Under the pieces are notes generated by a model that saw nothing but the letters and a program-made list of their open reading frames with translations, was not told the origin of the DNA and did not search any database. The position numbers and the translations under genes were made by a program. A stretch of DNA of 64,000 nucleotides from the NCBI GenBank assembly GCA_014377525.1, contig JACMPL010000017.1, forward strand, positions 1-64,000. Reading direction: 5' to 3'. Source of the DNA: Candidatus Saccharimonadota bacterium (lineage in GTDB: Bacteria > Patescibacteriota > Saccharimonadia > Saccharimonadales > UBA4665). Shown in pieces: positions 1-64,000 of this stretch; positions within the stretch are counted from its first letter, which is position 1, and every line of letters starts with the position of its first letter.

Positions 1-73
1 AGACTAGAGCACTAGTGCGGTAATGATACATCTACAATTTTGAATGAATCAATCAAATATACGTTAAGTATTT

Positions 74-161
74 ATGGTTCTAGGTTTACCAGCTGAAGAA
101 CGTGAAGCGTGTAGAACTGTGTAGGATTCCTGTCGAGACGTTCACTGAAGAAGCAAGATAA
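74..161 (+). pseudogene. short decayed coding remnant
   Basis: Two short open stretches in different frames join into one protein-like sequence: MVLGLPAEEREACRTV (74-124, ending TAG), then CRIPVETFTEEAR (120-161, ending TAA). The composition is protein-like, but no family can be named. It is read as the tail of a gene broken by a frameshift. The rest of positions 1-235 shows nothing else except the ribosome binding site of the next gene. Confidence 0.22.
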
Positions 162-235
162 GGTTAACTCCTTTTGTTCGATTCATACTTAATCCTCCAA
201 TCATTGTAATCAAATCTCATGCTAGTAAGGAGTTT

Positions 236-835
236 ATGTTTGCTATGATTAAAATAATGAAAAAGCTTGATAGTTTTATAACTGAACTGTATAAATACGA
301 CGAGGCAGATCAGCAACGTCAAGCAGCCTTTTATTTTGTCCGGGACATTCCATACAGTACGGTCAATAGTCACTCGCTACGAGATGCCATAGATTCAAAT
401 CATGCTGACTGTCATGCTAAATCTGAGCTTCTTAAGTACCTATTTAAGGCAATTGGCTACGATACTCAATCTATAATAATGCTCTACCGTTTACGGAATT
501 TTCCAGCAGAAGTTCAGTACATACCCAATCAACTTGATTATCACTATGTGCCGCAGATACTGTTGAATAACGTATGGGTGAGCGTTGATGCAACTTACGA
601 TCCTCCTCTTGCTTCGTTGGGTTTTATAGTCAACGAATGGGATGGATCAACAAGTACTGTCTTTGCTGAAAAGTCTCTCGGGCAAAAAGTAGAGAATAAT
701 ATAAATAGCGATTTTGATAAAAAACGCGCAGAAATTGAAACTTCACTCAAAGGAGCCTTCCTACTACATGCCGACCAGATAATCTCATACCAAATTAAGT
801 TCAATGAATGGCTTATGTCTGTACGGGAAGTTTAG
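236..835 (+). CDS. transglutaminase-like superfamily protein
   Basis: A 199-residue soluble protein with the order of a transglutaminase-like cysteine-protease fold. Cys59 sits in HADCHAKSELLKYLF at a helix start, His103 in DYHYVPQILL, and Asp118 in WVSVDATYDPP, forming a plausible Cys-His-Asp triad. There is no signal peptide, so it is probably cytoplasmic. The start is ATG 236, with AAGGAG five bases upstream; in-frame ATGs follow at 245 and 257. Known family roles include peptide cross-linking, proteolysis and peptide-amide hydrolysis, and the substrate here cannot be told. It stands alone, with decayed DNA on both sides. The family call is good at fold level only. Confidence 0.75.
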   Translation: MFAMIKIMKKLDSFITELYKYDEADQQRQAAFYFVRDIPYSTVNSHSLRDAIDSNHADCHAKSELLKYLFKAIGYDTQSIIMLYRLRNFPAEVQYIPNQLDYHYVPQILLNNVWVSVDATYDPPLASLGFIVNEWDGSTSTVFAEKSLGQKVENNINSDFDKKRAEIETSLKGAFLLHADQIISYQIKFNEWLMSVREV

Positions 836-1791
836 CTGTTATAGTAGTAATACTTGCCTTCCGATATGCTAATGCTTACAAAGATAAATGTGTAAGACTT
901 AAGTACACCTTACCCGAAGAGCATACATGAGTCGTTTAGGGTTATTTAGCCACGACTCCTAGCAAATTGATAAGCCAGTTGGTTATGAGTACTGACGGAT
1001 TACTCCAAGTAAGCTTAGCAATAGCCGCTTTCATCTAAAGAGACTTGTAAGGCGAAGTTTTTGATCCGTATCGTGAAAGTAGTGGTTGTTTTTTTTCGGC
1101 GCTGTGGAAGTCATAATACACAGCGATGAAAAATCAGATGAAGACAAGGTGAGCATTAGTCGAGAGGTAGTAGAAAAAGTTTTCTAGCGTCAAAACTAAT
1201 GTTGCGTCTATTGAGGGTGTCGAACTTCTCGATATTGCTCGATCGTACAGGGCAAAACAAGACCGACAATAAATGGATCGTATAAACTTACGATAGTAAT
1301 TCTAATGATAATAATCATCGATAGAATATGGTTCGAAATATTACAAAAAGTTCGAAGACTGGCCAGTAGTTTGAACTAGAGTTAAATATACTAGAAAAGG
1401 CTTTGTCGAAAGTAGACTTCTTAAGCTTTCACAAATCTAGTATTTAGAACAAACCAATCTATCACAGGTCTAATTAAAAGTGAAAGTGAATTGAGTTTTA
1501 GTTTATTTTCAATTTAACAATTGATATGATTCTTCGAGAATTAACTAGAGTAATACTAGATTTTTAAAGATTGAGGATTAGAAGGAATACAATCATTGAA
1601 TCTCACTGACAATGGTAATTGATTAGCTCGTTGGCATGCTAGCATTTAAAAGTTAGAACAATCATTGAGTTCATGGCTCGAACCATCACTTACGACAGTC
1701 CTCACTTATACAGTACTCATAGAGCTCTAGCACCTCGTGTAGCCATCACGAAAATATTGACCTTACGCTGTTTATATGTTGTACTTAAGAT
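836..1791. other. 956-base gene-poor stretch
   Basis: No intact gene is visible on either strand and stop codons are dense. The only protein-like remains are the two fragments at 1083-1272, listed separately. The rest, including 1280-1790, is AT-rich with no recognisable RNA gene, repeat or terminator. Such a long empty stretch is unusual for this type of compact genome and suggests gene decay. Confidence 0.5.
1083..1272 (+). pseudogene. decayed coding remnant in two frames
   Basis: Positions 1083-1187 read as an open stretch ending VSISREVVEKVF-stop. Positions 1189-1272, in another frame, read VKTNVASIEGVELLDIARSY and six further residues before TAA. Both have normal amino-acid composition and abut at the frameshift. 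No start codon or family is recognisable. This is inferred to be a degraded gene rather than two small genes. Confidence 0.28.
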
Positions 1792-2607
1792 ATGATCGAA
1801 TATCCATCAGGCATTCGTACTTTGAATGACATCGAAGCTGCTCGGTTTAGCCGCAACCTAAAAATATTTTTTGCTATGGAAGTTCAGCTCACCAGCGACC
1901 AAAGTGGGTCAGAAACACCAGAACACATTGCCAGAGAAGGATTAGTAGCAGTCCTGGCTAACCCCGAGACTAATACCTCTGCAGCAGATCTGCTCATCAG
2001 ACAACACGATCCTCAACATGGATCTGTACGTGGTTCTTTACGTGACCTGTACCGTTATCACTCATTAATTCAAAAAGCCAACGAACGCCTCCCGGACACA
2101 ACAGTACCAAGAAGCTTACTTATTTTTATGCAAAAACTAGCACAAGACCATGGAGAAATAAATATCAACACTGAGATGACTACGCTACTGGCAAATAAAA
2201 AACGCTTTAATTGAGACTGGCAGCGAGCAAACAGAACTCTTAACTTTTAAAGTTACAGAAGACATCAGTCAAACGCTTCATAGTATCACACGGGAGAAAA
2301 AGCAAAGCTTGAATATTTATCAGAAACAGCAAAGGAGGTACTCGGAACCTGTGTTGGGCAGAACTATACCAACGATAAAGAACGCTTAGTAAAGCATAAC
2401 GCTAATCCTAGCGCTCTGTTACAAGATATTAATGCCGGGCTGCTCACTACGACCGAAAGCTTAGCGGCTACCAAAGCTCAGCAAGATAGTTATAGATTGG
2501 CTTGTAATATTGGTAGGCCTCGTGAATTACGCCAGAATCTGATTAATTATCGGTTCCTAACGGCTGACGGTATAACAGAAGCAAAACGTATACTGAATAT
2601 AGAGTAG
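1792..2607 (+). pseudogene. frameshifted gene of unknown function
   Basis: The frame from ATG 1792 runs 140 codons to TGA 2212-2214. Coding character continues in the next frame from 2210 (IETGSEQTELLTFKVTEDIS), then returns to the original frame near 2293 (GEKAKLEYLSETAKEVLGTC) and runs to TAG 2605-2607. In the same frame after this TAG the sequence still reads protein-like to TAA 2701-2703. Joined, this gives about 270-300 residues of a helical, soluble, charged protein. Both shifts lie next to A-runs, so real decay and sequencing indels are both possible. I do not recognise the family. Confidence 0.55.
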
Positions 2608-2794
2608 CTAAGGTGTAGTCAAAAAGCTTACCAAAAAGATAAAAATGTTGATCAGGCGTCTATCGGCGCTATTACAAATCGTCGCTTACATTGTCATAGC
2701 TAATATATCGATGTTCAGTACTAATCGTAACAAGTTAAACAAAAACATAAGGTAATTCAAAAGCACAAATATCCTCATCTGTTATATTTGTAGA

Positions 2795-3244
2795 ATGAAG
2801 ACCACGACCTTAAGCTACAGTATTAGAATTCAGAGAAATCAAAAAGTAGTTTTTGACTATATCTCAGACTGGGAACAGCAATCAAACTGGGTTTTATTCA
2901 CAACGGTACAGGTACTACTAAAGACGAAACAGTCTCAAGATTCAATATTGTTAGCCGTCACCAAAATAGGTCCTTTTAAGCTTATGGATTCCATGGTTAT
3001 TACAGATTGGCTACCTTATGATCGAATCGTAATTGAGCATACGGGACGTCTTGTGATGGGCAAAGGTATTTTTGAAGTAAAGAAGATATCAGATAATGAG
3101 TCAGAATTTATATGGCAGGAAGTAACACCAGTGCCATTTGGGCTTATCGGGCGGGCAACTTTGTTTGTTGCGAAACCTATACTGCGTTTGATGTTTGATG
3201 CGTCGCAGAAGAAGTTAAAGGCCGCTATAGAGGCGCGCCCCTAG
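2795..3244 (+). CDS. SRPBCC (START/Bet v1-like) family protein
   Basis: A 149-residue protein with the order of the SRPBCC ligand-binding fold. An N-terminal strand is followed by FDYISDWEQQSNWV, a beta-rich middle (KIGPFKLMDSMVITDWLPYD) and a long C-terminal helix (ATLFVAKPILRLMFDASQKK). These domains bind hydrophobic ligands, and some members act as cyclases or dehydratases; the ligand here is unknown. It starts at ATG 2795 without a clear Shine-Dalgarno. It ends just before a non-coding stretch. A paralogue lies at the right edge of the window (63665-64000), sharing the DxMxIxxWxP, HTGRxVxGxGxFEV and PFGxIG pattern. Confidence 0.8.
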   Translation: MKTTTLSYSIRIQRNQKVVFDYISDWEQQSNWVLFTTVQVLLKTKQSQDSILLAVTKIGPFKLMDSMVITDWLPYDRIVIEHTGRLVMGKGIFEVKKISDNESEFIWQEVTPVPFGLIGRATLFVAKPILRLMFDASQKKLKAAIEARP

Positions 3245-3661
3245 CAATTTAATGAGTTCTTGGTTTGACAGGTGGTTTAAGCGTTAGCTGTACACAATGA
3301 GCAGCGGAGTTTTAAAATGCGTTGTCGTCTTGTGGTAAATATTTGTTACTAGCGTAAGTGAACTTGGTTCGAATCCAGGCGAGTTAGCAATAATTTTATA
3401 TTGATGAACTAATCTAACTTACCGAGTAGGATTGCCGACGATGAAGACCACATATACAACACTGTCTAGCTCATACTAGCCGTATTTCGTATCCTGGTAG
3501 TTGACGCCTGCAAACTAATTGTATTTAAACTAAAGCAGTTTTGTCCTTTTGCGTATATTACCAATTCTAAAGCTGACCGCTAAGAAATTTGTGGTGGTAG
3601 TAATAGTAGCCCTCCACCTGTATCGTGAAGTGTTTACGGGATTACTATCAGCATTCAGATT
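3245..3661. other. 417-base gene-poor stretch with tRNA-like T-arm
   Basis: No open frame is convincing. The segment at 3363-3379 folds as a T-arm (CTTGG-TTCGAAT-CCAGG), and about 45 bases earlier there is a D-arm-like GTCGTCTTGTGGTAAAT. However, the expected acceptor arms (GCGTTGT against CGAGTTA) do not pair and no anticodon stem can be drawn. It may be the relic of a tRNA gene or chance. Nothing else was seen. Confidence 0.25.
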
Positions 3662-3943
3662 TTACTTAAAAAAGCTGACAGAAATCATCAGTAAAATGAC
3701 GAGTCCAAGTATCCTGCGAAAGTGATTTACCCCCTGCAGTATCTTTAGCACAGCCCATGCAAACAAAAATGCCATACTGAGCTGCTCGAAGCCAGTTTTT
3801 AACTGCCCGTTAGCAATTATTCGTGACAATATTTTAAAGACTAGCCAGCCCGACAATGGGATATTTGGCCACTGTGCCAAAACTATATGCCCGTCAGCTT
3901 CTCTAAAGAAACTATGAGACATATGGGGTTTGTTGAATTTCAT
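3662..3943 (-). CDS. small conserved-looking membrane protein
   Basis: A 93-residue protein with a polar N-terminus (SFFREADGHIVLAQWPNIPL) followed by two or three hydrophobic segments, at about residues 30-45, 55-70 and 77-93. A short hydrophilic loop holds GVNHFRRILG between the last two. It is probably an inner-membrane protein. The EADGxIVLAQWPN opening followed by membrane helices resembles small hypothetical proteins that I associate with Saccharibacteria, but that is recollection and not a search. It stands alone on the minus strand. Function unknown. Confidence 0.65.
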   Translation of the reverse strand: MKFNKPHMSHSFFREADGHIVLAQWPNIPLSGWLVFKILSRIIANGQLKTGFEQLSMAFLFAWAVLKILQGVNHFRRILGLVILLMISVSFFK

Positions 3944-3978
3944 TTCATAACGATACCAGTTACGTAAAGAACCATAGG

Positions 3979-4155
3979 TTAACTTTCTAACAATATTAAT
4001 GAATTAGATATCTGTGGCCTACAATCAGGCAAACTGCCGCACCAGAGTCCCGCACCAATTGGCAAAGTAATCTTATGCGCTGATCTATACGCTTAGCTAA
4101 TAGCACCGACACAAGCATTGAGACGACCACCAATCACCACCAGCAACAAGCCTGA
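3979..4155 (-). pseudogene. possible decayed membrane-protein remnant
   Basis: Read on the minus strand, GLLLVVIGGRLNACVGAIS is followed by an in-frame TAA (4093-4095). The frame then continues as AYRSAHKITLPIGAGLWCGS and onward to a TAA at 3979-3981. The continuity of protein-like sequence across the stop suggests a nonsense-broken gene tail. There is no start codon and no family assignment. Confidence 0.22.
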
Positions 4156-4203
4156 TTAATTGTATTAATACCAACTAGGGAACAAATACTTTTTTACATA
4201 AAT

Positions 4204-4767
4204 TTACGAAGCGGTAAGGCTGTCATACATCGATTTGTAAGCGTCGTTCATTTTTGTCTCGAGAGCCTTCTCACTTTCTGAGCACAATGTTGGTACGTAG
4301 TGGTATACATAGTAGTAGTTACCTATGTGCTTAGTAGTACTTTCAGGAATCGGATCATATGCAAAGGTAGCCAACTCAGCTTTGGTTAACCTATCAATGC
4401 CGAACTTAACACGATCCTTACACTCGCCCGTAAGTTGGCTTTCAAGATTAGACTTGAACCTTACTCCTTCGATAGTACTAGTATCCATGTCGTGTACAAA
4501 ATCGTAATGAACGCTGGCCAGCGACGCCGGCTTGGTCATTTTTACGCCCCACTCCGTAATAGGCATTTCGTTGCTACTGGCAGTAGTAGCAGTATTGTTG
4601 GTATTAGCAACTGGCGAGCTTGTACTAGTTTTTGAGGAGCTAACAGTAGATTTATGCGAAGCATATACATAATAACCAACACCTCCCAGTACGGCTACAA
4701 GGACTACAGCCAATAAGAACACGACAGCTCCGAAGCCAAATTGGTTTATACGAAACGTATGATTCAT
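4204..4767 (-). CDS. membrane-anchored secreted protein, unknown
   Basis: A 187-residue protein with one N-terminal membrane segment (about 12-35, GAVVFLLAVVLVAVLGGVGY). A Ser/Thr/Asn-rich linker (40-66) follows, then an extracellular domain of about 120 residues containing two cysteines (GECKDR and TLCSES) that could pair. It is probably a signal-anchored surface protein. The start ATG 4767 faces the small membrane protein at 4864, so the 96-base gap likely holds two divergent promoters. I do not recognise the extracellular domain. Confidence 0.7.
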   Translation of the reverse strand: MNHTFRINQFGFGAVVFLLAVVLVAVLGGVGYYVYASHKSTVSSSKTSTSSPVANTNNTATTASSNEMPITEWGVKMTKPASLASVHYDFVHDMDTSTIEGVRFKSNLESQLTGECKDRVKFGIDRLTKAELATFAYDPIPESTTKHIGNYYYVYHYVPTLCSESEKALETKMNDAYKSMYDSLTAS

Positions 4768-4863
4768 GAATTATTCCTTAATGGTTATTCATTGTGACTA
4801 TGCTTAGCATACGATGTATTGTCAATAATGATAAAAAGCTATCTTCACAAGAGGGCATAAGTT

Positions 4864-5127
4864 ATGTGGTATCTTATCTGTATGCTCAAAACTTTAAAAC
4901 TCGCACTATTTCTAATCATTGGCAGCTTCTTGAGTATCGGCGGAGCGTTTGTTACCATCGCTGGCGCTGTGAGTGGTTTTGGAAGTCCTCATATTATAGT
5001 AAGAATTGGCATTGCTCTTGTCGGATTAGCTGTATTAGCGCTCGGGATCTATTTTTGTTACATCGGCAGCAACAAGAACCTAACAAAACTTTTGGAAGAT
5101 TTTTTGTTTGTGATCTTCCGTAATTAG
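4864..5127 (+). CDS. small two-helix membrane protein
   Basis: An 87-residue protein with two hydrophobic helices (about 7-35 and 44-68), a glycine-rich turn (GAVSGFGSP) and a short charged tail. ATG 4864 is preferred because GAGGG lies about nine bases upstream; ATG 4882 is an alternative that starts right before the first helix. It is divergent from the surface protein at 4204-4767. Function unknown. An overlapping frame from 4794 has lower coding quality and is rejected. Confidence 0.6.
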   Translation: MWYLICMLKTLKLALFLIIGSFLSIGGAFVTIAGAVSGFGSPHIIVRIGIALVGLAVLALGIYFCYIGSNKNLTKLLEDFLFVIFRN

Positions 5128-5431
5128 GGGTAGCTGCTGATATATCAGCATTCTTTACGTGCAGCTTAGCAGTTTATTCAGTAAAAATAGCGGAGTTAGT
5201 CGGTATCAAAAACAGTAGCAGTGTGTTTTATCGAGTTATATGCTCTAATTTATTCGTAGAGACCGCTCGATACAGCAGACGGCTTATTAGAGGCGATAGA
5301 TTTAAGATTACTGATTAACCAAACAGCAATGACGAATATGCATGAAAAAGAAATCAAACATGACGAACAAGTTCGCGACGTCACTAAGATCTAGATTGCC
5401 ATCCGTTTTGAAATAGGGCACTATTAGACCT
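5128..5431. other. 304-base gene-poor stretch
   Basis: A 21-codon frame beginning MTNMHEKEIKHDEQVRDVTK lies at about 5331-5396 and could be a gene remnant. Otherwise stops are dense, with no RNA gene or terminator of good quality. AGCTGCTGATATATCAGC at 5133-5150 contains the self-complementary core GCTGATATATCAGC and may be a weak terminator for the membrane protein upstream. Confidence 0.3.
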
Positions 5432-6601
5432 GTGAATCATTATCTACCAGATGAAACGTTACGGACATTGGCTGCACAACAAGGCACACCGTTGTATGTA
5501 AATTCAATCGCATCTTTTAGCCATCAAGCTGACGTGCTTATGGGTCTGACTATGCCCTATGGTTTTCAACCGCGCTACGCTGCTAAGGCAAATATGAACC
5601 GAGAAATTATCGCCCTATTTGCTGGCAAAGGCCTGTATTTTGACGCCAGCTCGTCGTACGAAGCAGTACAGCTGATTGAACATGGCGTGGCGGCTCATAC
5701 GATCAGCCTATCATCGCAACAGCCGGCTCATAACCTGAGTGAATTATTGGCACAGGGAGTAATTTTTACAGCTACTTCATTGCACCAATTAGCCTTATTT
5801 TGTGAAGCGCCAGGCCGTTCGAGCACGGTCGGTTTGCGAGTGAACCCAGGTGTCGGCGCTGGCGGTAATAATCGGACAAATACCGGCGGAGTTAATTCGA
5901 GTTTTGGATTATGGCATGCGTATATACCGCAGGCTTTACAGCTGGTTTCTAAGTGCAACGTAACGATTGACCGGTTACATATCCATTTCGGTTCCGGTGC
6001 CAGCCCCGATGTCTGGGAAAGTGTGATCGCTAGTTCTTTGGAAGTAGCTGAACGTATGCCAGATGTCTCTATTCTCAATATTGGAGGTGGCTTCAAAGTC
6101 TACCGTTACGAGGGCGAAAAAGAAGCCGACTTAGTCCATATTGCTGAAGTCTTAGCGATGCGCATGCGAACGTTTGCTGACAAGACTGGCCGCGAACTAA
6201 AGCTAGAGATCGAGCCCGGCACCTGGCTTGTTGCACACGGCGGCACGCTACTTACAAAGGTAATCGATATTGTCGATACTGGCGTAGACGGCCATACTTT
6301 TTTACGGGTCAATACCGGTATGAACGATTTGATTCGTCCGACGTTGTATGGCGCTCAACATAAGATTAGCGTCCTAAATGATTCCACCGATTTTAAAGAG
6401 TATGTTGTGGTTGGACACAACTGTGAGACTGGCGATATTCTAACCCCAGCTCCTGGTAACTCAGAAGAATTGGCGGCACGAACGTTATTGAAAGCAAACA
6501 TTGGCGATACGATTGCGATTTACGACGTGGGGGCATACGGCCGGAGCTTTGCCTTGAGCGGCTACAATTCGTATCCTTCTGCGCCTGAAATTTGTATATA
6601 A
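5432..6601 (+). CDS. diaminopimelate decarboxylase-like PLP enzyme
   Basis: A 389-residue fold-type III (alanine racemase/ornithine decarboxylase-like) decarboxylase. PLP lysine Lys52 lies in RYAAKANMN, the phosphate loop in LNIGGGF, and EPGTWLV follows. GHNCETGDIL corresponds to the CESGD substrate motif and DVGAYGRSFALSGYN to the C-terminal active-site motif. These motifs fit LysA (meso-diaminopimelate to lysine) better than ornithine or arginine decarboxylases. Length is slightly short for LysA (about 410-420). The start is GTG 5432 with no strong ribosome binding site. No other lysine-pathway gene is in the window, so the true substrate is uncertain. Confidence 0.8.
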   Translation: MNHYLPDETLRTLAAQQGTPLYVNSIASFSHQADVLMGLTMPYGFQPRYAAKANMNREIIALFAGKGLYFDASSSYEAVQLIEHGVAAHTISLSSQQPAHNLSELLAQGVIFTATSLHQLALFCEAPGRSSTVGLRVNPGVGAGGNNRTNTGGVNSSFGLWHAYIPQALQLVSKCNVTIDRLHIHFGSGASPDVWESVIASSLEVAERMPDVSILNIGGGFKVYRYEGEKEADLVHIAEVLAMRMRTFADKTGRELKLEIEPGTWLVAHGGTLLTKVIDIVDTGVDGHTFLRVNTGMNDLIRPTLYGAQHKISVLNDSTDFKEYVVVGHNCETGDILTPAPGNSEELAARTLLKANIGDTIAIYDVGAYGRSFALSGYNSYPSAPEICI

Positions 6602-6771
6602 TACACAGAGCTGCCTATAGATTCTAAGTCAGCGTACACTCACGCAAACCGAGTAGATGCGCCAGCACGCTTCAGACTATAGCCTGGAGCTATAAACGGA
6701 TACACTCAAAGATTTCTTCAGCAGGCTTTTGCATTCTTTTTACTTAGCTTAGCTGGTGTACTAGAGAACTT

Positions 6772-7050
6772 TTAGTTCTGATCTCTACCGGAAGCGTCGT
6801 AGAACTCCCGCTTCCGCCATTTCTTTTCGCCGCGTTCCCAAACAATCGTATTTTCACTTATTTTTTTGAACGCGGTCAATACGCTGCCTTTTATAGACGG
6901 GCTTCCGCTGCTAGTAACGGTCGTAAAACCGCTGCCGAATTGCTTATTTATTAAGTAGTAAGCATTATTCTGAGACAACTCGCCATGCTCTTCGACTACC
7001 GATAGCATCCATAATGCCACACTGTTTGCTGAAGCGCCTGTATTTATCAT
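6772..7050 (-). CDS. DUF6953-like small protein
   Basis: A 92-residue soluble protein. The N-terminal part (ANSVALWMLSVVEEHGELSQ) is helical and looks like a small HTH-like unit. The C-terminal signature IVWERGEKKWRKREFYDASGR matches the pattern I recall for DUF6953, namely VVWERSxxxWRxRExYDxxGR. The role of that family is unknown to me. It starts at ATG 7050, without a visible operon partner. The family call rests on motif memory. Confidence 0.7.
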   Translation of the reverse strand: MINTGASANSVALWMLSVVEEHGELSQNNAYYLINKQFGSGFTTVTSSGSPSIKGSVLTAFKKISENTIVWERGEKKWRKREFYDASGRDQN

Positions 7051-7209
7051 TCCTAAATTATATCAAAACAAAATAACTTTAGAAGAAGTCTTTATGTTCC
7101 ACAAGCTTGGCTGGACTCATGGTCCTTACTAAAACTATTTTAGCTGCGAGTGACTCTGATTAATTTTCTAAATTTGGTAGCTGGGTTTATAAAGTACAGT
7201 TTTTAAGTG

Positions 7210-7470
7210 TTATTTATTATCACGCTTCTGTTTAAAAGAAAGGATTAGGGCTGTCAGCGATAATACTGTTACGACGATTGACCCAATTATTGCATATCCT
7301 ATACCCGCATAAGGATTCTGCGGATCAGGTCTAGTAGTGAAGTGAGCGGTTACAAAGAAAGTTATCACACTCAAAACTGCTAACAAAAAGATTAATTTAG
7401 TAAATCGACTCTTTTTTAGGATAGCTACGACTACTGCCACAAGACTCAAGATAACGGATAAACCAATCAT
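7210..7470 (-). CDS. small membrane protein
   Basis: An 86-residue protein with three hydrophobic stretches (about 1-17, 25-43 and 55-78) separated by short charged loops, and a basic tail KQKRDNK, which suggests a cytoplasmic C-terminus. It starts at ATG 7470. No family is recognised and no operon partner is close. The coding call rests on length and membrane-protein composition. Confidence 0.55.
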   Translation of the reverse strand: MIGLSVILSLVAVVVAILKKSRFTKLIFLLAVLSVITFFVTAHFTTRPDPQNPYAGIGYAIIGSIVVTVLSLTALILSFKQKRDNK

Positions 7471-7739
7471 TAAGCCAGTCTATCATAAAAATAAACGCGT
7501 GCGCATAAGTCTTATGTTCGGCTACCCTTAGTTGAAGTTTTTCGGGGCGCAGCTAGTATCCAAGGGTTAAATTATTGAAATATCGCTATTTATAGTAAGA
7601 CCTCCACATATGAGAGATCCTTCTGTATTATTAGGACACGAACTTTAGACAGACAACATATACTGATCTTGACACAGGTAAACGAATTAGTTTACCCTTC
7701 CCAACTGAACTGCTAAATAAGCTAATAGCAGATAATACT

Positions 7740-8021
7740 TTGGTTGCAGAGCAGCTAAGCATCACGGATGTTACAAAGCTTTTTCCTATTTTGGTTGGCA
7801 GATGGCTTGATGGGGGAGTACAAACTGAGGAGCTATCATCTGTTGCTAATTTTTTCATTGGTGTTACAAAATACAAGAATAACGAGCTATCGAATGCCTT
7901 ATTGAGCGCTTCGGAGCTAAGTTACTACATACGCAACACCAATTCAGAGAGCGGTGAGCCACTTCATAATTTCATAGCCATCCTGCGGACGTATTATACT
8001 AATTCAAGCTTGGTCACATAG
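7740..8021 (+). CDS. hypothetical protein, probably missing its start
   Basis: From TTG 7740 this reads 93 residues of a helical soluble protein. The same frame is open and protein-like back to 7635 (TYTDLDTGKRISLPFPTELL directly precedes it), but that extension has no ATG, GTG or TTG and is preceded by TAG 7632-7634. The real protein probably began upstream, and its start has been lost by mutation or a sequence error. A TTG start at 7740 is the fallback. No family recognised. Confidence 0.45.
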   Translation: MVAEQLSITDVTKLFPILVGRWLDGGVQTEELSSVANFFIGVTKYKNNELSNALLSASELSYYIRNTNSESGEPLHNFIAILRTYYTNSSLVT

Positions 8022-8122
8022 CTTCCGTGTGTAATTTTGGTAGCGCTAGTATTTACGGTGTCCTCCAAGTTAGATTACAGCAAGCTAATTCGCATTGTGT
8101 ATTTTTTTGATAAACTAAAACT

Positions 8123-8605
8123 ATGCAGAAATATGTAATTGTATATTTTCTAGACAGAACGCCTGAATCTAAAGACTTTTTAGCTTCTGAGTGGCCGCTG
8201 CATATTACCTTACTTGCCAATTTCACAATAAACAGACCTTTAGTCGACTTGAAAATACTACTCAGAAATTACTCTCAGCAAACTAAGCCATTTGATGTTT
8301 TTGTTCAAGGCGAAGCTCTATTCGGCGCCGAACACAATGTTGCAGTTTCTTTGATACAGCCAAACCAGAATATATCCAGCATTCATCAAAATCTAGCAGA
8401 CCTTGCTTCAAATCTGGGTGCGACTTTTGACGAGGCAGCGTATATGGGAACAGGCTACCGGCCCCATGCGACCATTCAAGCTCATTCTCGACTCATGAAT
8501 AAGCAGGTGGTGAGTCTTAGCGAATTTACTTTAGTTGATATGTTTCCGGACCATGATGTGAACCGACGCCGAATTATCGAGACGTATACGTTGACCAGTA
8601 ATTAA
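8123..8605 (+). CDS. 2H phosphoesterase (2'-5' RNA ligase-like)
   Basis: A 160-residue protein with the two H-x-T motifs of the 2H phosphoesterase superfamily: His27-Ile-Thr29 in EWPLHITLLANF and His115-Ala-Thr117 in YRPHATIQAH. These form the catalytic pair that hydrolyses 2'-5' or cyclic phosphodiester bonds. It is probably cytoplasmic, acting on RNA ends or cyclic nucleotides. Length fits the LigT/ThpR-like family (about 160-180). A TAAACT hexamer lies six bases before ATG 8123 and no Shine-Dalgarno is visible, so the mRNA may be leaderless. The exact substrate is unknown. Confidence 0.8.
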   Translation: MQKYVIVYFLDRTPESKDFLASEWPLHITLLANFTINRPLVDLKILLRNYSQQTKPFDVFVQGEALFGAEHNVAVSLIQPNQNISSIHQNLADLASNLGATFDEAAYMGTGYRPHATIQAHSRLMNKQVVSLSEFTLVDMFPDHDVNRRRIIETYTLTSN

Positions 8606-8802
8606 GCAGATGTCTTGTTTGTTAGTGTTAAGGCTAGACTCAATCGGAGCCGTAGAAGCACACAGCTAATTGAAGTACACAGGCGGCAAGATAAAGACCG
8701 CATTTATGGTTTGTGTTTTTAGAGTTTGTTCGTAATGGGAATCATCGTAATATCAGAACCATCAATATGTCCATAACAACTGGTTTTTGACTCATTTATC
8801 AT

Positions 8803-9237
8803 TCAGCGGCTTTGAACTTCAAACATCTGACGAAGCTTCGCATGATTCTTATTCCATAACGGTGTGCCATATTTAATGCTTTTATCCTGTTTACCCATGA
8901 TTGCATATGGTGACTCTAGCTCGCTTGAGCTTCTGAAAAAGGCGTGCATATGAAATTGCTGCATATGCTGTCCTATCGCCTCGGATCCGTTATTACAGAA
9001 TAAATTATAGCCTTCGAAAGTAGTTGTGGTGCTGATAAGATACGTTCTAATATGCCTGATCATCACCATCAAATCAGCATGTTCTTGCAGTGTAAGCTCA
9101 TGAAAATATTGGGCTTCAGTTCTCTTAATAACAAACAATACATGCTGTTCGAACACTGCGTCGCTTGGAAACATACAGTTCCAATATGCACTGTCAGTAA
9201 TACGCTGGTTGTTGATATCTTGTTCGAGAAATTTCAT
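8803..9237 (-). CDS. HIT-family hydrolase-like protein
   Basis: A 144-residue protein matching the histidine-triad fold: LFVIKRTEAQYFHELT, then a helix, then GYNLFCNNGSEAIGQHMQQF followed by HMHAFFR. The triad H-x-H-x-H reads Gln94-Phe-His96-Met-His98, so the central nucleophile position and the last histidine are kept but the first histidine is glutamine. HIT proteins hydrolyse or transfer nucleotidyl groups. Activity may be altered here. The start is ATG 9237. No operon partner is seen. Confidence 0.7.
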   Translation of the reverse strand: MKFLEQDINNQRITDSAYWNCMFPSDAVFEQHVLFVIKRTEAQYFHELTLQEHADLMVMIRHIRTYLISTTTTFEGYNLFCNNGSEAIGQHMQQFHMHAFFRSSSELESPYAIMGKQDKSIKYGTPLWNKNHAKLRQMFEVQSR

Positions 9238-9432
9238 TTAAACCTGTGTGCCTAGTGCTTACCATTGTACCAAACGTTAGAGCTATGCTACAGGAAACAT
9301 CTGATGGCCAAAACCTGTGCGGGAGTGGACATGCGCTACCTACGCAAACCAGAATAATTAGTCTGTTTGAGGGCTTCGGGTAAACACCAACTAGACTATT
9401 CCAAGTACTCGTATCGCAGATACGTAAGATTA

Positions 9433-10350
9433 TTATTCTAAATTGAGACTACTTAATTGCGTTTCTTCGAGACTATCTTGGATATGTTTCACAACTGCTT
9501 TCGTTTGATCTTGTGTCCAGCCCATTTCTTGGGCTTCTCTAACGGCGTAGCGCAGCATAGCCTGGCTAGCAAGGTCAGACGTACTGCTTACGTTACCCTT
9601 ATAATTTCCTGTCTTGACCACATGCATCCGAGTTAACGCTACAGTCATTTTGCTAGCCACGTCTTCAAGCTTTTCATGTAGACCAAGACCTTGTTCTAAC
9701 AAAGCGTTGCGAAATGATATTTTCGCAGGTTCACGCAAAAAATAAGATTCTCGTCCAATATCGGTTCTAAACCTTTCGTCTTCGTCATATTCTTCAATAC
9801 TTTTGGCAGTGCTCGAGCTGAGTGGATCCAATCCTTCAGTATTCGGATAAAGTATCTCAATCGCCTTTAAAAAAAGTGCCTTATCTTCGGGCAAAAGAGA
9901 ATTATTAGTATAAATATCTAGCTGTTGTTCCTGCTTAGCAGATGGTAGTTGTTCTACATCTGCAATATCTGACATTACTTTCAAACTAGCTACACTAGCT
10001 ATAGCAGCAGTATGTTCTATAAGAATATCCATTGCCTTAATTTGCTGGTCGTCGCCACTTACACGAGTAATTTCTCGAAGTGTATCTAATCGTTTAATCG
10101 TTTCAAACAGCGCTTGATTGGGTGCTACTTGAGCTTGCTGCCGACGAATCAATTCAACCGGGAATCCTACTGTTTCTAATGCAGATAGAACTTCACTTTC
10201 GACAACAATTGTCTCGGCGATCATTGTATCGTATTGCACATCAAAATCGGCTTCATTTATCTGAGTACTAGCTAAAGACGCTTTAACATCAAACGTTGAC
10301 GGATCGAGTGGTTGATCATTGTGATCTCCTTGTTCGGGGTTGTACGTCAT
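9433..10350 (-). CDS. large soluble protein of unknown function
   Basis: A 305-residue acidic, mostly helical protein (from MTYNPEQGDHNDQPLDPSTF). The frame is open 20 codons further upstream to ATG 10410, but that stretch is hydrophobic and unlike the rest, so ATG 10350 is preferred. There is no signal peptide, no membrane segment and no recognised domain. It is the most downstream of three minus-strand genes of unknown function (9433-13609), which are separated by 350-460 base gaps and so are probably not one transcript. Confidence 0.65.
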   Translation of the reverse strand: MTYNPEQGDHNDQPLDPSTFDVKASLASTQINEADFDVQYDTMIAETIVVESEVLSALETVGFPVELIRRQQAQVAPNQALFETIKRLDTLREITRVSGDDQQIKAMDILIEHTAAIASVASLKVMSDIADVEQLPSAKQEQQLDIYTNNSLLPEDKALFLKAIEILYPNTEGLDPLSSSTAKSIEEYDEDERFRTDIGRESYFLREPAKISFRNALLEQGLGLHEKLEDVASKMTVALTRMHVVKTGNYKGNVSSTSDLASQAMLRYAVREAQEMGWTQDQTKAVVKHIQDSLEETQLSSLNLE

Positions 10351-10706
10351 TAGTATTATCGTAACACTTTCTGCTCGTATAAGCAAGTACAGTGTAGCGA
10401 TTATTACCATACAAAACCATGTTTGAAATCACAATATAGGTACGACTATCTATATATTCATTTGTTCCATCCTGATACAAATTAATAAGTTTTAGTCGAT
10501 ATGATGCCCTCTAATAATCATTCATGATTGCTAGAAACCAAATAGCTGAGCAGTAGTCAGTAAGTTGGCAGATGACGCGCTAAACCAGTCTATGCATACA
10601 CGATACAAACTGGTAATTCATTCATGCTTGCCGAATTCATTCACCTATATGTGTTGCTCGTTCAGCTATCTTTGAAGAAACATGACTGCACGCAACTAAG
10701 CAGCGT
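10351..10706. other. 356-base gap between two minus-strand genes
   Basis: No convincing gene. A plus-strand open frame at 10624-10821 mostly overlaps the real minus-strand gene and is a shadow. The gap presumably contains the promoter of the 9433-10350 gene and the terminator of the 10707-11285 gene, but neither can be pinned down by eye. Confidence 0.4.
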
Positions 10707-11285
10707 CTATGTGTTACCGGCCGATAATTTTAATCGCGCTAAAACCACGTTCATTACTGCTACGACCTCATTACAAATTTCTTCAGTCATGTTACGTAGA
10801 TCGTCTAAATCAAGCTCATAGCGCTTACCAAGCAACTCTCCAGTAGCAGCAACCATACCAGTTAGATCACTGATAACGATACTTTCTATGTAATTAGACG
10901 GATCGTGGGCCAGCAGCGAGAGGGTATCACGAGTTACTAGCTTGGTCTGTTCGATAATTGCGTGTGCCTTACCGTAGTCTAGGTGATAGGTTACCTGAAT
11001 ATTGTTGAATCGTTCGTTGCGATCGCTGTCACTGGTGGTTTCTATCGCCCAGATGCGTAGTCGGGCAGTTTGTTCGGTAGGTGGAGCCTGGATATCGGTA
11101 ACTAATTCGATATTCGATGCAGTAGTTGGTTTGCTGACATAGCCAGCGCTCACGCCGTTACTAGAACTATCCGGTACCCGCGCCATGACGTCACGCCACG
11201 TCTCTTGTTCGTTATCGAGCTGGCGACTCAAGTCGATGATTTCATCAGTTATCTTGTTTGTAAGATCGGTAAATTTTGCATTCAT
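10707..11285 (-). CDS. hypothetical soluble protein
   Basis: A 192-residue protein from MNAKFTDLTNKITDEIIDLS. An earlier in-frame ATG at 11327 adds 14 residues of poor coding character. An N-terminal amphipathic helix precedes a Ser/Gly-rich linker, then an alpha/beta domain (ARLRIWAIETTSDSDRNERF) and a long C-terminal helix (DLDDLRNMTEEICNEVVAVM). No signal peptide and no family recognised. It lies between two larger minus-strand genes of unknown function. Confidence 0.62.
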   Translation of the reverse strand: MNAKFTDLTNKITDEIIDLSRQLDNEQETWRDVMARVPDSSSNGVSAGYVSKPTTASNIELVTDIQAPPTEQTARLRIWAIETTSDSDRNERFNNIQVTYHLDYGKAHAIIEQTKLVTRDTLSLLAHDPSNYIESIVISDLTGMVAATGELLGKRYELDLDDLRNMTEEICNEVVAVMNVVLARLKLSAGNT

Positions 11286-11746
11286 ACTTTCACAGTAGCA
11301 TATCGAACAAACTCGAAATACTAACAAAGCAGCAATTAAAACTCGTGGAACTCCAATGTGAGTTTCAATTATGCCATTTCAGTAAATCAGTTTAAAATTT
11401 AGGCATAATCAAAAAAATGACATCATTTCAAGATCATCGTGACGCTCTGTCAAGGCGACGCACGATATCAAATTTTCTAAATTTATACGCTGCTAGCACC
11501 GTGAAGTTCACTAGCGACAGTCAACAGCCCTTGGTCTACTAGCTGGTAATTTGGAATAGCGTACCGGGCTAAGTTAAAGTACACATTAAGCAAATTAACG
11601 AAAGGTGTGCAACTTTAGTTTATTACAAAGCTGCACAAGTGTAAGCCTAACAGGCTATAGTACATGAGTCCGCATGCATGAGGCTCGTCACCCTTACTAA
11701 ATTACTAGTAATTCAGTAACTGATCCGTTTAGCCTACGGGCGCTCA
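11286..11746. other. 461-base gap with one possible tiny plus-strand ORF
   Basis: ATG 11417 to TAG 11540-11542 gives 41 residues (MTSFQDHRDALSRRRTISNF and 21 more) with a CATAAT hexamer just upstream. The composition is protein-like, but there is no ribosome binding site or recognisable family, so it could be a small gene, a remnant or chance. The rest of the gap shows no RNA gene or repeat. Confidence 0.28.
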
Positions 11747-13609
11747 TCAATGACCCCATTTTTGGTCGAATTTATTATGACCACCTATATCTACGATGTA
11801 TAGCTGTCGCTGATTTGGCTCAAATGTGTAAACAATTCGATAAGATTTGCTATGCAGGGTAGATGGAACATTTTGACATTTGCTAGGAGCGAATCTGTAA
11901 AGCGCAAATATTGTGCCGTTTACGTTAACTACTCTGTCTGTGAGGTGTGATGAGGCGGGACTTAGGGGGTTTAATTGAAGATAGTCTATCCATGCGAATA
12001 CATCATTGATGAGTGCATTATCTTTAATACCAAATCTTTTAATTAGCTTAGCGGTATCGACTACAATTTCGGCGATATTTGTGCCATTATTAGCACGGTC
12101 TAGACCTTTCTTTAAATGAAAGAGCTTGTAAAAGGGTTCATCTTCTACTTCAGGTTTATCAGCAGACTCAACCTGGGGATTAGCTGTATTACCGATAGGC
12201 TCAGCTTGAACTTGCGGCTGTGTTTGTGTAGTAACGGCTGTTTCGACATCAGTATCTTCACCGGCGATGGTTGAATACAGAAAAACGCCGTTTCGTTTGC
12301 CGCGTACATGCAAAACACCAGCTTTAGCAAGATCAGTTAGCAAACGATGAGTAGCTTTCGCGTTAATTCCAAGTAGGTCACTTAACTGTTTTGATAAGAA
12401 ATTTAAACGGAGCATCTCATTGCCGTGTTCAATTTGTAATTCTTCTAATTTAAGCATGACAGTCTTAACCAGCGGGACACTACGTAGCTCTTCGGCATTC
12501 ATGTTTAAAAAATCAATAACGTCAGATTTTTTATGCAGCGTTACCTCAGCCCCATCTAATAATTCAACTGGTGAAACGCCAGGAATCTGTGTGGTAGCAT
12601 TTTTCTCAACGATAGTTGCTCTTACGGCGAGCGAAGCATCGTATGTACTCTTTAATTCCGTTAATGTGGGTTGGTTATCAGATCCCGTGTCAGTTATTAT
12701 TGAATAGCGAGTTCCACGCGTCTTTCCAAAAATACTCCAGCTAGTTTTAACTCCCATACGAGTTAAATTATCTTGAATGTAATCTCGCAAAGATGCAAAG
12801 TTCAATCTAAAATAATCGTAATCGATTTGCGAAAGAAGAGCTAATTCCGGAATATTTTTTCGCATTTCTTCAACTCGAATACCTTCATCACTATGGTCCA
12901 TTGCATATTTACACACTGCCCAAAATGTTTTGCCCAGAACAGCGTTAGATTCTTGATTACGGGCAGTTTCAGATTTTACTAGGCTTATTGGTGCAATAGT
13001 ATCGCTGGCCTGAAGTGATTCCGTTGGTTCCAGTGCTGTCACTGGTTCGACAGGAGTTGCTTCAGTCATAAATTCATCAGATTTTGACAGGACTTTATTT
13101 ATTCCAGGTTCAACTAGTTTTGGAATAATCCAGGCAGTACCAACCGCAACAAAACCAACATTTCTAATTGTAATCTGCTCAAGTTCTAACTTTGCTTCCT
13201 GTGCTCGCTGTAGTAAAGCATCTTTTTTAAGCTTGGCGGCTTTATTTATTTCGTTTATGAGCGTTGGCGACACTCGGCCTGCAAGTTTTGCTTGTTCGGT
13301 GACATGGGAAGCTGCCGCATTTGTTTTTTCTAATTCTTCGGATGCTTGCAACTCTGCTTTGTAGTCGTCTGACATTTGTTTGTTTATTTCTTCGAAGTCT
13401 AAAACATTGTTTAAAGTATCCCGATGCTCAACCGATTTTAATTGCTCAGCCGTTAGACCAGCCAAAGCGATAGACTTGAGATCTTCATCATCCAGCGCGA
13501 ACGATAGCTCGTATCGTTCGTTTTGATTTTGTATGTCGTCGTTTGTTTTTGCGACAAGATCGGCTATATCTTCAAAATTTGAGCCAGAGTTATAATGCAA
13601 CATCAACAT
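11747..13609 (-). CDS. 620-aa winged-helix protein with RelE-like C-terminus
   Basis: A multi-part protein. Residues 1-145 are coiled-coil-like (QASEELEKTNAAASHVTEQA), with a hydrophobic patch near 150-165 (RNVGFVAVGTAWIIPKLVEP) that could touch the membrane. Residues 225-305 and 395-450 look like winged-helix units; the second reads LSKQLSDLLGINAKATHRLL followed by a Gly/Lys/Arg wing. An Ala/Gln/Glu linker follows. The last 60 residues (KSYRIVYTFEPNQRQLYIVD, then IGGHNKFDQKWG) resemble the strand-rich end of RelE/ParE-type folds. It could be a DNA-binding regulator with a toxin-derived domain. Domain calls are from pattern only. Confidence 0.6.
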   Translation of the reverse strand: MLMLHYNSGSNFEDIADLVAKTNDDIQNQNERYELSFALDDEDLKSIALAGLTAEQLKSVEHRDTLNNVLDFEEINKQMSDDYKAELQASEELEKTNAAASHVTEQAKLAGRVSPTLINEINKAAKLKKDALLQRAQEAKLELEQITIRNVGFVAVGTAWIIPKLVEPGINKVLSKSDEFMTEATPVEPVTALEPTESLQASDTIAPISLVKSETARNQESNAVLGKTFWAVCKYAMDHSDEGIRVEEMRKNIPELALLSQIDYDYFRLNFASLRDYIQDNLTRMGVKTSWSIFGKTRGTRYSIITDTGSDNQPTLTELKSTYDASLAVRATIVEKNATTQIPGVSPVELLDGAEVTLHKKSDVIDFLNMNAEELRSVPLVKTVMLKLEELQIEHGNEMLRLNFLSKQLSDLLGINAKATHRLLTDLAKAGVLHVRGKRNGVFLYSTIAGEDTDVETAVTTQTQPQVQAEPIGNTANPQVESADKPEVEDEPFYKLFHLKKGLDRANNGTNIAEIVVDTAKLIKRFGIKDNALINDVFAWIDYLQLNPLSPASSHLTDRVVNVNGTIFALYRFAPSKCQNVPSTLHSKSYRIVYTFEPNQRQLYIVDIGGHNKFDQKWGH

Positions 13610-13830
13610 ATCATACGTTAAATTTAATGTTTTGTAAAGACTACATATTTTGATGGTCTCGTGTGTATCAAGAGTTCAGAAGATGTGAATATCTTTATGC
13701 TGCGTACAATCTATATATCCCGACGAGTCCAATTTCGACGATAACAATCTAAACAGTTAGCGAAAAATGAACGTGTTCGGCGATTTGTCTATAAATTAGC
13801 GTAACTTTTATATCCTACTAGATAGATACT

Positions 13831-14253
13831 TTGGCACTACTAAAACGTGTGAAGAAAAATATTAAAATACATCGTCCATCACGTAAGCATTTGTCTAGTC
13901 TGAGTCCATTTCTAGCACTACCGATCATTATAGGTGTTACCTGGATAGGCGTTCACGTGATTGGATTCGGCCACGCTGATACCGTAAGCAATAATTTCGT
14001 CTCGCACAGTGGTAATCAGCTCGTAAATAATGGCAAACCTTTTCGATTTGCCGGTGTCAACATGTATTGGCTTGGACTCGACGATAATATTCGTGATGGT
14101 ACCGGTAATACAACCTATCCAACACAGGCGCGTATTAATGATGGCTTTAGCGAGGCAAGCGCACTAGGTTCCACGGTTGTACGCGCACACACTAGGTATA
14201 TCAGTTGGTTGTTCGACCTGCGTCGACTAGTTCCACAACAGCTGATCGCGTAA
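13831..14253 (+). pseudogene. truncated secreted GH5-like glycoside hydrolase
   Basis: From TTG 13831: a basic N-terminus, a signal anchor (SPFLALPIIIGVTWIGVHVI), then NGKPFRFAGVNMYWLGLDDN and the stretch TQARINDGFSEASALGSTVV-RAHT. This matches the opening of GH5 mannanase-like enzymes, where G-x-x-F-R-F-x-G-x-N and V-V-R-x-H/W start the barrel. After RAHT the frame fails: the next frame reads LGISVGCSTCVD before TAG, the expected continuation. Catalytic glutamates are absent. So only the first 115 residues of a roughly 400-residue enzyme remain. Confidence 0.65.
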
Positions 14254-14668
14254 ATATGTTTGTTTATCAACAATTAGATATACTTCAATTCTCTCACGTA
14301 AGATTTTGATGATGCTATAAGAATTTGAGGGGGTTCGGACAGGCTAGTTGAGTCGTATTCTATGAGTATCTAACCGTTACAGTGAGTAATGGCTGAAATA
14401 TTAACTCAAAAGCTATCCGAAGTAGATTTTCCTACGTTTGTTATGCCAAGCCATTCTGTTATAGCTGCCGATCTAATCGTGTCTGATAAATACGTTTAAT
14501 ATATTACGACTAAGTCGGTCACTAGCGTTTACAAGAATCGACTAAAAAATCGATAGTTACGGACATTAAGCTGCAGAACTAGGTTCAATAATTAATTTTG
14601 GCAAAATATTGATCCAATTTATCGATGGAATCAGCTCTGAGCCATACTTTTTATGCTAATATTAGCTG
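14254..14668. other. 415-base stretch after the broken GH5 gene
   Basis: No trace of the rest of the hydrolase barrel is recognisable. ATG 14389 to TAA 14497-14499 encodes 36 residues (MAEILTQKLSEVDFPTFVMP and 16 more), protein-like but without a clear ribosome binding site. It may be another remnant. TGCTAATAT at 14654-14662 is an extended -10 for the pilin gene at 14669. Confidence 0.3.
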
Positions 14669-15448
14669 ATGAAACTTCACCGTTGTAACAGAAGCGGCTT
14701 TACTATCGTTGAGACACTGATCGTACTAACTGTTACTAGCACACTCTTTATAATTGGAATAGTACTTGTAAACGGTCGACAATCGAAAACAGAGTACCAG
14801 ACCGGGATAAACAATTTTCAACAACAGATTAGACAAGTCATAAATGAAACTATCAGTGGCTACTTCCCCCAAAGCTCAACTACATGTAATTCACTGCCGT
14901 CCGTTTCCCAAGGCAGCAATTATGGTTGCGTATTTCTAGGTAAAGTCGTGCATCTAGGGTCGACTAGTGGCAAAGACGTAACTATATATCCAATAACTGG
15001 ACAGCAATCAGCTACTAATATATTTACCGCAGCTCCTGTGGCTCTCTCGGCGAGTAGTGTTGTTAACGACAAGTTGCCGAATAGTCTCGTCGTGGCAGGG
15101 ATGACGTATGATGGCGTAGCGGGCGGGACCGGCTTACCCACCGCCGCTGTAGCCTTCTTAACTGGCGATAGTACTGGTTCATTCAGCACGGGTAGTGTGA
15201 ATGGTGCTCAACAATTTAGTTTATACGCGCTAAAGCATACTAATTACGCAACTACTGATGCCGCCCAAATGAGTAACCGGCTTAGCCATGCTACGGCCAA
15301 CCTCGATGCCGCTAAACAGGTCCAGATCTGTATTGCTAGCGATACAATTGACCAGTCTGGCTTGATCACTATTGGCACCAATTACGGCGGATTAAATGGC
15401 GGCTTAAGCGTTAACCTTAAGCTCCATAGTGGAGTCGTTTGTGCATAA
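14669..15448 (+). CDS. type IV prepilin-like minor pilin 1
   Basis: A 259-residue protein with a class III signal peptide: a short basic leader (MKLHRCNRSG), cleavage after Gly, then FTIVETLIVLTVTSTLFIIG with Glu at +5. The large C-terminal domain (about 210 residues) has four cysteines. It should be cut by prepilin peptidase and enter a type IV pilus or pseudopilus. It is first of four overlapping or closely spaced pilin-type genes (14669-17586). An extended -10 (TGC-TAATAT) ends six bases before ATG, with no Shine-Dalgarno, suggesting a leaderless mRNA. Its precise pilus position is unknown. Confidence 0.82.
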   Translation: MKLHRCNRSGFTIVETLIVLTVTSTLFIIGIVLVNGRQSKTEYQTGINNFQQQIRQVINETISGYFPQSSTTCNSLPSVSQGSNYGCVFLGKVVHLGSTSGKDVTIYPITGQQSATNIFTAAPVALSASSVVNDKLPNSLVVAGMTYDGVAGGTGLPTAAVAFLTGDSTGSFSTGSVNGAQQFSLYALKHTNYATTDAAQMSNRLSHATANLDAAKQVQICIASDTIDQSGLITIGTNYGGLNGGLSVNLKLHSGVVCA

Positions 15449-15866
15449 AAATTGGGTAAAAAGATTGGGTGATCGTGGCGATACAATGGTTGAAGTCGCT
15501 ATTGCTATCGTTATCGTTAGTTTTGTTTTGATGAGTGCTTATAGCCTAAGTCATCGTAGCAGCCAGTCAATTGTTGACGCCAAAGAACATGCCCAGGCTG
15601 TAAAGTATGTGGAATCACAAATTGAGTATCTCCGGTCGAACAATGGAACCAGCATAGCTAACGCTTGTTTTTATAGTGGAATCCAATATCCATCGTCGAA
15701 TCCAAATTGTACGATTAACCCGAATGGGGCTGGTACTGCACCGGCATACAATCTTAACATCACTAACTCCGGTTCTAGTAGTCCATACAGCATTACGGCA
15801 ACTTGGGACAACATTTACGGCACGGGCAAAGCGTCAGTGCAAATTTTCTACCGGATAGTGCAATGA
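15429..15866 (+). CDS. type IV prepilin-like minor pilin 2
   Basis: A 145-residue protein with a class III signal: MESFVHKNWVKRLGDRG, then DTMVEVAIAIVIVSFVLMSA with Glu at +5. The rest is a small globular domain with two cysteines (ANACFYSG and PNCTINP), probably a disulfide. It overlaps the previous gene by 20 bases, so translation is probably coupled. GTG 15441 is a possible alternative start that overlaps the preceding stop more tightly. It resembles PilV/GspI-type minor pilins by position and length. Confidence 0.78.
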   Translation: MESFVHKNWVKRLGDRGDTMVEVAIAIVIVSFVLMSAYSLSHRSSQSIVDAKEHAQAVKYVESQIEYLRSNNGTSIANACFYSGIQYPSSNPNCTINPNGAGTAPAYNLNITNSGSSSPYSITATWDNIYGTGKASVQIFYRIVQ

Positions 15867-16507
15867 TACTGCGCGATCAATCGAGGCATGGGGAAGGAGC
15901 AGGCTTTACAATCGTAGAGCTCATGATAGCGACGACAATATTCTCCATCATTCTAATTGTCATAACATTTGGGGTTACTAGTTTTACAAACGACTATTAT
16001 AAAGGCTTAAATTCATCATCGACTCAAAACGCAGTCGGTACTATTAGTACCGCCGTCACACAGGCTATTGAATTTGGAGAATCATCACCAGTCGCAATTT
16101 CGGGTACATCTGCCGCCTGGTGCATAGGAAATCAAGCCTTTATCTATAATCTTGGCTCACTCGTTGTAAGTTCAGGAAGTTCAGTAGGTCTCGCTCAAGC
16201 GAGTGTGTCGGGGTGCGGTGGAACAGTATCAACCACTGGATCGCACGAAATGCTGCAGGCTAACATGCGGGTAGTCACGTTCGACATAAGTCAGCTTCCG
16301 GACAAATCATGGTCGCTGCATATAAAAGTAGCCCATGGTGAAAACGATCTACTGTGCTGGGATTACAGTAGTTGCACGAGCAGTGTTACGGCAACCGATC
16401 ATCAGTTAGTTGCAAACGCTGCTACACTGCATTGCCGATCTTCAAGCGGCTCCAGGTTTTGTGCCGTCTCAGAGTTAAGTACGACAGTGCAACGTAGGTT
16501 AGAATAG
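15863..16507 (+). CDS. type IV prepilin-like minor pilin 3
   Basis: A 214-residue protein. The leader MILRDQSRHGEGAG precedes FTIVELMIATTIFSIILIVI with Glu at +5, followed by a domain of about 180 residues with seven cysteines. ATG 15863 overlaps the TGA of the previous gene (ATGA), which decides this start against an upstream ATG at 15803. It resembles PilW/GspJ-type minor pilins by size and by its place after the PilV-like gene. It is probably part of the same pilus tip complex. Confidence 0.8.
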   Translation: MILRDQSRHGEGAGFTIVELMIATTIFSIILIVITFGVTSFTNDYYKGLNSSSTQNAVGTISTAVTQAIEFGESSPVAISGTSAAWCIGNQAFIYNLGSLVVSSGSSVGLAQASVSGCGGTVSTTGSHEMLQANMRVVTFDISQLPDKSWSLHIKVAHGENDLLCWDYSSCTSSVTATDHQLVANAATLHCRSSSGSRFCAVSELSTTVQRRLE

Positions 16508-16515
16508 GTACCAAT

Positions 16516-17586
16516 ATGAACGTAATCAAACGACAAAATCAATCAGGAATAGTTTCGATCATGGTCACGATGATAATGATGGTCGTCATTAGCTTAATCG
16601 TCATTGGCTTCGCCCAAGTCGCTCGTCATAACCAGCGCGAAACACTCGACCGCCAATTAAGCACCCAAGCATTTTACGCTGCCGAAACTGGCGTTAATGA
16701 TGTAGTCACAGCAATCAAAAGTAAGCATTTAACGCTACCGCTACCGGTTGTCCCGGCTTATAATACTAACTGCAATACATTCATCACCAACAACACGCCA
16801 GTCAGTAATCAATTAGACGGCACTAATGTTAGCTACACTTGTGTACTTATCAATGATAAACCTGATTCAGTCGTAGCCAACGTACCGCTTGGCAAATCAA
16901 TTGTAGTACCTTTACACATGAACAACTCCAACGACGGTACGCTTAATATTTCTTGGCCGGCTAACAGCTCGGCTGGATCTAGCGTGAGTAACTGTCCATA
17001 TGGCTCAAATAATATTGATGCCTTCACACCATCTACAATATGGAATCAAAGCGGCCATTCGTGTCCGTTCGGTCTTCTGCGTCTCGACGTTTACCATGAC
17101 ACCGGTAGTAGCTATACCGCAGATAACATGGCCAACAACAGCGTGGCTGTATATCTCGTGCCAGCACAACATAAAAGCCCATCCGATAAGATATTTTTTT
17201 CTGGCCCAGGAAGTAGTGTTTATGTCAAAAATGTTCAATGCACCAATTCAGTCTGTAGCGGTAAAATAAGTAATCTGAAGAAGCACGCAGCGGACTATTA
17301 TTTGCGCATGACAAGCGTATACCAAAATGCTGGTAATGTCACCATCACCGGGGCTTCGGGTACTACATTCTCTGGCGGTGCAATTGTTATTGATTCAACT
17401 GGGCGAGCCCAGGATCAATTACGTCGCATTCAAGTTAGAATACCGCTAACGGACAGTAACGGACTTACCGTTCCAGCAAACTCACTTCAGTCACCAACAG
17501 CTATCTGTAAGCGCTTTGACATTAACGGGTCTGGCACTTCGGCTGTTCCAGATTACAATACACTACCGCAACCTCTCTGCAAATAA
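16516..17586 (+). CDS. PilX-like pilus assembly protein
   Basis: A 356-residue protein beginning MNVIKRQNQSGIVSIMVTMI, then a long hydrophobic helix and QAFYAAETGVNDVVTAI. This fits the PilX N-terminal pattern, in which the helix carries QAxxAAExG and lacks the usual Glu at +5, as seen in GspK/PilX-type tip pilins. A large Asn/Ser/Thr-rich extracellular domain with several cysteines follows. It lies eight bases after minor pilin 3 and closes the operon. It is likely the tip or adhesive subunit. The function is inferred from family and context. Confidence 0.75.
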   Translation: MNVIKRQNQSGIVSIMVTMIMMVVISLIVIGFAQVARHNQRETLDRQLSTQAFYAAETGVNDVVTAIKSKHLTLPLPVVPAYNTNCNTFITNNTPVSNQLDGTNVSYTCVLINDKPDSVVANVPLGKSIVVPLHMNNSNDGTLNISWPANSSAGSSVSNCPYGSNNIDAFTPSTIWNQSGHSCPFGLLRLDVYHDTGSSYTADNMANNSVAVYLVPAQHKSPSDKIFFSGPGSSVYVKNVQCTNSVCSGKISNLKKHAADYYLRMTSVYQNAGNVTITGASGTTFSGGAIVIDSTGRAQDQLRRIQVRIPLTDSNGLTVPANSLQSPTAICKRFDINGSGTSAVPDYNTLPQPLCK

Positions 17587-17623
17587 CTAGATGTGATTGG
17601 TGCTATTCTTAGAATCAATCCGA

Positions 17624-19456
17624 CTAGAGGACAGGCGGTAGGCCAGCAAGTGACTGATACTTTGTATTACTAGTTAAACAGTTTGGTGAACCGGGAGCGC
17701 ACAGCTCAAAACCACCGAGCCAGGACTCGGGTGTGAATCGTATATCCTCGGCTGGGCCAGTAGTAGTATCGTCATACGAGCCAAATGTACGGTCAAAATG
17801 AATCTTATTAGCTGCAACTGCACCATAGATAAGAAGTTGATGATTACAGCTATCAAAATCAGTTGTTTCATTGCCCGGTCCAGTACTACAGGAGGCGAAT
17901 ATGCCGTGTTGTGCCACAAAATATCCATGAATTTCATTGACCGAGCTCGCGCCGCCGACAAAAATGTCGTAGTTCGCTACGACACTCAAGCTTGGCACTG
18001 TGTCAACAGCATAGGGTGCGAACTGTATTGCAGCCGAGATGTAAACAGAGCCATTAACTACGAGAGTTACATTGATACCTTTGGGAAGTTGCCCGTACAG
18101 GTTAATATTTGATTTGAATGAGTAAACTCCAGAAGTTGTAATGCTTGCCAAATTAACGTTGCTCGAAGAACTAGCACTAGCACTATTATAATATTGGCCG
18201 TAATAATCATCTAGACAGCTACCGTAGCCCCCGAAACCTCCGCCATAGTACCCATAATACGGATTGACTGCAGCTCCTACATTCGAGAGGTTTGCAAAAC
18301 TAACATCATACGGATATGCAAGACTTGATTGGTTCAAGCCAGTTATAAAATGACTAATCTGACCGAGCGCAAATGCTCCTGCTTGCGAGCCAGCTCCGTA
18401 GTAACTACCACCGCCGTTTGCGTTCCATGATTTGATGAGTGCCTGATTTCCGGGATAAGAACTAGAGCTCAAAAGTGGACAAGTGGATCCAGTCTTGAAG
18501 CCAATACCGGCAACTACATCACCACCATGAACCGTAAAGTACGGTTCCGTTGAAGGCAACAAATAGCCGCTTATATTGAGGTTAGTAATCCGCAGACCAG
18601 TTAGATCATCGCCTGACTTTACTAAAAATGATAGTTGATTAGTAGTTCCATTGTTCACATGTAGACAACTATAAGGTACTTCGAAAGTGGTTGTTTGGCC
18701 ACTGAACTGATATCCTGGATCGGCCCATGTTGTATAACTCGAAGTATACTGATCGGTCTGTCCATCTACTGGGTAATTAGTGGCTTTGAGCGAACAACCG
18801 TTAACGATAACACCTAGCATGTTATCGGATGTACCGCTTATATTTAATTTAATAGTGCTCGTATCAACCTTCGATGATACATTCACGCTAAAGTTAGAGA
18901 TCGCCGAAAAATGATAAGTATTCCAAGTTGTTATCCAGCGGGGATCCTGCCACGCTGGATCTCTCCAGTATGAAGGATACAAACCTAATTTCTTTGCTCG
19001 GGTAAAATCTGAAGGATTAGGGCATTGATCTGTTGATGAATCCTGGCCGTTAGAATTAGCGCCGATCCAGTTAGCCGCATACGTATTCCCATGCCACGGA
19101 TGACTTGAGTTTGACCGCGAGGTACCAGCATCATTATTATATTCTTGGACAATAATTGCTGATGCGGGAAAATAGGGCGATAACTGTGATCCAGCACCTG
19201 GCTGACAAGGTTTGTACCCACCATCGTTGGTTACATCAGATAAATTGTAGTGTTGATCAGCACTGCCGCCCGCATAAAAGATTTTATTATTAAGCGCATC
19301 CACACCGGTGCGCCAAAGGTTTGTTGTACTCAAATCCGTAGAGGTCGCAGGTTTAGTCGAAGCCACAGCGTACGAATCACCCGGCATCAGCCAAAACCCG
19401 AAAAATAGAAAGCCAATAACATAACAGATTTTTATGTAGCGCTTATGGTTGATCAT
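17624..19456 (-). CDS. large secreted surface protein
   Basis: A 610-residue protein from ATG 19456. The signal peptide is ICYVIGFLFFGFWLMPGDSY-A, and an ATG at 19534 would bury it behind 26 extra residues. The mature part is rich in Ser, Asn, Gly and Tyr, with a Gly/Tyr patch (NPYYGYYGGGFGGYG) and several cysteines. The second half, with strand-like repeats and VVNGSVYISAAIQFAPYAVD, could be a beta-helix. It is convergent with the pilin operon (38-base gap), so it may be a pilus-associated or independent adhesin. No catalytic motif was seen. Confidence 0.72.
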   Translation of the reverse strand: MINHKRYIKICYVIGFLFFGFWLMPGDSYAVASTKPATSTDLSTTNLWRTGVDALNNKIFYAGGSADQHYNLSDVTNDGGYKPCQPGAGSQLSPYFPASAIIVQEYNNDAGTSRSNSSHPWHGNTYAANWIGANSNGQDSSTDQCPNPSDFTRAKKLGLYPSYWRDPAWQDPRWITTWNTYHFSAISNFSVNVSSKVDTSTIKLNISGTSDNMLGVIVNGCSLKATNYPVDGQTDQYTSSYTTWADPGYQFSGQTTTFEVPYSCLHVNNGTTNQLSFLVKSGDDLTGLRITNLNISGYLLPSTEPYFTVHGGDVVAGIGFKTGSTCPLLSSSSYPGNQALIKSWNANGGGSYYGAGSQAGAFALGQISHFITGLNQSSLAYPYDVSFANLSNVGAAVNPYYGYYGGGFGGYGSCLDDYYGQYYNSASASSSSNVNLASITTSGVYSFKSNINLYGQLPKGINVTLVVNGSVYISAAIQFAPYAVDTVPSLSVVANYDIFVGGASSVNEIHGYFVAQHGIFASCSTGPGNETTDFDSCNHQLLIYGAVAANKIHFDRTFGSYDDTTTGPAEDIRFTPESWLGGFELCAPGSPNCLTSNTKYQSLAGLPPVL

Positions 19457-20011
19457 ATTACCACGACTATACACAAAAAACGAGTCAATGAATAGCTTGA
19501 AAATATATGATAGATTTGCACGTAATGAGTTCAAAAGCCAAATACAGCGTAACAGCTTAATTTTTTACACGGCAAATGAGACAGGATTAGCATTCCACGC
19601 TCTTGAAAGGTACGACTAGCATAGAATTAATTGCTGCGCGTCATTTTTGTGCCGTCCTATGACTGCGAGCTTTGCTATACAAATATCAGTAACAGAACGT
19701 AGCTTTCAGTCCAAACGAGAAAATAGGATCAATCTTTAGCTGATCCAATTTTTGGCAGGGGAGATGGTCCCAAAATAGAACTTTTGATCAAGACATCCAG
19801 ATAGATATAAATCAATTAAATGGCTTGCTCGATAACGTCAGTGATTGTTTTCCCAATTTACAATTGAAACTAGTAGTAGAGAGTTGAATTTAACATCAGT
19901 GTATGTTGGTTAAATTTTCGAGAATCAAGTGCTTGACTATACCATTATGTTCTTGCGTCTCACAAAAATTATAATTAAGATTTTTTTCTGATTTTCGTTG
20001 GCTTTTTAAGC
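19457..20011. other. 555-base gene-poor stretch
   Basis: No intact gene. It contains the 13-base copy of the tRNA-Trp 3' end (19752-19764), listed separately, and otherwise AT-rich sequence with dense stops. The promoter of the secreted protein should lie just above 19456 but no strong hexamer pair stands out. Confidence 0.4.
19752..19764 (-). repeat. copy of tRNA-Trp 3' end (possible att site)
   Basis: TTGGCAGGGGAGA here is identical to 21989-22001, which is the 3' end of tRNA-Trp, including its CCA, read on the minus strand. The copy is in the same orientation and lies downstream of the tRNA 3' end, where the far att site of a tRNA-integrated element would be. The 2.2 kb between holds two genes but no integrase. 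A 13-base match could be chance, but its position is suggestive. Confidence 0.4.
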
Positions 20012-21073
20012 TTAACGCATCATTTTCCACTCTTCGATAATTAGCTGAACAGTAGCAGCTGCCGCATCGGCAGATGATTTGCAGACAAGCAGCTCGGCAA
20101 TCGACATTCCTGTTCCTTTTAATGGTCGGTTTAGCAAATAATTTGCTTGGGTCGGCCATGTCGCAGCGATCAAATCATGTATTGCTTGCCGTGCGTGAGG
20201 TGTTGATGCCGCATCGGTCAGCCCCTGCAGTTGATTGCGAGTTCTCATGGCGATGCTAATCGGTGTATCGCCGACGATTTCAGCTATTAGGTCACCGAAT
20301 GCAGCACTATCATCATCGACTAGATCATCGAGCGAAGATCCGTTGTGCCCTTCGTAACCAGTCTCTGCGTAAGCATTAGCAAAGATTTGACTACTCATGG
20401 TCGTCGATCCGCTGGACGTGAGAAAGAGACTGACCGATTCAGAAAATCCACCCGATTTCGTATCTTGGTAGCTAAATGACAGTTCAAGTTGTCTCGTAGA
20501 ATTTTTTTCGTCAGATGGGTAGAAAAGAACGTCATCTGGATAGAGGTACTCTTCGCCGTCTTTATTAGTAAATATGTATTTTTGATCATCCCAGCCCCAT
20601 GCTCGCAGGCTGACACCAACAAGCTTAGCGCTTCGTTTGCGTAAATCAAGGACTGGGTAATAGTCACCGTTGGAAGTAATTGCTAGTTGTTCGTCGTCGC
20701 GTGCAAGCAGACTTCCAGCGGCGATGCTCCCAAGTTTTAACAAAACTACTTCAGGCTGGGTCGCAACTTCAATATCTATAAACGACAGCGGGCTGTCGGT
20801 TTCTTTGAGCGCTAAAAGCGTATTGGCTAGTGCAATACAACTGGCCGCAACTTTCGAAGGTTTATTATCGTAATGTTCGTAATCGTCCATAATGTCAGGC
20901 CGCTTTCCGTCTGTAAACATATCAGCCTCAGATTCGTACAACTGAATTGCCATGTCACTTAATTCCAAAAATGGTTTAGGTGCTTGATTAAATCGACGCA
21001 TCATGTCCAGATACATAACCTCGCCGGTTATATTTCTTTGCTTCGGCTGATATTCTACTTGTGGTCGTTCCAT
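20012..21073 (-). CDS. 353-aa soluble protein of unknown function
   Basis: Starts MERPQVEYQPKQRNITGEVM. It has a helical N-terminal third, a strand-rich middle (QLELSFSYQDTKSGGFSESV) and a helical C-terminal part ending IIEEWKMMR. There is no signal peptide or membrane segment, and no motif I can name. It is divergent from the HTH-Nudix-like gene at 21161 (87-base gap), so the two may be co-regulated. It lies inside the interval bounded by tRNA-Trp and the copy of its 3' end. Confidence 0.68.
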   Translation of the reverse strand: MERPQVEYQPKQRNITGEVMYLDMMRRFNQAPKPFLELSDMAIQLYESEADMFTDGKRPDIMDDYEHYDNKPSKVAASCIALANTLLALKETDSPLSFIDIEVATQPEVVLLKLGSIAAGSLLARDDEQLAITSNGDYYPVLDLRKRSAKLVGVSLRAWGWDDQKYIFTNKDGEEYLYPDDVLFYPSDEKNSTRQLELSFSYQDTKSGGFSESVSLFLTSSGSTTMSSQIFANAYAETGYEGHNGSSLDDLVDDDSAAFGDLIAEIVGDTPISIAMRTRNQLQGLTDAASTPHARQAIHDLIAATWPTQANYLLNRPLKGTGMSIAELLVCKSSADAAAATVQLIIEEWKMMR

Positions 21074-21160
21074 TATTTGCTCCTAAGTTGTGCCCGAACT
21101 ATAGTTCATGAGCCGAATCTTCGGCTAGTCGAAATATTTTACCTTTGCTATCATAGCGAA

Positions 21161-21808
21161 ATGATTCATCACATCCGGCGATCGGTGTTAGATAAGCTGG
21201 CTACCGCTGAACACATGCGCTACGGAGAACTCAAGCCGCCTGATTTGGGTGGTAACGTTTTTAATTATCATCTAAAAGGCCTAATCACCGATAGTCTGGT
21301 TCAAAAAAATGATGACGGTGATTATTCGCTAACGCACGCTGGCCGCGACTACATCGTTCACCGCTACGAAGATTCAGCGCTGAGCGCTCACAGCATTTTT
21401 CTAATTGTATTACAGCGAGGGTCTGAATATTTGTTGCGCCGCCGCGCTGTACAGCCGCTAATTGGCTACACCGGTTTTATTCATGGAGAGCCAGAAGTTG
21501 GTATTGATATTGCTGAGACAGCAGCCAAACGACTGCAGGATAAAACCGGTATAAACAATGTAGATCTGACTGTCGCGGGATCAGCGCTCATTGCGCAGTA
21601 TTTAGGCGACGAGCTCCAGAGCTATTCTCATACAATTATCCTTTTTGGGCAGACTGATCAAGACATCGAAATAGACAGTGACAGCACTGGTCATAATTTC
21701 TGGGCGAACGTTGGTACTGTCAATAATACTCTGCCGAGTTGCGCTGACATCATCAAAATGATTGAAGACAAACAGACCTGGTATGAGGGATTTTATACGT
21801 TAAAATAG
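21161..21808 (+). CDS. winged-helix plus degenerate Nudix-domain protein
   Basis: A 215-residue protein. Residues 1-70 look like a winged helix (SVLDKLATAEHMRYGELKPP and ITDSLVQKNDDGDYSLTHAG). Residues 78-215 look like a Nudix fold, but the Nudix box is poor: HGEPEVGIDIAETAAKRLQD-KTGI lacks the REXXEE glutamates needed for metal binding. So it is more likely a ligand-sensing regulator than an active hydrolase. ATG 21161 is preferred over 20984 because an extended -10 (TGC-TATCAT, 21146-21154) ends six bases before it and because residues encoded further upstream look non-coding. Confidence 0.7.
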   Translation: MIHHIRRSVLDKLATAEHMRYGELKPPDLGGNVFNYHLKGLITDSLVQKNDDGDYSLTHAGRDYIVHRYEDSALSAHSIFLIVLQRGSEYLLRRRAVQPLIGYTGFIHGEPEVGIDIAETAAKRLQDKTGINNVDLTVAGSALIAQYLGDELQSYSHTIILFGQTDQDIEIDSDSTGHNFWANVGTVNNTLPSCADIIKMIEDKQTWYEGFYTLK

Positions 21809-21942
21809 TCTGCAATTAGTACCATGAAAACGATTCATCAATATAAGCTGGTTTTATCGACCTCGTAACGAATGCATTTTTCCTAGTTGAACTTAGTAAT
21901 ATCGACCTTGAACCATGAAGACAACTTAGTTTGGTAGAAATT

Positions 21943-21974
21943 AATAAGAGCCATACGATCTGATGGCTCTTATT
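21943..21974. terminator. hairpin between Nudix-like gene and tRNA-Trp
   Basis: AATAAGAGCCAT (21943-21954) and ATGGCTCTTATT (21963-21974) form a perfect 12-bp stem with an 8-base loop. It lies 15 bases beyond the tRNA-Trp 3' end (minus strand) and downstream of the plus-strand gene ending at 21808, so it can end transcription from both sides. The T-tract is modest on both strands. Confidence 0.65.
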
Positions 21975-21989
21975 TACGGAAACTCTGAT

Positions 21990-22065
21990 TGGCAGGGGAG
22001 ACAGGACTTGAACCTGCGACACCTGGTTTTGGAGACCAGTGCTCTACCAACTGAGCTACACCCCT
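21990..22065 (-). tRNA. tRNA-Trp (CCA anticodon)
   Basis: A 76-base cloverleaf on the minus strand from AGGGGTG to encoded CCA. The D-arm has AGCTCAGTTGGTAGAGC. The anticodon stem CTGGT/ACCAG encloses loop CTCCAAA with anticodon CCA. The T-arm has GGTTCAAGTCC, and the acceptor has one T-T mismatch at position 6. The discriminator base is G, as is usual for bacterial tRNA-Trp. A terminator-like hairpin follows at 21943-21974. Confidence 0.95.
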
Positions 22066-22161
22066 TTGTGCGTGATAACAGCCTTATGATACGGGAAAAC
22101 GATGGTGTTGTCACTTGAGCGGCCACGCTAATAGCTTTACTATTATAATATTAGTATAAAT

Positions 22162-22455
22162 ATGTTTGAACAAGATCCACATTTTCCGCTTTCATTGCTC
22201 CATGCTAATACTGCATTTATTGAACGGCCACTTGAATACCTGGACGAATTATCGCTATCTGACCGGGCGACTGCAAATCAGCTACGTGTGGGTCTATTGG
22301 CATTACAGCCGACAGTCTTGGTAAAATCTTACGGCACCGGCGCTGGACTATGGGCAGTTTTAACCGAACCAGAGCAGAGATATCACCCAATTTTAGATCT
22401 ACTGGAAGACGAATTTGGCTACGATCTACATGCGCTAGATGTTGCTCGAATTTAG
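22162..22455 (+). CDS. hypothetical protein, N-terminal half of a split frame
   Basis: A 97-residue protein (MFEQDPHFPLSLLHANTAFI onward) ending LHALDVARI-TAG. The following frame (22459-23187) is in the same reading phase and begins one codon after the TAG without an ATG. So the two probably form a single 342-codon gene interrupted by one amber codon. A TATAAT lies 12 bases before ATG 22162. No family recognised. Confidence 0.55.
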   Translation: MFEQDPHFPLSLLHANTAFIERPLEYLDELSLSDRATANQLRVGLLALQPTVLVKSYGTGAGLWAVLTEPEQRYHPILDLLEDEFGYDLHALDVARI

Positions 22456-22458
22456 AAA

Positions 22459-23187
22459 TTGCAACAAGCAAAGCCGGAACAAAAAGAGTCAGCCAAAAGC
22501 ATCGTTGATCTTTATTTTCTCAGGCGATTGCTGCAAGAATCGCTCGACACAATTCTATTACCGAAGCTTATGCAAAGCTCGACACTGCCAGGAATTGAGC
22601 TGAGTGAGCAGCGAGCTAACAATTATAGTTTACAGGCGGTATGCATAGACAACCAAAGTCAGGATACGATTGGTGGCGGTGTTACAAAAGTCTATGCCGC
22701 TGATAAAAAAGATATTCTCTACGATGTCTGGCTTGATACTACGGTTGGATTTATTTTGGAGCATAAAGGATTACCGAATGCCATCGTTGGGCTGGATTAC
22801 AACAGCGCGAGCGAGCTCATTATTCGACAGTTGCAGGGGATTCGTGGTAAACGACTCGACCCAAGCAAACCGAGAGCAGATCGATTCATTAGTAAAACGT
22901 CGGCTCGGGGACTCATGACACTCGACTGGCGAAAGTTTATGGTAGACGTCACGCAGCGTGTGGCCGACGGGCTGGATTTAGCGTCGATTGCAATTCAGGC
23001 CGGCAAAAATAATTATTGGACAACCGCACTACCAAATGAATTTAAGCCGCATCTGACAGTAGAACAAGCGTGCACGGCTTATGACAAACCGGCTCAGCGC
23101 TTAGGCTTTAAGAGGCTACCCGACGACAACGAAGCTAATTGGCATCGACAAGTTGCACAATTACGCACGTTTAAGCGTGACCGCTAA
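22459..23187 (+). CDS. hypothetical protein, C-terminal half of a split frame
   Basis: 242 residues if started at TTG 22459; no ATG is near and no Shine-Dalgarno is visible. It is in phase with the 22162-22455 frame, with only the TAG at 22453-22455 and one AAA codon between them. The protein is soluble, with a strand-turn IGGGVTKVYAADKKDILYDV and LDYNSASELIIRQLQGIRGK. It may be expressed by readthrough, by restart at TTG, or be a fresh pseudogene. The family is unknown. Confidence 0.55.
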   Translation: MQQAKPEQKESAKSIVDLYFLRRLLQESLDTILLPKLMQSSTLPGIELSEQRANNYSLQAVCIDNQSQDTIGGGVTKVYAADKKDILYDVWLDTTVGFILEHKGLPNAIVGLDYNSASELIIRQLQGIRGKRLDPSKPRADRFISKTSARGLMTLDWRKFMVDVTQRVADGLDLASIAIQAGKNNYWTTALPNEFKPHLTVEQACTAYDKPAQRLGFKRLPDDNEANWHRQVAQLRTFKRDR

Positions 23188-23251
23188 GAAGTTATTTTAG
23201 ACTTATAAACTTTTAAAGTTAGCCGATATCTGTTATACCTAATAGATACTT

Positions 23252-23914
23252 ATGGCAAAAATACTCCCAAACAAACCTTTCATAATCTTACTGTACGGCT
23301 ACCCGGGTTCCGGCAAGACTTACTTTGCTCGTCAGCTGTGCGACACAATCCAGGCGGCACATGTGCAAGGCGATCGTATCCGCAGCGAATTATTTGAATC
23401 ACCGCGCCACGACAAGCAAGAGAACGACGTCGTCGCTCAAATAATGGAGTACATGACGGAAGAATTCTTGAGCGCCGGTGTCAGTGTTGTCTACGATACC
23501 AACTCTTTGCGTGCCTCGCAGCGCCAGCTACTGCGCGCACTCGCTCGAAAAAACCATGCTCAGCCTTTACTCGTCTGGTTGCAAATTGATTCTGAGAGCG
23601 CGTTCAGTCGTAGTCTCAAGCGTGATCGCCGTCGAGCCGATGATAAATACGCCGCTCAGTGGGATCGATTGACCTTCGAAAAAATCCTCGGCTATATGCA
23701 AAACCCCGGACTTGCCGAAGACTACGCTGTCATTAGTGGTAAGCACTTATACACGACGCAGCAAAGTGCGGTTGTTGGGAAACTCCGTGAACTCGGTGTG
23801 CTCAGTGTTGATGATGCCAACAGTCATACTGTCAAACCGGGTATGGTCAATCTGGTTCCAAACAACCCGAATGGCCGAGTTGATATGACGCGTCGTAACA
23901 TCACTATTCGCTAA
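23252..23914 (+). CDS. P-loop kinase (AAA_33/zeta-toxin-like)
   Basis: A 220-residue P-loop NTPase with Walker A GYPGSGKT near residue 15. QGDRIRSELF follows the first strand, VVYDTNSLRASQRQLLRALA matches the acceptor-base region of polynucleotide- and zeta-like kinases, and an Arg/Lys-rich lid (SLKRDRRRADDKY) follows. It probably phosphorylates a small molecule or nucleic-acid end. There is no antitoxin-like neighbour, so a toxin role is not indicated. It abuts the metallopeptidase gene (stop at 23914, next ATG at 23915), so they form one operon. Confidence 0.75.
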   Translation: MAKILPNKPFIILLYGYPGSGKTYFARQLCDTIQAAHVQGDRIRSELFESPRHDKQENDVVAQIMEYMTEEFLSAGVSVVYDTNSLRASQRQLLRALARKNHAQPLLVWLQIDSESAFSRSLKRDRRRADDKYAAQWDRLTFEKILGYMQNPGLAEDYAVISGKHLYTTQQSAVVGKLRELGVLSVDDANSHTVKPGMVNLVPNNPNGRVDMTRRNITIR

Positions 23915-24619
23915 ATGCCGAGCAAATCATTTGTTCTAAGTAATGGTACAACGGTGCTGGTGACCAAACGCCGGGCTAGTCGCAACTTACGACTAACTAT
24001 CTCGAGTGCTGGTGAAGCGAAAATAAGTGTCCCAATCTGGACGCCATACAAAATGGCTGTTGATTTTGCGGAGACGCGTGCAGGCTGGATACAATTGCAA
24101 ACAAAACCTAAACAGCACCTAGCGGAGGCTTTAGCAATTGGCAAAGACCATACGTTGCATTACTCACCGCAACCACGACTCAAAGCTCCTCGAGGTCGGC
24201 TAGCTGGTGGTGAAGTCGTAGTACTGTATCCGAGCGAATTACTGGTCACTGATCCGCTGATTCAGGCTGAGGCCAACGCCGCCTGCATACGAGCCCTTCG
24301 TAAGCAAGCCAAACAGCATTTGCCCGATCGGTTGCAGCAACTGGCTGATAAATTCGACTTTGAATACAATAAGGTGGCTATAAAGCAAATGAAAAGCCGC
24401 TGGGGCAGCTGCGACCAACATAAAAACATTGTTTTCAATTTGTTTCTGATGGAGCTATCTTGGAAAACCATCGATTATGTGATAATCCATGAGTTATCGC
24501 ACACTGAACATCTCAATCACAGCACTGAGTTCTGGACCCGTGTTGCTAGCTGCGAACCAAATTATAAGGAAATTCGGCGAAACTTACGTAGCCATAAGCC
24601 GGTTGTAAACGGTGGCTAA
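23915..24619 (+). CDS. YgjP-like zinc metallopeptidase
   Basis: A 234-residue protein of the YgjP/WLM metallopeptidase-like group. The MKSRWGSCDQHKNIVFNLFL block is followed by the zinc motif HELSHTEHLNHSTEFW, which supplies H-E-x-x-H and a third His four residues on. The N-terminal part has the RRASRNLRLTISSAGEAKIS opening usual for this family. It is cytoplasmic. Family members are poorly characterised hydrolases, and some are linked to restriction systems, though none is here. It is translated directly after the kinase gene. Confidence 0.82.
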   Translation: MPSKSFVLSNGTTVLVTKRRASRNLRLTISSAGEAKISVPIWTPYKMAVDFAETRAGWIQLQTKPKQHLAEALAIGKDHTLHYSPQPRLKAPRGRLAGGEVVVLYPSELLVTDPLIQAEANAACIRALRKQAKQHLPDRLQQLADKFDFEYNKVAIKQMKSRWGSCDQHKNIVFNLFLMELSWKTIDYVIIHELSHTEHLNHSTEFWTRVASCEPNYKEIRRNLRSHKPVVNGG

Positions 24620-24628
24620 GAATATATA

Positions 24629-26275
24629 ATGAAGTCCAATATGGAAACAAATCAAAACAAACAAACATTCAAAAATGTATTAGGTGAAGCTGGCTACAAA
24701 ACTGGTGCGTTTTTACCACTCGCAGCGGCAGCATTATGTATTCTAGGCCAACTATTGTTTACTGATTACTTTCGTAACACTTCCACAGCTGCTGTCGTCG
24801 TTAGCTTGGTGCTTACTGCCGTAGCACTTCTGGCTAAAGCGCTCATCAAAAACCCGAGCGTCAACTGGGTAGCTGGCGAATTGATAGTAGAATACATCTT
24901 GTCGTTTGTAGCACTGGGATACTTGCTGCCTGTACCATCGCCCTACGCACTATTTATCGTACTGCTGGCAATGTTTACCTGTTTCCAATTCGGGCTGAAA
25001 CCTATGCTGGTTGGCTTATTTAGTGTTATTAGCTTGTTATTAGTTCGCTACGCTCAAACTGGAAACTCCGGTGATATAACGGCCAATAGTACGGCTTTTG
25101 TAACGCTTGTTGTCATTCTGATTGTTACGTACTACATGGTTCAGTTTTTACATATTGCCCGAAATAAAATTGACGCCAGCGAGGCCAGCTCAGCAAAAGC
25201 TCTGACGCATCAGCGGCAAGTTGATTCGCTTATCAACAATATTTCTGACGGTGTTATCGCCGTCGATAAATTACTACGAGTCACAACTTATAATGCGGCA
25301 GCCCTTGATGTGCTCGATCTTAACACTGACATCAAAGGTCATAAAATTACGTCGTTACTGGAGCCGATTGATGCTGAATCAAAACCAGTTAAGTTGATCG
25401 ACTTGTTGCACGCGATAACCGCGCCAACTGTCAACCGCGAGCTACGTATTAGGTATACTGATGGTAGTGCAGCGAATTTATTTTTGGGCGTTGCACCGAT
25501 TTATTTGGGCTACGGTAAAGATAATAAAAACGGTTATACCATACTGCTACGCGACATTACGCGTGAGAAATCGTTAGAAGATGAACGCGACGAATTCATC
25601 AGTGTCGTCAGCCACGAATTACGCACGCCAATCGCAATTAGCGAAGGTAACATTGGAAACGCCCAATTCATCTTAGAAAAAACTGGTGACATGGAAGCAG
25701 TACGAGGTGCCCTCAAAGAGGCCCATAATCAGGTTCTGTTTCTGGCTGACATGATTAATGATCTAGCAACGCTCAGCCGAGCCGAACGTGGCGTATTAGT
25801 TGTTGATCCCGAACCGATAAACGTGCATGAATTGGTTTCTGAACTAGAAAAGAACTACACGCCGAGTGCAACCAAGAAAGGCTTAGAGCTCAAAATTAAT
25901 GTTGATCCTTCGCTGAACATTTTAAGCTCTAGCAAATTATACGTCCGAGAAGTGCTACAAAACTTCATTACGAATTCTATTAAGTACACTGAAACCGGCT
26001 CAGTTACCATTATTGCAAGCCTGGCCAGCAACGGTGTCTCGTTTATGATACGTGATACTGGAATTGGCATCAGCAAAAGTGACCAAGACAGAGTATTCGA
26101 CAAGTTCTTCCGCTCTGAAGATTACCGAACCCGCCAAAACACCGGCACCGGACTTGGTTTGTACGTTACAATGAAACTTGTCCGGCTAATTCATGCGCAA
26201 GTTTCGGTAACCAGTAGACTTAATGAGGGATCAACGTTCACCGTTACTATTCCGAACTTCGCAGAAACGAAGTAA
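24629..26275 (+). CDS. membrane sensor histidine kinase
   Basis: A 548-residue kinase. Five or six membrane helices (about 25-185) form an MHYT/7TM-like input. A PAS-like domain (195-310) contains NISDGVIAVDKLLRVTTYNA. HisKA follows with His329 in VVSHELRTPIAIS, then HATPase_c with NFITNSIKYT (N box), RDTGIGIS (G1) and GTGLGLYV (G2). ATG 24629 follows the metallopeptidase stop by nine bases, so co-transcription is likely. No response regulator gene is in the window, making it an orphan here. A terminator follows at 26315. Confidence 0.88.
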   Translation: MKSNMETNQNKQTFKNVLGEAGYKTGAFLPLAAAALCILGQLLFTDYFRNTSTAAVVVSLVLTAVALLAKALIKNPSVNWVAGELIVEYILSFVALGYLLPVPSPYALFIVLLAMFTCFQFGLKPMLVGLFSVISLLLVRYAQTGNSGDITANSTAFVTLVVILIVTYYMVQFLHIARNKIDASEASSAKALTHQRQVDSLINNISDGVIAVDKLLRVTTYNAAALDVLDLNTDIKGHKITSLLEPIDAESKPVKLIDLLHAITAPTVNRELRIRYTDGSAANLFLGVAPIYLGYGKDNKNGYTILLRDITREKSLEDERDEFISVVSHELRTPIAISEGNIGNAQFILEKTGDMEAVRGALKEAHNQVLFLADMINDLATLSRAERGVLVVDPEPINVHELVSELEKNYTPSATKKGLELKINVDPSLNILSSSKLYVREVLQNFITNSIKYTETGSVTIIASLASNGVSFMIRDTGIGISKSDQDRVFDKFFRSEDYRTRQNTGTGLGLYVTMKLVRLIHAQVSVTSRLNEGSTFTVTIPNFAETK

Positions 26276-26314
26276 TTGACCGAGAGAGAACAGTCTGATA
26301 GTATTGACGTAATC

Positions 26315-26340
26315 GCCTACAAATCATTGTAGGCTTTTTT
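26315..26340 (+). terminator. rho-independent terminator after histidine kinase
   Basis: GCCTAC (26315-26320), loop AAATCATT, GTAGGC (26329-26334), then six T. It ends the operon 23252-26275 and separates it from secE, 36 bases downstream. Confidence 0.75.
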
Positions 26341-26375
26341 AGTAGACAAATCAGTAATACAGGCGGAATAAAACA

Positions 26376-26786
26376 GTGGCAGAGACTAGTCCTGAGCAAA
26401 AGAAATCAACGGCCAAGCGTTTAGTACGTAACCCGGAAACCTTCCGTGAGCGCGCCCTCAAAGCTGCTAAAGATGGCGATCGACCACGTAAGCGCTCAAA
26501 AGTGCGTGGTGCATTCACCAAAGTTCTCGCACCGATCTTCCGCCCGGTCGGCCGGATTCTGCGCCGGGTTGGTAGGACGAAGCCTATGAGGTTGCTCGGA
26601 AGAATACTTTTCCCAGGTTATATCCGAGGTAGCATCAACGAGCTTCGTCAAGTTGAGTGGCCCGGTAAGCGTGAGAGCCGAGACCTCACTTTCGCGGTTT
26701 TAGTATTCGCGGTAACATTTGGTCTATTTGTATTTGTAGTAGATTTGGGATTAGATAAATTATTTAAACAGGTATTGATAAAATAA
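26376..26786 (+). CDS. secE: preprotein translocase subunit SecE
   Basis: A 136-residue SecE of the one-helix type. The conserved core GSINELRQVEWPGKRESRDL leads into a single membrane helix (FAVLVFAVTFGLFVFVVDLG) and a short tail. The first 75 or so residues are an unusual basic extension rich in Arg, Lys and Pro; most one-helix SecE proteins are about 60 residues. The start is GTG 26376. It is followed at once by nusG (ATG begins at the last base of the stop region), the classical secE-nusG pair. It works in the SecYEG channel. Confidence 0.92.
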   Translation: MAETSPEQKKSTAKRLVRNPETFRERALKAAKDGDRPRKRSKVRGAFTKVLAPIFRPVGRILRRVGRTKPMRLLGRILFPGYIRGSINELRQVEWPGKRESRDLTFAVLVFAVTFGLFVFVVDLGLDKLFKQVLIK

Positions 26787-27334
26787 TGAATAATGTAAAA
26801 CGTTACGACACAACACGACAATGGTACGCAGTGCACACCTATAGTGGTTACGAAGAAACAGTCGCCGAAAGCATTCGACAGCGATCCGAAAGCTTAGACA
26901 TGGGCGATAAAATCTTTCAGGTTTTAGTTCCAAAAGAAAAGATGATCGAGATCAAAAATGGCAAACGCCGTGTCGTCGAAAAGCGCATTTTCCAAGGTTA
27001 TGTGCTAGTTGAGATGAAGCTCTCCGAAGATGCTTGGTACATCGTTCGTAACACGCCAAGTGTCACCGGTTTCGTCGGTAGTGGCACTGATCCAACGCCA
27101 TTAGAGCCCGAAGAAATTGAAAAAATTCAGAAGCGTATGGGACTTGAGCAGCCAAAGCACAAGATCGACTTCAATATTGGTGATGTCGTCAACATAACCG
27201 ATGGTCCTTTCAAGGGCTTTGACGGCTCAATCAATGAAATCGATGCCCAAAAAGGTAAACTTAAAGTTCTAGTCAACATGTTCGGCCGCGAGACGCCAGT
27301 AGAGCTTGATAGCTTACAAGTCAAGCGGGTTTAG
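26786..27334 (+). CDS. nusG: transcription termination/antitermination factor NusG
   Basis: A 182-residue NusG. The NGN domain (about 8-115) begins QWYAVHTYSGYEETVAESIR and has the loop IFQGYVLVEMKLSEDAWYIV; the KOW domain near the C-terminus has NITDGPFKGFDGSINEIDAQ. It binds RNA polymerase and couples transcription to translation. It overlaps the secE stop by one base. Length and motifs are normal. Confidence 0.96.
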   Translation: MNNVKRYDTTRQWYAVHTYSGYEETVAESIRQRSESLDMGDKIFQVLVPKEKMIEIKNGKRRVVEKRIFQGYVLVEMKLSEDAWYIVRNTPSVTGFVGSGTDPTPLEPEEIEKIQKRMGLEQPKHKIDFNIGDVVNITDGPFKGFDGSINEIDAQKGKLKVLVNMFGRETPVELDSLQVKRV

Positions 27335-27341
27335 TTAGTCA

Positions 27342-27737
27342 ATGCACAACCTCGATTCTACTAGAGGTAATATACCTGCCGTTCCTCAGCCAACCGTCGA
27401 TAGCCAAGAAGCGCACATAATTAGCGCCAACAATCTTGATCATGAACTTCGCTTATCTAAGTTTAAGCTTATTAGCACCTTTGCACTTGGTGGTGCTGGA
27501 TGCGCTTTCGCCGGCTCGGCGCTACTAAGCGAGAATCCTAATGCGACATGGCTAATGGCGGCTGCGGCTAGCTGTGCTCTAGGTGCATTAGCGTTCACAA
27601 AATGCGAAACAGACGTATTTGACGACGTTCAATCAATAATTTCAGCACAACAATATCAACTGAACCTGTCAGACAATGCTGCAGCAGATATGCTCAATAG
27701 TGTGCCACCGGTTGGTTATTTTGACAGCGTTGACTAG
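27342..27737 (+). CDS. small membrane protein after nusG
   Basis: A 131-residue protein with a polar N-terminus (1-45), two hydrophobic helices (about 46-65 and 69-87, rich in Ala/Gly/Cys) and a polar C-terminus ending PPVGYFDSVD. It starts seven bases after the nusG stop, so it is probably in the same operon. No family is recognised; the position between nusG and rplK is unusual. Confidence 0.65.
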   Translation: MHNLDSTRGNIPAVPQPTVDSQEAHIISANNLDHELRLSKFKLISTFALGGAGCAFAGSALLSENPNATWLMAAAASCALGALAFTKCETDVFDDVQSIISAQQYQLNLSDNAAADMLNSVPPVGYFDSVD

Positions 27738-27793
27738 TTAGTTTAGATTCAATCGTCGACTGACACATATCCGGCAGCCAGCATAGTCAATTG

Positions 27794-27822
27794 TTGAACA
27801 ATCACACCAAATAAGCTATAAT
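27794..27822 (+). promoter_or_regulatory. sigma70-type promoter of rplK-rplA
   Basis: TTGAAC at 27794-27799 and TATAAT at 27817-27822 with a 17-base spacer, the best promoter in the window. Transcription would start near 27829, giving a leader of about 87 bases before the rplK ATG at 27916, which is preceded by AAAGGAGATAC. The leader may hold autoregulatory structure but none is clear. Confidence 0.8.
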
Positions 27823-27915
27823 AATGATAGTTACACACTACTGTTTATTCAACGGGTAGGAGAATGAGTAGTCAACCTTCAAAGACATGTCATTCGAAAT
27901 AAAGGAGATACAGTC

Positions 27916-28344
27916 ATGGCAAAAGCCGTAAAAGCAAATTTGAAAATGAAAATACCGGCCGGTCGCGCTACTGCAGCTCCTCCAGTTGGTAGTACCCTTG
28001 GCCAGTACGGCGTTAACATGATGGATTTCATCAATCCATTTAATGATATGACTAAAGATTTACAGGGTGCAATTATCACCGCGCACATTACCGTTTACGA
28101 TGACCGTTCGATGACATTTCGTATTGTCGGCATGCCCACTGACGACCGTATACGAGCCGAACTCGGTATCCAAAAAGGATCCGGTAAACCAAACAGCGAA
28201 AAAATCGCTAACAAGCTGACACAAGTACAGCTGACAAAAATCGCCGAAGATAAGGCTCATGACATGAACGCCGATGACATCGAAGCCGTCAAAAAAATGG
28301 TTGCTGGTACTGCACGCAGTATGGGCGTAGAAGTCGAAGCTTAA
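27916..28344 (+). CDS. rplK: 50S ribosomal protein L11
   Basis: A 142-residue L11 of normal length. The N-terminal domain has KMKIPAGRATAAPPVGSTLG and QYGVNMMDFINPFNDMTKD. The RNA-binding C-terminal domain has QLTKIAEDKAHDMNADDIEA and ends MVAGTARSMGVEVEA. It binds 23S rRNA at the GTPase-associated centre with L10/L12. It has a strong ribosome binding site (AAAGGAG). It is first gene of the rplK-rplA operon. Confidence 0.97.
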   Translation: MAKAVKANLKMKIPAGRATAAPPVGSTLGQYGVNMMDFINPFNDMTKDLQGAIITAHITVYDDRSMTFRIVGMPTDDRIRAELGIQKGSGKPNSEKIANKLTQVQLTKIAEDKAHDMNADDIEAVKKMVAGTARSMGVEVEA

Positions 28345-28414
28345 ATTTTATATTGATCACTAGTAATTAATTTGTGGGAGAGCATTGCTCGTTAGCACCA
28401 CGAAGGAGAACGCC

Positions 28415-29398
28415 ATGGCAGAAGCCAAGAAGAAAACCACCGCAAAAGCCAAAACTACCAAAGTTAAAGCAGCCATCGCCGATGATCAAGATATCGCAGT
28501 CATCGCCAGCGAAGTAATCGTTGAGACAATAGATGCTGAAACTAAACCGGTGATCACAGAAGCGCCAAAAGAAAAGAAGCTTGCTAAAGCCGGGAAGCGA
28601 AGTGCGAAGGCAATTGAGGCAGTCGAAGAGAAAGTCGCAAAAGAAGAGCGCAAAGAGTCTGATGATGATGCCGAGAAGCCGAAGCAACATAGTAATCCAA
28701 CCCGCTCGCGATTAGCTCGACGCGGTAAAAACTTCCGCAAGAATGCCGAAGCTGTTGAAGTTGGTAAAATTTATGAACTTAAAGAGGCTATAGCGATTGC
28801 GCAGAAGACCAGCCACGTAAAGTTTGATGCTAGCGTCGAATTACACGTCAATCTTAACGTTGACCCCCGCCACGCTGACCAGAATATCCGCGATAATTTA
28901 GTTCTTCCGGCTGGTACCGGTAAGTCTATCCGTGTCGCCGTCTTAACAGACGATGCTGCCGCTGCCACAAAAGCGGGCGCTGACTTCGCAGGAAACGAAG
29001 AACTACTGGCACAACTCGATAAGAATCAAATGAACTTTGATATCCTGATTGCCGTGCCAACTCTGATGGCAAAACTCGGTAAGTACGCTCGTATGCTAGG
29101 GCCACGCGGCCTGATGCCTAACCCTAAAAGTGGTACGGTTACGACCGATGTTGCCAAAGCCGTCAAAGAGGCCAAGGCTGGACGAGTTGAATATCGTGTC
29201 GACAGCACCGGTATTGTACACCTTGCAGTGGGCAAAGTCAGCTTTACCGAAGCACAGCTCATGGAGAATGTTCAAGCCGTGCTCCAAAGCATCAAAAACA
29301 ATAAGCCAGCAAGTGTTAAGGGTAGCTATTTTAAAGTAGTCCACTTAGCAACGTCGATGGGGCCATCAGTTACGGTTGATCTCTCAAGCGTCAACTAA
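28415..29398 (+). CDS. rplA: 50S ribosomal protein L1 with long N-terminal extension
   Basis: 327 residues. The L1 body starts near residue 95 ([20 protein letters not shown]) and includes [34 protein letters not shown] and the usual C-terminus. The first 95 residues are an extra Ala/Lys/Glu-rich, low-complexity tail ([20 protein letters not shown] onward) absent from typical L1 (about 230). ATG 28415 is chosen over ATG-like starts at 28385 because AAGGAGAA lies directly before it. It binds the L1 stalk of 23S rRNA and often represses its own operon. Confidence 0.95.
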
Positions 29399-29418
29399 TC
29401 CTCGACATTTTTCAAAAA

Positions 29419-29443
29419 GCCGCGCACTGAGCGCGGCTTTTTT
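29419..29443 (+). terminator. terminator of rplK-rplA
   Basis: GCCGCGC (29419-29425), loop ACTGA, GCGCGGC (29431-29437), then six T. A strong rho-independent terminator 20 bases after the rplA stop, which separates it from the dcd operon. Confidence 0.92.
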
Positions 29444-29529
29444 GTTACAAATTTTCTAAACCGGTGCTAAAGACGTAAGCATAAGCCTCTTTGACACGTA
29501 TTTGCGTAAAAATCACATTATTATTCTAC

Positions 29530-29558
29530 TTGCGGTAATTCTCAGTGAACTCTACAAT
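29530..29558 (+). promoter_or_regulatory. probable promoter of the dcd-tmk-thyX operon
   Basis: TTGCGG (29530-29535) and TACAAT (29553-29558), spacer 17. It lies 24 bases before the GTG start of dcd, with GTGGAGGTTT as a strong ribosome binding site. A second TTGACA at 29491 has only a weak partner. Confidence 0.5.
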
Positions 29559-29581
29559 AAGACGAAACGTGGAGGTTTAAC

Positions 29582-30295
29582 GTGGCTGTTTTTAGCAATA
29601 CACAAATTCGTCAAGCGGTGGGCGATGGTCATATTGTTTGTCATCCGTTCGAACCAAAGCATGTCAGCCATGCTAGTTTAGATGTGACCCTTGGTTACTA
29701 TTACTACCGGACCGAGAAGATGCATGATCGAACTATTTATAACCCGTTCGATAAAGAAGACGTTGAGCGCTATTTCGATGGCCCTTACAAAGCCATGCCA
29801 CACGGCGAATGGGCTAAATTGAACGGTTTTAAGCCGGTTGCAAATATACCACTCGACCATCCTGTTATCAGCCTGAAGCCAGGCGAACGAATTCTAGCCC
29901 ATACCCATGAATTCTTTGGTATCAAGCCGCCTGGAGCCTGCGAAGTTCGAAGTCGCTCCAGCTGGGGCCGTAACGGCGTGGCAGTTTGCTTTGACGCAGG
30001 CTGGATTGACCCCGGTTATATCAACCGCTTAACGTTAGAAGTTTACAATCTAAACGAACGCGAAACGGTGTTATTGCCTGTTGGTGAACGCTTTGCTCAA
30101 ATTATTTTCCACCAAACCGGCGAAGTCGACGGTAATTATGGTGCTGGCCGGGACGGCAACTTCAGTGGTAAGTACCAGCAGGGAACCGACTTGGAAACAA
30201 TTATCAAAACCTGGTCGCCAGATATGATGCTGCCAAAAGCCTACAAAGACGTCCGCATGATGCCCGTAAAAATAGAGGGGCTGCCATATGAGTAG
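29582..30295 (+). CDS. dcd: dCTP deaminase-like dUTPase-superfamily enzyme
   Basis: A 237-residue Dcd/dUTPase-fold protein: HASLDVTLG, then EVRSRSSWGRNGVAVCFDAG with IDPGYINRLTLEVYNLN, then FAQIIFHQTGEVDGNYG and GKYQQGTDLE. The RSSxxR motif and the downstream glutamate (LTLEVYN) fit dCTP deaminase, which feeds dUTP/dUMP to thymidylate synthesis; a bifunctional deaminase-dUTPase is possible. It is longer than E. coli Dcd (193) through an insert near residues 55-80. The start is GTG with GGAGG. It overlaps the next gene by eight bases, forming a pyrimidine operon. Confidence 0.87.
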   Translation: MAVFSNTQIRQAVGDGHIVCHPFEPKHVSHASLDVTLGYYYYRTEKMHDRTIYNPFDKEDVERYFDGPYKAMPHGEWAKLNGFKPVANIPLDHPVISLKPGERILAHTHEFFGIKPPGACEVRSRSSWGRNGVAVCFDAGWIDPGYINRLTLEVYNLNERETVLLPVGERFAQIIFHQTGEVDGNYGAGRDGNFSGKYQQGTDLETIIKTWSPDMMLPKAYKDVRMMPVKIEGLPYE

Positions 30296-30881
30296 GGGGA
30301 AATTGATCGTCATAGAAGGAGCACCGGAAACTGGTAAACAGGACCAAGCAGAACTATTGCGAAATCATTTACGGAAAAAATTAGGCATTACAGCAATGTA
30401 CGAGGGTAACCTTCGTGGTAGTGATTTTGACGCCAAATCACTCGACTTATTAAAAGGTGTAACTGAAGAAGCAACACTGTCAAAACACCTTCTGAGAGCG
30501 GCTCGCTTGGCTCATCGCATGGAAACGATCGTTTCGCCAAGCCTCGAATTAGGCGAAAATGTTATTATGACCCGCAGTTGGCTCAGTATCGCCGTTGAAA
30601 ACCCACTTAGCGTCAGTGCTCTTAAACGGCGTCAGGCTGATACTATGGCAACCTATGGTCAATTTGTGCAACCGGATTTGTTAGTATTGCTGCTCGCTCA
30701 AGCTCCCAATCGATCAGCGCTCAGTACACGGTACAGCTCAACAGGTTTTGCAACCATAGACGCACGCTACGGAGTGTATGCTACTGACCCTAACATTCAC
30801 TCGATTATCGTCGACGCCCGAGATGTATTGCAATTCAAAATTCAGAACCTCGTCGAAACTACATTAGGCATTACACCATGA
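30288..30881 (+). CDS. degenerate thymidylate kinase paralogue
   Basis: A 197-residue protein with a thymidylate-kinase fold: KLIVIEGAPETGKQDQAELL at the P-loop, a helical core and VQPDLLVLLLAQ near the end. The Walker A ends GK-Q instead of GK-T/S, and the DRY/H catalytic segment is replaced by MTRSWLSIAV. So it is probably inactive as a kinase or has a changed substrate. It is sandwiched between dcd (8-base overlap) and the tmk-thyX fusion (ATGA overlap), suggesting a structural or regulatory partner of the real kinase. Confidence 0.75.
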   Translation: MSRGKLIVIEGAPETGKQDQAELLRNHLRKKLGITAMYEGNLRGSDFDAKSLDLLKGVTEEATLSKHLLRAARLAHRMETIVSPSLELGENVIMTRSWLSIAVENPLSVSALKRRQADTMATYGQFVQPDLLVLLLAQAPNRSALSTRYSSTGFATIDARYGVYATDPNIHSIIVDARDVLQFKIQNLVETTLGITP

Positions 30882-33232
30882 GTGGCAAATACATCGTAAT
30901 CGAGGGTCCTGAGGGTGTTGGTAAAACGACTCAGCTACTTGAGCTTGCGAGGCGTTTACAAGCCGCCGGGTTCCCGGTTCGTACACTACGGGAACCGGAT
31001 AGCCAGAGCGATCTGACCGCCCGTGCGATACGTCAGCTTACCCAAGATCCACGCTATCCCATGAACACACGTACTGAGGTGCTACTATACAATGCCGCAC
31101 GAGCCCAATCATTGCAGGTCATCAAGCAAAGTATCGATCAAGGCGTTATCTGCCTGGTAGATAGAAACTATCTGACAACCCTCGCTATTCAATATTACGG
31201 CCGTGGCGATGTACCGGATTACGCAACAATCAATACGATAATCAAATTTGCAGTCGGCGATATGGAGCCAGATCTCTGCATTGTGCTCGATGCGCCAGCT
31301 GCAATTCTGAAAGAACGTGTTGCTGGACGTTACGCCGGCGAACGGTTTGATGATCTTGATGAAAAATTTTTAGAGCGAGTCCGGGCTGGCTACTTATGGG
31401 AGGCCCATAACCGCAACCTTCCCGTCATCTTTGCAACCAAGCCAGCCCAGGAAGTTACCGAAGAAGTTTGGAAATTAGTAAGCCAAACGCTAGCTGCTCG
31501 CGAACCTACTTCTGGTCAGTCGTTACCACCAGTTGCACCAACCCATGAACCGCCCGTAAAATTATCGGCAACTCCAGCCGTTGTTTCTAGCCCTAATCAG
31601 TTACAAACTTTAGCTCAACAGAGCGTAGCGCAGTCAGCTACCCACCAAAAACTTGCCGAAAAAGGTGAGGATGGTCGCTTTACTATTACAACTGCTGGAA
31701 AAGCCTATCTTAAAACAGCCGTCACAAATGTCGAAGGTAACGTCTACGCCTTTACTGACAAACTAACGCCCGTAACCATTGCTGCTGCTATGGCAAGACT
31801 AAGCCGCCGCAGTGATGATATGCGTATCACTATCTTGGATGAATTTGCTGGCCAAGCAGGCAAAGATGAGAAGCTCTTACAACGCGTCATTAGCGCATAC
31901 GGCGATGATTCAGTTCAACAATTGGCAGGCATTCATATGGTTGTCGAAGGCGCTAGCAATCTACTTACTAAAAAATTAGAATGGGGTCGGCTCGGTTCGT
32001 ACCTCGAGCAATCGACTCGCTACATTTATTTTGATCAGAAGGACGACAGCGGTAAGTATCGTTACTTTGTGCCCAAGCAATTGAACGACGATGTCAAAGC
32101 AAAGTACATCAACGCTATGGATCAGATATTTGATCGTTATTCGACAATGGTACGCGAACTAACTAGCTACGTACGTAACAAGTCAGCCACCCCAGAAGTA
32201 GAGCGGGATGTCGCATGGCAGGGCGCCACTCGAGCCCAAGCTTGTGATGCTATCCGGCCAGTGCTACCAGTTGCCACAAAATCGACCGTTGGCATCTTTG
32301 CCTCTGGTCAAGCTCTAGAGAGCCTCATAATGCATCTGCTTGGCGATGAATTACTCGAAGCATCAGTGACAGGCAAATCAATCTTGGCCGAAGCCCGTAA
32401 AGTTGCACCCGCTTTCTTCGAACGAGCCGACAAACCGGAACGTGGTGGTGCTACTATTGCTTACCGCGCCGAAACAACAGCTCAAGTCGCCCAGTTAGCT
32501 AACAAGCACTTACCAACTAACCATGCCGTTGATAGTATCGAGGATGTTACACTAACAGATTTTTGGCCACGGAATGAGCTATCGCTTGTGCCAGACATGC
32601 TGTATGAACACAGTAACCTGTCACTGACAGCCATACAAGCAGCCGTTGGCACATGGACCTACGAACAAAAATTAGAAGTATTTGATGCTTACATGGGAGA
32701 TCGGCTTAATCGTCGACATCGGCCGGGCCGAGCAATCGAAAAAGCTCATTACAGCTGGGACCTTGTTTGTGATTACGCTATCTTCAGAGACTTACAGCGC
32801 CACCGAATGGTTGACGATCTAGCATGGCAGCAATTAACACCCCGCTATGGCTACGAAATTCCGAAGCTAGTTGAAGATGCCGGACTGGCTGATACATTTG
32901 AAGAGTGTTTTCAAATTAGCCTCAAGCTTCATAGCTTGCTCCAGCAATCTGGGTATGGTTTAGAGGCGCAATATGCCACGCTTCTCGGCCACCGTATGCG
33001 TTGGAAAATAACCTACAACGCCCGCGAAGCATTCCATTTGCATGAGATCCGGACGAGCCCTCAAGGCCATCCCGGCTACCGCAAACTAATCATGCAAATG
33101 CACCAGAAACTTGCCGAAGCTCACCCAATGATGGCCGAAGCAATGAAATTCGTTAATACCGGCGAAGACGAGGAGTTAACTCGACTTGCCGCCGAACGCT
33201 ACACGCAGTTCAAATTACAGCAGCTTGGCTAA
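30878..33232 (+). CDS. fused thymidylate kinase and tandem ThyX protein
   Basis: 784 residues. Residues 1-205 are an intact thymidylate kinase: VIEGPEGVGKTTQ (Walker A), TLREPDSQ, VDRNYLTTLAIQYYG and PDLCIVLDAPA. A Pro/Ala/Gln linker (210-255) follows. Residues 260-784 are two ThyX-like repeats: the first has KKLEWGRLGSYLEQSTRYIY, the second FRDLQRHRMVDDLAWQQLTP with RYGYEIP and MRWKITYNAREAFHLHEIRT. Only the second keeps RHR, and neither has the full RHRx7S. It could make dTMP from dUMP with folate and FAD, then phosphorylate it to dTDP. Confidence 0.85.
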   Translation: MSGKYIVIEGPEGVGKTTQLLELARRLQAAGFPVRTLREPDSQSDLTARAIRQLTQDPRYPMNTRTEVLLYNAARAQSLQVIKQSIDQGVICLVDRNYLTTLAIQYYGRGDVPDYATINTIIKFAVGDMEPDLCIVLDAPAAILKERVAGRYAGERFDDLDEKFLERVRAGYLWEAHNRNLPVIFATKPAQEVTEEVWKLVSQTLAAREPTSGQSLPPVAPTHEPPVKLSATPAVVSSPNQLQTLAQQSVAQSATHQKLAEKGEDGRFTITTAGKAYLKTAVTNVEGNVYAFTDKLTPVTIAAAMARLSRRSDDMRITILDEFAGQAGKDEKLLQRVISAYGDDSVQQLAGIHMVVEGASNLLTKKLEWGRLGSYLEQSTRYIYFDQKDDSGKYRYFVPKQLNDDVKAKYINAMDQIFDRYSTMVRELTSYVRNKSATPEVERDVAWQGATRAQACDAIRPVLPVATKSTVGIFASGQALESLIMHLLGDELLEASVTGKSILAEARKVAPAFFERADKPERGGATIAYRAETTAQVAQLANKHLPTNHAVDSIEDVTLTDFWPRNELSLVPDMLYEHSNLSLTAIQAAVGTWTYEQKLEVFDAYMGDRLNRRHRPGRAIEKAHYSWDLVCDYAIFRDLQRHRMVDDLAWQQLTPRYGYEIPKLVEDAGLADTFEECFQISLKLHSLLQQSGYGLEAQYATLLGHRMRWKITYNAREAFHLHEIRTSPQGHPGYRKLIMQMHQKLAEAHPMMAEAMKFVNTGEDEELTRLAAERYTQFKLQQLG

Positions 33233-33244
33233 TTTAAAGCCTTG

Positions 33245-33274
33245 TAAAGAGCGTCTGAAATAGGACGCTCTTTA
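33245..33274. terminator. bidirectional terminator after tmk-thyX
   Basis: TAAAGAGCGTC (33245-33255), loop TGAAATAG, GACGCTCTTTA (33264-33274): an 11-bp perfect stem with A-run and T-run ends. It lies between the convergent tmk-thyX gene and the minus-strand gene ending at 33291. Confidence 0.8.
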
Positions 33275-33290
33275 CCGGACAATAGCTTTA

Positions 33291-33716
33291 CTACCGAATA
33301 CTTCCGTAGTGTTTTACTCCAGCTTTCTTGGCGACGCCGAACCATTGAGCAATAGTAGTAGCTACTTCATTTGTCCTGAAACTCTCCTCAGTGAACGCTT
33401 TATAGTCATTGCACACGTTACCATTGACGTCAGTTGATTTACGGACAATTCTTAAATCTTGCTCTATTTCAAGATTATCATCAGCCAAAACACTAAATAG
33501 TAAATGCCCAGTACCCGCCTCTATTTGTTCGGCTGCACCAATATTTCTTAACAAGATCATCTCATCAATTCGTGTGTCTGAACAAAATCTAAAATCAACA
33601 ACTGTTAGGGCTGCCTTAGATAGTTCAACTAACTTATAGTATGTGATCATAGCTATCTCACCGAAGCGCTCAGAGGTTACGGTTGGCACGAATTTAGTAT
33701 GTTCTGTTGTTGTCAT
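33291..33716 (-). CDS. hypothetical soluble protein
   Basis: A 141-residue protein (MTTTEHTKFVPTVTSERFGE onward) with alternating strands and helices: a helix MITYYKLVELSKAALTV, strands VDFRFCSDTRID and GHLLFSVLADDNLEIEQD, and a helical end EVATTIAQWFGVAKKAGVKH. No signal peptide and no family recognised. It stands alone in reverse between the dTTP operon and rplJ. A hairpin with a T-run lies just above its start (33731-33763), hinting at attenuation. Confidence 0.62.
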   Translation of the reverse strand: MTTTEHTKFVPTVTSERFGEIAMITYYKLVELSKAALTVVDFRFCSDTRIDEMILLRNIGAAEQIEAGTGHLLFSVLADDNLEIEQDLRIVRKSTDVNGNVCNDYKAFTEESFRTNEVATTIAQWFGVAKKAGVKHYGSIR

Positions 33717-33730
33717 AATCTTTCTCTCAA

Positions 33731-33763
33731 AAAAAACGAATCCCTTGTTGGAATTCGGTTTTT
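33731..33763 (-). promoter_or_regulatory. hairpin in the leader of the 33291 gene
   Basis: Read on the minus strand, AAAAACCGAATTCC and GGATTCGTTTTTT pair with two bulges around a short loop, ending in a T-run 14 bases before ATG 33716. This has terminator form but sits upstream of the gene, so it could be an attenuator or the end of an unseen transcript. On the plus strand it could also act as a weak terminator. Confidence 0.4.
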
Positions 33764-34056
33764 GTTATTTACAATTTTGTGGTGGGCCGAATTCCAGTTA
33801 AGCATAGAAAATGCGAAGCATAAGCTTGCAAGAAATTTGTGACCAGTTAAAAGTGTTTATACTCACATGCTAAACGTTACACTAAATCGATGTAAATTGC
33901 AAAACTATTTAATTAACCATTTGTGTAGGCACTACTAAGTTCTAGGTGAGTTCTGAAGAACAATAATGTGCCATAGCGGACTACCCTACTTCGTAGTAGA
34001 CAAATCGCTAAAATATGTTTGACAACGTGATGGCTATTGGCGTAGCCTAGGGCGCA
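33764..34056. other. 293-base gap with possible promoter
   Basis: No gene seen. TTGACA at 34019-34024 is a good -35 hexamer but its -10 partner is weak (TAGCCT near 34043). It probably serves the small gene starting at 34057. The remainder is AT-rich without repeats or RNA genes. Confidence 0.35.
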
Positions 34057-34344
34057 ATGAGAGAATACAAGAATCAAAAGGAGTTCTACGGCTGCAGGTC
34101 GTACGTTGAGCGCACAACAGGAGAGTCGCGCGATGCATTAGCTGTCGAAGTCCTCGTGCCGATAAGTTTGGAACAGGCGCAAGACGCAGTGGCATTTAGC
34201 GGCAATGAGCATCTAACGGCCTATGTCGGATCAAGCGAGCTGGGACATATTATAACTGCCGCTGCCAAGCTTTTGATAAAAGGAGCACCGAGTGTTGACG
34301 CTGCAATAGTGGATTATGTGACTAATGGCCCTTGGGACACTTGA
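34057..34344 (+). CDS. small hypothetical protein upstream of rplJ
   Basis: A 95-residue soluble protein (MREYKNQKEFYGCRSYVERT onward) with a strand-helix-strand start (ALAVEVLVPISLEQAQDAVA) and a helical second half (LGHIITAAAKLLIKGAPSVD). No family recognised. Its stop overlaps the proposed -35 hexamer of the rplJ promoter, so it is transcribed separately or reads through into the L10 leader. ATG 34057 has no clear Shine-Dalgarno. Confidence 0.6.
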   Translation: MREYKNQKEFYGCRSYVERTTGESRDALAVEVLVPISLEQAQDAVAFSGNEHLTAYVGSSELGHIITAAAKLLIKGAPSVDAAIVDYVTNGPWDT

Positions 34345-34369
34345 TTTCAAGGCCTTAACAGGGTAATAT
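34341..34369 (+). promoter_or_regulatory. probable promoter of rplJ-rplL
   Basis: TTGATT (34341-34346) and TAATAT (34364-34369), spacer 17. Initiation near 34376 would place the L10 leader structure at the very 5' end of the mRNA, as expected for this regulatory RNA. Confidence 0.5.
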
Positions 34370-34375
34370 AGTCAT

Positions 34376-34602
34376 AAGTTGCCAGAGACAGCGACAGGAA
34401 TGTTAGAATATTTGCTAATAATCCTTAATCAGTCGCCGAGGTACAAACAAACTCCGTATGGAGCGTTTGCACGTCTTTTGGTCAATTTCATACTGATTCC
34501 AAGGCGTATTTGTTTGGCAACGGTTAATTGGGCGCTACTACGGTCGAAGGTAGCGCCGGATGCAGCAATGCGTTCATAAGCCACATTAAGTAGGAGACCT
34601 AC
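34376..34602 (+). ncRNA. L10 leader (autoregulatory RNA of rplJ-rplL)
   Basis: The segment TTGCCAGAGACAGCGACAGG (from 34379) followed about 40 bases later by AATCAGTCGCCGAGGTAC matches the L10-leader core. AGACAG and CCGAGG face each other, and GCGAC pairs with GTCGC. A GC-rich hairpin follows at 34531-34557 (GGCGCTAC/GTAGCGCC). In other bacteria the L10(L12)4 complex binds this element and represses the operon. A 66-codon open frame at 34379-34579 lies within it and is not a gene. Confidence 0.75.
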
Positions 34603-35127
34603 ATGGCATTAAAAAAATCCGAAAAAGATAGCGTTGTTGCCGAAGTTGCTGAGTTATTCAGTACTTCCAAAATGACAGTTATCGCTCAGTTCCAAGGTAC
34701 GACCGTGAAAGCTTTGCAGACACTTCGTAAGGATGCTAAGCAGAACGGAACCAAAGTTAAAGTCGTCAAGAACCGGTTAGTCATCAAGGCCATCCAGCAA
34801 AACGACACACTCAAAGGCGCTGACGTTAGTACGCTCCAAGGTATGCTTCTCTACGCTTTTAACAGCAATGACGAAGTTGCCGCAGCAACTGACCTCAACA
34901 ATTTCGCAAAGAAAAATCCAACGATTCAGTTCATCGGAGGTATCTCTGCCGAAGGCCTTTTTGTAGATGCTGCAAATATCAAAGCTCTGGCCGGCCTGCC
35001 TAGCAAAAATCAGCTTATCGCTGAAACAATTGCTATGTTACTGTCACCAGTTCACGATATTACCAATGCATTATCAGGTAATTTGCACGCCCTCCTCGAT
35101 GGTGTTGCAGATGCTAAAGCAGCTTAA
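34603..35127 (+). CDS. rplJ: 50S ribosomal protein L10
   Basis: 174 residues: MALKKSEKDSVVAEVAELFS, then the conserved KVVKNRLVIKAI and LQGMLLYAF region, GGISAEGLFVDAANIKALAG and the C-terminal helix that carries the L12 dimers. AGGAGACCTAC precedes ATG. It forms the base of the ribosomal stalk. It follows its own leader RNA and precedes rplL in the usual order. Confidence 0.96.
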   Translation: MALKKSEKDSVVAEVAELFSTSKMTVIAQFQGTTVKALQTLRKDAKQNGTKVKVVKNRLVIKAIQQNDTLKGADVSTLQGMLLYAFNSNDEVAAATDLNNFAKKNPTIQFIGGISAEGLFVDAANIKALAGLPSKNQLIAETIAMLLSPVHDITNALSGNLHALLDGVADAKAA

Positions 35128-35173
35128 GTCCTATTCCATAGGCGAATAATAATAATTTTAGGAGATCAATCCC

Positions 35174-35548
35174 ATGGCAGATTTAAAGAAAATTGCTGAA
35201 CAATTGACCGGTTTAACCGTTCTAGAAGTCAACGAATTAAAAACTATCTTAAAAGATGAATACGGCATTGAGCCAGCAGCTGCAGCTGTTGCCGTTGCTG
35301 GACCTGCTGGCGACGCTGCACCTGCAGAGGACGCTAAGAGCGAATACGACGTTATCCTGAAAGACGCCGGCGCTCAAAAAGTTGCTGTTATTAAGGCCGT
35401 TAAGGACATTACTGGTCTTGGTCTTGGTGAATCAAAGGCTCTCGTCGATAACGTTCCAAGCAAAGTGCTTGAAGGCGCTAAGACTGATGATGCCGAAGCT
35501 GCCAAGAAGACCCTCGAGGGTGCTGGCGCAACTGTAGAACTCGCTTAA
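35174..35548 (+). CDS. rplL: 50S ribosomal protein L7/L12
   Basis: 124 residues. The N-terminal dimerisation helix ([20 protein letters not shown]) is followed by an Ala/Gly-rich hinge (35-55) and a C-terminal factor-binding domain with [20 protein letters not shown] and [28 protein letters not shown] precedes ATG. It recruits translation factors on the stalk. Length and order are normal. Confidence 0.97.
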
Positions 35549-35573
35549 ACAACCGAGAATTACCGATATTTGA

Positions 35574-35602
35574 ATGAGAGCTGTCCAAGCGACAGCTCTC
35601 AT
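35574..35602 (+). terminator. hairpin after rplL
   Basis: ATGAGAGCTGTC (35574-35585), loop CAAGC, GACAGCTCTCAT (35591-35602): a perfect 12-bp stem 26 bases after the rplL stop. There is no T-run, so it may be a processing or 3'-end stabilising hairpin rather than a classical terminator. Confidence 0.6.
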
Positions 35603-35682
35603 GGCTCCACGTCAACCATCACCGAAGTGACAGCTCAAGATTAGCCGTTACCGTAACTATTAAGTTACTTAACAATTTAATT

Positions 35683-35711
35683 TTGACAGGCCGTACGTTT
35701 CGTGCTATTTT
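35683..35711 (+). promoter_or_regulatory. promoter of the 35757 gene
   Basis: TTGACA (35683-35688) and TATTTT (35706-35711), spacer 17. Initiation near 35718 leaves a leader of about 40 bases, which excludes the in-frame ATG at 35712 and supports ATG 35757. Confidence 0.65.
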
Positions 35712-35756
35712 ATGTGGAGTATAGGACATACAAACACTTATACGAGAGACCTTACT

Positions 35757-36266
35757 ATGGCAGATGTACCAGAAAAACAAATCAAAAGGTTACGAGCACT
35801 CATTCAGGAAGCTGAAACTAATTTAGCTGCCGCCACAGAACTACTAATTAGTCTTGTCGGTGACGATGAATTGATTGCTCCTGTCTCCCGCGAAGATACA
35901 CTCGGTAAAGTAATCGAGGGTGTTTTCGACGGCCAGAATATGGTAGGATCGGACTCCAAGACCTATCCAGTTCCAGCCAATTATGCCAGTAAGTCAAAGC
36001 TCGTACAGGGTGATATCCTCAAGTTAACCATCGCCGACGATGGAGCTTTTCTTTATAAACAAATCGGCCCGATTCCACGCAAACAAGTCGTCGGTGCTCT
36101 TAAACTTGAAAACGGTCACTACTTTGTCGATGTCAACGGTCGCAATTTCCGTGTTCTACTCGCTAGTGTCACCTACTTCAAAGCAAAGCCGGGCGATCAA
36201 GTCAGCGTCAACGTGCCCGAAGATGATTCTGCCGCCGAATGGGCTGCACTCGAAGCTGCTCTCTAA
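35757..36266 (+). CDS. 169-aa protein downstream of rplL
   Basis: Begins MADVPEKQIKRLRALIQEAE. An N-terminal helix or coiled coil (1-35) precedes a beta-rich domain (50-150) with VIEGVFDGQNMVGSDSKTYP, VQGDILKLTI and FKAKPGDQVSVNVPED, resembling an OB-like or small-barrel fold. The C-terminus is acidic. The upstream promoter decides the start. Its place next to the stalk genes and its promoter strength suggest good expression and perhaps a translation-related role, but no family is recognised. Confidence 0.7.
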   Translation: MADVPEKQIKRLRALIQEAETNLAAATELLISLVGDDELIAPVSREDTLGKVIEGVFDGQNMVGSDSKTYPVPANYASKSKLVQGDILKLTIADDGAFLYKQIGPIPRKQVVGALKLENGHYFVDVNGRNFRVLLASVTYFKAKPGDQVSVNVPEDDSAAEWAALEAAL

Positions 36267-36346
36267 CCTATTTTAATTCGCATTAAAACTTCATTAGAGC
36301 TTATTGTTCTCATGGTTATATATTTGTTTAATGCTATAACTGTTGC

Positions 36347-37027
36347 ATGAACTTACACCGCGCTAGCAAACAATCCGAATGGGCTGGTGTTTCTGAAGTT
36401 GAGCGAAATTGTTGGCAGCGAATTGCAGCTAAAACCAGCGGTGTCATAACGCCGGGCAATGCAGTCACAATCGGCGGGTTTGGTCTCGTCTTATCAGGAC
36501 TGCGCGATATGCGAAACGGTGATAAGAAATCAGGCTTCGCGAAAATAGCAGCTGGCCGTATTGCTGATCTGGTTGACGGTGCCGTTGCGCACCGTACCGG
36601 CACCAAAAGCCCAATTGGCGAGGGACTTGATGCCGCAACCGACAAAGTCGCTATGCTTCTGGCGCTACCGGTACTAGCTAGTACCGGCGAACTCCCTAGG
36701 TCGGCTGCAGCGACTCTAGCTGTGCGTGACGTAGCTTTTGCAAGTATCTCAGCCTTAGCTAAACAACGAGACCGCGAACTACATCCTAGTCTGGCTGGAA
36801 AACGAGCGACCTTCGAGCAGTGGCTGGCACTGAGTTTATATGCAAGCAGTGCAATGGCTGCCGAAGCAGGCCACCCCAATACCGCACAAAGCTTATACTA
36901 TCTTGGCCACATCGCATTTGGAGTAATGGCAGTGGAGAGTACTACTGCGTTCAACGATTATGCGCAGCAAGCATTTCGTGCTGAAATCGCACCTATTGCT
37001 GCGGACACCATCAACCCAAACGATTAA
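36347..37027 (+). CDS. CDP-alcohol phosphatidyltransferase-like protein
   Basis: A 226-residue protein containing the CDP-alcohol phosphotransferase signature D-G-x2-A-R-x8-G-x3-D-x3-D as DGAVAHRTGTKSPIGEGLDA-ATD, with the conserved Arg replaced by His. Hydrophobic stretches are short, so its membrane anchoring looks weaker than in PgsA or cardiolipin synthase. It would transfer a phosphatidyl group to an alcohol head group. An extended -10 (TGC-TATAAC) ends six bases before ATG 36347, suggesting a leaderless mRNA. Substrate unknown. Confidence 0.72.
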   Translation: MNLHRASKQSEWAGVSEVERNCWQRIAAKTSGVITPGNAVTIGGFGLVLSGLRDMRNGDKKSGFAKIAAGRIADLVDGAVAHRTGTKSPIGEGLDAATDKVAMLLALPVLASTGELPRSAAATLAVRDVAFASISALAKQRDRELHPSLAGKRATFEQWLALSLYASSAMAAEAGHPNTAQSLYYLGHIAFGVMAVESTTAFNDYAQQAFRAEIAPIAADTINPND

Positions 37028-37077
37028 CGTTATTCACAATATCTTTAGACCGCAGTTATCGCTATACTAGGAAGACT

Positions 37078-38649
37078 ATGGGGCAAGCATTATATCGTAA
37101 ATACCGCTCAAAAAGCTTGAGCGAAATTATTGGTCAGGAGCATATTACCAGCACTCTCGAACAAGCGCTTAAAACCGGTCGAATTTCTCATGCCTACCTG
37201 TTTACCGGGCCGCGTGGTACCGGTAAAACCAGTGTCGCTCGAATATTAGCTCATGAGATCAATAATCTACCCTATACCGATGACAGCGCGCACATGGATA
37301 TCATCGAAATCGATGCGGCCAGTAACCGGCGGATCGATGAAATCCGTGAACTACGAGAAAAAGTTTTCGTTGCGCCGACCAGCGCCAAATATAAGGTATA
37401 CATTATCGATGAAGTACACATGCTTACTAAAGAGGCTTTTAACGCACTTTTAAAGACATTGGAGGAGCCGCCAGCCCACGTCGTCTTTATTTTAGCCACT
37501 ACTGATTCACACAAATTACCGGCGACCATCGTCAGTCGAACCCAACGATTTATGTTCCGACCGGTCGAGCGGTCCAAAGTGATCGAACATCTTAAAGTGA
37601 TCGCCAAAGGCGAGGGAATTACGGTGAGTAACGAGGCGCTCGAACTGCTAGCCGAACACGGCGAGGGCAGTTTCAGAGATAGCATCAGCTTACTCGACCA
37701 AGCAGCCAATAAGGACGGCAAGCTCGAGCTCAGTGACGCCCAGCAACTGCTTGGCATACCGGCGCCAAGCGCTATTACAGCGCTGCTGGCAGGGCTGAGC
37801 GGAGCTACCGTGGCTCATGTTGTGAATCAGCTAACAAGTTTGTATGATCAAGGTTACCAGCCGTCGGCCATTGCTAAGCAAATAAGCAGTGAACTACGTT
37901 TACAAGTCGTTCAAAATAAGTTGCAACTACCGGTTGATACGGTGATGCGCCTACTGAGCGACTGTATTGATGTACCGTCGTCGTACGACCCGGAACGCTA
38001 CTTGGAGATTACCCTGCTGCGGGCGATTTCGATCGATGGGCCGGCACCCATACAGCGGGCTACGCCGGTGGTAGTAGTGCCGATTCCAGACTCTGCGCCC
38101 GCGCCCGCCGCCGTAATTACCGTTACCGCAGAGCCGGATGTCGAAGTTCCCGTAAAGCCCTCCACACTGGGAGTGGTACCCATGGCGCCCAAGCCAGCAA
38201 AAAATAGCGATGCACAAGTGCGCAAATCAGACGAGCAGCCGATTTCTATCGCAGCGCCGGAATCAGTTGCAGTAACGCCCACTGAGGCGGCCGGAAATAC
38301 TGTCGACGAATCATTGTGGCCGCAAATTCTTGGCTCGCTTAAGCAAAAATATAACACGCTATACGGCGTCGTACGAATGGCGGAACCGACTTTTAGTGAC
38401 AATAAACTGCAATTAGCTTTTACATTCGCTTTTCACCAGAAACGTATTAACGATGCCAAGAACAAAAAGATTATTGCCGATATCATCGAGGATTTGTCTG
38501 GACAATCGATACAAATCGAGGCAATTTACAGTAAAGAAGCCATTCCAAAAACCGTAACTGCTATCGCGCCAACGGCTAAAGGGACACCGGCAAACCCAGA
38601 CGATATCGCCGCAGTTAACAACATATTCGGCGGCGGAGAAATGATATGA
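37078..38649 (+). CDS. dnaX: DNA polymerase III subunit gamma/tau
   Basis: A 523-residue clamp-loader ATPase: YRKYRSKSLSEIIGQEHITS, Walker A FTGPRGTGKTSVARI, Walker B YIIDEVHMLTKEAFNALLKT-LEEPPAHVVF, and sensor 1 ATTDSHKLPATIVSRTQRF. The four-Cys zinc module normally found between Walker A and DIIEIDAAS is missing: here ILAHEINNLPYTDDSAHMD lacks cysteine. A Pro/Ala linker (340-400) leads to a tau-like C-terminal domain. TATACT ends nine bases before ATG without a Shine-Dalgarno. It loads the sliding clamp. Confidence 0.95.
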   Translation: MGQALYRKYRSKSLSEIIGQEHITSTLEQALKTGRISHAYLFTGPRGTGKTSVARILAHEINNLPYTDDSAHMDIIEIDAASNRRIDEIRELREKVFVAPTSAKYKVYIIDEVHMLTKEAFNALLKTLEEPPAHVVFILATTDSHKLPATIVSRTQRFMFRPVERSKVIEHLKVIAKGEGITVSNEALELLAEHGEGSFRDSISLLDQAANKDGKLELSDAQQLLGIPAPSAITALLAGLSGATVAHVVNQLTSLYDQGYQPSAIAKQISSELRLQVVQNKLQLPVDTVMRLLSDCIDVPSSYDPERYLEITLLRAISIDGPAPIQRATPVVVVPIPDSAPAPAAVITVTAEPDVEVPVKPSTLGVVPMAPKPAKNSDAQVRKSDEQPISIAAPESVAVTPTEAAGNTVDESLWPQILGSLKQKYNTLYGVVRMAEPTFSDNKLQLAFTFAFHQKRINDAKNKKIIADIIEDLSGQSIQIEAIYSKEAIPKTVTAIAPTAKGTPANPDDIAAVNNIFGGGEMI

Positions 38650-38688
38650 CGTACCTAATCGCAAAACATACGCTACAATGTGAATATC

Positions 38689-40083
38689 ATGAATTATAAG
38701 AAGCGGGAACCTCTTAAAAAGCCGGTACTATCGGGCCCACCACCTCAGAACACCGAGGCCGAAGCGTCGCTACTTGGCGCCATATTGATTGATACCGATG
38801 CGATCGTCAAAATCGCTGATAGTATTCAACCGAGTGATTTCTACGATGCTAAGCATGCCAAAATTTATGAAGCAATTTCAGCGCTATACGAGCGCCGCGA
38901 TGCAATCGACGTACTAACATTATCTGACCGGCTCAAAAACGACGGGTACCTCGATATGATCGGTGGACCAGCCTATTTAACGGAACTAACAAATTTCGTG
39001 CCGACTGCCTCGCATGTCGAACAGTACGCCGAGATCGTTGCCGAAAAAGCCCTTCGTCGCCGAATGATAACTGCCTCGCAGGAGATTGTTAGCCTCGGCT
39101 ACGACGAGTCCAAACAGCTCAAAGAGCTGATCGAAGAAGCTGAAACGACGCTATTTCAGGTCAGCCAACAACATGTCAAACAATCGGTGGTTAGCTTAGA
39201 AACCATTCTAACCGAAAGTTTTGAGCGTCTTGACGATTTACATAAGGACAAGAAACAAACGCGGGGCATCCCGACCGGTTACAAGGACCTCGATAATATG
39301 TTGGCCGGGTTCCAGCGGTCCGATTTGATTATTCTCGCCGCTCGCCCATCGATGGGCAAGACAGCTCTGGCGCTCAATTTTGCACACAACGTGGCAGTCA
39401 GTGCCAAAGAACCAGTATTGATGTTCAGCCTGGAAATGAGCAAAGAACAACTGGTTGACCGCTTGTTATCGATGGAGTCCGGCGTTGATGCCTGGGCGCT
39501 TCGCACCGGTAACCTAACTGACAGTGATTTCGAGAAAATCGGCCATGCCATGGGAACGTTATCGGAAGCTAAAATGTATATCGATGATACGCCGGGCATT
39601 ACGGTCAGTGATATGCGCACTAAAGCCCGCCGCGAGGCACATAATCAGCCGCTCGGCTTGATTGTCGTTGATTACTTACAACTGATGAGTGGCGGCGGTA
39701 AATTTGCGAATGAAGGCAACCGCGTGCAGGAAATCTCAGAAATTTCGCGTGGCCTCAAAGGCATCGCCCGCGAGCTAAATGTACCGGTGCTTGCGCTGAG
39801 CCAGCTAAGCCGTTCGGTTGAGAACCGCACGCCACAAATTCCGCAACTGGCTGATCTCCGCGAATCCGGTTCGATTGAGCAGGACGCTGATGTGGTTGCC
39901 TTTATTTACCGAGAAGAATACTACAATCCAGAGACTGACCGCAAGAAAATTACTGATATTCTGATCAAGAAGCATCGTAACGGGCCGACCGGTGGCGTCG
40001 AGCTATACTTTGACAACGAAAAACAGCGTTTCCGGTCGCTTGATACGCATCGGGGCGGCAGCGGTGACCCGTTTGATAACTAG
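38689..40083 (+). CDS. dnaB: replicative DNA helicase DnaB
   Basis: 464 residues from ATG 38689. A TACAAT -10 occupies 38674-38679, so the GTG at 38680 is too close to be the start. The N-terminal domain has PPQNTEAEASLLGAILIDTD. The RecA-like motor has LIILAARPSMGKTALALNFA (Walker A), LIVVDYLQLMSGGGKFANEG (Walker B) and QLSRSVENR. The C-terminal end has LIKKHRNGPTGGVELYFDNE. Length is normal and there is no intein. It unwinds DNA at the fork. It lies 39 bases after dnaX with its own promoter-like hexamer. Confidence 0.96.
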   Translation: MNYKKREPLKKPVLSGPPPQNTEAEASLLGAILIDTDAIVKIADSIQPSDFYDAKHAKIYEAISALYERRDAIDVLTLSDRLKNDGYLDMIGGPAYLTELTNFVPTASHVEQYAEIVAEKALRRRMITASQEIVSLGYDESKQLKELIEEAETTLFQVSQQHVKQSVVSLETILTESFERLDDLHKDKKQTRGIPTGYKDLDNMLAGFQRSDLIILAARPSMGKTALALNFAHNVAVSAKEPVLMFSLEMSKEQLVDRLLSMESGVDAWALRTGNLTDSDFEKIGHAMGTLSEAKMYIDDTPGITVSDMRTKARREAHNQPLGLIVVDYLQLMSGGGKFANEGNRVQEISEISRGLKGIARELNVPVLALSQLSRSVENRTPQIPQLADLRESGSIEQDADVVAFIYREEYYNPETDRKKITDILIKKHRNGPTGGVELYFDNEKQRFRSLDTHRGGSGDPFDN

Positions 40084-40205
40084 ACGACCATCAGGCGATC
40101 TTTACACGACGCTCAAACGATACTCTAAACTACAGGCTAGCCCGCTACGATTAGCAGCCAAGGGCTGAGTTTGGCATTTCGGATGTCCGCGCTATAATAC
40201 CACCA

Positions 40206-41402
40206 GTGAAAAAAATAAATATCCGCCAATTATTCGTGTCGTATTGGCGGCCAGCACTCATTATCAAAATTGGCGTTATTATCGCAGCCGGTCTCATGCT
40301 CTACCGGCTCGGTTCGCTAACAGGTGGACTGTCGGCCGGAGAGCAACTAGTCGGCCGTATGACGCTCGGTTGGCACGGTCTCTACGCCGACCCGTTTTAT
40401 TTGCCACTCAAGATAGTGCGATCGGTCATCTTCTTTGGTTTTAACCACCATGGTCAAACTATCATCCGGCTTGCGAACGTTATCGTGGGTCTTATTACTA
40501 TTGGAGCCTTTATTGGCCTTATAAAGAAATGGCATGGCAATCGGATCGCGTTACTGGCCGGGGTTTTATTCGCAACGACTACCTGGGTGTTGCAAGTCAG
40601 TCGGATCGCTAGTTACGATGTCGTCTACCTGGCGGCGCTACCATTGCTTTTACTGTCGCAGGCCCTGATTCATAAATCGACGAAGCCAGGGCGTTATATT
40701 TACGTCGCCGTCCTAGTGTGGGGTAGTTTGTTGTATGTTCCCGGTATGGTTTGGTTTATCGGACTGGCGCTGTTTTGGGAACGCCGAAATATTTTGGCAG
40801 CTTGGAGAGCGCAGCGGCTGTGGTGGCATAAAGCATTGCTGGGCGCTGCGAGTCTGTGGTGGCTTCCGCTTTTACTAATTCACTTACTCAGGTCATCTAG
40901 TAATGCCGCGACATGGCTTGGATTACCGTCAAAACTAGCTGACGCACCGGCGATCTTACACGCTACTTTGGCCGTACCATACCAGTTATTCGTCCGGGGT
41001 CCATTAGACCCGACACTGTGGCTCAGCCGATTGCCATTACTCGATATCGGATCGTTGGCGCTTCTGATTGTCGGCGCGTTCTTTTATTTAAGACATTTCC
41101 GGTCTACCCGTACGCAAATTTTAGCGAGTTACGCGGTTTTGGGCGCCGTCCTAATCGGGCTTGGAGGGGCTGTCAGCTTAAGTTTAGTCGTACCACTACT
41201 ATTTATTGCAGCGGCAACTGGCATAGCCGTCTTACTACATGACTGGCTTAAGACGTTCCCGGTTAACCCGATTGCTCGTAATTTCGGGGTAGTGCTGATT
41301 GCCTTACTAGTGCTTGCCAGTGGCTACTACAATCTCGATCGTTACTTTGTGGCCTGGCCAAATAGTACGCAGACGCAAGCTGTTTTTCGTTTGAAGCCCT
41401 AG
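40206..41402 (+). CDS. polytopic membrane protein, possibly GT-C glycosyltransferase
   Basis: 398 residues with about ten membrane helices. The first periplasmic loop contains LTGGLSAGEQLVGRMTLGWH-GLYADPFY and later QVSRIASYDVVYLAALPLLL. The overall layout resembles GT-C (PMT/ArnT-like) lipid-linked sugar transferases, but the usual acidic DE/DD pair in the first loop is only a Glu (AGEQ). Substrate unknown. The start is GTG 40206: TTGGCA (40171-40176) and TATAAT (40193-40198) place initiation at the start codon, so the mRNA is probably leaderless. Confidence 0.65.
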   Translation: MKKINIRQLFVSYWRPALIIKIGVIIAAGLMLYRLGSLTGGLSAGEQLVGRMTLGWHGLYADPFYLPLKIVRSVIFFGFNHHGQTIIRLANVIVGLITIGAFIGLIKKWHGNRIALLAGVLFATTTWVLQVSRIASYDVVYLAALPLLLLSQALIHKSTKPGRYIYVAVLVWGSLLYVPGMVWFIGLALFWERRNILAAWRAQRLWWHKALLGAASLWWLPLLLIHLLRSSSNAATWLGLPSKLADAPAILHATLAVPYQLFVRGPLDPTLWLSRLPLLDIGSLALLIVGAFFYLRHFRSTRTQILASYAVLGAVLIGLGGAVSLSLVVPLLFIAAATGIAVLLHDWLKTFPVNPIARNFGVVLIALLVLASGYYNLDRYFVAWPNSTQTQAVFRLKP

Positions 41403-41445
41403 CTTTGCTACAATATAAGTATTCCAACACATAAGGAGACCAACC

Positions 41446-41739
41446 ATGAGCCGATTTGACCAAGCTAAGATGTTAATGCGCGTAAAGAAAATTCAAAAAG
41501 AACTCCAGAAGCAAATTATTACTGTCGAGAAGGGTGATGGTGCCGTCAAGGTAGAAATTACTGGCGAACAAAAACTTAAGCGAGTTCATATCGATCCTAA
41601 AGCCGTCGACCTCGATGATATCGGTGAGCTAGAGCGTTGGATCGAAGACGCCGTTAAGGAAGCTATCGGCGAAAGCCAGCGAATTGCCGCCGAGAAGATG
41701 CAACCGATGATGGGCGCTCTGGGTGGCCTCGGTCTTTAA
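41446..41739 (+). CDS. ybaB: YbaB/EbfC nucleoid-associated protein
   Basis: 97 residues: MSRFDQAKMLMRVKKIQKEL, then GDGAVKVEITGEQKLKRVHI and ELERWIEDAVKEAIGESQRI with KMQPMMGALGGLGL at the end, the YbaB pattern. It forms a DNA-binding dimer. AAGGAGACC precedes ATG, and a TACAAT lies farther up (41409), so this mRNA has a real leader. It sits before recR, as in many bacteria. Confidence 0.93.
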   Translation: MSRFDQAKMLMRVKKIQKELQKQIITVEKGDGAVKVEITGEQKLKRVHIDPKAVDLDDIGELERWIEDAVKEAIGESQRIAAEKMQPMMGALGGLGL

Positions 41740-41938
41740 ATCATTTTCACGGGTTAGTTACCGTAAGAAGCGAGTCTGTGCAATCGTGTACGTACTAGCG
41801 GTGGTTGCGCTAAGCCTGCGTCTACAATCATCCGGTTTCCCAAGCTATGCAAAAGTTATTTTGATCGTGGGACTCATACTGTCGAGCGCCCTACTGAACG
41901 CTAACTTATTTTTTGACAAAAAGTCACACCGTTCATGA
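41723..41938 (+). CDS. small membrane protein between ybaB and recR
   Basis: 71 residues from GTG 41723, overlapping the end of ybaB by 17 bases and the start of recR by four bases. A basic N-terminus (SFSRVSYRKKR) leads to two hydrophobic helices (CAIVYVLAVVALSLRL and VILIVGLILSSALLNANLFF) and a basic tail. The overlaps suggest translational coupling. Function unknown. Confidence 0.6.
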   Translation: MASVFKSFSRVSYRKKRVCAIVYVLAVVALSLRLQSSGFPSYAKVILIVGLILSSALLNANLFFDKKSHRS

Positions 41939-42540
41939 ATATATTACCGCCAGCTCTCACTGATGTCATAGACGCCCTGGGTGCATTACCGGGTGTTGGG
42001 CCGCGCACGGCCGAGCGCTACGCCTACTACTTAGTGCGGCGCGATCCGTCATTATCGAGCGAACTTGCCGCCGCCTTGCAAAATTTACACAGCGGCATCG
42101 GTGTTTGCCAAAAAACATTCGCGTTAATTCCAGCCGACCAAACATTATCGGACCTCTACACTGACCCGCGGCGCGATAAAACAACGGTTGCGGTGGTCGC
42201 CGAACCGTTCGACATCATGGCACTCGAAAAAACCGGTCAATTCAACGGCACCTACCATGTACTGGGCGGCCTAATTTCGCCAATCGATGGCATTAGCCCG
42301 GAGCAGCTCCGAATTGCGCAGCTGACCAATCGAATCGACGAGGACGGCGTCGTGGAAATCATTTTAGCAACTAATGCTAGTGTCGAAGGCGAATCGACCG
42401 CACTATATATTCAGCAACAGATTGGCGACCGGTCAGTCAAAATTAGCCGGTTAGCTCGTGGCATACCGATCGGCCTTGATCTGGAGTATGCCGACCAAAT
42501 AACATTGGGTCGAGCCCTAGTAGGTCGCCAGACCTTGTAA
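41935..42540 (+). CDS. recR: recombination protein RecR, zinc finger degenerate
   Basis: 201 residues. The N-terminal helix-hairpin-helix has LGALPGVGPRTAERYAYYLV. The Toprim domain has VAVVAEPFDIMALEKTGQFN and YHVLGGLISPIDGISPEQLR, and GESTALYIQQ and RLARGIPIGLDLEYAD complete it. The C4 zinc finger normally before the Toprim domain is reduced to one Cys (GVCQKTFALIPADQTLSDLY). It acts with RecO/RecF in gap repair. It overlaps the preceding small gene by four bases. Confidence 0.93.
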   Translation: MNILPPALTDVIDALGALPGVGPRTAERYAYYLVRRDPSLSSELAAALQNLHSGIGVCQKTFALIPADQTLSDLYTDPRRDKTTVAVVAEPFDIMALEKTGQFNGTYHVLGGLISPIDGISPEQLRIAQLTNRIDEDGVVEIILATNASVEGESTALYIQQQIGDRSVKISRLARGIPIGLDLEYADQITLGRALVGRQTL

Positions 42541-42581
42541 TTTAATGGCCAAATAGCCAGTGTACCCGTACAATATAGACA

Positions 42582-43631
42582 ATGTACGAAAATATATCTG
42601 CCATCGATGCTCTCGTCAAAGCAGCCAAACGTATCCTATTAATCCAAGCCGATAATCCGGATGGCGATAGTCTTGGTAGCAGCCTGGCCCTTGAGCATAT
42701 TCTGTCCAAGATGGGCAAGGATGTTTACCTGTACTGCGGCGTCGATATTCCGGGCTACCTCAAATACGTACCTGGCTTCGACCGCGTCAACCAAGATTTT
42801 CCGACCAGCTTTGACCTAAGCATCATTGTTGACGCCTCGACGATGACCTTACTCGAAAAAATTCATGACGGGGGATACCATACTAAACTTGCCACTAAAC
42901 CGTGTATCGTGCTCGATCATCATGCAGTCGTCGAACGGCCAATCCATTACGCCACCGAAAGTATCATAGACTCATCACGGGCATCGGCCGGTGAACTTAT
43001 TTACTTGCTAGCCAAAGAACTTACTTGGCAAATGCCAATCGAGGCGCTGGACGCTATTACCGTTTCAATCTTGGGCGATACGCAAGGGCTGTCCAATCAA
43101 CTGACAACCGCTACGACCTATCAGGTAATGAGCGAAATGGTTGCGGCCGGTGTCAATCGGCCAAAAATTGAAGAAGCTCGCCGCGAACTCAGTAAAATGC
43201 CGATGTCAATCTTGCAGTATAAAGGACGGCTGTTAGCTCGAACCGAGTTTTTCCACGATGGCACGATCGCGACGAATACGGTGCCACAGCAAGAAATTAC
43301 CACGTTTAGTCCGCTGTACAATCCTGGGCCGCTCGTCCAATTCGATATGCTGCAAACGATCGGCGTCAAAATTGCCATCGTCTTTAAGTCGTACGATGAC
43401 GGCAAAATCACCGCTGCAATCCGCTGCAACGCCGGTTACGGTGTCGGCGGTATACTTGCCGAAAAATTTGGTGGCGGCGGCCATGCTTTTGCCGCCGGAT
43501 TCAAGACGATCGATGGCCGACCGTTCAACGTAATCAAATCAGAATGTATCGCTTACGCCAGTCAATTACTTAGCAACCTAACGCAGGCACCTATCGATGA
43601 AACTCCACAATACGCTTACTCGACAAATTGA
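42582..43631 (+). CDS. DHH phosphoesterase (NrnA-like)
   Basis: 349 residues with the DHH/DHHA1 layout: LIQADNPDGDSLGSSLALEH (motif I), LSIIVDASTMTLLEKI (motif II), CIVLDHHAV (DHH), VSILGDTQGLS (motif IV), and the C-terminal GGILAEKFGGGGHAFAAGFK of DHHA1. NrnA enzymes degrade short oligoribonucleotides and pAp. TACAAT ends seven bases before ATG with no Shine-Dalgarno. The end overlaps cysS by 35 bases, so they are co-transcribed. Confidence 0.88.
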   Translation: MYENISAIDALVKAAKRILLIQADNPDGDSLGSSLALEHILSKMGKDVYLYCGVDIPGYLKYVPGFDRVNQDFPTSFDLSIIVDASTMTLLEKIHDGGYHTKLATKPCIVLDHHAVVERPIHYATESIIDSSRASAGELIYLLAKELTWQMPIEALDAITVSILGDTQGLSNQLTTATTYQVMSEMVAAGVNRPKIEEARRELSKMPMSILQYKGRLLARTEFFHDGTIATNTVPQQEITTFSPLYNPGPLVQFDMLQTIGVKIAIVFKSYDDGKITAAIRCNAGYGVGGILAEKFGGGGHAFAAGFKTIDGRPFNVIKSECIAYASQLLSNLTQAPIDETPQYAYSTN

Positions 43632-45003
43632 TGAAATAATTCCAATCACTCCCGGAAAACTTGGCGTGTACACCTGCGGTCCGACCGTCTATGACTATGC
43701 CCATATCGGCCATTGGTTCAATTACGTTCGCATGGATACGCTCGTCCGCGCCCTTCGCTACGAAGGTAACGAAGTGACATGGGTCATGAACATCACTGAT
43801 GTTGGCCATCTGGTTAGTGACAGTGACGACGGTGAAGATAAACTCGAAAAGGGCGCCAAGCGTGAGGGCAAAACCGCCTGGCAGGTTGCCGAATTTTATA
43901 CGGCTGATTTTATCGCTTGCATGAAACTCCTGGCAATCACTAAACCAGACCATATCACCAAAGCAACCGATCATATTACCGAACAGATTGCGCTGGTTGA
44001 ATTGCTTGAGGCCAAAGGCTACACCTACGTCATTAGCGACGGCGTCTACTATGACACCAGTAAATTTGAAGGCTACGCTAGTTTTGCCCGGCTTGATCTC
44101 GAAGAGCAACAAGCAGGTGCCCGTGTCAGTTTTAACCCAGAAAAACGTAATGGTAGCGATTTTGCAGTATGGAAGTTTTCTCCGGACGGCGCCACTAGAG
44201 ATATGGAGTGGGACAGCCCCTGGGGCAGGGGATTTCCCGGTTGGCACATTGAATGCTCGGCCATGAGCATGAAGTACCTTGGCGATACTTTGGACATTCA
44301 TACCGGAGGTATCGATCACGTGCCAATCCACCACACCAATGAAATTGCCCAGAGCGAAGCCGCTACCGGAAAAAGATTTGCAAACTACTGGATGCATAGT
44401 AACCACGTTATGGTAGAGGGTGAAAAAATTTCTAAATCGCTCGGTAACGGTGTGCGTCTCCAAGAAATTATTGAGCGGGGAATCACGCCAGCTGCTGTCC
44501 GGTTGCATGTGCTGGAATCTCAATACCATGGCCAGTCAAAGTTTAGCTGGGATGGACTGGTGGCAGCTCAGAACCGGCTGCGTGATTTGCAGGCGATGGC
44601 TGTTCTGCGCTACCAAGCACGGCCGATCACCCACGATACCGCGACGTTTGCCTTGCGCGACGTCCCGATCGAACTGATGCGGGCCGTAGCCGAAGATCTT
44701 AATACCCCAGCAGCTTTGGCGTTTCTCAGTGGTGTTAGTACGCAGTTACAGTCTGTACTAATTGAAGATGACATGGTTGACCATTTTGAGGCCATGCTCG
44801 CTGGTATCGATGCGCTACTTGGACTTGGGCTCGGTGAAACGCCGGACATTACAGCTAGCCAAAAAGAATTACTGATCCAGCGGACAAATGCTCGCAGCGC
44901 AAAAGATTGGGCGGCTTCCGACCATATACGCGACCAGTTGACGGCTCACGATATCGGGGTACGTGACACCAGTGATGGTCCGATTTGGTTCCGGCTCGTT
45001 TAG
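43597..45003 (+). CDS. cysS: cysteinyl-tRNA synthetase
   Basis: 468 residues: VYTCGPTVYDYAHIGHWFNY (HIGH motif and first zinc Cys), FPGWHIECSAMSMKYLGDTL (second Cys), DIHTGGIDHVPIHHTNEIAQ (zinc His/Glu and Cys selectivity) and GEKISKSLGNGVRL (KMSKS variant). The C-terminal helical domain ends RDTSDGPIWFRLV. It charges tRNA-Cys. It overlaps the NrnA-like gene by 35 bases in another frame and ends 23 bases from the convergent AI-2E family gene. Confidence 0.96.
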   Translation: MKLHNTLTRQIDEIIPITPGKLGVYTCGPTVYDYAHIGHWFNYVRMDTLVRALRYEGNEVTWVMNITDVGHLVSDSDDGEDKLEKGAKREGKTAWQVAEFYTADFIACMKLLAITKPDHITKATDHITEQIALVELLEAKGYTYVISDGVYYDTSKFEGYASFARLDLEEQQAGARVSFNPEKRNGSDFAVWKFSPDGATRDMEWDSPWGRGFPGWHIECSAMSMKYLGDTLDIHTGGIDHVPIHHTNEIAQSEAATGKRFANYWMHSNHVMVEGEKISKSLGNGVRLQEIIERGITPAAVRLHVLESQYHGQSKFSWDGLVAAQNRLRDLQAMAVLRYQARPITHDTATFALRDVPIELMRAVAEDLNTPAALAFLSGVSTQLQSVLIEDDMVDHFEAMLAGIDALLGLGLGETPDITASQKELLIQRTNARSAKDWAASDHIRDQLTAHDIGVRDTSDGPIWFRLV

Positions 45004-45025
45004 GAATTGGTACCGCTACTGGTAG

Positions 45026-46174
45026 CTAGGCAGTGGTCGGAGCTACCGGTGTCTGATCGACGATCTCTTGCATATCTTGTTGGCTGATAATTCCATGGCT
45101 CCGCAGATATTCCAGCACGGCAATTCGCAGGCAACCGGCAGCTGGTATCGCTACAAGGCCACCGAGCAACCCGCCGAAATTGACGCCGATAATAACCGAA
45201 GAGAACACTAGCAATGGTGACATATTAGTAGAATTTGCCTGGATCCGTGGTTGTACAAGGTAGTTTTCGACTTGTTGATACAAAATGTAGTAAGCCAGAA
45301 TAATAACGGCCGCCGTGAGCGAATGGAATGATGCCACGATCGTTACAATTACTGCACCAATCGTATGGCCGACCATTGGGATAAGACCGCAGATAAAAAT
45401 TATCACGACTAGCGCAGCTGGGTAGCTGACGCCGAGAATCAGTAAGGCCGGTGCGATCAAGAATGCCGCTAGCGCGGCCAGCGTCACTTGGCCGTTGACA
45501 TAGCCTTTAACAACGACGTACATATCTCTGCCCATGCGCTCCGCCAACTTATGATGCTTATGCGGGGTGAGCTTACGCGCAAATCGAATCCACCGTGGTC
45601 CCTCCACTAACATCATAAATGTGACAACAAGCACTGTCAGCACCGAAAAGACACTATTGCCGATCTGTTGTATCGTCGAAAAAGCACTGCCGCCAATATT
45701 TTTGAGACGTTGTTGTAACTGATTGGAAACCGTTCCGACTTGGTCTTGTAAATTGTATTTCCTTATAAATTGGCCAACACTGCTATCCTGGCTCCTGAAA
45801 TCCCGGACGAGCCCTGGCGCAGCGCTGACGAAGCCCTGCGTCTGTTTGACGAGCGGTGGCACAGTACTAGCAATAAAAGCACCGAACACCAGCACAACCA
45901 GTAGGAATGATAGGCTTGTCGCAACCGATCGGCTACCCCGTGACTTACCTGGCAAGTGTTGGCTAACCCAATTAACCGGCGCGTTTAGTGCTAGTGCCAA
46001 GAAAAAGGCTGCAAAAATTAAAATAAGCGCATGCGAGGCTTTGCGAGCCGCTGCAAAAACAATGACCGTCCCAACAATTAACGCCGCTACTTTAATGTAG
46101 GTTTCGGTTGTTATTGTAATTGATACTTCGGTGGCATCGTTTTCTTTGAGCTTTCTAAAGAGCATGTCAATCAT
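45026..46174 (-). CDS. AI-2E (PerM/UPF0118) family membrane protein
   Basis: 382 residues with seven or eight membrane helices: an N-terminal pair, the long periplasmic region after ASTVPPLVKQTQGFVSAAPG, then VTFMMLVEGPRWIRFARKLT and GQVTLAALAAFLIAPALLIL, and the signature YILYQQVENYLVQPRIQANS. Family members export small molecules or sodium. It is the last gene of a minus-strand operon with two glycosyltransferases and a hydrolase (spacing four bases to the next). The substrate cannot be told. Confidence 0.88.
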   Translation of the reverse strand: MIDMLFRKLKENDATEVSITITTETYIKVAALIVGTVIVFAAARKASHALILIFAAFFLALALNAPVNWVSQHLPGKSRGSRSVATSLSFLLVVLVFGAFIASTVPPLVKQTQGFVSAAPGLVRDFRSQDSSVGQFIRKYNLQDQVGTVSNQLQQRLKNIGGSAFSTIQQIGNSVFSVLTVLVVTFMMLVEGPRWIRFARKLTPHKHHKLAERMGRDMYVVVKGYVNGQVTLAALAAFLIAPALLILGVSYPAALVVIIFICGLIPMVGHTIGAVIVTIVASFHSLTAAVIILAYYILYQQVENYLVQPRIQANSTNMSPLLVFSSVIIGVNFGGLLGGLVAIPAAGCLRIAVLEYLRSHGIISQQDMQEIVDQTPVAPTTA

Positions 46175-46177
46175 TAT

Positions 46178-47323
46178 CTATGATAGACGGCGGCTATGCA
46201 ATGCTTGGTTATATCGGCCGACCAACTGAGCACCAACAATTGCGACGTCATATTGACGAGCCTCACGCTGCGCCCACACTTGCGCGGCCGTTCGAGCCTC
46301 ACTACTAGATAGGTATGTGTAGAGCTTATCGGCTATAGCCTCGGCCGATTTAGTCGCAAATAACAGATCAGGATTAGACTGCATAACGCTATGATACCCA
46401 GGATTGTCGGCGCACAAGACGGCCGATGCGCCGCTAGCCATTGCTTCTATGAGCACAATACCAAAGCTCTCCCCGCCCGTACTTGGGAAAACTGATATAT
46501 CAGCACTGGCATACAGTGCTGGCTTATCAGCTTCGTCGACGAATCCGAGGAAGCTAACTTTGCTAGTTAAGTCGTGGGCAGCTACGTACGACTTGAGCTC
46601 GTCGCTGAGTCCGCCTCTGCCACCAATGACAACTTCGTAGTCAGGTAGCGGGCGGCCCGAAGATTCTAGTATCGTTAACGCCTGGAGTAGATATTGGCAG
46701 CCTTTACGCTCGACCAAACGGCCCAAGAACAATATCCGTAATTTTTTATGAGGAACCTGTCTGGCACCACTAAACCGTCGGTAATCGATCACGTTGGGTA
46801 TAATGTCACTAGAAATTTTGAAAGTTTGGGCGGCGTAAGCCTGCGCAGCACTTGATACGCTTAAAATCGCGTCGAAACGAGCGGTTGTGCGCCGAGCCCA
46901 GACAGCCAGAGCTTTGGTGGCGGCGCTGACAAGGCTAGAGTACGGCGCGATATGAAACGTTCCGACAATTGCCGTACTTTCTGGTGCAGCGCTAATAATT
47001 CTACCGGCCAGCCAAGGGCTATATGGCATTTGGACATGCAGCACATCGAACTTTTTTCGGTCAAGCAAATGTTTGATCGCCGCCGTATCTGCCGGTAGTG
47101 GCACCGACATCCGATTACCGTTAAAAGCTACGCTAACGTTGCGGCTGAGGCTGTGTACATTTGGAATATCAACTCGCGTGGTAGCACCAACTAAGTAGTG
47201 TACCGCGTGACCTTGGGCCTGCAGCCACTTACCAACGGTTAAAATGTACTGCTGTACGCCATCTGGTTTATCAAGCGAATCATCAAATACGTAACCGATT
47301 GTCAGTTTAGTCGCTCGAGGCAT
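46178..47323 (-). CDS. GT4 family glycosyltransferase 2
   Basis: 381 residues of GT-B fold, GT4 type: an N-terminal DKPDGVQQYILTVGKWLQAQ-GH donor/acceptor domain, the linker ILSVSSAAQAYAAQTFKIS, and the C-terminal donor-binding domain with RILFLGRLVERKGCQYLLQA and the E-x7-E motif GGESFGIVLIEAMASG. It probably adds a sugar to a lipid or polysaccharide at the inner membrane face. It overlaps the upstream GT4 gene by 17 bases. Acceptor unknown; PimB-like roles are possible. Confidence 0.88.
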   Translation of the reverse strand: MPRATKLTIGYVFDDSLDKPDGVQQYILTVGKWLQAQGHAVHYLVGATTRVDIPNVHSLSRNVSVAFNGNRMSVPLPADTAAIKHLLDRKKFDVLHVQMPYSPWLAGRIISAAPESTAIVGTFHIAPYSSLVSAATKALAVWARRTTARFDAILSVSSAAQAYAAQTFKISSDIIPNVIDYRRFSGARQVPHKKLRILFLGRLVERKGCQYLLQALTILESSGRPLPDYEVVIGGRGGLSDELKSYVAAHDLTSKVSFLGFVDEADKPALYASADISVFPSTGGESFGIVLIEAMASGASAVLCADNPGYHSVMQSNPDLLFATKSAEAIADKLYTYLSSSEARTAAQVWAQREARQYDVAIVGAQLVGRYNQALHSRRLS

Positions 47324-48434
47324 GCCGCTTCAGAGCCTCCGCATACAACACTTCATACTGGTCGACGATGTTGACGTAACTAAACTGTTTTACATATTTG
47401 GCAGCCCAATCTTGCCAAAGTTTTCGAAGCTCAGGCTCTTCGAGCAGTAATTTGAGACGACGCGCAAACTCGCGGGGATTGTGCGGGTCGACGATAGATA
47501 GTGCACCAACGCCTTGCATAAGATCGGCGTAACCCGAATTATCACCAGCCACCGCGACTAAGCCGGTCGCCATAGCTTCGAGCAACACGATGCCAAAACT
47601 TTCGCCGTAAATTGCGGGCGAACAAAATAGCGTCGCCTCGGCAAGCAGTTTGTGTTTCTCGGCTTCACTGACATATCCCAGGAATTCAACGTTTTTAAGT
47701 TTTAAATCCTCAGCTAGCAGTTCTAACTTTTCACGGTCCGGTCCACTGCCAGCAATACGCAAAACAACATCTGGGCATTGCATCGAAAGCTGCTGGAATG
47801 CTTGCAATAAATATTTAACACCCTTACGACGCTCCAAGCGGCCAACATATAAAATATTCGTTGGCGCTTTAGTTTTTTTCGGTTGAAGTTTGTATTTCTC
47901 AAGATTAATCCCATTTGGAACGAATGTAATATGCGCATCGGTCAGACTACGAGCGTACTCGGCAGCCGATTCGGACACGGCTGTAAGTTCATGCAAGTAT
48001 TTAAGCACCGATTTCATGTACGGCGTTACCACACGCACAACCGTGCGGCTCATCATTGTTTCTGGAACCTTAGCATGGAACGTCGCAATATTAACACTCT
48101 CGGAACGCATCAAAATTTGACGGCTAATTACCGGAACCCACGGCTCATGAAAATGAATGATATCAAATTTCTCTGTGGCGAGAACACTGTCGATTTTCTC
48201 TATATCAACAGTTGCTGATATTTGGACTGAGGTGTGCATCGGTGAGCGGAAGTCAGTCGAAGTGCCAACGAATATCGTATCAGCCAAATTAATTAAATCA
48301 GTGTCGCGGGGCAGGGGCGTTATGACCTTCACGGTGTGTCCGCGTAGTTTTAGTTCGGCTTGCATTTCCCGAACATGTTCTTGGACGCCGCCTCCTTTGA
48401 GGATGTTGTAAGGACACACTATTCCGATCTTCAT
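47307..48434 (-). CDS. GT4 family glycosyltransferase 1 (PimA-like)
   Basis: 375 residues: MKIGIVCPYNILKGGGVQEH at the N-terminal domain, HFHEPWVPVISRQILM, the SESAAEYARSLTDAHITFVP-NG hinge, NILYVGRLERRKGVKYLLQA and the E-x7-E motif YGESFGIVLLEAMATG. The opening and the HEP motif resemble actinobacterial PimA-type mannosyltransferases. Together with its neighbour it probably makes a di-glycosylated lipid or surface glycan. It lies 18 bases downstream of the hydrolase gene. Confidence 0.88.
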   Translation of the reverse strand: MKIGIVCPYNILKGGGVQEHVREMQAELKLRGHTVKVITPLPRDTDLINLADTIFVGTSTDFRSPMHTSVQISATVDIEKIDSVLATEKFDIIHFHEPWVPVISRQILMRSESVNIATFHAKVPETMMSRTVVRVVTPYMKSVLKYLHELTAVSESAAEYARSLTDAHITFVPNGINLEKYKLQPKKTKAPTNILYVGRLERRKGVKYLLQAFQQLSMQCPDVVLRIAGSGPDREKLELLAEDLKLKNVEFLGYVSEAEKHKLLAEATLFCSPAIYGESFGIVLLEAMATGLVAVAGDNSGYADLMQGVGALSIVDPHNPREFARRLKLLLEEPELRKLWQDWAAKYVKQFSYVNIVDQYEVLYAEALKRHASSD

Positions 48435-48452
48435 ATTCGCCTAGTATACCAT

Positions 48453-49394
48453 CTATATCTTTTGAGCCAGTAAGCGACGTATTTTTGTCGGTATGAACGG
48501 AGCAACTTGTTTCGAGGTTGCAATAATCGTCGGCATATGGGCTCCAATGTCAATGGTAGTAACATTGACTGAGCTGTATATGATTGCAAGATGTTGCTCG
48601 ACAACATGATTATTGAAAAATTGGTCGCCCGTAACCGCCACATGATACATCGGGACGTCAACTTTTTGACTACCTGGCTGATTACAGAGATCGACTGTTA
48701 GAAACGTGTAGCCGGTATAAAAATATGTGCGCAGGTCGTTAACGCGCCACAGAATTTTTTCGAAAGCGATTCGTCTGTCACGCTCGGCTTTGTCGGCACC
48801 GATCATTTTTTGATTGCGATTTGCCAGCAGCGTGTAGGTAGCCTCTACCGACGGCCCGTTAATAAATAGCCTCGCGATTTTGCTGGTAACGCGCCCCCGC
48901 AGCAATAAACCGGTCGCTCGCATTACAAAAAGGGTTGATTTCGACATCCGGAAATCTTCACGGTGGGTAAAGCCAACGATACTAACAGCAAAATCAACTT
49001 TTCGGGCCAGGTCAGGATACTTTTGTAGCATCCGGGTTGCCACCGCTAGGCCGTAGGACATGCCTATAATTGTGAGTCGTTTGCGTTTGTAGCGGAGCTT
49101 AATAAAAGCCGCCAAGTAGTCAGCCATGTTATCGAAAGTCGGCTTCTTGCCAACCTTGAAAAATGGGTCCATGCCGCCAAATCCAGGCCAATCTGGCATC
49201 GTGACTCGGCCGTATATATTAAGCTCTTCGGCCAGCGTAAACATCCGTTCCAAGCTTGAATGACTACCATAGAGTAATAGTATTTCGCGTTTGCGGTTTT
49301 TGGGAGCTGGTAGCAGTAGCATACGCCCCTCCAGCCGGTTTATATTCAGAGGCACCACATGATCTGCCGAATTAATAGATAGTTTTACTGCCAT
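48453..49394 (-). CDS. alpha/beta hydrolase
   Basis: 313 residues with an alpha/beta-hydrolase core: oxyanion strand ILLLYGSHSS, VTMPDWPGFGGMDPFF, nucleophile elbow LTIIGMSYGLAVATR (G-M-S-Y-G), a helical cap, acid VAVTGDQFFNNHV and C-terminal His in IDIGAHMPTII. It is cytoplasmic, with no signal peptide. It is first of the envelope operon, so it may process a lipid or glycolipid intermediate. Substrate unknown. Confidence 0.85.
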   Translation of the reverse strand: MAVKLSINSADHVVPLNINRLEGRMLLLPAPKNRKREILLLYGSHSSLERMFTLAEELNIYGRVTMPDWPGFGGMDPFFKVGKKPTFDNMADYLAAFIKLRYKRKRLTIIGMSYGLAVATRMLQKYPDLARKVDFAVSIVGFTHREDFRMSKSTLFVMRATGLLLRGRVTSKIARLFINGPSVEATYTLLANRNQKMIGADKAERDRRIAFEKILWRVNDLRTYFYTGYTFLTVDLCNQPGSQKVDVPMYHVAVTGDQFFNNHVVEQHLAIIYSSVNVTTIDIGAHMPTIIATSKQVAPFIPTKIRRLLAQKI

Positions 49395-49488
49395 AGATTA
49401 TCAAACTGTAGCAAATAATCGATAATATTGCGACGAAGTTACATGCTGAAGTTCCATATAGAAGCTAGCAGCGTATACTAAAATGTAG

Positions 49489-50280
49489 ATGAAAAACATT
49501 AAAAACCAATATATCTTTTTTGTACTCGCCGGAGTCATTACGGCTGGAATCATAATAAGCTCGACGATAACCCACAAATCAGCCCCAAAAAATATTGCTA
49601 CGAATCAGAGTACAAGCAACGAATTGAATTCGAAAAGTTCTGCCGCGACTAGCAATACTTTCAATAAAACCACCCATTCATTGAGCGATCCGTCGAGCAT
49701 CTGGCTGGTGGTCAATAAGGCCAGGCAGTTGAATCCAAAAATATACATCCCAAATAATCTTGTCGTGCCAAACATACCCTTGCGGGCGAACATCACTACT
49801 ACCGAAAAAGTCGTTCAGAAAATCATGGCTGGACCACTTGAGACAATGGTTACCGCCGCAAAAAGTCAAGGCATAAATCTCAATCTCCAAAGTGGTTACC
49901 GCTCATATAATTTCCAGCTATCACTATACAATGGCTACGTTGCGCAAGCGGGCCAAGCAGAGTCCGATAAGCAGAGTGCTCGTCCTGGTTACAGCGAACA
50001 TCAAACCGGGCTAGCCGCCGATCTCGGTGGAATATCTATCCCCAGTTGTAATGTTGCGCAGTGTTTTGCTGACACCGTCGAAGGGAAGTGGATAGCAGCA
50101 AACGCCTACAACTACGGATTTATTATTAGATATCCGGCTGATAAAATTGCTGTGACTGGCTACGAATATGAGCCCTGGCACATTCGGTTTATTGGAACCG
50201 ACCTCGCGCAGGAACTGCATGCCAAGAACATAGAAACACTCGAGGAGTTTTTTGGACTCCCCGCTGCACCGAATTATTAA
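49489..50280 (+). CDS. VanY-like D-Ala-D-Ala carboxypeptidase
   Basis: 263 residues. A signal anchor (IFFVLAGVITAGIIISSTIT) and a Ser/Asn-rich linker precede the catalytic domain: LNLQSGYRSYNFQLSLYNGY, then SEHQTGLAADLGG (His171, Asp178) and YEYEPWHIRFIG (Glu228, His231), the full M15 zinc and catalytic set. It acts outside the membrane, trimming peptidoglycan stem peptides of the cell itself or possibly of a host. TATACT ends nine bases before ATG with no Shine-Dalgarno. Confidence 0.92.
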   Translation: MKNIKNQYIFFVLAGVITAGIIISSTITHKSAPKNIATNQSTSNELNSKSSAATSNTFNKTTHSLSDPSSIWLVVNKARQLNPKIYIPNNLVVPNIPLRANITTTEKVVQKIMAGPLETMVTAAKSQGINLNLQSGYRSYNFQLSLYNGYVAQAGQAESDKQSARPGYSEHQTGLAADLGGISIPSCNVAQCFADTVEGKWIAANAYNYGFIIRYPADKIAVTGYEYEPWHIRFIGTDLAQELHAKNIETLEEFFGLPAAPNY

Positions 50281-50358
50281 AGCTAGCTTTCTGAACAACT
50301 GGTTGGAGATCAGGGAGCAACCCTATATAATTAGCATCTGGAAACGTTATTTCCGTAA

Positions 50359-50433
50359 TGGGATGTCGCCAAGTGGTAAGGCACCAGTTTTTGGTACTGG
50401 CATTCGGGGGTTCGAATCCCTCCATCCCAGCCA
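50359..50433 (+). tRNA. tRNA-Gln (TTG anticodon)
   Basis: A 75-base cloverleaf: acceptor TGGGATG/CATCCCA, D-arm TCGCCAAGTGGTAAGGC, anticodon stem CCAGT/ACTGG with loop TTTTGGT (anticodon TTG), T-arm GGGGGTTCGAATCCCTC, and encoded CCA. A terminator follows at once. Its last 21 bases are repeated at 50554-50574. Confidence 0.96.
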
Positions 50434-50440
50434 TACTAAG

Positions 50441-50468
50441 GCCCGCTCCAATGAGCGGGTTTTTGTTT
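50441..50468 (+). terminator. terminator after tRNA-Gln
   Basis: CCCGCTC (50442-50448), loop CAAT, GAGCGGG (50453-50459), then TTTTTGTTT. It begins eight bases after the tRNA. Confidence 0.9.
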
Positions 50469-50520
50469 GGCTTGGGCATAAGGGCTAGCAGAACTCCATT
50501 GCGCAGCAATTGGGATGCAA

Positions 50521-50552
50521 TGGAATGAGGACGCCGTAATAGAGAAGCCGCA
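50521..50552 (+). repeat. GAGGACG...CCGTAATA repeat, copy A
   Basis: TGGAATGAGGACGCCGTAAT and following AGAGAAGCC resemble 54475-54523, where AATGAGGACGCG and CGCGCCGTAATACTGAAGC are separated by an extra 20-base insert. Both copies continue with CGAAT. They may be two members of a structured intergenic repeat family. Confidence 0.4.
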
Positions 50553-50553
50553 A

Positions 50554-50574
50554 GCGAATCCCTCCATCCCAGCC
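50554..50574 (+). repeat. duplicate of the tRNA-Gln 3' end (att-like)
   Basis: CGAATCCCTCCATCCCAGCC followed by A is identical to 50413-50433, the 3' part of tRNA-Gln with CCA, in the same orientation and 120 bases downstream. This is the arrangement left by tRNA-targeting integrative elements (attL in the tRNA, attR downstream). Almost all of any element is gone, or the segment is a partial tRNA duplication. Confidence 0.7.
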
Positions 50575-50662
50575 AGTAGATAGTTAGTAAAAATAAACTG
50601 TAGTACTATGCAACAGTCTATCTTTTTGTAAACATTACCAATTAGAAGCTAATATTCGGTGA

Positions 50663-50803
50663 TTAACGATATTTGGTCAAAATAGACCTGACCCCATATT
50701 CCAATTTAGCATGCAGAATTCTCTCAAACTTTTCTTTAGATTTGATTAGTTCGACCGCGACATCTTACTCAGTCTTTCCCAATCATCAAACGTAATATAA
50801 ATA
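50663..50803 (-). pseudogene. short frameshifted remnant
   Basis: On the minus strand NAIYITFDDWERLSK runs into TAA after a shift, while the next frame continues VELIKSKEKFERILHAKLEY and GVRSILTKYR to TAA at 50663-50665. Joined, this is a coherent helical protein of about 48 residues. No start codon remains in frame and no family is recognised. Confidence 0.45.
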
Positions 50804-50980
50804 GCATTCTATACCCAACATTACCAAAAACAACCAACCACTGGTTGTACAGTGCGCACACCTAGCGCGCAAAACCACTTGTGCCCGTAATCCAGTTAGT
50901 TAGGTTTAAAGACAGCAGTAGACCTGTTCGATTATCGATGATAGTCGCTCTTTTTGAAGTAGGACTTAGTGATCAACTAG

Positions 50981-52177
50981 CTACTGTGAAAAAGTTGAAG
51001 CTGTAGGTGTAATAATTTTGAAAGTGGATCCAGCCCGTAGACCAGATGTAACCTGTATGCTCCCCTCATGAAGGTCAAGCACTTTTTTAGCCCAATATAA
51101 TCCTAGGCCTGTTCCTTTCACTGACACCGACAAGGGGTTATCGATTCTTGAGAACTTTTTAAACAGTTTTTTTTGATCACTTTCACGTATACCAACTCCA
51201 TTATCTATAAAACTAATCATGGTGTCTGTTTCATTTTGGTCAACAGTTATCGTAATAGATGTATCATTATCAGAATATTTACCAGCATTGTCTAAAATAT
51301 TCTCCAACACCATTAGCATCAGCTTCGGATCAATCATAGCTATCATCTTAGTGGCAGGTTTGTTGAATATAACAACTTGCCCACGATTCTGGAATAAAAT
51401 TGATTGTCCGTCAACAGCTGTCTCAATCATCGCAACAACATCAAAAGGCACTTTATCTAAATAAACTTTTCCTGCATCGACTTTTGCTACTCGTAGTAAA
51501 TCCTCTATGATTTCTAACTGTCGTTCATTGTTCCTGTAGGCGACTCCTAGCATGTCCAGTTGTTCTTTGGTGAGCGCCCCAGCAAAACCATGGCTCAACA
51601 TACCAACATATTGCTTAACGACAGTGGCTGGTGTACGGAGTTGGTGAGACGCCAGTGATATAAACTCATCTTTTGCATCATTAAGACCTTGAAGCTGATC
51701 ACGTTGTTTAGTTAAGTTTTCAGTCAGCTTAGCCGAGTCAATTTTCAGTTTCCATTGCGCGGTAACATCTTCCATCGCTAGCAGGATGAGCTGCTTGCTA
51801 TCTACTTGCCTAGCATTAAGTAGGATGGTCTTTGTTCCAAGTAGCGGAAAGTTATGCGTGACAGCATAGTTATTTAAAATCCTGTGGTCTGGGAGTATGT
51901 TCTCAAGTAGTTCCTTAAGCTCGGGTGCATCCCATTGGTTATCTCCCAGATCGTAAATTTGTTTACCCTCTGTATCTCTTTTTTTAACTTTAAATTTTTG
52001 ATAAAAAGCTAAATTAGCCGTCACAACCGTCAAGTCTTTTCTCAAAATAATGAAAGGTTCACGAATAGTCTCGGTTATTTCTTTATAATATGACATCTGC
52101 TTCTTAAGCGCTGAAATACGATGATCCTGATTGATAAGTTTTTTTTGATTATTCTGTTCGTGATTAGCACTACTCAT
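50981..52177 (-). CDS. soluble PAS histidine kinase
   Basis: 398 residues with no membrane helix. A short coiled coil (15-40) leads to a PAS domain (about 38-140, ending LAMEDVTAQWKLK), HisKA with His178 in ISLASHQLRTPATVVKQYVG, and HATPase_c with NILDNAGKYSDND (N box), FIDNGVGIRESD (G1) and GTGLGLYWAKKV (G2). It senses a cytoplasmic signal. There is no response regulator nearby. It differs from the membrane kinase at 24629 in architecture, so it is not a recent copy. Confidence 0.9.
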   Translation of the reverse strand: MSSANHEQNNQKKLINQDHRISALKKQMSYYKEITETIREPFIILRKDLTVVTANLAFYQKFKVKKRDTEGKQIYDLGDNQWDAPELKELLENILPDHRILNNYAVTHNFPLLGTKTILLNARQVDSKQLILLAMEDVTAQWKLKIDSAKLTENLTKQRDQLQGLNDAKDEFISLASHQLRTPATVVKQYVGMLSHGFAGALTKEQLDMLGVAYRNNERQLEIIEDLLRVAKVDAGKVYLDKVPFDVVAMIETAVDGQSILFQNRGQVVIFNKPATKMIAMIDPKLMLMVLENILDNAGKYSDNDTSITITVDQNETDTMISFIDNGVGIRESDQKKLFKKFSRIDNPLSVSVKGTGLGLYWAKKVLDLHEGSIQVTSGLRAGSTFKIITPTASTFSQ

Positions 52178-52330
52178 CGTATGCGACCTTATCCAGCTTG
52201 GATTTATTATTAGTTCAGGTTAAGCTGTTAACTTTTAAGCGCAAATATTTACGTTCACATTATTATATTGTTCTTTACTAGATGGTAGAGATGTAAGATT
52301 TTCGTTTAAGCTACGCAAGAAGTTCATTAC

Positions 52331-52471
52331 ATGAGTGAACGTAATGCAAAACCTTTTCAAACCGGCGGGCTCAGCCAAGAGACATATAGTTATCATAACC
52401 GCAGCGCTACGCTACGGTCTATGACATTACAACAACTAGTAATTGGTTTAATTCAGCAATATAACGATTAG
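52331..52471 (+). CDS. possible 46-aa protein
   Basis: ATG 52331 to TAG 52469-52471: 46 residues (MSERNAKPFQTGGLSQETYS and 26 more), polar with a helical end MTLQQLVIGLIQQYND. It overlaps the stop of the convergent permease gene by four bases. There is no clear Shine-Dalgarno. The composition is protein-like but the length is short. The surrounding gap (52178-52467) shows nothing else. Confidence 0.4.
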   Translation: MSERNAKPFQTGGLSQETYSYHNRSATLRSMTLQQLVIGLIQQYND

Positions 52472-53601
52472 TGCATCATTTTAAGCATAGGCGTAGCTCC
52501 GCTCCGAACAAATCGGATAACCAGCCACACAGCAAATCCTACAAATATAGCATTTAGAACCGTCGTATAGTTAAGTGTTATGCGCTCCGATATTGCTGCA
52601 ACAGCGTGCGTTTTAGGAATAATCCCAAATACTGCGAAAATCAACTCAGTAAGCCATCCAGCAATAACCATCGTCGCGTAAAAGCTGAGAGCAACAAACA
52701 CCATCATACGAGTACCGTAATATTTTCGATAAATAAGTAGGATTGGGACAATAATTAAATCAGCAAAGATAAATGAGATCACACCGCCAAAGCTAATACC
52801 ATCGTTCCAGAGAACAGCCGCAAGTGGCACATTTCCGATTGAACATACGAAGGTAAAAACAGCAATAATCGGCCCAATGATTGGCCCCCATATCCGCGAT
52901 AATAATGGATGATTGGCGAGAAAAAGTGTACGGAATATCGAACTTGGTACCCATGCCGCGACCGCACCAGCGATTAGCAAACCCCCGATGACATCTTTCC
53001 AAATAGCGACTACTTCCATAACGAATATGTGGCTTATACTCGTTAGCCCTTCGGCTGAACGAAGCCGCTGCCAGACTGATCCTTTGCGCCCGATACTCAT
53101 ATCCATGGCAGCATGGCCTTCCATAGATCCTGTAATGCCGACTTCAGCCTGCGTGAAAGCTGCTTCAAGTATTTTTTTTCGTAAAAACAAGCGCCATAAT
53201 ACTGCCAACATAATAATCATTAACGGACCACCCACGAATTCGGCAAGTGTGAATTGCCAGCCAATTAATATTGCCATGATGACACCGAGCTCGATGACGA
53301 GGTTAGTACTGGCAATTTCAAATACCATTGCTGCAGTGAAATTAGCTCCTTTCAGAAATAACGAACGAGCAATTGCCACAGCAGCGTAGGAACAGGAAGA
53401 GCTAGCCGCACCAAGCCCGCAAGCGATCGCTAACGTTTTCGGACTGGCGTCACCTAGCAGCTTCGCAATTGTCTGCTTGCGCACGATCGCTTGGATGACC
53501 GCCGAAAGTATAAAACCTAATATCAGGGACCAGAGAATCTGCCAGGTCATCATGCCGGCGACGGCAAGAGCATGCTGGCTCGCATTGAGTATGTTTGTCA
53601 C
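52468..53601 (-). CDS. UPF0718/ArsP-like permease
   Basis: 377 residues with eight to ten membrane helices in two halves. The N-terminal half has ACGLGAASSSCSYAAVAIAR, the half-repeat motif of DUF318/UPF0718 permeases, and the C-terminal half has AVFTFVCSIGNVPLAAVLW with FADLIIVPILLIYRKYYG. Some members (ArsP) export organo-arsenicals; others are unknown. The start is GTG 53601, overlapping the TGA of the small upstream gene (GTGA), so translation is coupled. No arsR or arsenate gene lies near, so the substrate is open. Confidence 0.85.
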   Translation of the reverse strand: MTNILNASQHALAVAGMMTWQILWSLILGFILSAVIQAIVRKQTIAKLLGDASPKTLAIACGLGAASSSCSYAAVAIARSLFLKGANFTAAMVFEIASTNLVIELGVIMAILIGWQFTLAEFVGGPLMIIMLAVLWRLFLRKKILEAAFTQAEVGITGSMEGHAAMDMSIGRKGSVWQRLRSAEGLTSISHIFVMEVVAIWKDVIGGLLIAGAVAAWVPSSIFRTLFLANHPLLSRIWGPIIGPIIAVFTFVCSIGNVPLAAVLWNDGISFGGVISFIFADLIIVPILLIYRKYYGTRMMVFVALSFYATMVIAGWLTELIFAVFGIIPKTHAVAAISERITLNYTTVLNAIFVGFAVWLVIRFVRSGATPMLKMMH

Positions 53602-53756
53602 GATTTATTTCCTGGTCGTGCCTCAAATGACAGCCCTGTAATGTCAAGGTTGCAGCTTTTGGTCTCTGCGCACCAGACTTCACATTGCAGTTCGATTACC
53701 CGATCCTTGTAGAGATGTTTCCACTTTGTACATAGATCCACTTGTTTTTCATCCAT
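53598..53756 (-). CDS. 52-aa cysteine-rich protein upstream of permease
   Basis: MDEKQVDLCTKWKHLYKDRV, then a region with Cys at residues 9, 25, 29 and 35 (LQCEVWCAETKSCNLD), ending GLSFEARPGNKS. The four cysteines could bind a soft metal. Its TGA overlaps the permease GTG by four bases. TATAAT on the minus strand (53763-53768) ends six bases before ATG 53756, so the mRNA is probably leaderless. The coupling suggests a metallochaperone or sensor for the permease. The function is inferred only. Confidence 0.62.
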   Translation of the reverse strand: MDEKQVDLCTKWKHLYKDRVIELQCEVWCAETKSCNLDITGLSFEARPGNKS

Positions 53757-54684
53757 GATTCTATTATATCCTTTCGACTCTACTTTGTTATAAACTTCAA
53801 ACCAAGGAAGCTCGTCAGTGCTATCAAGATGTAAATAACGTTACTTTGTATTAATATCAATACTGACGAGTAAGAATCGATAAACACTTGATAGGACAGT
53901 CTTTTACTTTAGTATGGAGTTAGTACTAGCGAATGCTACTTTTGTCGATACGTTAGCGGAATTTATTTTGATATTATTGTGCGCTATTACTCAACCGGAG
54001 GCACTTACAAAAAAGTCTACATTTAGAGCTTACAAAGGATCAATATATAGTCGGGACTTCGCTCATCCAAGTTCGTGGTGGGAAAATTCTTTGCGATAAG
54101 TAACAGTAGAGCACGACCACCGACCATCATCATCGGCCGCTTACCCAGCTAATACAATTTTGCTAGCCCTCAAACACTTGGGTATGAAAAATTAGTTGAG
54201 TTATTTAATCGGAGCAGCTTTAACAATGACTAAGATAATCGTACTGACGCTGCATGTCTCTAAGTATTAAACAGCGTAAGGCTGCCAAATAATAAAATTT
54301 AAAAAGAGGCTATGTCTGTTTCGTTTGTATAATTTAAGTACGCTCGAACATTAAGCGAACTAGTCCTAGACCGGCATGCTCAGCCAAATAAAGCAGACCA
54401 TCATTCGTAGATCTTATTTATTTGTTGCGGACGATAGGCTACTAAAAGCCTAAAATATAGCCATTGGAGTACGGTGAAATGAGGACGCGCATAGGTACTC
54501 ACACTAAGCGCGCCGTAATACTGAAGCACGAATGTATACCACCCCTCCGCATTAGTTAAAGTAAATTAAAATAATAATAAATGAGAACATTTGTATGCGA
54601 TGCCTTAATTGACAAACGTAAGCGAGATTAGTAAAATTACACCAAATACGGAACTTAATAAAGTTAAGAAATGGGGAAATAAAT
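53757..54684. other. 928-base gene-poor stretch
   Basis: It contains the promoter of the Cys-rich gene, a 61-codon open frame at 53914-54099 with poor coding character, and copy B of the GAGGACG repeat. No RNA gene or intact ORF otherwise. The last 60 bases hold the leader of the DUF3494 gene. Confidence 0.45.
54475..54534 (+). repeat. GAGGACG...CCGTAATA repeat, copy B
   Basis: GTGAAATGAGGACGCGC, a 15-20 base interval, then GCGCGCCGTAATACTGAAGC and ACGAATG. GCGC and GCGC flank the interval and can pair. It shares about 30 conserved bases in order with copy A at 50521-50552 and may form the same structure with a longer stem. Confidence 0.4.
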
Positions 54685-55611
54685 ATGAGGTCTATCAAAA
54701 AATACTCACAAATGAGTATGATCAGCCTTTTGCTTGTATTAGGTCAATCTGCAATGGTCAGCGCTGCACCAACCACAATTAATCTGGGTTCATCAGCGCC
54801 ATTTGCAATACTTGCCGGCACTCCTGATGTTACCGATTCAGGTAATACCTCGGTTATTTCAGGCAACGTTGGGTTGAGCCCCGCAACTGGTGCAGGCATG
54901 GGGCTGTTCTGTACACAAGTTACCGGGACAATTTACTCAGTCGACGCTTCGGGTCCACTTCCATGTCGAGTAACAAACGGCCCTTTATTAGTTACAGCCA
55001 AAAACGACTTAACTGCTGCATACATCGATACTGCCGGACGAACCCCAGTGACTACCGTGCCTACTGAGCTCGGCGGAACAACCAAAACTGCAGGTGTTTA
55101 TGATTCAGCCTCGACTGCGTTCGGAATTACTGCAGGAGCAGGTCCACTTGTACTTGATGGACAAGGTAACTCTTCGGCTGTTTTCATCTTCCAGGCGAAT
55201 GCGGCGGCACCTGGACTCACTATTGGGTCTGGTAGTAGCGTATCTCTGATTAATGGAGCCCAGGCCTGTAATGTCTTTTGGCGGGTAGACACAGCGACTA
55301 TCAACACAACTGCTGTCTTCAAAGGCAACATTTTAGCTCTTAACTCAATTTCCGTGGCAAACGGTGCCAGCGTAGAAGGAAGACTCCTGGCCCGTAACGG
55401 TAACGTCACACTGATAAACGACACAATCACTGTGCCTACTTGTGCCGCAACCGCTACTTCAAGCGGTAGCACATCAGTTGTACCCAAACTGCCAAATGCT
55501 GGAATTAGCCCCGAAAGCAATAATAGCTCCTCATGGAGCATTGTAGCTCCAGCCGGATTTTTAGTTGTCTTATTCGGGCTCTACCTAGTTCGAATTAAAC
55601 GAATAAACTAG
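54685..55611 (+). CDS. DUF3494 (ice-binding-like) wall-anchored protein
   Basis: 308 residues. The signal peptide (SMISLLLVLGQSAMVSAA) is followed by a DUF3494/ice-binding-like domain: INLGSSAPFAILAGTPDVTD, SVISGNVGLSPATG, GVYDSASTAFGITAGAGPLV, SSAVFIFQANAAAPGLTIGS, CNVFWRVDTATI and VANGASVEGRLLARNGNVTL. The C-terminus has an LPxTG-like LPNAG, then a membrane helix and VRIKRIN, a sortase sorting signal. So it is probably covalently displayed. In such bacteria the domain likely serves adhesion rather than ice binding. The sortase gene follows at once. Confidence 0.88.
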   Translation: MRSIKKYSQMSMISLLLVLGQSAMVSAAPTTINLGSSAPFAILAGTPDVTDSGNTSVISGNVGLSPATGAGMGLFCTQVTGTIYSVDASGPLPCRVTNGPLLVTAKNDLTAAYIDTAGRTPVTTVPTELGGTTKTAGVYDSASTAFGITAGAGPLVLDGQGNSSAVFIFQANAAAPGLTIGSGSSVSLINGAQACNVFWRVDTATINTTAVFKGNILALNSISVANGASVEGRLLARNGNVTLINDTITVPTCAATATSSGSTSVVPKLPNAGISPESNNSSSWSIVAPAGFLVVLFGLYLVRIKRIN

Positions 55612-55674
55612 CGTAGAAACATTGTAAAGACAGAACAGGTTTGCTGATGCATAGTCTAACTCATCTACTTATTT

Positions 55675-56316
55675 ATGAATGTTTCTAGAAATTCTGATAA
55701 GAAGCTTTTAAGACGGATCGTAGTGTTAGTTCTCCTAGTGGTGGCCGCACTTACTCTATCACTGACCCTTCATGTGTTTTTAAAAAAACCAGCCATGAAC
55801 TCTGGCAGCTCTACACCCGCCCCCACCCAAGTGATCGCACCGTCGAAACAAGCCGAAGTTAACCCTGGACTACCTTTGCGTCTTAAAATTCCAAAGATCG
55901 GCGTTGATGCCGCAATAGATTACTTGGGTACAACGCCACAGGGTGAAATGAGCACTCCCAAGGGGCCCTCTAATGTTGGCTGGTTTAACCTCGGTCCTCG
56001 TCCGGGTGAAAATGGAAATGCTGTTATCAATGGTCATTTTGGTTACAAAAACAATATGCCCGCAGTTTTTGATAATTTACACGCATTACAAAAGGGTGAC
56101 AACCTATACACCATTAACGAAAAGGACGAAACTACTACCTTTGTGGTACGCGAACTACGAACCTACACTCCAAAAGATAACGCAACGGATATATTTCGAT
56201 CAAGCGACGGACAAGCCCACCTAAACCTTATTACCTGCCAGGGAGTTTGGAATCAAGCCCAAAAAAGTTACTCTAACAGACTTGTCGTGTTCACTGATAA
56301 AATATTAAAGCAGTAA
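55675..56316 (+). CDS. sortase
   Basis: 213 residues. An N-terminal membrane anchor (RRIVVLVLLVVAALTLSLTL) and a Pro/Ser linker precede the sortase barrel: RLKIPKIGVDAAIDYLG, GNAVINGHFGYKNNMPAVF (His121), LNLITCQGVWNQAQ (Cys188) and SNRLVVFT (Arg202), the full catalytic triad. The TCQG context and length fit class D/E-like sortases. It cleaves and attaches LPxTG-like proteins, and the DUF3494 protein 63 bases upstream, with LPNAG, is the obvious substrate. Confidence 0.93.
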   Translation: MNVSRNSDKKLLRRIVVLVLLVVAALTLSLTLHVFLKKPAMNSGSSTPAPTQVIAPSKQAEVNPGLPLRLKIPKIGVDAAIDYLGTTPQGEMSTPKGPSNVGWFNLGPRPGENGNAVINGHFGYKNNMPAVFDNLHALQKGDNLYTINEKDETTTFVVRELRTYTPKDNATDIFRSSDGQAHLNLITCQGVWNQAQKSYSNRLVVFTDKILKQ

Positions 56317-56991
56317 TATATGGCGGACAAGGTAACAAGCACCATTCACTTAGTGAGCCGACCTATAATATCGGTTGAGGTATCACTCGCACTCAGTAAA
56401 GTGGTGTTATATACTGAGGTACCAATAAGTGGTTCAAGATTGTAGTAATAATCTGAAACCATCGCTCGATCTATCGTATAAGTGTAATCTGACACCACAC
56501 TACCAGCGGCACGTGTTTACAAACCTCAAACAGAGCAGTCAACAAGACGGAGACAAGTGGCGTGTTGTGTTTGTCGGCGATCGCACGGAACCTATCTAAC
56601 TCAGCGGGGTACTTGGTATGCATCTCAATTATATGGCCGGTTACTCAGCACCTATTACGATCCAACAATGTTTTAGATCACTGATAATACCTACCCAAAA
56701 CACTATTCCAAGTTCGTGACCTTTTAGCGCAATGTCTCGTAATAGCCGTTAGACACTTGGTTGATACCACTTGAATCATCTAACTTTAAAGATTTAATCA
56801 TGGTAACATTTAGAGGCTCTAGAATGACTGTATGGCCGAAGTAGAAGCTATGTCACCAAGCTTTGTAGAATCAATTACTCGGTGGCGAAAGTGTAAGAAA
56901 TTCGCTTTAAAGTAACTGAGACATCCATCAAAGTCTTACATGAATGCGGTTAATATTGCATTTACATTGTTAGATAAGTGGAGGGTAACCT
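56317..56991. other. 675-base gene-poor stretch
   Basis: Two short frames look protein-like. Plus strand 56320-56445 (41 residues, MADKVTSTIHLVSRPIISVE and more) begins four bases after the sortase stop. Minus strand 56471-56623 (50 residues, MHTKYPAELDRFRAIADKHN and more) looks like part of a real domain. Neither has a Shine-Dalgarno or a recognisable family. The rest is stop-rich. Confidence 0.35.
56471..56623 (-). pseudogene. possible remnant of a small gene
   Basis: 50 codons from ATG 56623 to TAG 56471-56473: MHTKYPAELDRFRAIADKHN, then TPLVSVLLTALFEVCKHVPL and VVWCQITLIR. It has good helical amphipathicity in the first half and an abrupt hydrophobic end. There is no ribosome binding site. 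It may be the remaining N-terminal piece of a larger gene. Confidence 0.28.
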
Positions 56992-58260
56992 ATGATGAAA
57001 AAAAGCAACATACATATCGGATCGAAAGTCGCAGCGATATCAGTCTTAGCAGCTGTGCTGGGCTTGGGAGGCATTGGATTCCCGTTAGCCGCAAGTGCTA
57101 TTGCAAACAATAACTCAAGCTCCGTGCATACTTACATGGCGAGCATTCATGAGCTCAATAACACTCATGTCAGTGGAATGGCTAGATTCGTACAAAATGG
57201 CCGCCAGCTGAGCACAACTGTCAATGCTACGGGGCTAGAGCCGGGCGTACATCCAATGCACATCCATGGTAAAAACCAGGCGAAAGCAGAATGCCCAACC
57301 AGCAGCAATGATACCAATGGCGACGGTTTTGTTTCAGTTATTGAAGGTGCGCCTTCCTACGGATTAATTAAACTAAACTTAACATCACCGCAGACCGCTT
57401 TTGGAAAACCGCCCACACCGGCTTTGTTCTATCCTTTTGCCGGCACTCCTAACAACAGCAACTTTCCAAAAGTTGGTAGCGATGGGATATTACACTTTAG
57501 TGCTACGTATACGTTCGACAATAGTAATGACGCAGAAGCAGCACTACAGTCACTAACGCCATTGGGTAATCAAGCGATAGTTATACATGGTGCAACAGCA
57601 CCTCAAGGCGTTGATGCACCTGCATTCGCGGCTTTAGGTAATCCACGACCACAGGGTTATGATCCAACCGCTCGGGCCTACGATGTTTTGCTTCCAGCAG
57701 GTTGCGGTACGCTCAAGGCAACGGCTGCCTCAGATGGTAATCAGGAGCAAGCAGGCGACGATGTAGCAACCACAGTTGCAACGAAGCCTACATCAACTGA
57801 TTCACCGCAGACCTCAACGACCTCAACAAAAGGAGATCAGTTACAAAATCTTTTGAATCCTGATCAGGCAAAGCTACGCATGGGTATCGTTCAGGCGTTA
57901 CAACAAATAAGCCCAACTAATGTTCAGGATGAGAACCTCTCCAGCGCCGTAACGAGCTTCACGGATCGTTCCGACAAGATCTTAGCAAGCTTTAACACGT
58001 CGAGCGCGAAAGCGGTAGCAGTCTACAACACAGCTACAGCAAACAACGCGCAACGTGATGTCGCTCGAAACGAGCTAATTAACGTTTTGGCAAGCGCCAA
58101 GGACAGTGAAATTAACAACTTATACGATTCGCGTAACCAGCTGGTTGACCAGTTAAATCGACAGGGGCTGGTAAATTCACGCAATGCATTTCTAAACAGT
58201 TTTGATACCATAGTTGACCAGTTCGGAAATTCGGTTGAACAAGCCAAAAACCAGCTATAA
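56992..58260 (+). CDS. secreted Cu/Zn-SOD-like (CHRD-like) protein with helical tail
   Basis: 422 residues. The signal peptide ends AASAIA. Residues 45-250 form a beta-rich domain with GVHPMHIHGKNQAKAECP, the H-x-x-H-I-H-G motif of Cu/Zn superoxide dismutases and CHRD domains, and a later IVIHGATAPQGVD and LPAGCGTLK. A Thr/Ser/Gln linker (250-280) and a helical coiled-coil C-terminus (290-422) follow. GGAGGGTAACCT precedes ATG 56992. The copper-site histidines are partly present, but catalytic SOD activity is unproven. It lies upstream of the copper module. Confidence 0.75.
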   Translation: MMKKSNIHIGSKVAAISVLAAVLGLGGIGFPLAASAIANNNSSSVHTYMASIHELNNTHVSGMARFVQNGRQLSTTVNATGLEPGVHPMHIHGKNQAKAECPTSSNDTNGDGFVSVIEGAPSYGLIKLNLTSPQTAFGKPPTPALFYPFAGTPNNSNFPKVGSDGILHFSATYTFDNSNDAEAALQSLTPLGNQAIVIHGATAPQGVDAPAFAALGNPRPQGYDPTARAYDVLLPAGCGTLKATAASDGNQEQAGDDVATTVATKPTSTDSPQTSTTSTKGDQLQNLLNPDQAKLRMGIVQALQQISPTNVQDENLSSAVTSFTDRSDKILASFNTSSAKAVAVYNTATANNAQRDVARNELINVLASAKDSEINNLYDSRNQLVDQLNRQGLVNSRNAFLNSFDTIVDQFGNSVEQAKNQL

Positions 58261-58283
58261 AAAAATACTAATTTAATACTCGG

Positions 58284-58318
58284 AAACAGAAGACCCATTA
58301 CTTATGGGTCTTCTGTTT
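58284..58318 (+). terminator. terminator after the SOD-like gene
   Basis: AAACAGAAGACCCAT (58284-58298), loop TACTT, ATGGGTCTTCTGTTT (58304-58318): a perfect 15-bp stem 23 bases after the stop, T-rich at its end. It can work in both directions. Confidence 0.88.
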
Positions 58319-58383
58319 ATATATAAGTTTAAATAGGATTATTTAGAAAGTACATATCGACCCATCTGGGCTGCCTCCCAAGT

Positions 58384-58650
58384 TTAAGTGGACGCACTGA
58401 ACCGAAAGACTGCAACCTGAGTAAGCAGAGCTGTTGGAGCTAGCGTTGAATCTTCAGTTGCAGCTTTGGCGACGGTGCTACTCATTACAATGATAGATAG
58501 AAGTGCTATGACCAGCATAAAACTTATTGCACCGACTTTATGATGGGTTTGCCAACGATGTAACCTGCATACAGCCAATACACCATAAGCCTTATTCCCA
58601 TTCGATACTACGACTACGCGGTCGAGGCCGCTAGTAGATACCTTTAACAC
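58384..58650 (-). CDS. possible secreted or membrane protein, perhaps truncated
   Basis: 88 residues: a polar N-terminal 40, then a hydrophobic segment AISFMLVIALLSIIVMSSTV with AKAATED, which looks like a signal sequence cleavage site, and about 20 more residues. The same frame continues past TAA 58384-58386 as TWEAAQMGRYVLSK to TAA 58339-58341. So it may be a gene cut by a nonsense codon. No clear start signal. Function unknown. Confidence 0.38.
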   Translation of the reverse strand: MLKVSTSGLDRVVVVSNGNKAYGVLAVCRLHRWQTHHKVGAISFMLVIALLSIIVMSSTVAKAATEDSTLAPTALLTQVAVFRFSAST

Positions 58651-59119
58651 TAAATTTAATGAACTAAATATGTAACTAAGATCGTGCTGCAGACACGAGC
58701 TTAATTAATAGCTGTGGCCATCTAAAATAAAAATATGTCGATGTACCAACGCCTGGAATTTTTTATTGATGTAGGAAAGGATTGTTAATTAGTGTAAATT
58801 TTTTTGAAAAAGACCGAACAAAGGACTGGTTAATCTATTACTGCCCGCAGCCTCATATTGCGCCGCAGCGTAATCAGAAAATAGTTACATAGAAAATAAT
58901 CTTAAAGCTCATTGCTACGATACTTCACTTCGCTTAAATGAGCTGCTTTCATTAGCGCATACTGCACGGTAATGATGCTTATTAATTTCGGTCAACAAAA
59001 ACACTAAACACTTAAACGAATTCCATTAATGATTTGAGTGCGAATACGATTGACAGCTCAGAGGATTGTGTTGATGGATATAAACCATCAAATAGGATCC
59101 GTTTACTGCACTCAACGTT
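58651..59119. other. 469-base stretch before the copper module
   Basis: No gene or RNA gene visible; AT-rich with dense stops. Nothing recognisable until the promoter at 59120. Confidence 0.45.
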
Positions 59120-59148
59120 TTACATAGTACCCCCTAGGGGTATATAAT
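59120..59148 (+). promoter_or_regulatory. copper promoter with CsoR-type operator
   Basis: TTACAT (59120-59125) and TATAAT (59143-59148) with a 17-base spacer. The spacer contains TACCCC-CTA-GGGGTA (59128-59142), an inverted repeat that matches the known CsoR operator pattern of C-runs and G-runs flanked by TA. A bound CsoR would block polymerase, and copper would release it. It lies 122 bases before the copB start. No csoR gene is in the window. Confidence 0.75.
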
Positions 59149-59270
59149 AATAACTATAAAGTAAAAAATCAGAACTATGTAAGCTACCCGACTAAGATTT
59201 TTGATAATCGGTTAAAATCATATACGAAACTGTTAATTCCAGATTGAATAAATAATGTAGGGAGTAAACA

Positions 59271-61247
59271 ATGGATCACACTAAGCATGCTGAGCATAAT
59301 CCAGATATGTTCAAAAAAAAATTTTGGCTAAGCTTTACGTTAACAATCCCGGTACTTATTTATTCCCAAACCGTCCAAGGTTTACTTAACTTCACGGCAC
59401 CCTCGTTCCCCGGTAGCAAATGGATTCCAGCAGTTTTAGGGACGATAATATTCTTGTACGGTGGACTTGTATTCCTAAAAAGCGCAAAAGCTGAATTATC
59501 GGCGCGTTTGCCCGGTATGATGACGCTGATATCACTAGCAATAACTGTGGCTTTCGGCTATAGCATCGCCGTGTCATTTGGTCTTATGGGGATGGATTTT
59601 TGGTGGGAGCTGGCAACGCTAGTTACCATCATGCTACTAGGTCATTGGTTAGAAATGGCCTCAGTCCAAAATGCGCAAGGAGCCCTACATGAGCTCGCAA
59701 AACTACTACCAGATGAGGCAGAATTAGTGCTAAGAAACAGCACGAAGATAGTTGCGGTGACGAGTCTGAAATTAGGTGAACTTATATTAGTTCGACCCGG
59801 CTCAACTATCCCAATGGACGGTGTTGTCATCAAGGGTGAATCTAAGGTCAATGAATCAATGCTCACGGGTGAGTCAAAAGCGGTAGATAAGGCGGTAAAA
59901 TCATTCGTCATTGGCGGGGCAATCAATGGGAGCGGGGCATTAACAGTTAAAATTACAAAGGTCGGTAGCGATACTGCCCTTGCGGGAATCATGAAACTCG
60001 TTACCGATGCCCAGAACAGTAAGTCAAAGACACAGATTGTGGCTGACCGAGCGGCATTTTACTTAACATTCGTTGCTTTAGGTGCAGCCGTAGTAACCGC
60101 TATCGGCTGGACATTCTTTAGTGACCGATCGGTCTCATTTATAATTGAACGAGTCGTAACTGTCTTAGTAATAGCATGTCCGCACGCATTAGGGCTGGCC
60201 GTACCGCTCGTCACAGCTATCTCTACCACACTAGCAGCTAAGAATGGTCTGCTAATTCGGGAACGTACGGCGCTTGAGTCAGCTCGCAATATTGACGTCG
60301 TACTATTCGATAAAACGGGGACACTTACTAAGGGCGAGCAAGGCGTTGTAGACGTTGTTACGATCGGTACTAAAATTAATGACGTACTGGCGCTTGCAGC
60401 TGCGGTTGAGCTTGAATCTGAGCATCCAATCGCAAAGGCAATCGTTAAATTTGCTAAAGGTAAAAAACTTCGACTTGTCACGGCAAAAAAATTCTCAGCA
60501 ATGTCGGGACGCGGCGCAAAAGCTATTATCGGATTCGATACGGTTTATATCGGTGGGCCGAGACTTATCGAAGAACTATCGCTCAAATTACCTTCTAATT
60601 TGGAAACTGCGGTAACCAATGCAAGTGGTGACGGCAAGACAGTAGTCTATGTCGTCAGTTCAAAAAAGGTTGTTGGCGCGATTATGCTTGCCGATGTAAT
60701 TCGTCCTGAATCAAAAGAAGCTGTCTATTCGCTGCAGCGAGCCGGTAAACGGGTAGCTATGCTAACCGGTGACGCCAAGGGCGTAGCGGCTTGGGTATCG
60801 AATGAGCTCGGCATTAAAGAATTCTTTGCTGAGGTCTTACCAGAGAATAAGGCTGATGTTGTCCGAAAGCTGCAAGCCGATGGGAGCAAAGTTGCAATGG
60901 TCGGAGATGGAGTAAACGACGCGCCAGCGCTGACGCAAGCTGATGTCGGCATAGCGATAGGGGCTGGCACTGACGTTGCTATAGAATCAGCCGGAATCGT
61001 ACTTGCTAGTAGTGATCCACGTGGTGTCGCGAAAATCGTTATCCTTTCGAAAGCTACCTACCGCAAAATGATCCAAAACTTAGCTTGGGCAACCGGCTAC
61101 AACGCGCTGGCGATACCATTGGCCGCCGGAGTCACGGCTGGGCTTGGTTTTGTGCTATCGCCTGCGATAGGAGCTGTTCTAATGTCGCTCTCAACCATTG
61201 TGGTAGCCGCTAATGCTCAATTCTTGCGTAAGGTCGACCTAATCTAA
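59271..61247 (+). CDS. copB: CopB-type copper-exporting P-type ATPase
   Basis: 658 residues. A short His-rich N-terminus (MDHTKHAEHNPDMF) replaces a metal-binding domain. The body has six to eight membrane helices, the transport motif CPH (Cys303-Pro-His305 in IACPHALGLAVPLV), phosphorylation Asp347 in DKTGTLTKG, TGES in LTGESKAVDK, and hinge MVGDGVNDAPALTQADVGIA. CPH with a His-rich tail marks the P1B-3 (CopB) group, which exports copper or silver. GTAGGGAGT precedes ATG. It is first of a three-gene operon under the CsoR-type operator. Confidence 0.94.
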   Translation: MDHTKHAEHNPDMFKKKFWLSFTLTIPVLIYSQTVQGLLNFTAPSFPGSKWIPAVLGTIIFLYGGLVFLKSAKAELSARLPGMMTLISLAITVAFGYSIAVSFGLMGMDFWWELATLVTIMLLGHWLEMASVQNAQGALHELAKLLPDEAELVLRNSTKIVAVTSLKLGELILVRPGSTIPMDGVVIKGESKVNESMLTGESKAVDKAVKSFVIGGAINGSGALTVKITKVGSDTALAGIMKLVTDAQNSKSKTQIVADRAAFYLTFVALGAAVVTAIGWTFFSDRSVSFIIERVVTVLVIACPHALGLAVPLVTAISTTLAAKNGLLIRERTALESARNIDVVLFDKTGTLTKGEQGVVDVVTIGTKINDVLALAAAVELESEHPIAKAIVKFAKGKKLRLVTAKKFSAMSGRGAKAIIGFDTVYIGGPRLIEELSLKLPSNLETAVTNASGDGKTVVYVVSSKKVVGAIMLADVIRPESKEAVYSLQRAGKRVAMLTGDAKGVAAWVSNELGIKEFFAEVLPENKADVVRKLQADGSKVAMVGDGVNDAPALTQADVGIAIGAGTDVAIESAGIVLASSDPRGVAKIVILSKATYRKMIQNLAWATGYNALAIPLAAGVTAGLGFVLSPAIGAVLMSLSTIVVAANAQFLRKVDLI

Positions 61248-61249
61248 TA

Positions 61250-61609
61250 ATGAAAAAAATACTTACTGGCATGACGACAATCTTTGCAGTACTACTGCTG
61301 AATACATTTGGTCTTGCACTCCATGCCGCAGCAATGCCTGCAACAGCCCGTGGGATGGGTGGAATGAACCACGAAACGAGTAGCTCGACGAACTGTCCGA
61401 CCATATGTCGCAGCGCTGTGTTTACAAAAGAAGAGGTAATCGACCGAGTTGACGAAGAAGACAATGACGATTTCTTGGTTCACTACGACGCACAGCTCCA
61501 AGCGACTATTTTAGGAAATACAGCTACTAAAAGCCAACTGTACGCCGCACATATCAAGCTACCCATAAAGATACCGTTATATCTTCTATACGAGGTCCTC
61601 AGAGTTTAG
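61250..61609 (+). CDS. small secreted protein of the copper operon
   Basis: 119 residues. The signal peptide (LTGMTTIFAVLLLNTFGLAL-HAAA) is followed by a Met/His/Gly segment (ARGMGGMNHETSSS), two cysteines (TNCPTICRS) and an acidic patch (DRVDEEDNDDF). Met, His and Cys are typical soft-metal ligands, so it may bind copper outside the membrane. It starts three bases after the copB stop and is surely co-transcribed. I do not recognise the family. Confidence 0.72.
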   Translation: MKKILTGMTTIFAVLLLNTFGLALHAAAMPATARGMGGMNHETSSSTNCPTICRSAVFTKEEVIDRVDEEDNDDFLVHYDAQLQATILGNTATKSQLYAAHIKLPIKIPLYLLYEVLRV

Positions 61610-61661
61610 GATTTGTTTTCTCGCCCAAACGATACCTTACATTTAACCTTAGGAGAAACTC

Positions 61662-62330
61662 ATGAAAAATAACAAGAATAGTATTATTGTGATAGCGGCT
61701 GTAGCAGTTATTGCGATAGCTGGAATCATGGTGTTCGCTATAAACAGGACTGGCGACGTGGCGATGGGTAACAATATGATGGGTCAATTATCGAATGCAC
61801 AAGATACTCAAGCCGATAGAAACTCAGCAGATTATAAACAGTACGCTGCGCTTAAGGGCGAAGACTATGATCGGATGCTACTATCAAACATGACCACACA
61901 CCACGAGGGTGCAATTGAAATGGCAAACCTTGCCCTAACTAACGCTAGTCATCAAGAAATTAAAACTCTGGCATCAGCTATTGTCTCCGCACAAACAAGC
62001 GAAATAGCCAACATGACTGCTTGGCTGAAAACATGGGGTTACCCTGCAAATAGCAGCACGATGATGATGGATCATAGTTCTATGAGTATGCAGAGCACAA
62101 ACGCAGGTATGACGAATGAATTAAACGATAAAACCGGCGAAGCATTTGATAAAGCTTTTCTCGAACAAATGATCATGCATCATCAGTCTGCGATCAATAT
62201 GGCGGCGACTGGTAAAACAAATGCCCGGCACCAAGAAGTTAAGGACTTAACTGTCACTATCGTCAACGCTCAAACTAAAGAGCTACTGCAGATGAAGCAG
62301 TGGCAAAAGAATTGGGGCTACCTAAATTAA
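61662..62330 (+). CDS. tandem DUF305 protein
   Basis: 222 residues. The N-terminal anchor (IIVIAAVAVIAIAGIMVFAI) is followed by two DUF305 repeats: YDRMLLSNMTTHHEGAIEMA with EIANMTAWLKTWGYP, and KAFLEQMIMHHQSAINMAAT with LLQMKQWQKNWGYLN. Each has the M-x2-HH signature of a four-helix ferritin-like fold that binds metals. The linker is Met/Ser-rich (TMMMDHSSMSMQS). It sits on the outer membrane face and may store copper for, or accept it from, the ATPase. AGGAGAAACTC precedes ATG. Confidence 0.9.
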   Translation: MKNNKNSIIVIAAVAVIAIAGIMVFAINRTGDVAMGNNMMGQLSNAQDTQADRNSADYKQYAALKGEDYDRMLLSNMTTHHEGAIEMANLALTNASHQEIKTLASAIVSAQTSEIANMTAWLKTWGYPANSSTMMMDHSSMSMQSTNAGMTNELNDKTGEAFDKAFLEQMIMHHQSAINMAATGKTNARHQEVKDLTVTIVNAQTKELLQMKQWQKNWGYLN

Positions 62331-62336
62331 AGTCGA

Positions 62337-63149
62337 CTATTTAAGCCAATCTTCGAGCGACGCCGTTCGCAAGCCAGCTGCCTTAACGGCATCTTGATAG
62401 GCTTTGAAATCATGGGCAAATTCTGGCCGGAAGTGCATTAGTACAATATCACCGGGTTTAAGGCCGGTGTTACCGTCCTGGTATTGCATGCTTCCGCCGT
62501 TCGCTTTAGCACTCCAACTGATCAATACGCGCATCCCACAATCTGCGGCAGCTCGACGAGTTATCTGGTTGTAGCTGCCGTAAGGTGGGCGGAATATAGT
62601 TGGTCGTCGATCAAATAGTAGTCCGAACCGGTCAGCATTGGCACATATTTCCTGTTTCTGATTCGCGTAGTTTAGTGTTGTCAGGTCCTCGTGGTTGGTA
62701 GTGTGGTTCTCGACTATCGCACCGCTTGACTGTAATTCTTTAAAATAATTGGCGTCATGCTCAACATTAACATCATTTAAAAACAATGAGACAGGAACGT
62801 GGCTCTTTGCTAGTAAGTTAAGCGCGTCATCTGAGCGTGTTACTCCATCATCGATGCCTAGGAATACGACGCGTTGATTAGTCGGAATACGGTTTAACAC
62901 GGGAACAAGCTTGTTAGTAATCGGGGGTAAGACGTAATCCGGTGTCACCACAGGCTGATCAACAGATTCAGAGCCAGTTGTTGAATCGCTAGTAGCTGCG
63001 GATGATGGTACTTTAGCTGAATACAATGTGCTTTTAGCCAAATAAAAAGATGATTGCGCTAGGTTAGCAGCGTGCATCTCAAATAAGACCGTAAGTCCAG
63101 CTATAGATAACACTAAAATTGACCTACCAAATTCGCGGACTACGTTCAT
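62337..63149 (-). CDS. NodB-type polysaccharide deacetylase
   Basis: 270 residues. The signal anchor (SILVLSIAGLTVLFEMHAAN) is followed by a linker and the NodB domain: VVFLGIDDGVTRSDDALNLL (Asp100, Asp101; usual TFDDG), VENHTTNHEDL (His149, His153), PTIFRPPYGSYN, and a C-terminal GDIVLMHFRPEFAHDF with His. All metal and catalytic residues of the CE4 family are present. It probably de-N-acetylates peptidoglycan or another glycan at the surface. It is convergent with the DUF305 gene (six-base gap). Confidence 0.9.
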   Translation of the reverse strand: MNVVREFGRSILVLSIAGLTVLFEMHAANLAQSSFYLAKSTLYSAKVPSSAATSDSTTGSESVDQPVVTPDYVLPPITNKLVPVLNRIPTNQRVVFLGIDDGVTRSDDALNLLAKSHVPVSLFLNDVNVEHDANYFKELQSSGAIVENHTTNHEDLTTLNYANQKQEICANADRFGLLFDRRPTIFRPPYGSYNQITRRAAADCGMRVLISWSAKANGGSMQYQDGNTGLKPGDIVLMHFRPEFAHDFKAYQDAVKAAGLRTASLEDWLK

Positions 63150-63664
63150 TATGAATGATACTATAACACAGTCTATGGAATTTGCAATAAATACTGAATT
63201 ATCAACAGTCTGTACTAATTATATAAAAAGAGTAATGTTGAAACAATAATTGATAATAATAAAATAATTGATTGATCTCTAGAACTCTATGAAAAAGTTA
63301 CGAAAAAACAGTCTCCAATAATTCGATTACAAAAATTGTTTTCCGTTATACCGCTATGGCTTATTAAGTTTATTATTTTCACTGCAGTTCTGATAGTAGG
63401 CTCGCTGATACTTGTGAAGTTACAAGATCCGAAATATAACCAAACGGAAACTCCAAACTATGCACCATTTGGAGCTGCGGTTGATATCCATTACGACACA
63501 TTTAACCAATAATTTCTATTTGTTACCATGGATTCGCAAATCAACAAATCATTAGCGTCATGTTTCGTGTAATAATTCGCAGCTGGTCATGACGGCAATT
63601 CCACTGTATTTGTTTCCACTGTATTCATACATTAGTGGCCAAAGCTATATTGATAACCACGTAA
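63150..63664. other. 515-base stretch with one frameshifted gene
   Basis: It contains the broken membrane-protein gene at 63289-63512. The rest is AT-rich and stop-rich, with no RNA gene or terminator of quality. Confidence 0.45.
63289..63512 (+). pseudogene. small membrane protein gene with one-base frameshift
   Basis: ATG 63289 reads MKKLRKNSLQ then TAA. One extra A in the A6 run at 63303-63308 would give MKKLRKKQSPIIRLQKLFSV, followed by the helix IPLWLIKFIIFTAVLIVGSL, a short outer segment (QDPKYNQTETPNYAPFGAAV) and a stop at 63510-63512. The restored protein has about 74 residues with one membrane helix. The homopolymer location makes a sequencing error, a real pseudogene or slippage expression all possible. 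Confidence 0.55.
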
Positions 63665-64000
63665 TTAGACTCGTTCAACCCAGCGTTTGAAGCGTTTGAG
63701 GGCCAAACCAATTGCAAATAATGTAATCGGTTTGGTAATTATCCAACCAATTTTACCAATTACACCAAACGGCAAAATAACTGTCTCAGCCCAACTAAAG
63801 ATTGACCCGTTATCGCCGTGGGGTGTAACCTCGAACACACCATCACCGCGGACAACTCGGCCAGTATGATGCATCCGGCAGCGGTGCGGTGGCTTCCATT
63901 CGACTATCGTCATGGTGTCGACGAAACCAAATCGGCCGATACCAGTAAAGGCTGATATGCTACCGCCCGCAGCCTGGCCGCCAAGAACTAAAGGAGTTAC
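63665..64000 (-). CDS. SRPBCC family protein (5' end beyond the window)
   Basis: A partial gene: the frame is open from 64000 (VTPLVLGGQAAGGSISAFTG) to TAA 63665-63667, giving at least 111 residues. IGRFGFVDTMTIVEWKPPHR, MHHTGRVVRGDGVFEVTPHG, ILPFGVIGKIGWIITKPITL and the C-terminal helix match the SRPBCC protein at 2795-3244 segment by segment. An internal ATG at 63913 is not the start because the conserved VxTMxIxxW strand begins before it. Ligand unknown. Confidence 0.8.
   Translation of the reverse strand, partial: VTPLVLGGQAAGGSISAFTGIGRFGFVDTMTIVEWKPPHRCRMHHTGRVVRGDGVFEVTPHGDNGSIFSWAETVILPFGVIGKIGWIITKPITLFAIGLALKRFKRWVERV

Follow-up and report, generated by a model that had tools for sequence, protein, structure and literature searches.

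Organization of the locus

The window, a 64,000-nucleotide stretch of DNA from the tiny genome of a Candidatus Saccharimonadota bacterium, contains three overlapping plus-strand genes that encode Dcd, a degenerate thymidylate kinase (TMK) paralogue and a TMK-ThyX-ThyX fusion protein. The open reading frame calls gave overlaps of 8 and 4 bases. The features are as follows.

29582..30295, plus strand: dcd, dCTP deaminase, 237 aa, GTG start, first in the unit (PF22769)
30288..30881, plus strand: degenerate TMK paralogue, 197 aa (TMK homologue under the Pfam cut-off, coding by codon usage)
30878..33232, plus strand: TMK-ThyX-ThyX fusion, 784 aa (open reading frame, profile matches, order-wide recurrence)
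30878..31498, plus strand: kinase domain, residues 1-207, type A TMK (TIGR00041, P. aeruginosa TMK match, Foldseek)
31499..31645, plus strand: linker, residues 208-256, Pro/Ala-rich, predicted disordered (predicted structure)
31658..32512, plus strand: ThyX repeat 1, about residues 261-545 (PF02511 at 31769-32410, fold)
31982..32023, plus strand: repeat 1 motif W369-G-R-x7-S379-T-R381-Y382; RHR gone, equivalents of Ser88, Arg90 and Tyr91 retained
32540..33229, plus strand: ThyX repeat 2, about residues 555-784 (PF02511 at 32708-33127, fold)
32798..32806, plus strand: repeat 2 R641-H642-R643; RHR retained, following loop without Ser at +8
33017..33025, plus strand: repeat 2 N714-A715-R716, Arg147 equivalent; A-S-G there in repeat 1
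33080..33082, plus strand: repeat 2 R735, Arg174 equivalent (dUMP activation); Ser496 in repeat 1

The open reading frame calls and the Pfam and NCBIfam matches agree with the gene set and the 4-8 base overlaps described in an initial annotation of this DNA, and its reading of the unit as a one-operon dTTP route is supported. Matches to the fusion in 56 of 60 relatives, together with codon bias, ruled out chance or a frame artefact. Dcd scored 115 bits with PF22769, above the Pfam cut-off of 27, and 92.2 bits with TIGR02274, slightly under the cut-off of 92.8; an RSSxxR motif was identified by reading. Genome-wide gene content was assessed by family searches, in which dcd was the sole dUTPase-family match and no separate dUTPase was matched. 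This is only suggestive of a bifunctional Dcd that would make dUMP directly.

The tmk-like open reading frame is a real gene, as codon usage matches its own frame only. Its product scored about 25 bits with PF02223 (25.1; cut-off 27) and 34 bits with TIGR00041 (E=2.3e-8; cut-off 83.25). The catalytic motifs are broken, with GAPETGKQ in place of GxxxxGK[ST], REP changed to EGN and DR(Y/F) to TR; the defective P-loop (GK-Q) had been recognized in the initial annotation. The protein shares 24% identity with the TMK domain of the fusion, and its best profile was type A.

The fused kinase domain and linker

Profile, motifs and fold identified the N-terminal domain of the fusion as a dTMP kinase, bearing out its earlier description as intact. 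It scored 104 bits over residues 2-197 with the TIGR00041 equivalog (cut-off about 83), matched P. aeruginosa TMK with E=6e-26, retained the P-loop (GPEGVGKTTQ), REP, DRN and LID motifs, and was predicted to adopt the TMK fold (Foldseek TMt 0.89). All motifs and the fold are like those of bacterial TMK (TIGR00041; P. aeruginosa 4e5u and 3uxm), but the kinase of the window is joined by a flexible linker to ThyX; linker residues 208-255 had pLDDT values <50.

The genome search revealed no second dTMP kinase, as PF02223 picked out the fused domain with 98.8 bits and otherwise just the degenerate copy, which stayed under the cut-off with 24.5 bits. ThyA was absent from the window genome in family searches, and PF02511 matched nowhere but in the fusion. 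Because the fusion contains the sole thymidylate synthase and the sole above-cut-off dTMP kinase of the genome, both activities are probably real.

Two ThyX repeats with complementary residues

PF02511 matched the fusion twice, with 62.0 and 44.8 bits (cut-off 24.8). The TIGR02170 equivalog cut-off was missed (45 versus 87.9 bits); this model has 211 positions, the length of one domain. A fold comparison was needed because sequence searches were weak: phmmer with the fusion recovered only TMKs from the PDB, and a ThyX profile gave weak ThyX matches. The AF2 model had a pLDDT of 81 and a pTM of 0.81. Comparison of the predicted tandem part with ThyX, a check proposed in the initial annotation, recovered the ThyX fold: nearly all of the top 50 PDB matches were ThyX (probability 1.00), with TMt up to 0.70 over the length of one repeat.

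The tandem part consists of two in-frame Thy1 repeats that retain complementary residues. As had been claimed, neither repeat contains a full RHRx7S motif; repeat 1 has WGR-x7-S and repeat 2 has RHR without Ser at +8, such that the motif is complete only when both repeats are combined. H53 of ThyX stacks on flavin/folate, and its equivalent is absent from both repeats (L349 in repeat 1, K622 in repeat 2). In the window clade, EWGR..EQSTRY is retained in repeat 1, and repeat 2 retains DLQRHR/NAR/GHPGYRK. In the loop after its RHR, repeat 2 in this clade also carries a T-P-R-Y shifted three residues along, which could mimic S-x-R-Y and is absent in the unfused relatives G051, G054, G059, G068 and G011a. 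The suggestion in the initial annotation that one half is damaged and the other working has to be revised, as both repeats are damaged, complementarily; its covalent pseudo-dimer reading gained support.

All 89 of the 89 tandem ThyX proteins examined, drawn from numerous phyla of bacteria and archaea, had the same residue split; the set was retrieved by patterns requiring either repeat 1 EKSxRY or repeat 2 RH, so that retention is partly biased and loss is not. In repeat 1 an Arg at the R78 position was found in 0/89, and E86, S88, R90 and Y91 were kept in all 89; repeat 2 kept R78, R80 and R147 without exception and R174 in 85/89. Because this split recurs in so many phyla, the tandem ThyX is, as judged from sequence comparison, an old, widespread form that is not special to this locus. 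Such paired PF02511 proteins of 450-620 aa occur in Patescibacteria, DPANN archaea, Cyanobacteria, Chloroflexi, Armatimonadota and Deltaproteobacteria. Like the fusion, they have SxRY and no RHR in repeat 1, and RHR plus NxR in repeat 2. Unlike the fusion, they lack a kinase domain (0/80 named loci), and the window clade further differs from them in WGR, GDDSVQQ and the absence of H53. A double-length ThyX (CT632) exists in Chlamydia. Single-domain ThyX (T. maritima TM0449, PBCV-1 ThyX) shares the fold and, when both repeats are pooled, the active-site residues, but assembles from identical chains, each with its own RHRx7S, into a homotetramer whose four sites are all alike, whereas in the window the motif is divided between the two repeats.

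Attachment of at least two TMK lineages

The fusion design recurs across the order of the window, and the kinase-ThyX fusion was seen only in this order. The kinase fusion, rather than the tandem ThyX, looks to be the specific feature. Seventeen fusions in sister lineages carry the same tandem ThyX joined to a type B Patescibacteria TMK (GTDGSGKGTQ...NRFTGSNMAHQGTKF), a lineage other than the type A found in the window. The ThyX core is 67% identical between type A and type B fusions, and the kinases have a median identity of 22%. Type A and type B fusions are interleaved in the ThyX tree (5 changes by parsimony); as one clade was not rejected (AU p=0.156), we limit the claim to at least two recruitments. 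Two or more TMK lineages that are only distantly related have been joined to one ThyX core. Literature searches of open-licence papers found neither the fusion nor a split-site tandem ThyX described.

Decay of the fusion in relatives

The ThyX part had decayed in 3/5 relatives in which thyA arrived (G008, G033 and G037); the fusion was intact despite ThyA in G012 and G015. The residues lost are exactly those of the split site, and this occurred with ThyA nearby in these three genomes or, in G011, alongside another tandem ThyX that is intact (Fisher p=0.0009; rows not independent). Repeat 1 was lost most completely in the three thyA-bearing genomes. The motifs of the fused kinase had decayed in G053 and G011, in which other TMK genes are present, and in G037, in which the entire fusion had decayed. 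The catalytically dead remnant persisted in three genomes as an open frame of ~600 aa.

Proposed mechanism and alternatives

In a solved ThyX-inhibitor complex a single uracil pocket is lined by Gln75 and Arg182 of monomer A and by Ser88 and Gln89 of monomer B (PMC3498832). S88, R90, Y91 and R174 of ThyX are functionally important, with Arg174 serving in dUMP activation (PMC8316439). We consider it likely that the 784-aa protein combines two enzyme activities, converting dUMP to dTMP at a composite ThyX site and then phosphorylating dTMP to dTDP. Dcd from the same unit would provide dUTP or, should Dcd be bifunctional, dUMP. The two repeats would form an asymmetric covalent pseudo-dimer, and two polypeptides would rebuild a ThyX pseudo-tetramer. 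Repeat 2 would contribute the RHR helix, the arginine of NAR and, for dUMP activation, the Arg174-type arginine, and repeat 1 the loop with the Ser88/Arg90/Tyr91-type residues. With the reciprocal sites dead, each chain would have one working site, and the pseudo-tetramer would have two rather than four. The dTMP kinase of the cell would be the TMK domain on its flexible linker, and the fusion would most likely serve co-production and proximity rather than a fixed tunnel.

Several observations were counted against this composite reading, namely the TIGR02170 score, the missing H53, the T-P-R-Y of repeat 2 and the intact fusions beside ThyA. In addition, SHMT and DHFR were not found in the window's own assembly, which places the source of CH2-THF in doubt.

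Repeat 2 could instead be a working ThyX by itself with repeat 1 as a mere structural scaffold, given that it keeps RHR, NAR and the R174-type residue and that T-P-R-Y follows a short insert in the clade. We consider this improbable, since repeat 1 E-x-S-x-R-Y is invariant in 89/89 tandem proteins and in all intact members of the order, T-P-R-Y is missing from the unfused relatives, and it is repeat 1 that is lost most completely beside thyA. That the ThyX part is a relic in a cell that salvages host thymidine would fit a likely epibiont lifestyle, the missing SHMT, and relatives without any fusion match or ThyA (G057, and G027, which is incomplete). However, the motifs are strictly conserved while the whole ThyX part varies between 56 and 79% identity, and decay occurs where another thymidylate synthase exists, which makes a relic very unlikely.

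Fusion of at least two distantly related kinases to one and the same end of a shared ThyX core, together with the frequent adjacency of unfused tmk and tandem thyX genes in other Patescibacteria, indicates that linking the two steps is favoured. The initial annotation had suggested that the fusion may hand dTMP made by ThyX straight on to the kinase. This proposal is unsupported so far and appears unlikely, as the linker of ~50 residues is predicted to be disordered, kinase and ThyX exist as separate genes in G051, G054 and G011a, and proximity or equal dosage fits the pattern equally well. A partner role had also been envisaged for the degenerate kinase. It appears to be translated, it overlaps both neighbouring genes, TMKs are dimers, and a tmk also lies in the dcd-thyX gap of G125 and G051, all of which would suit a regulatory heterodimer with the fused TMK domain. 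However, no orthologue was found in 60 relatives, five congeners included; among the relatives the best match was the intact tmk of G051, with just 28% identity, and the branch length is 5.0 compared to a median of 0.59. This role is therefore rather doubtful and so far unsupported; the gene is probably a private, fast-diverging duplicate outside the conserved machine.

Implications

We see an even chance that the full picture holds, i.e. a single-chain dTMP synthase/kinase with an obligately asymmetric ThyX, a single composite site in each chain, two or more independently recruited kinase lineages and a hinted non-catalytic role of the dead remnant. If so, the repeated recruitment would point to repeated selection for physical linkage of both steps, and the dead frames of ~600 aa in three genomes would hint at a non-catalytic role. 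ThyX is an antibiotic target that is absent from humans. That a whole class of double-length ThyX seemingly lacks the signature motif is explained by a motif shared across two repeats, and the multi-subunit ThyX active site would become dissectible within one chain, half by half. With at least two kinases recruited to one core, the benefit of ThyX-TMK linkage is directly testable in E. coli.

Gene order and predicted fold

The dTTP genes of the window formed a three-gene unit:

29582-30295, dcd, first gene, overlapping the tmk-like gene by 8 bases
30288-30881, tmk-like gene (197 aa), second gene, overlapping the fusion gene by 4 bases
30878-33232, TMK-ThyX-ThyX fusion gene (784 aa), third gene

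The overlaps of 4-8 bases given in the initial annotation were thus borne out. The unit is flanked by rplA (ending at 29398), after which a terminator-like hairpin and T-run were found by reading, and by rplJ/rplL. In most genomes of the order that were examined, as in the window (29582-33232), the dTTP genes sit between rplKA and rplJL.

In Pfam and NCBIfam searches the fusion matched a complete dTMP kinase over residues 2-197 (TIGR00041, 104 bits against a cut-off of 83), followed by two Thy1 repeats. In a full-length model the kinase domain was well folded (TMt to ~0.9 against bacterial TMKs), in agreement with the intact kinase claimed initially, and linker residues 208-255 were predicted to be disordered. 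Structure prediction of the ThyX part had been proposed in the initial annotation, and an AlphaFold2 model of residues 261-784 built from 46 sequences (pLDDT 81, pTM 0.81) returned a predicted ThyX fold. Almost all of the top 50 Foldseek matches in the PDB were ThyX (probability 1.00), with TM-scores against single ThyX chains reaching 0.70; no tandem ThyX structure was among the matches listed.

Division of active-site residues between the repeats

In repeat 1 of the window's fusion the RHR position reads W-G-R, and the loop that follows keeps E-Q-S379-T-R381-Y382, equivalent to Ser88, Arg90 and Tyr91 of Thermotoga maritima ThyX. Repeat 2 has an intact R641-H642-R643 with no Ser at +8, and keeps N714-A-R716 (Arg147) and R735 (Arg174), the repeat 1 counterparts of which are A-S-G and Ser496. 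Neither repeat therefore holds the full RHRx7S motif, as had been noted, and the H53 equivalent is absent from both. This residue split was strict within the order, and was also seen in three phylum members with a different tandem lineage (G271, G063 and G320; HSH or HAH..SQRY, then QRHR).

We extended the comparison to a set of 89 tandem ThyX proteins that spans archaea as well as many bacterial phyla. Each of the 89 carried D, S or E at the R78 position of repeat 1, a loss of RHR that is free of search-pattern bias. Residues E86, S88, R90 and Y91 of repeat 1 and R78, R80 and R147 of repeat 2 were kept in every protein, H79 of repeat 2 in 86 and R174 in 85, although these retention counts are partly biased because one search pattern contained SxRY of repeat 1 and the other RH of repeat 2. 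An Arg147-type residue is still found in repeat 1 of 85 of the 89 but is absent from that of the window.

In a ThyX of known structure, Gln75 and Arg182 of one monomer join Ser88/Gln89 of another to form a single uracil pocket (PMC3498832), and the whole site draws on three monomers (PMC11940539; PMC4913046). The S88A, R90A and Y91A variants react more slowly, and dUMP is activated by Arg174 (PMC8316439). Since the pocket comes from different monomers, the residue split argues that repeats 1 and 2 would hold the two different sides of one ThyX site, which would explain the puzzle of no RHRx7S in either repeat.

Thymidylate genes in the window genome and its relatives

The window genome (97% complete, 40 contigs) yielded no ThyA, no Thy1 match beyond the fusion, no TMK beyond the fused domain and the degenerate tmk-like gene, and no dUTPase apart from Dcd. 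SHMT and DHFR had no match in this assembly and are present in 57/60 and 35/60 relatives, respectively; the two may be missing because of an assembly gap or because the cell truly depends on imported folates.

The tmk-like gene encodes a genuine TMK homologue that has degenerated (TIGR00041 E=2.3e-8; Pfam score slightly below cut-off), and its codon usage is consistent with a coding gene. The broken P-loop described initially was seen (GAPETGKQ), and DR is replaced by TR. The protein is 24% identical to the fused kinase domain, best matches the type A TMK profile (32.5 vs 13.4 bits) and has a branch of 5.0 in the kinase tree. No orthologue was found in 60 relatives, including five congeners; two genomes (G125 and G051) carry a tmk in the same slot. 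We interpret the gene as a rapidly diverging duplicate private to this genome. Ten relatives carry, beside an intact fused kinase, a tmk of a third, distinct lineage (type C) with intact P-loop and DR; it lies upstream of dcd and mostly adjoins rplA (loci L037, L056, L059, L060, L062, L064, L065, L071, L072, L009).

Full ThyA was found in 6/60 relatives. In three (G008, G033 and G037) only ~600 aa of the fusion remain, with repeat 1 mostly gone and RHR and NAR lost from repeat 2; ThyA shares a contig with the shrunken fusion in each, and DHFR adjoins ThyA in G037. G046 has no fusion match, and in G012 and G015 the fusion is still intact. Decay or loss tracked ThyA (4/6 vs 3/55; Fisher p=0.0009, rows not independent), also when only the most complete genomes were compared (2/4 vs 2/44; p=0.03, rows likewise not independent). 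G011 carries an intact unfused tandem ThyX plus a second, decayed fusion; the fused kinase has lost DR in G011 and G053, both of which have other TMK genes.

The ~600-aa frames remain open despite loss of the ThyX catalytic residues (L245:8524-10344, L246:6005-7831, L242:105-1901), that of G037 also lacking the kinase P-loop, and may reflect a non-catalytic role or slow decay. The thyA gene, together with folA, has arrived repeatedly at or near rplA-dcd-thyX-rplJ (G015 C5:39735-41113, G008 C1:895183-900527, G012 C50:27192-31945, G037 C91:2082-3442). In G059, the gene that immediately follows an intact tandem thyX encodes a 333-aa protein resembling a dead ThyX repeat 2 (L049:2615-3616).

Kinase recruitment

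Among 380 genomes of the phylum, Patescibacteria, frames of 450-620 aa encoding tandem ThyX are frequent, and all of the listed frames of at least 737 aa belong to the window's order, probably Saccharimonadales. None of 80 named tandem ThyX loci contained a TMK fusion. Within the order, 29 fused kinases (the window included) were type A and 17 were type B. The ThyX parts of A and B fusions were 67% identical (median; 67-68% within a type), whereas their kinases were 22% identical, compared with 66-68% within a type. Fused type B kinases formed a clade (100/99) that lay distant from type A and was nested among the type B kinases that other Patescibacteria encode as unfused genes; such unfused tmk genes of type B are often neighbours of tandem thyX. 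As the ThyX parts are alike and the kinases distant, the same ThyX core has acquired at least two distantly related kinases. Parsimony gave five swaps, with a single clade not rejected (p=0.156).

The fusion is real and conserved, and is probably a bifunctional enzyme. Tandem ThyX occurs widely across genomes yet, judging by the literature found, has been little described; the novelty here is its fusion to TMK, with at least two kinases recruited.
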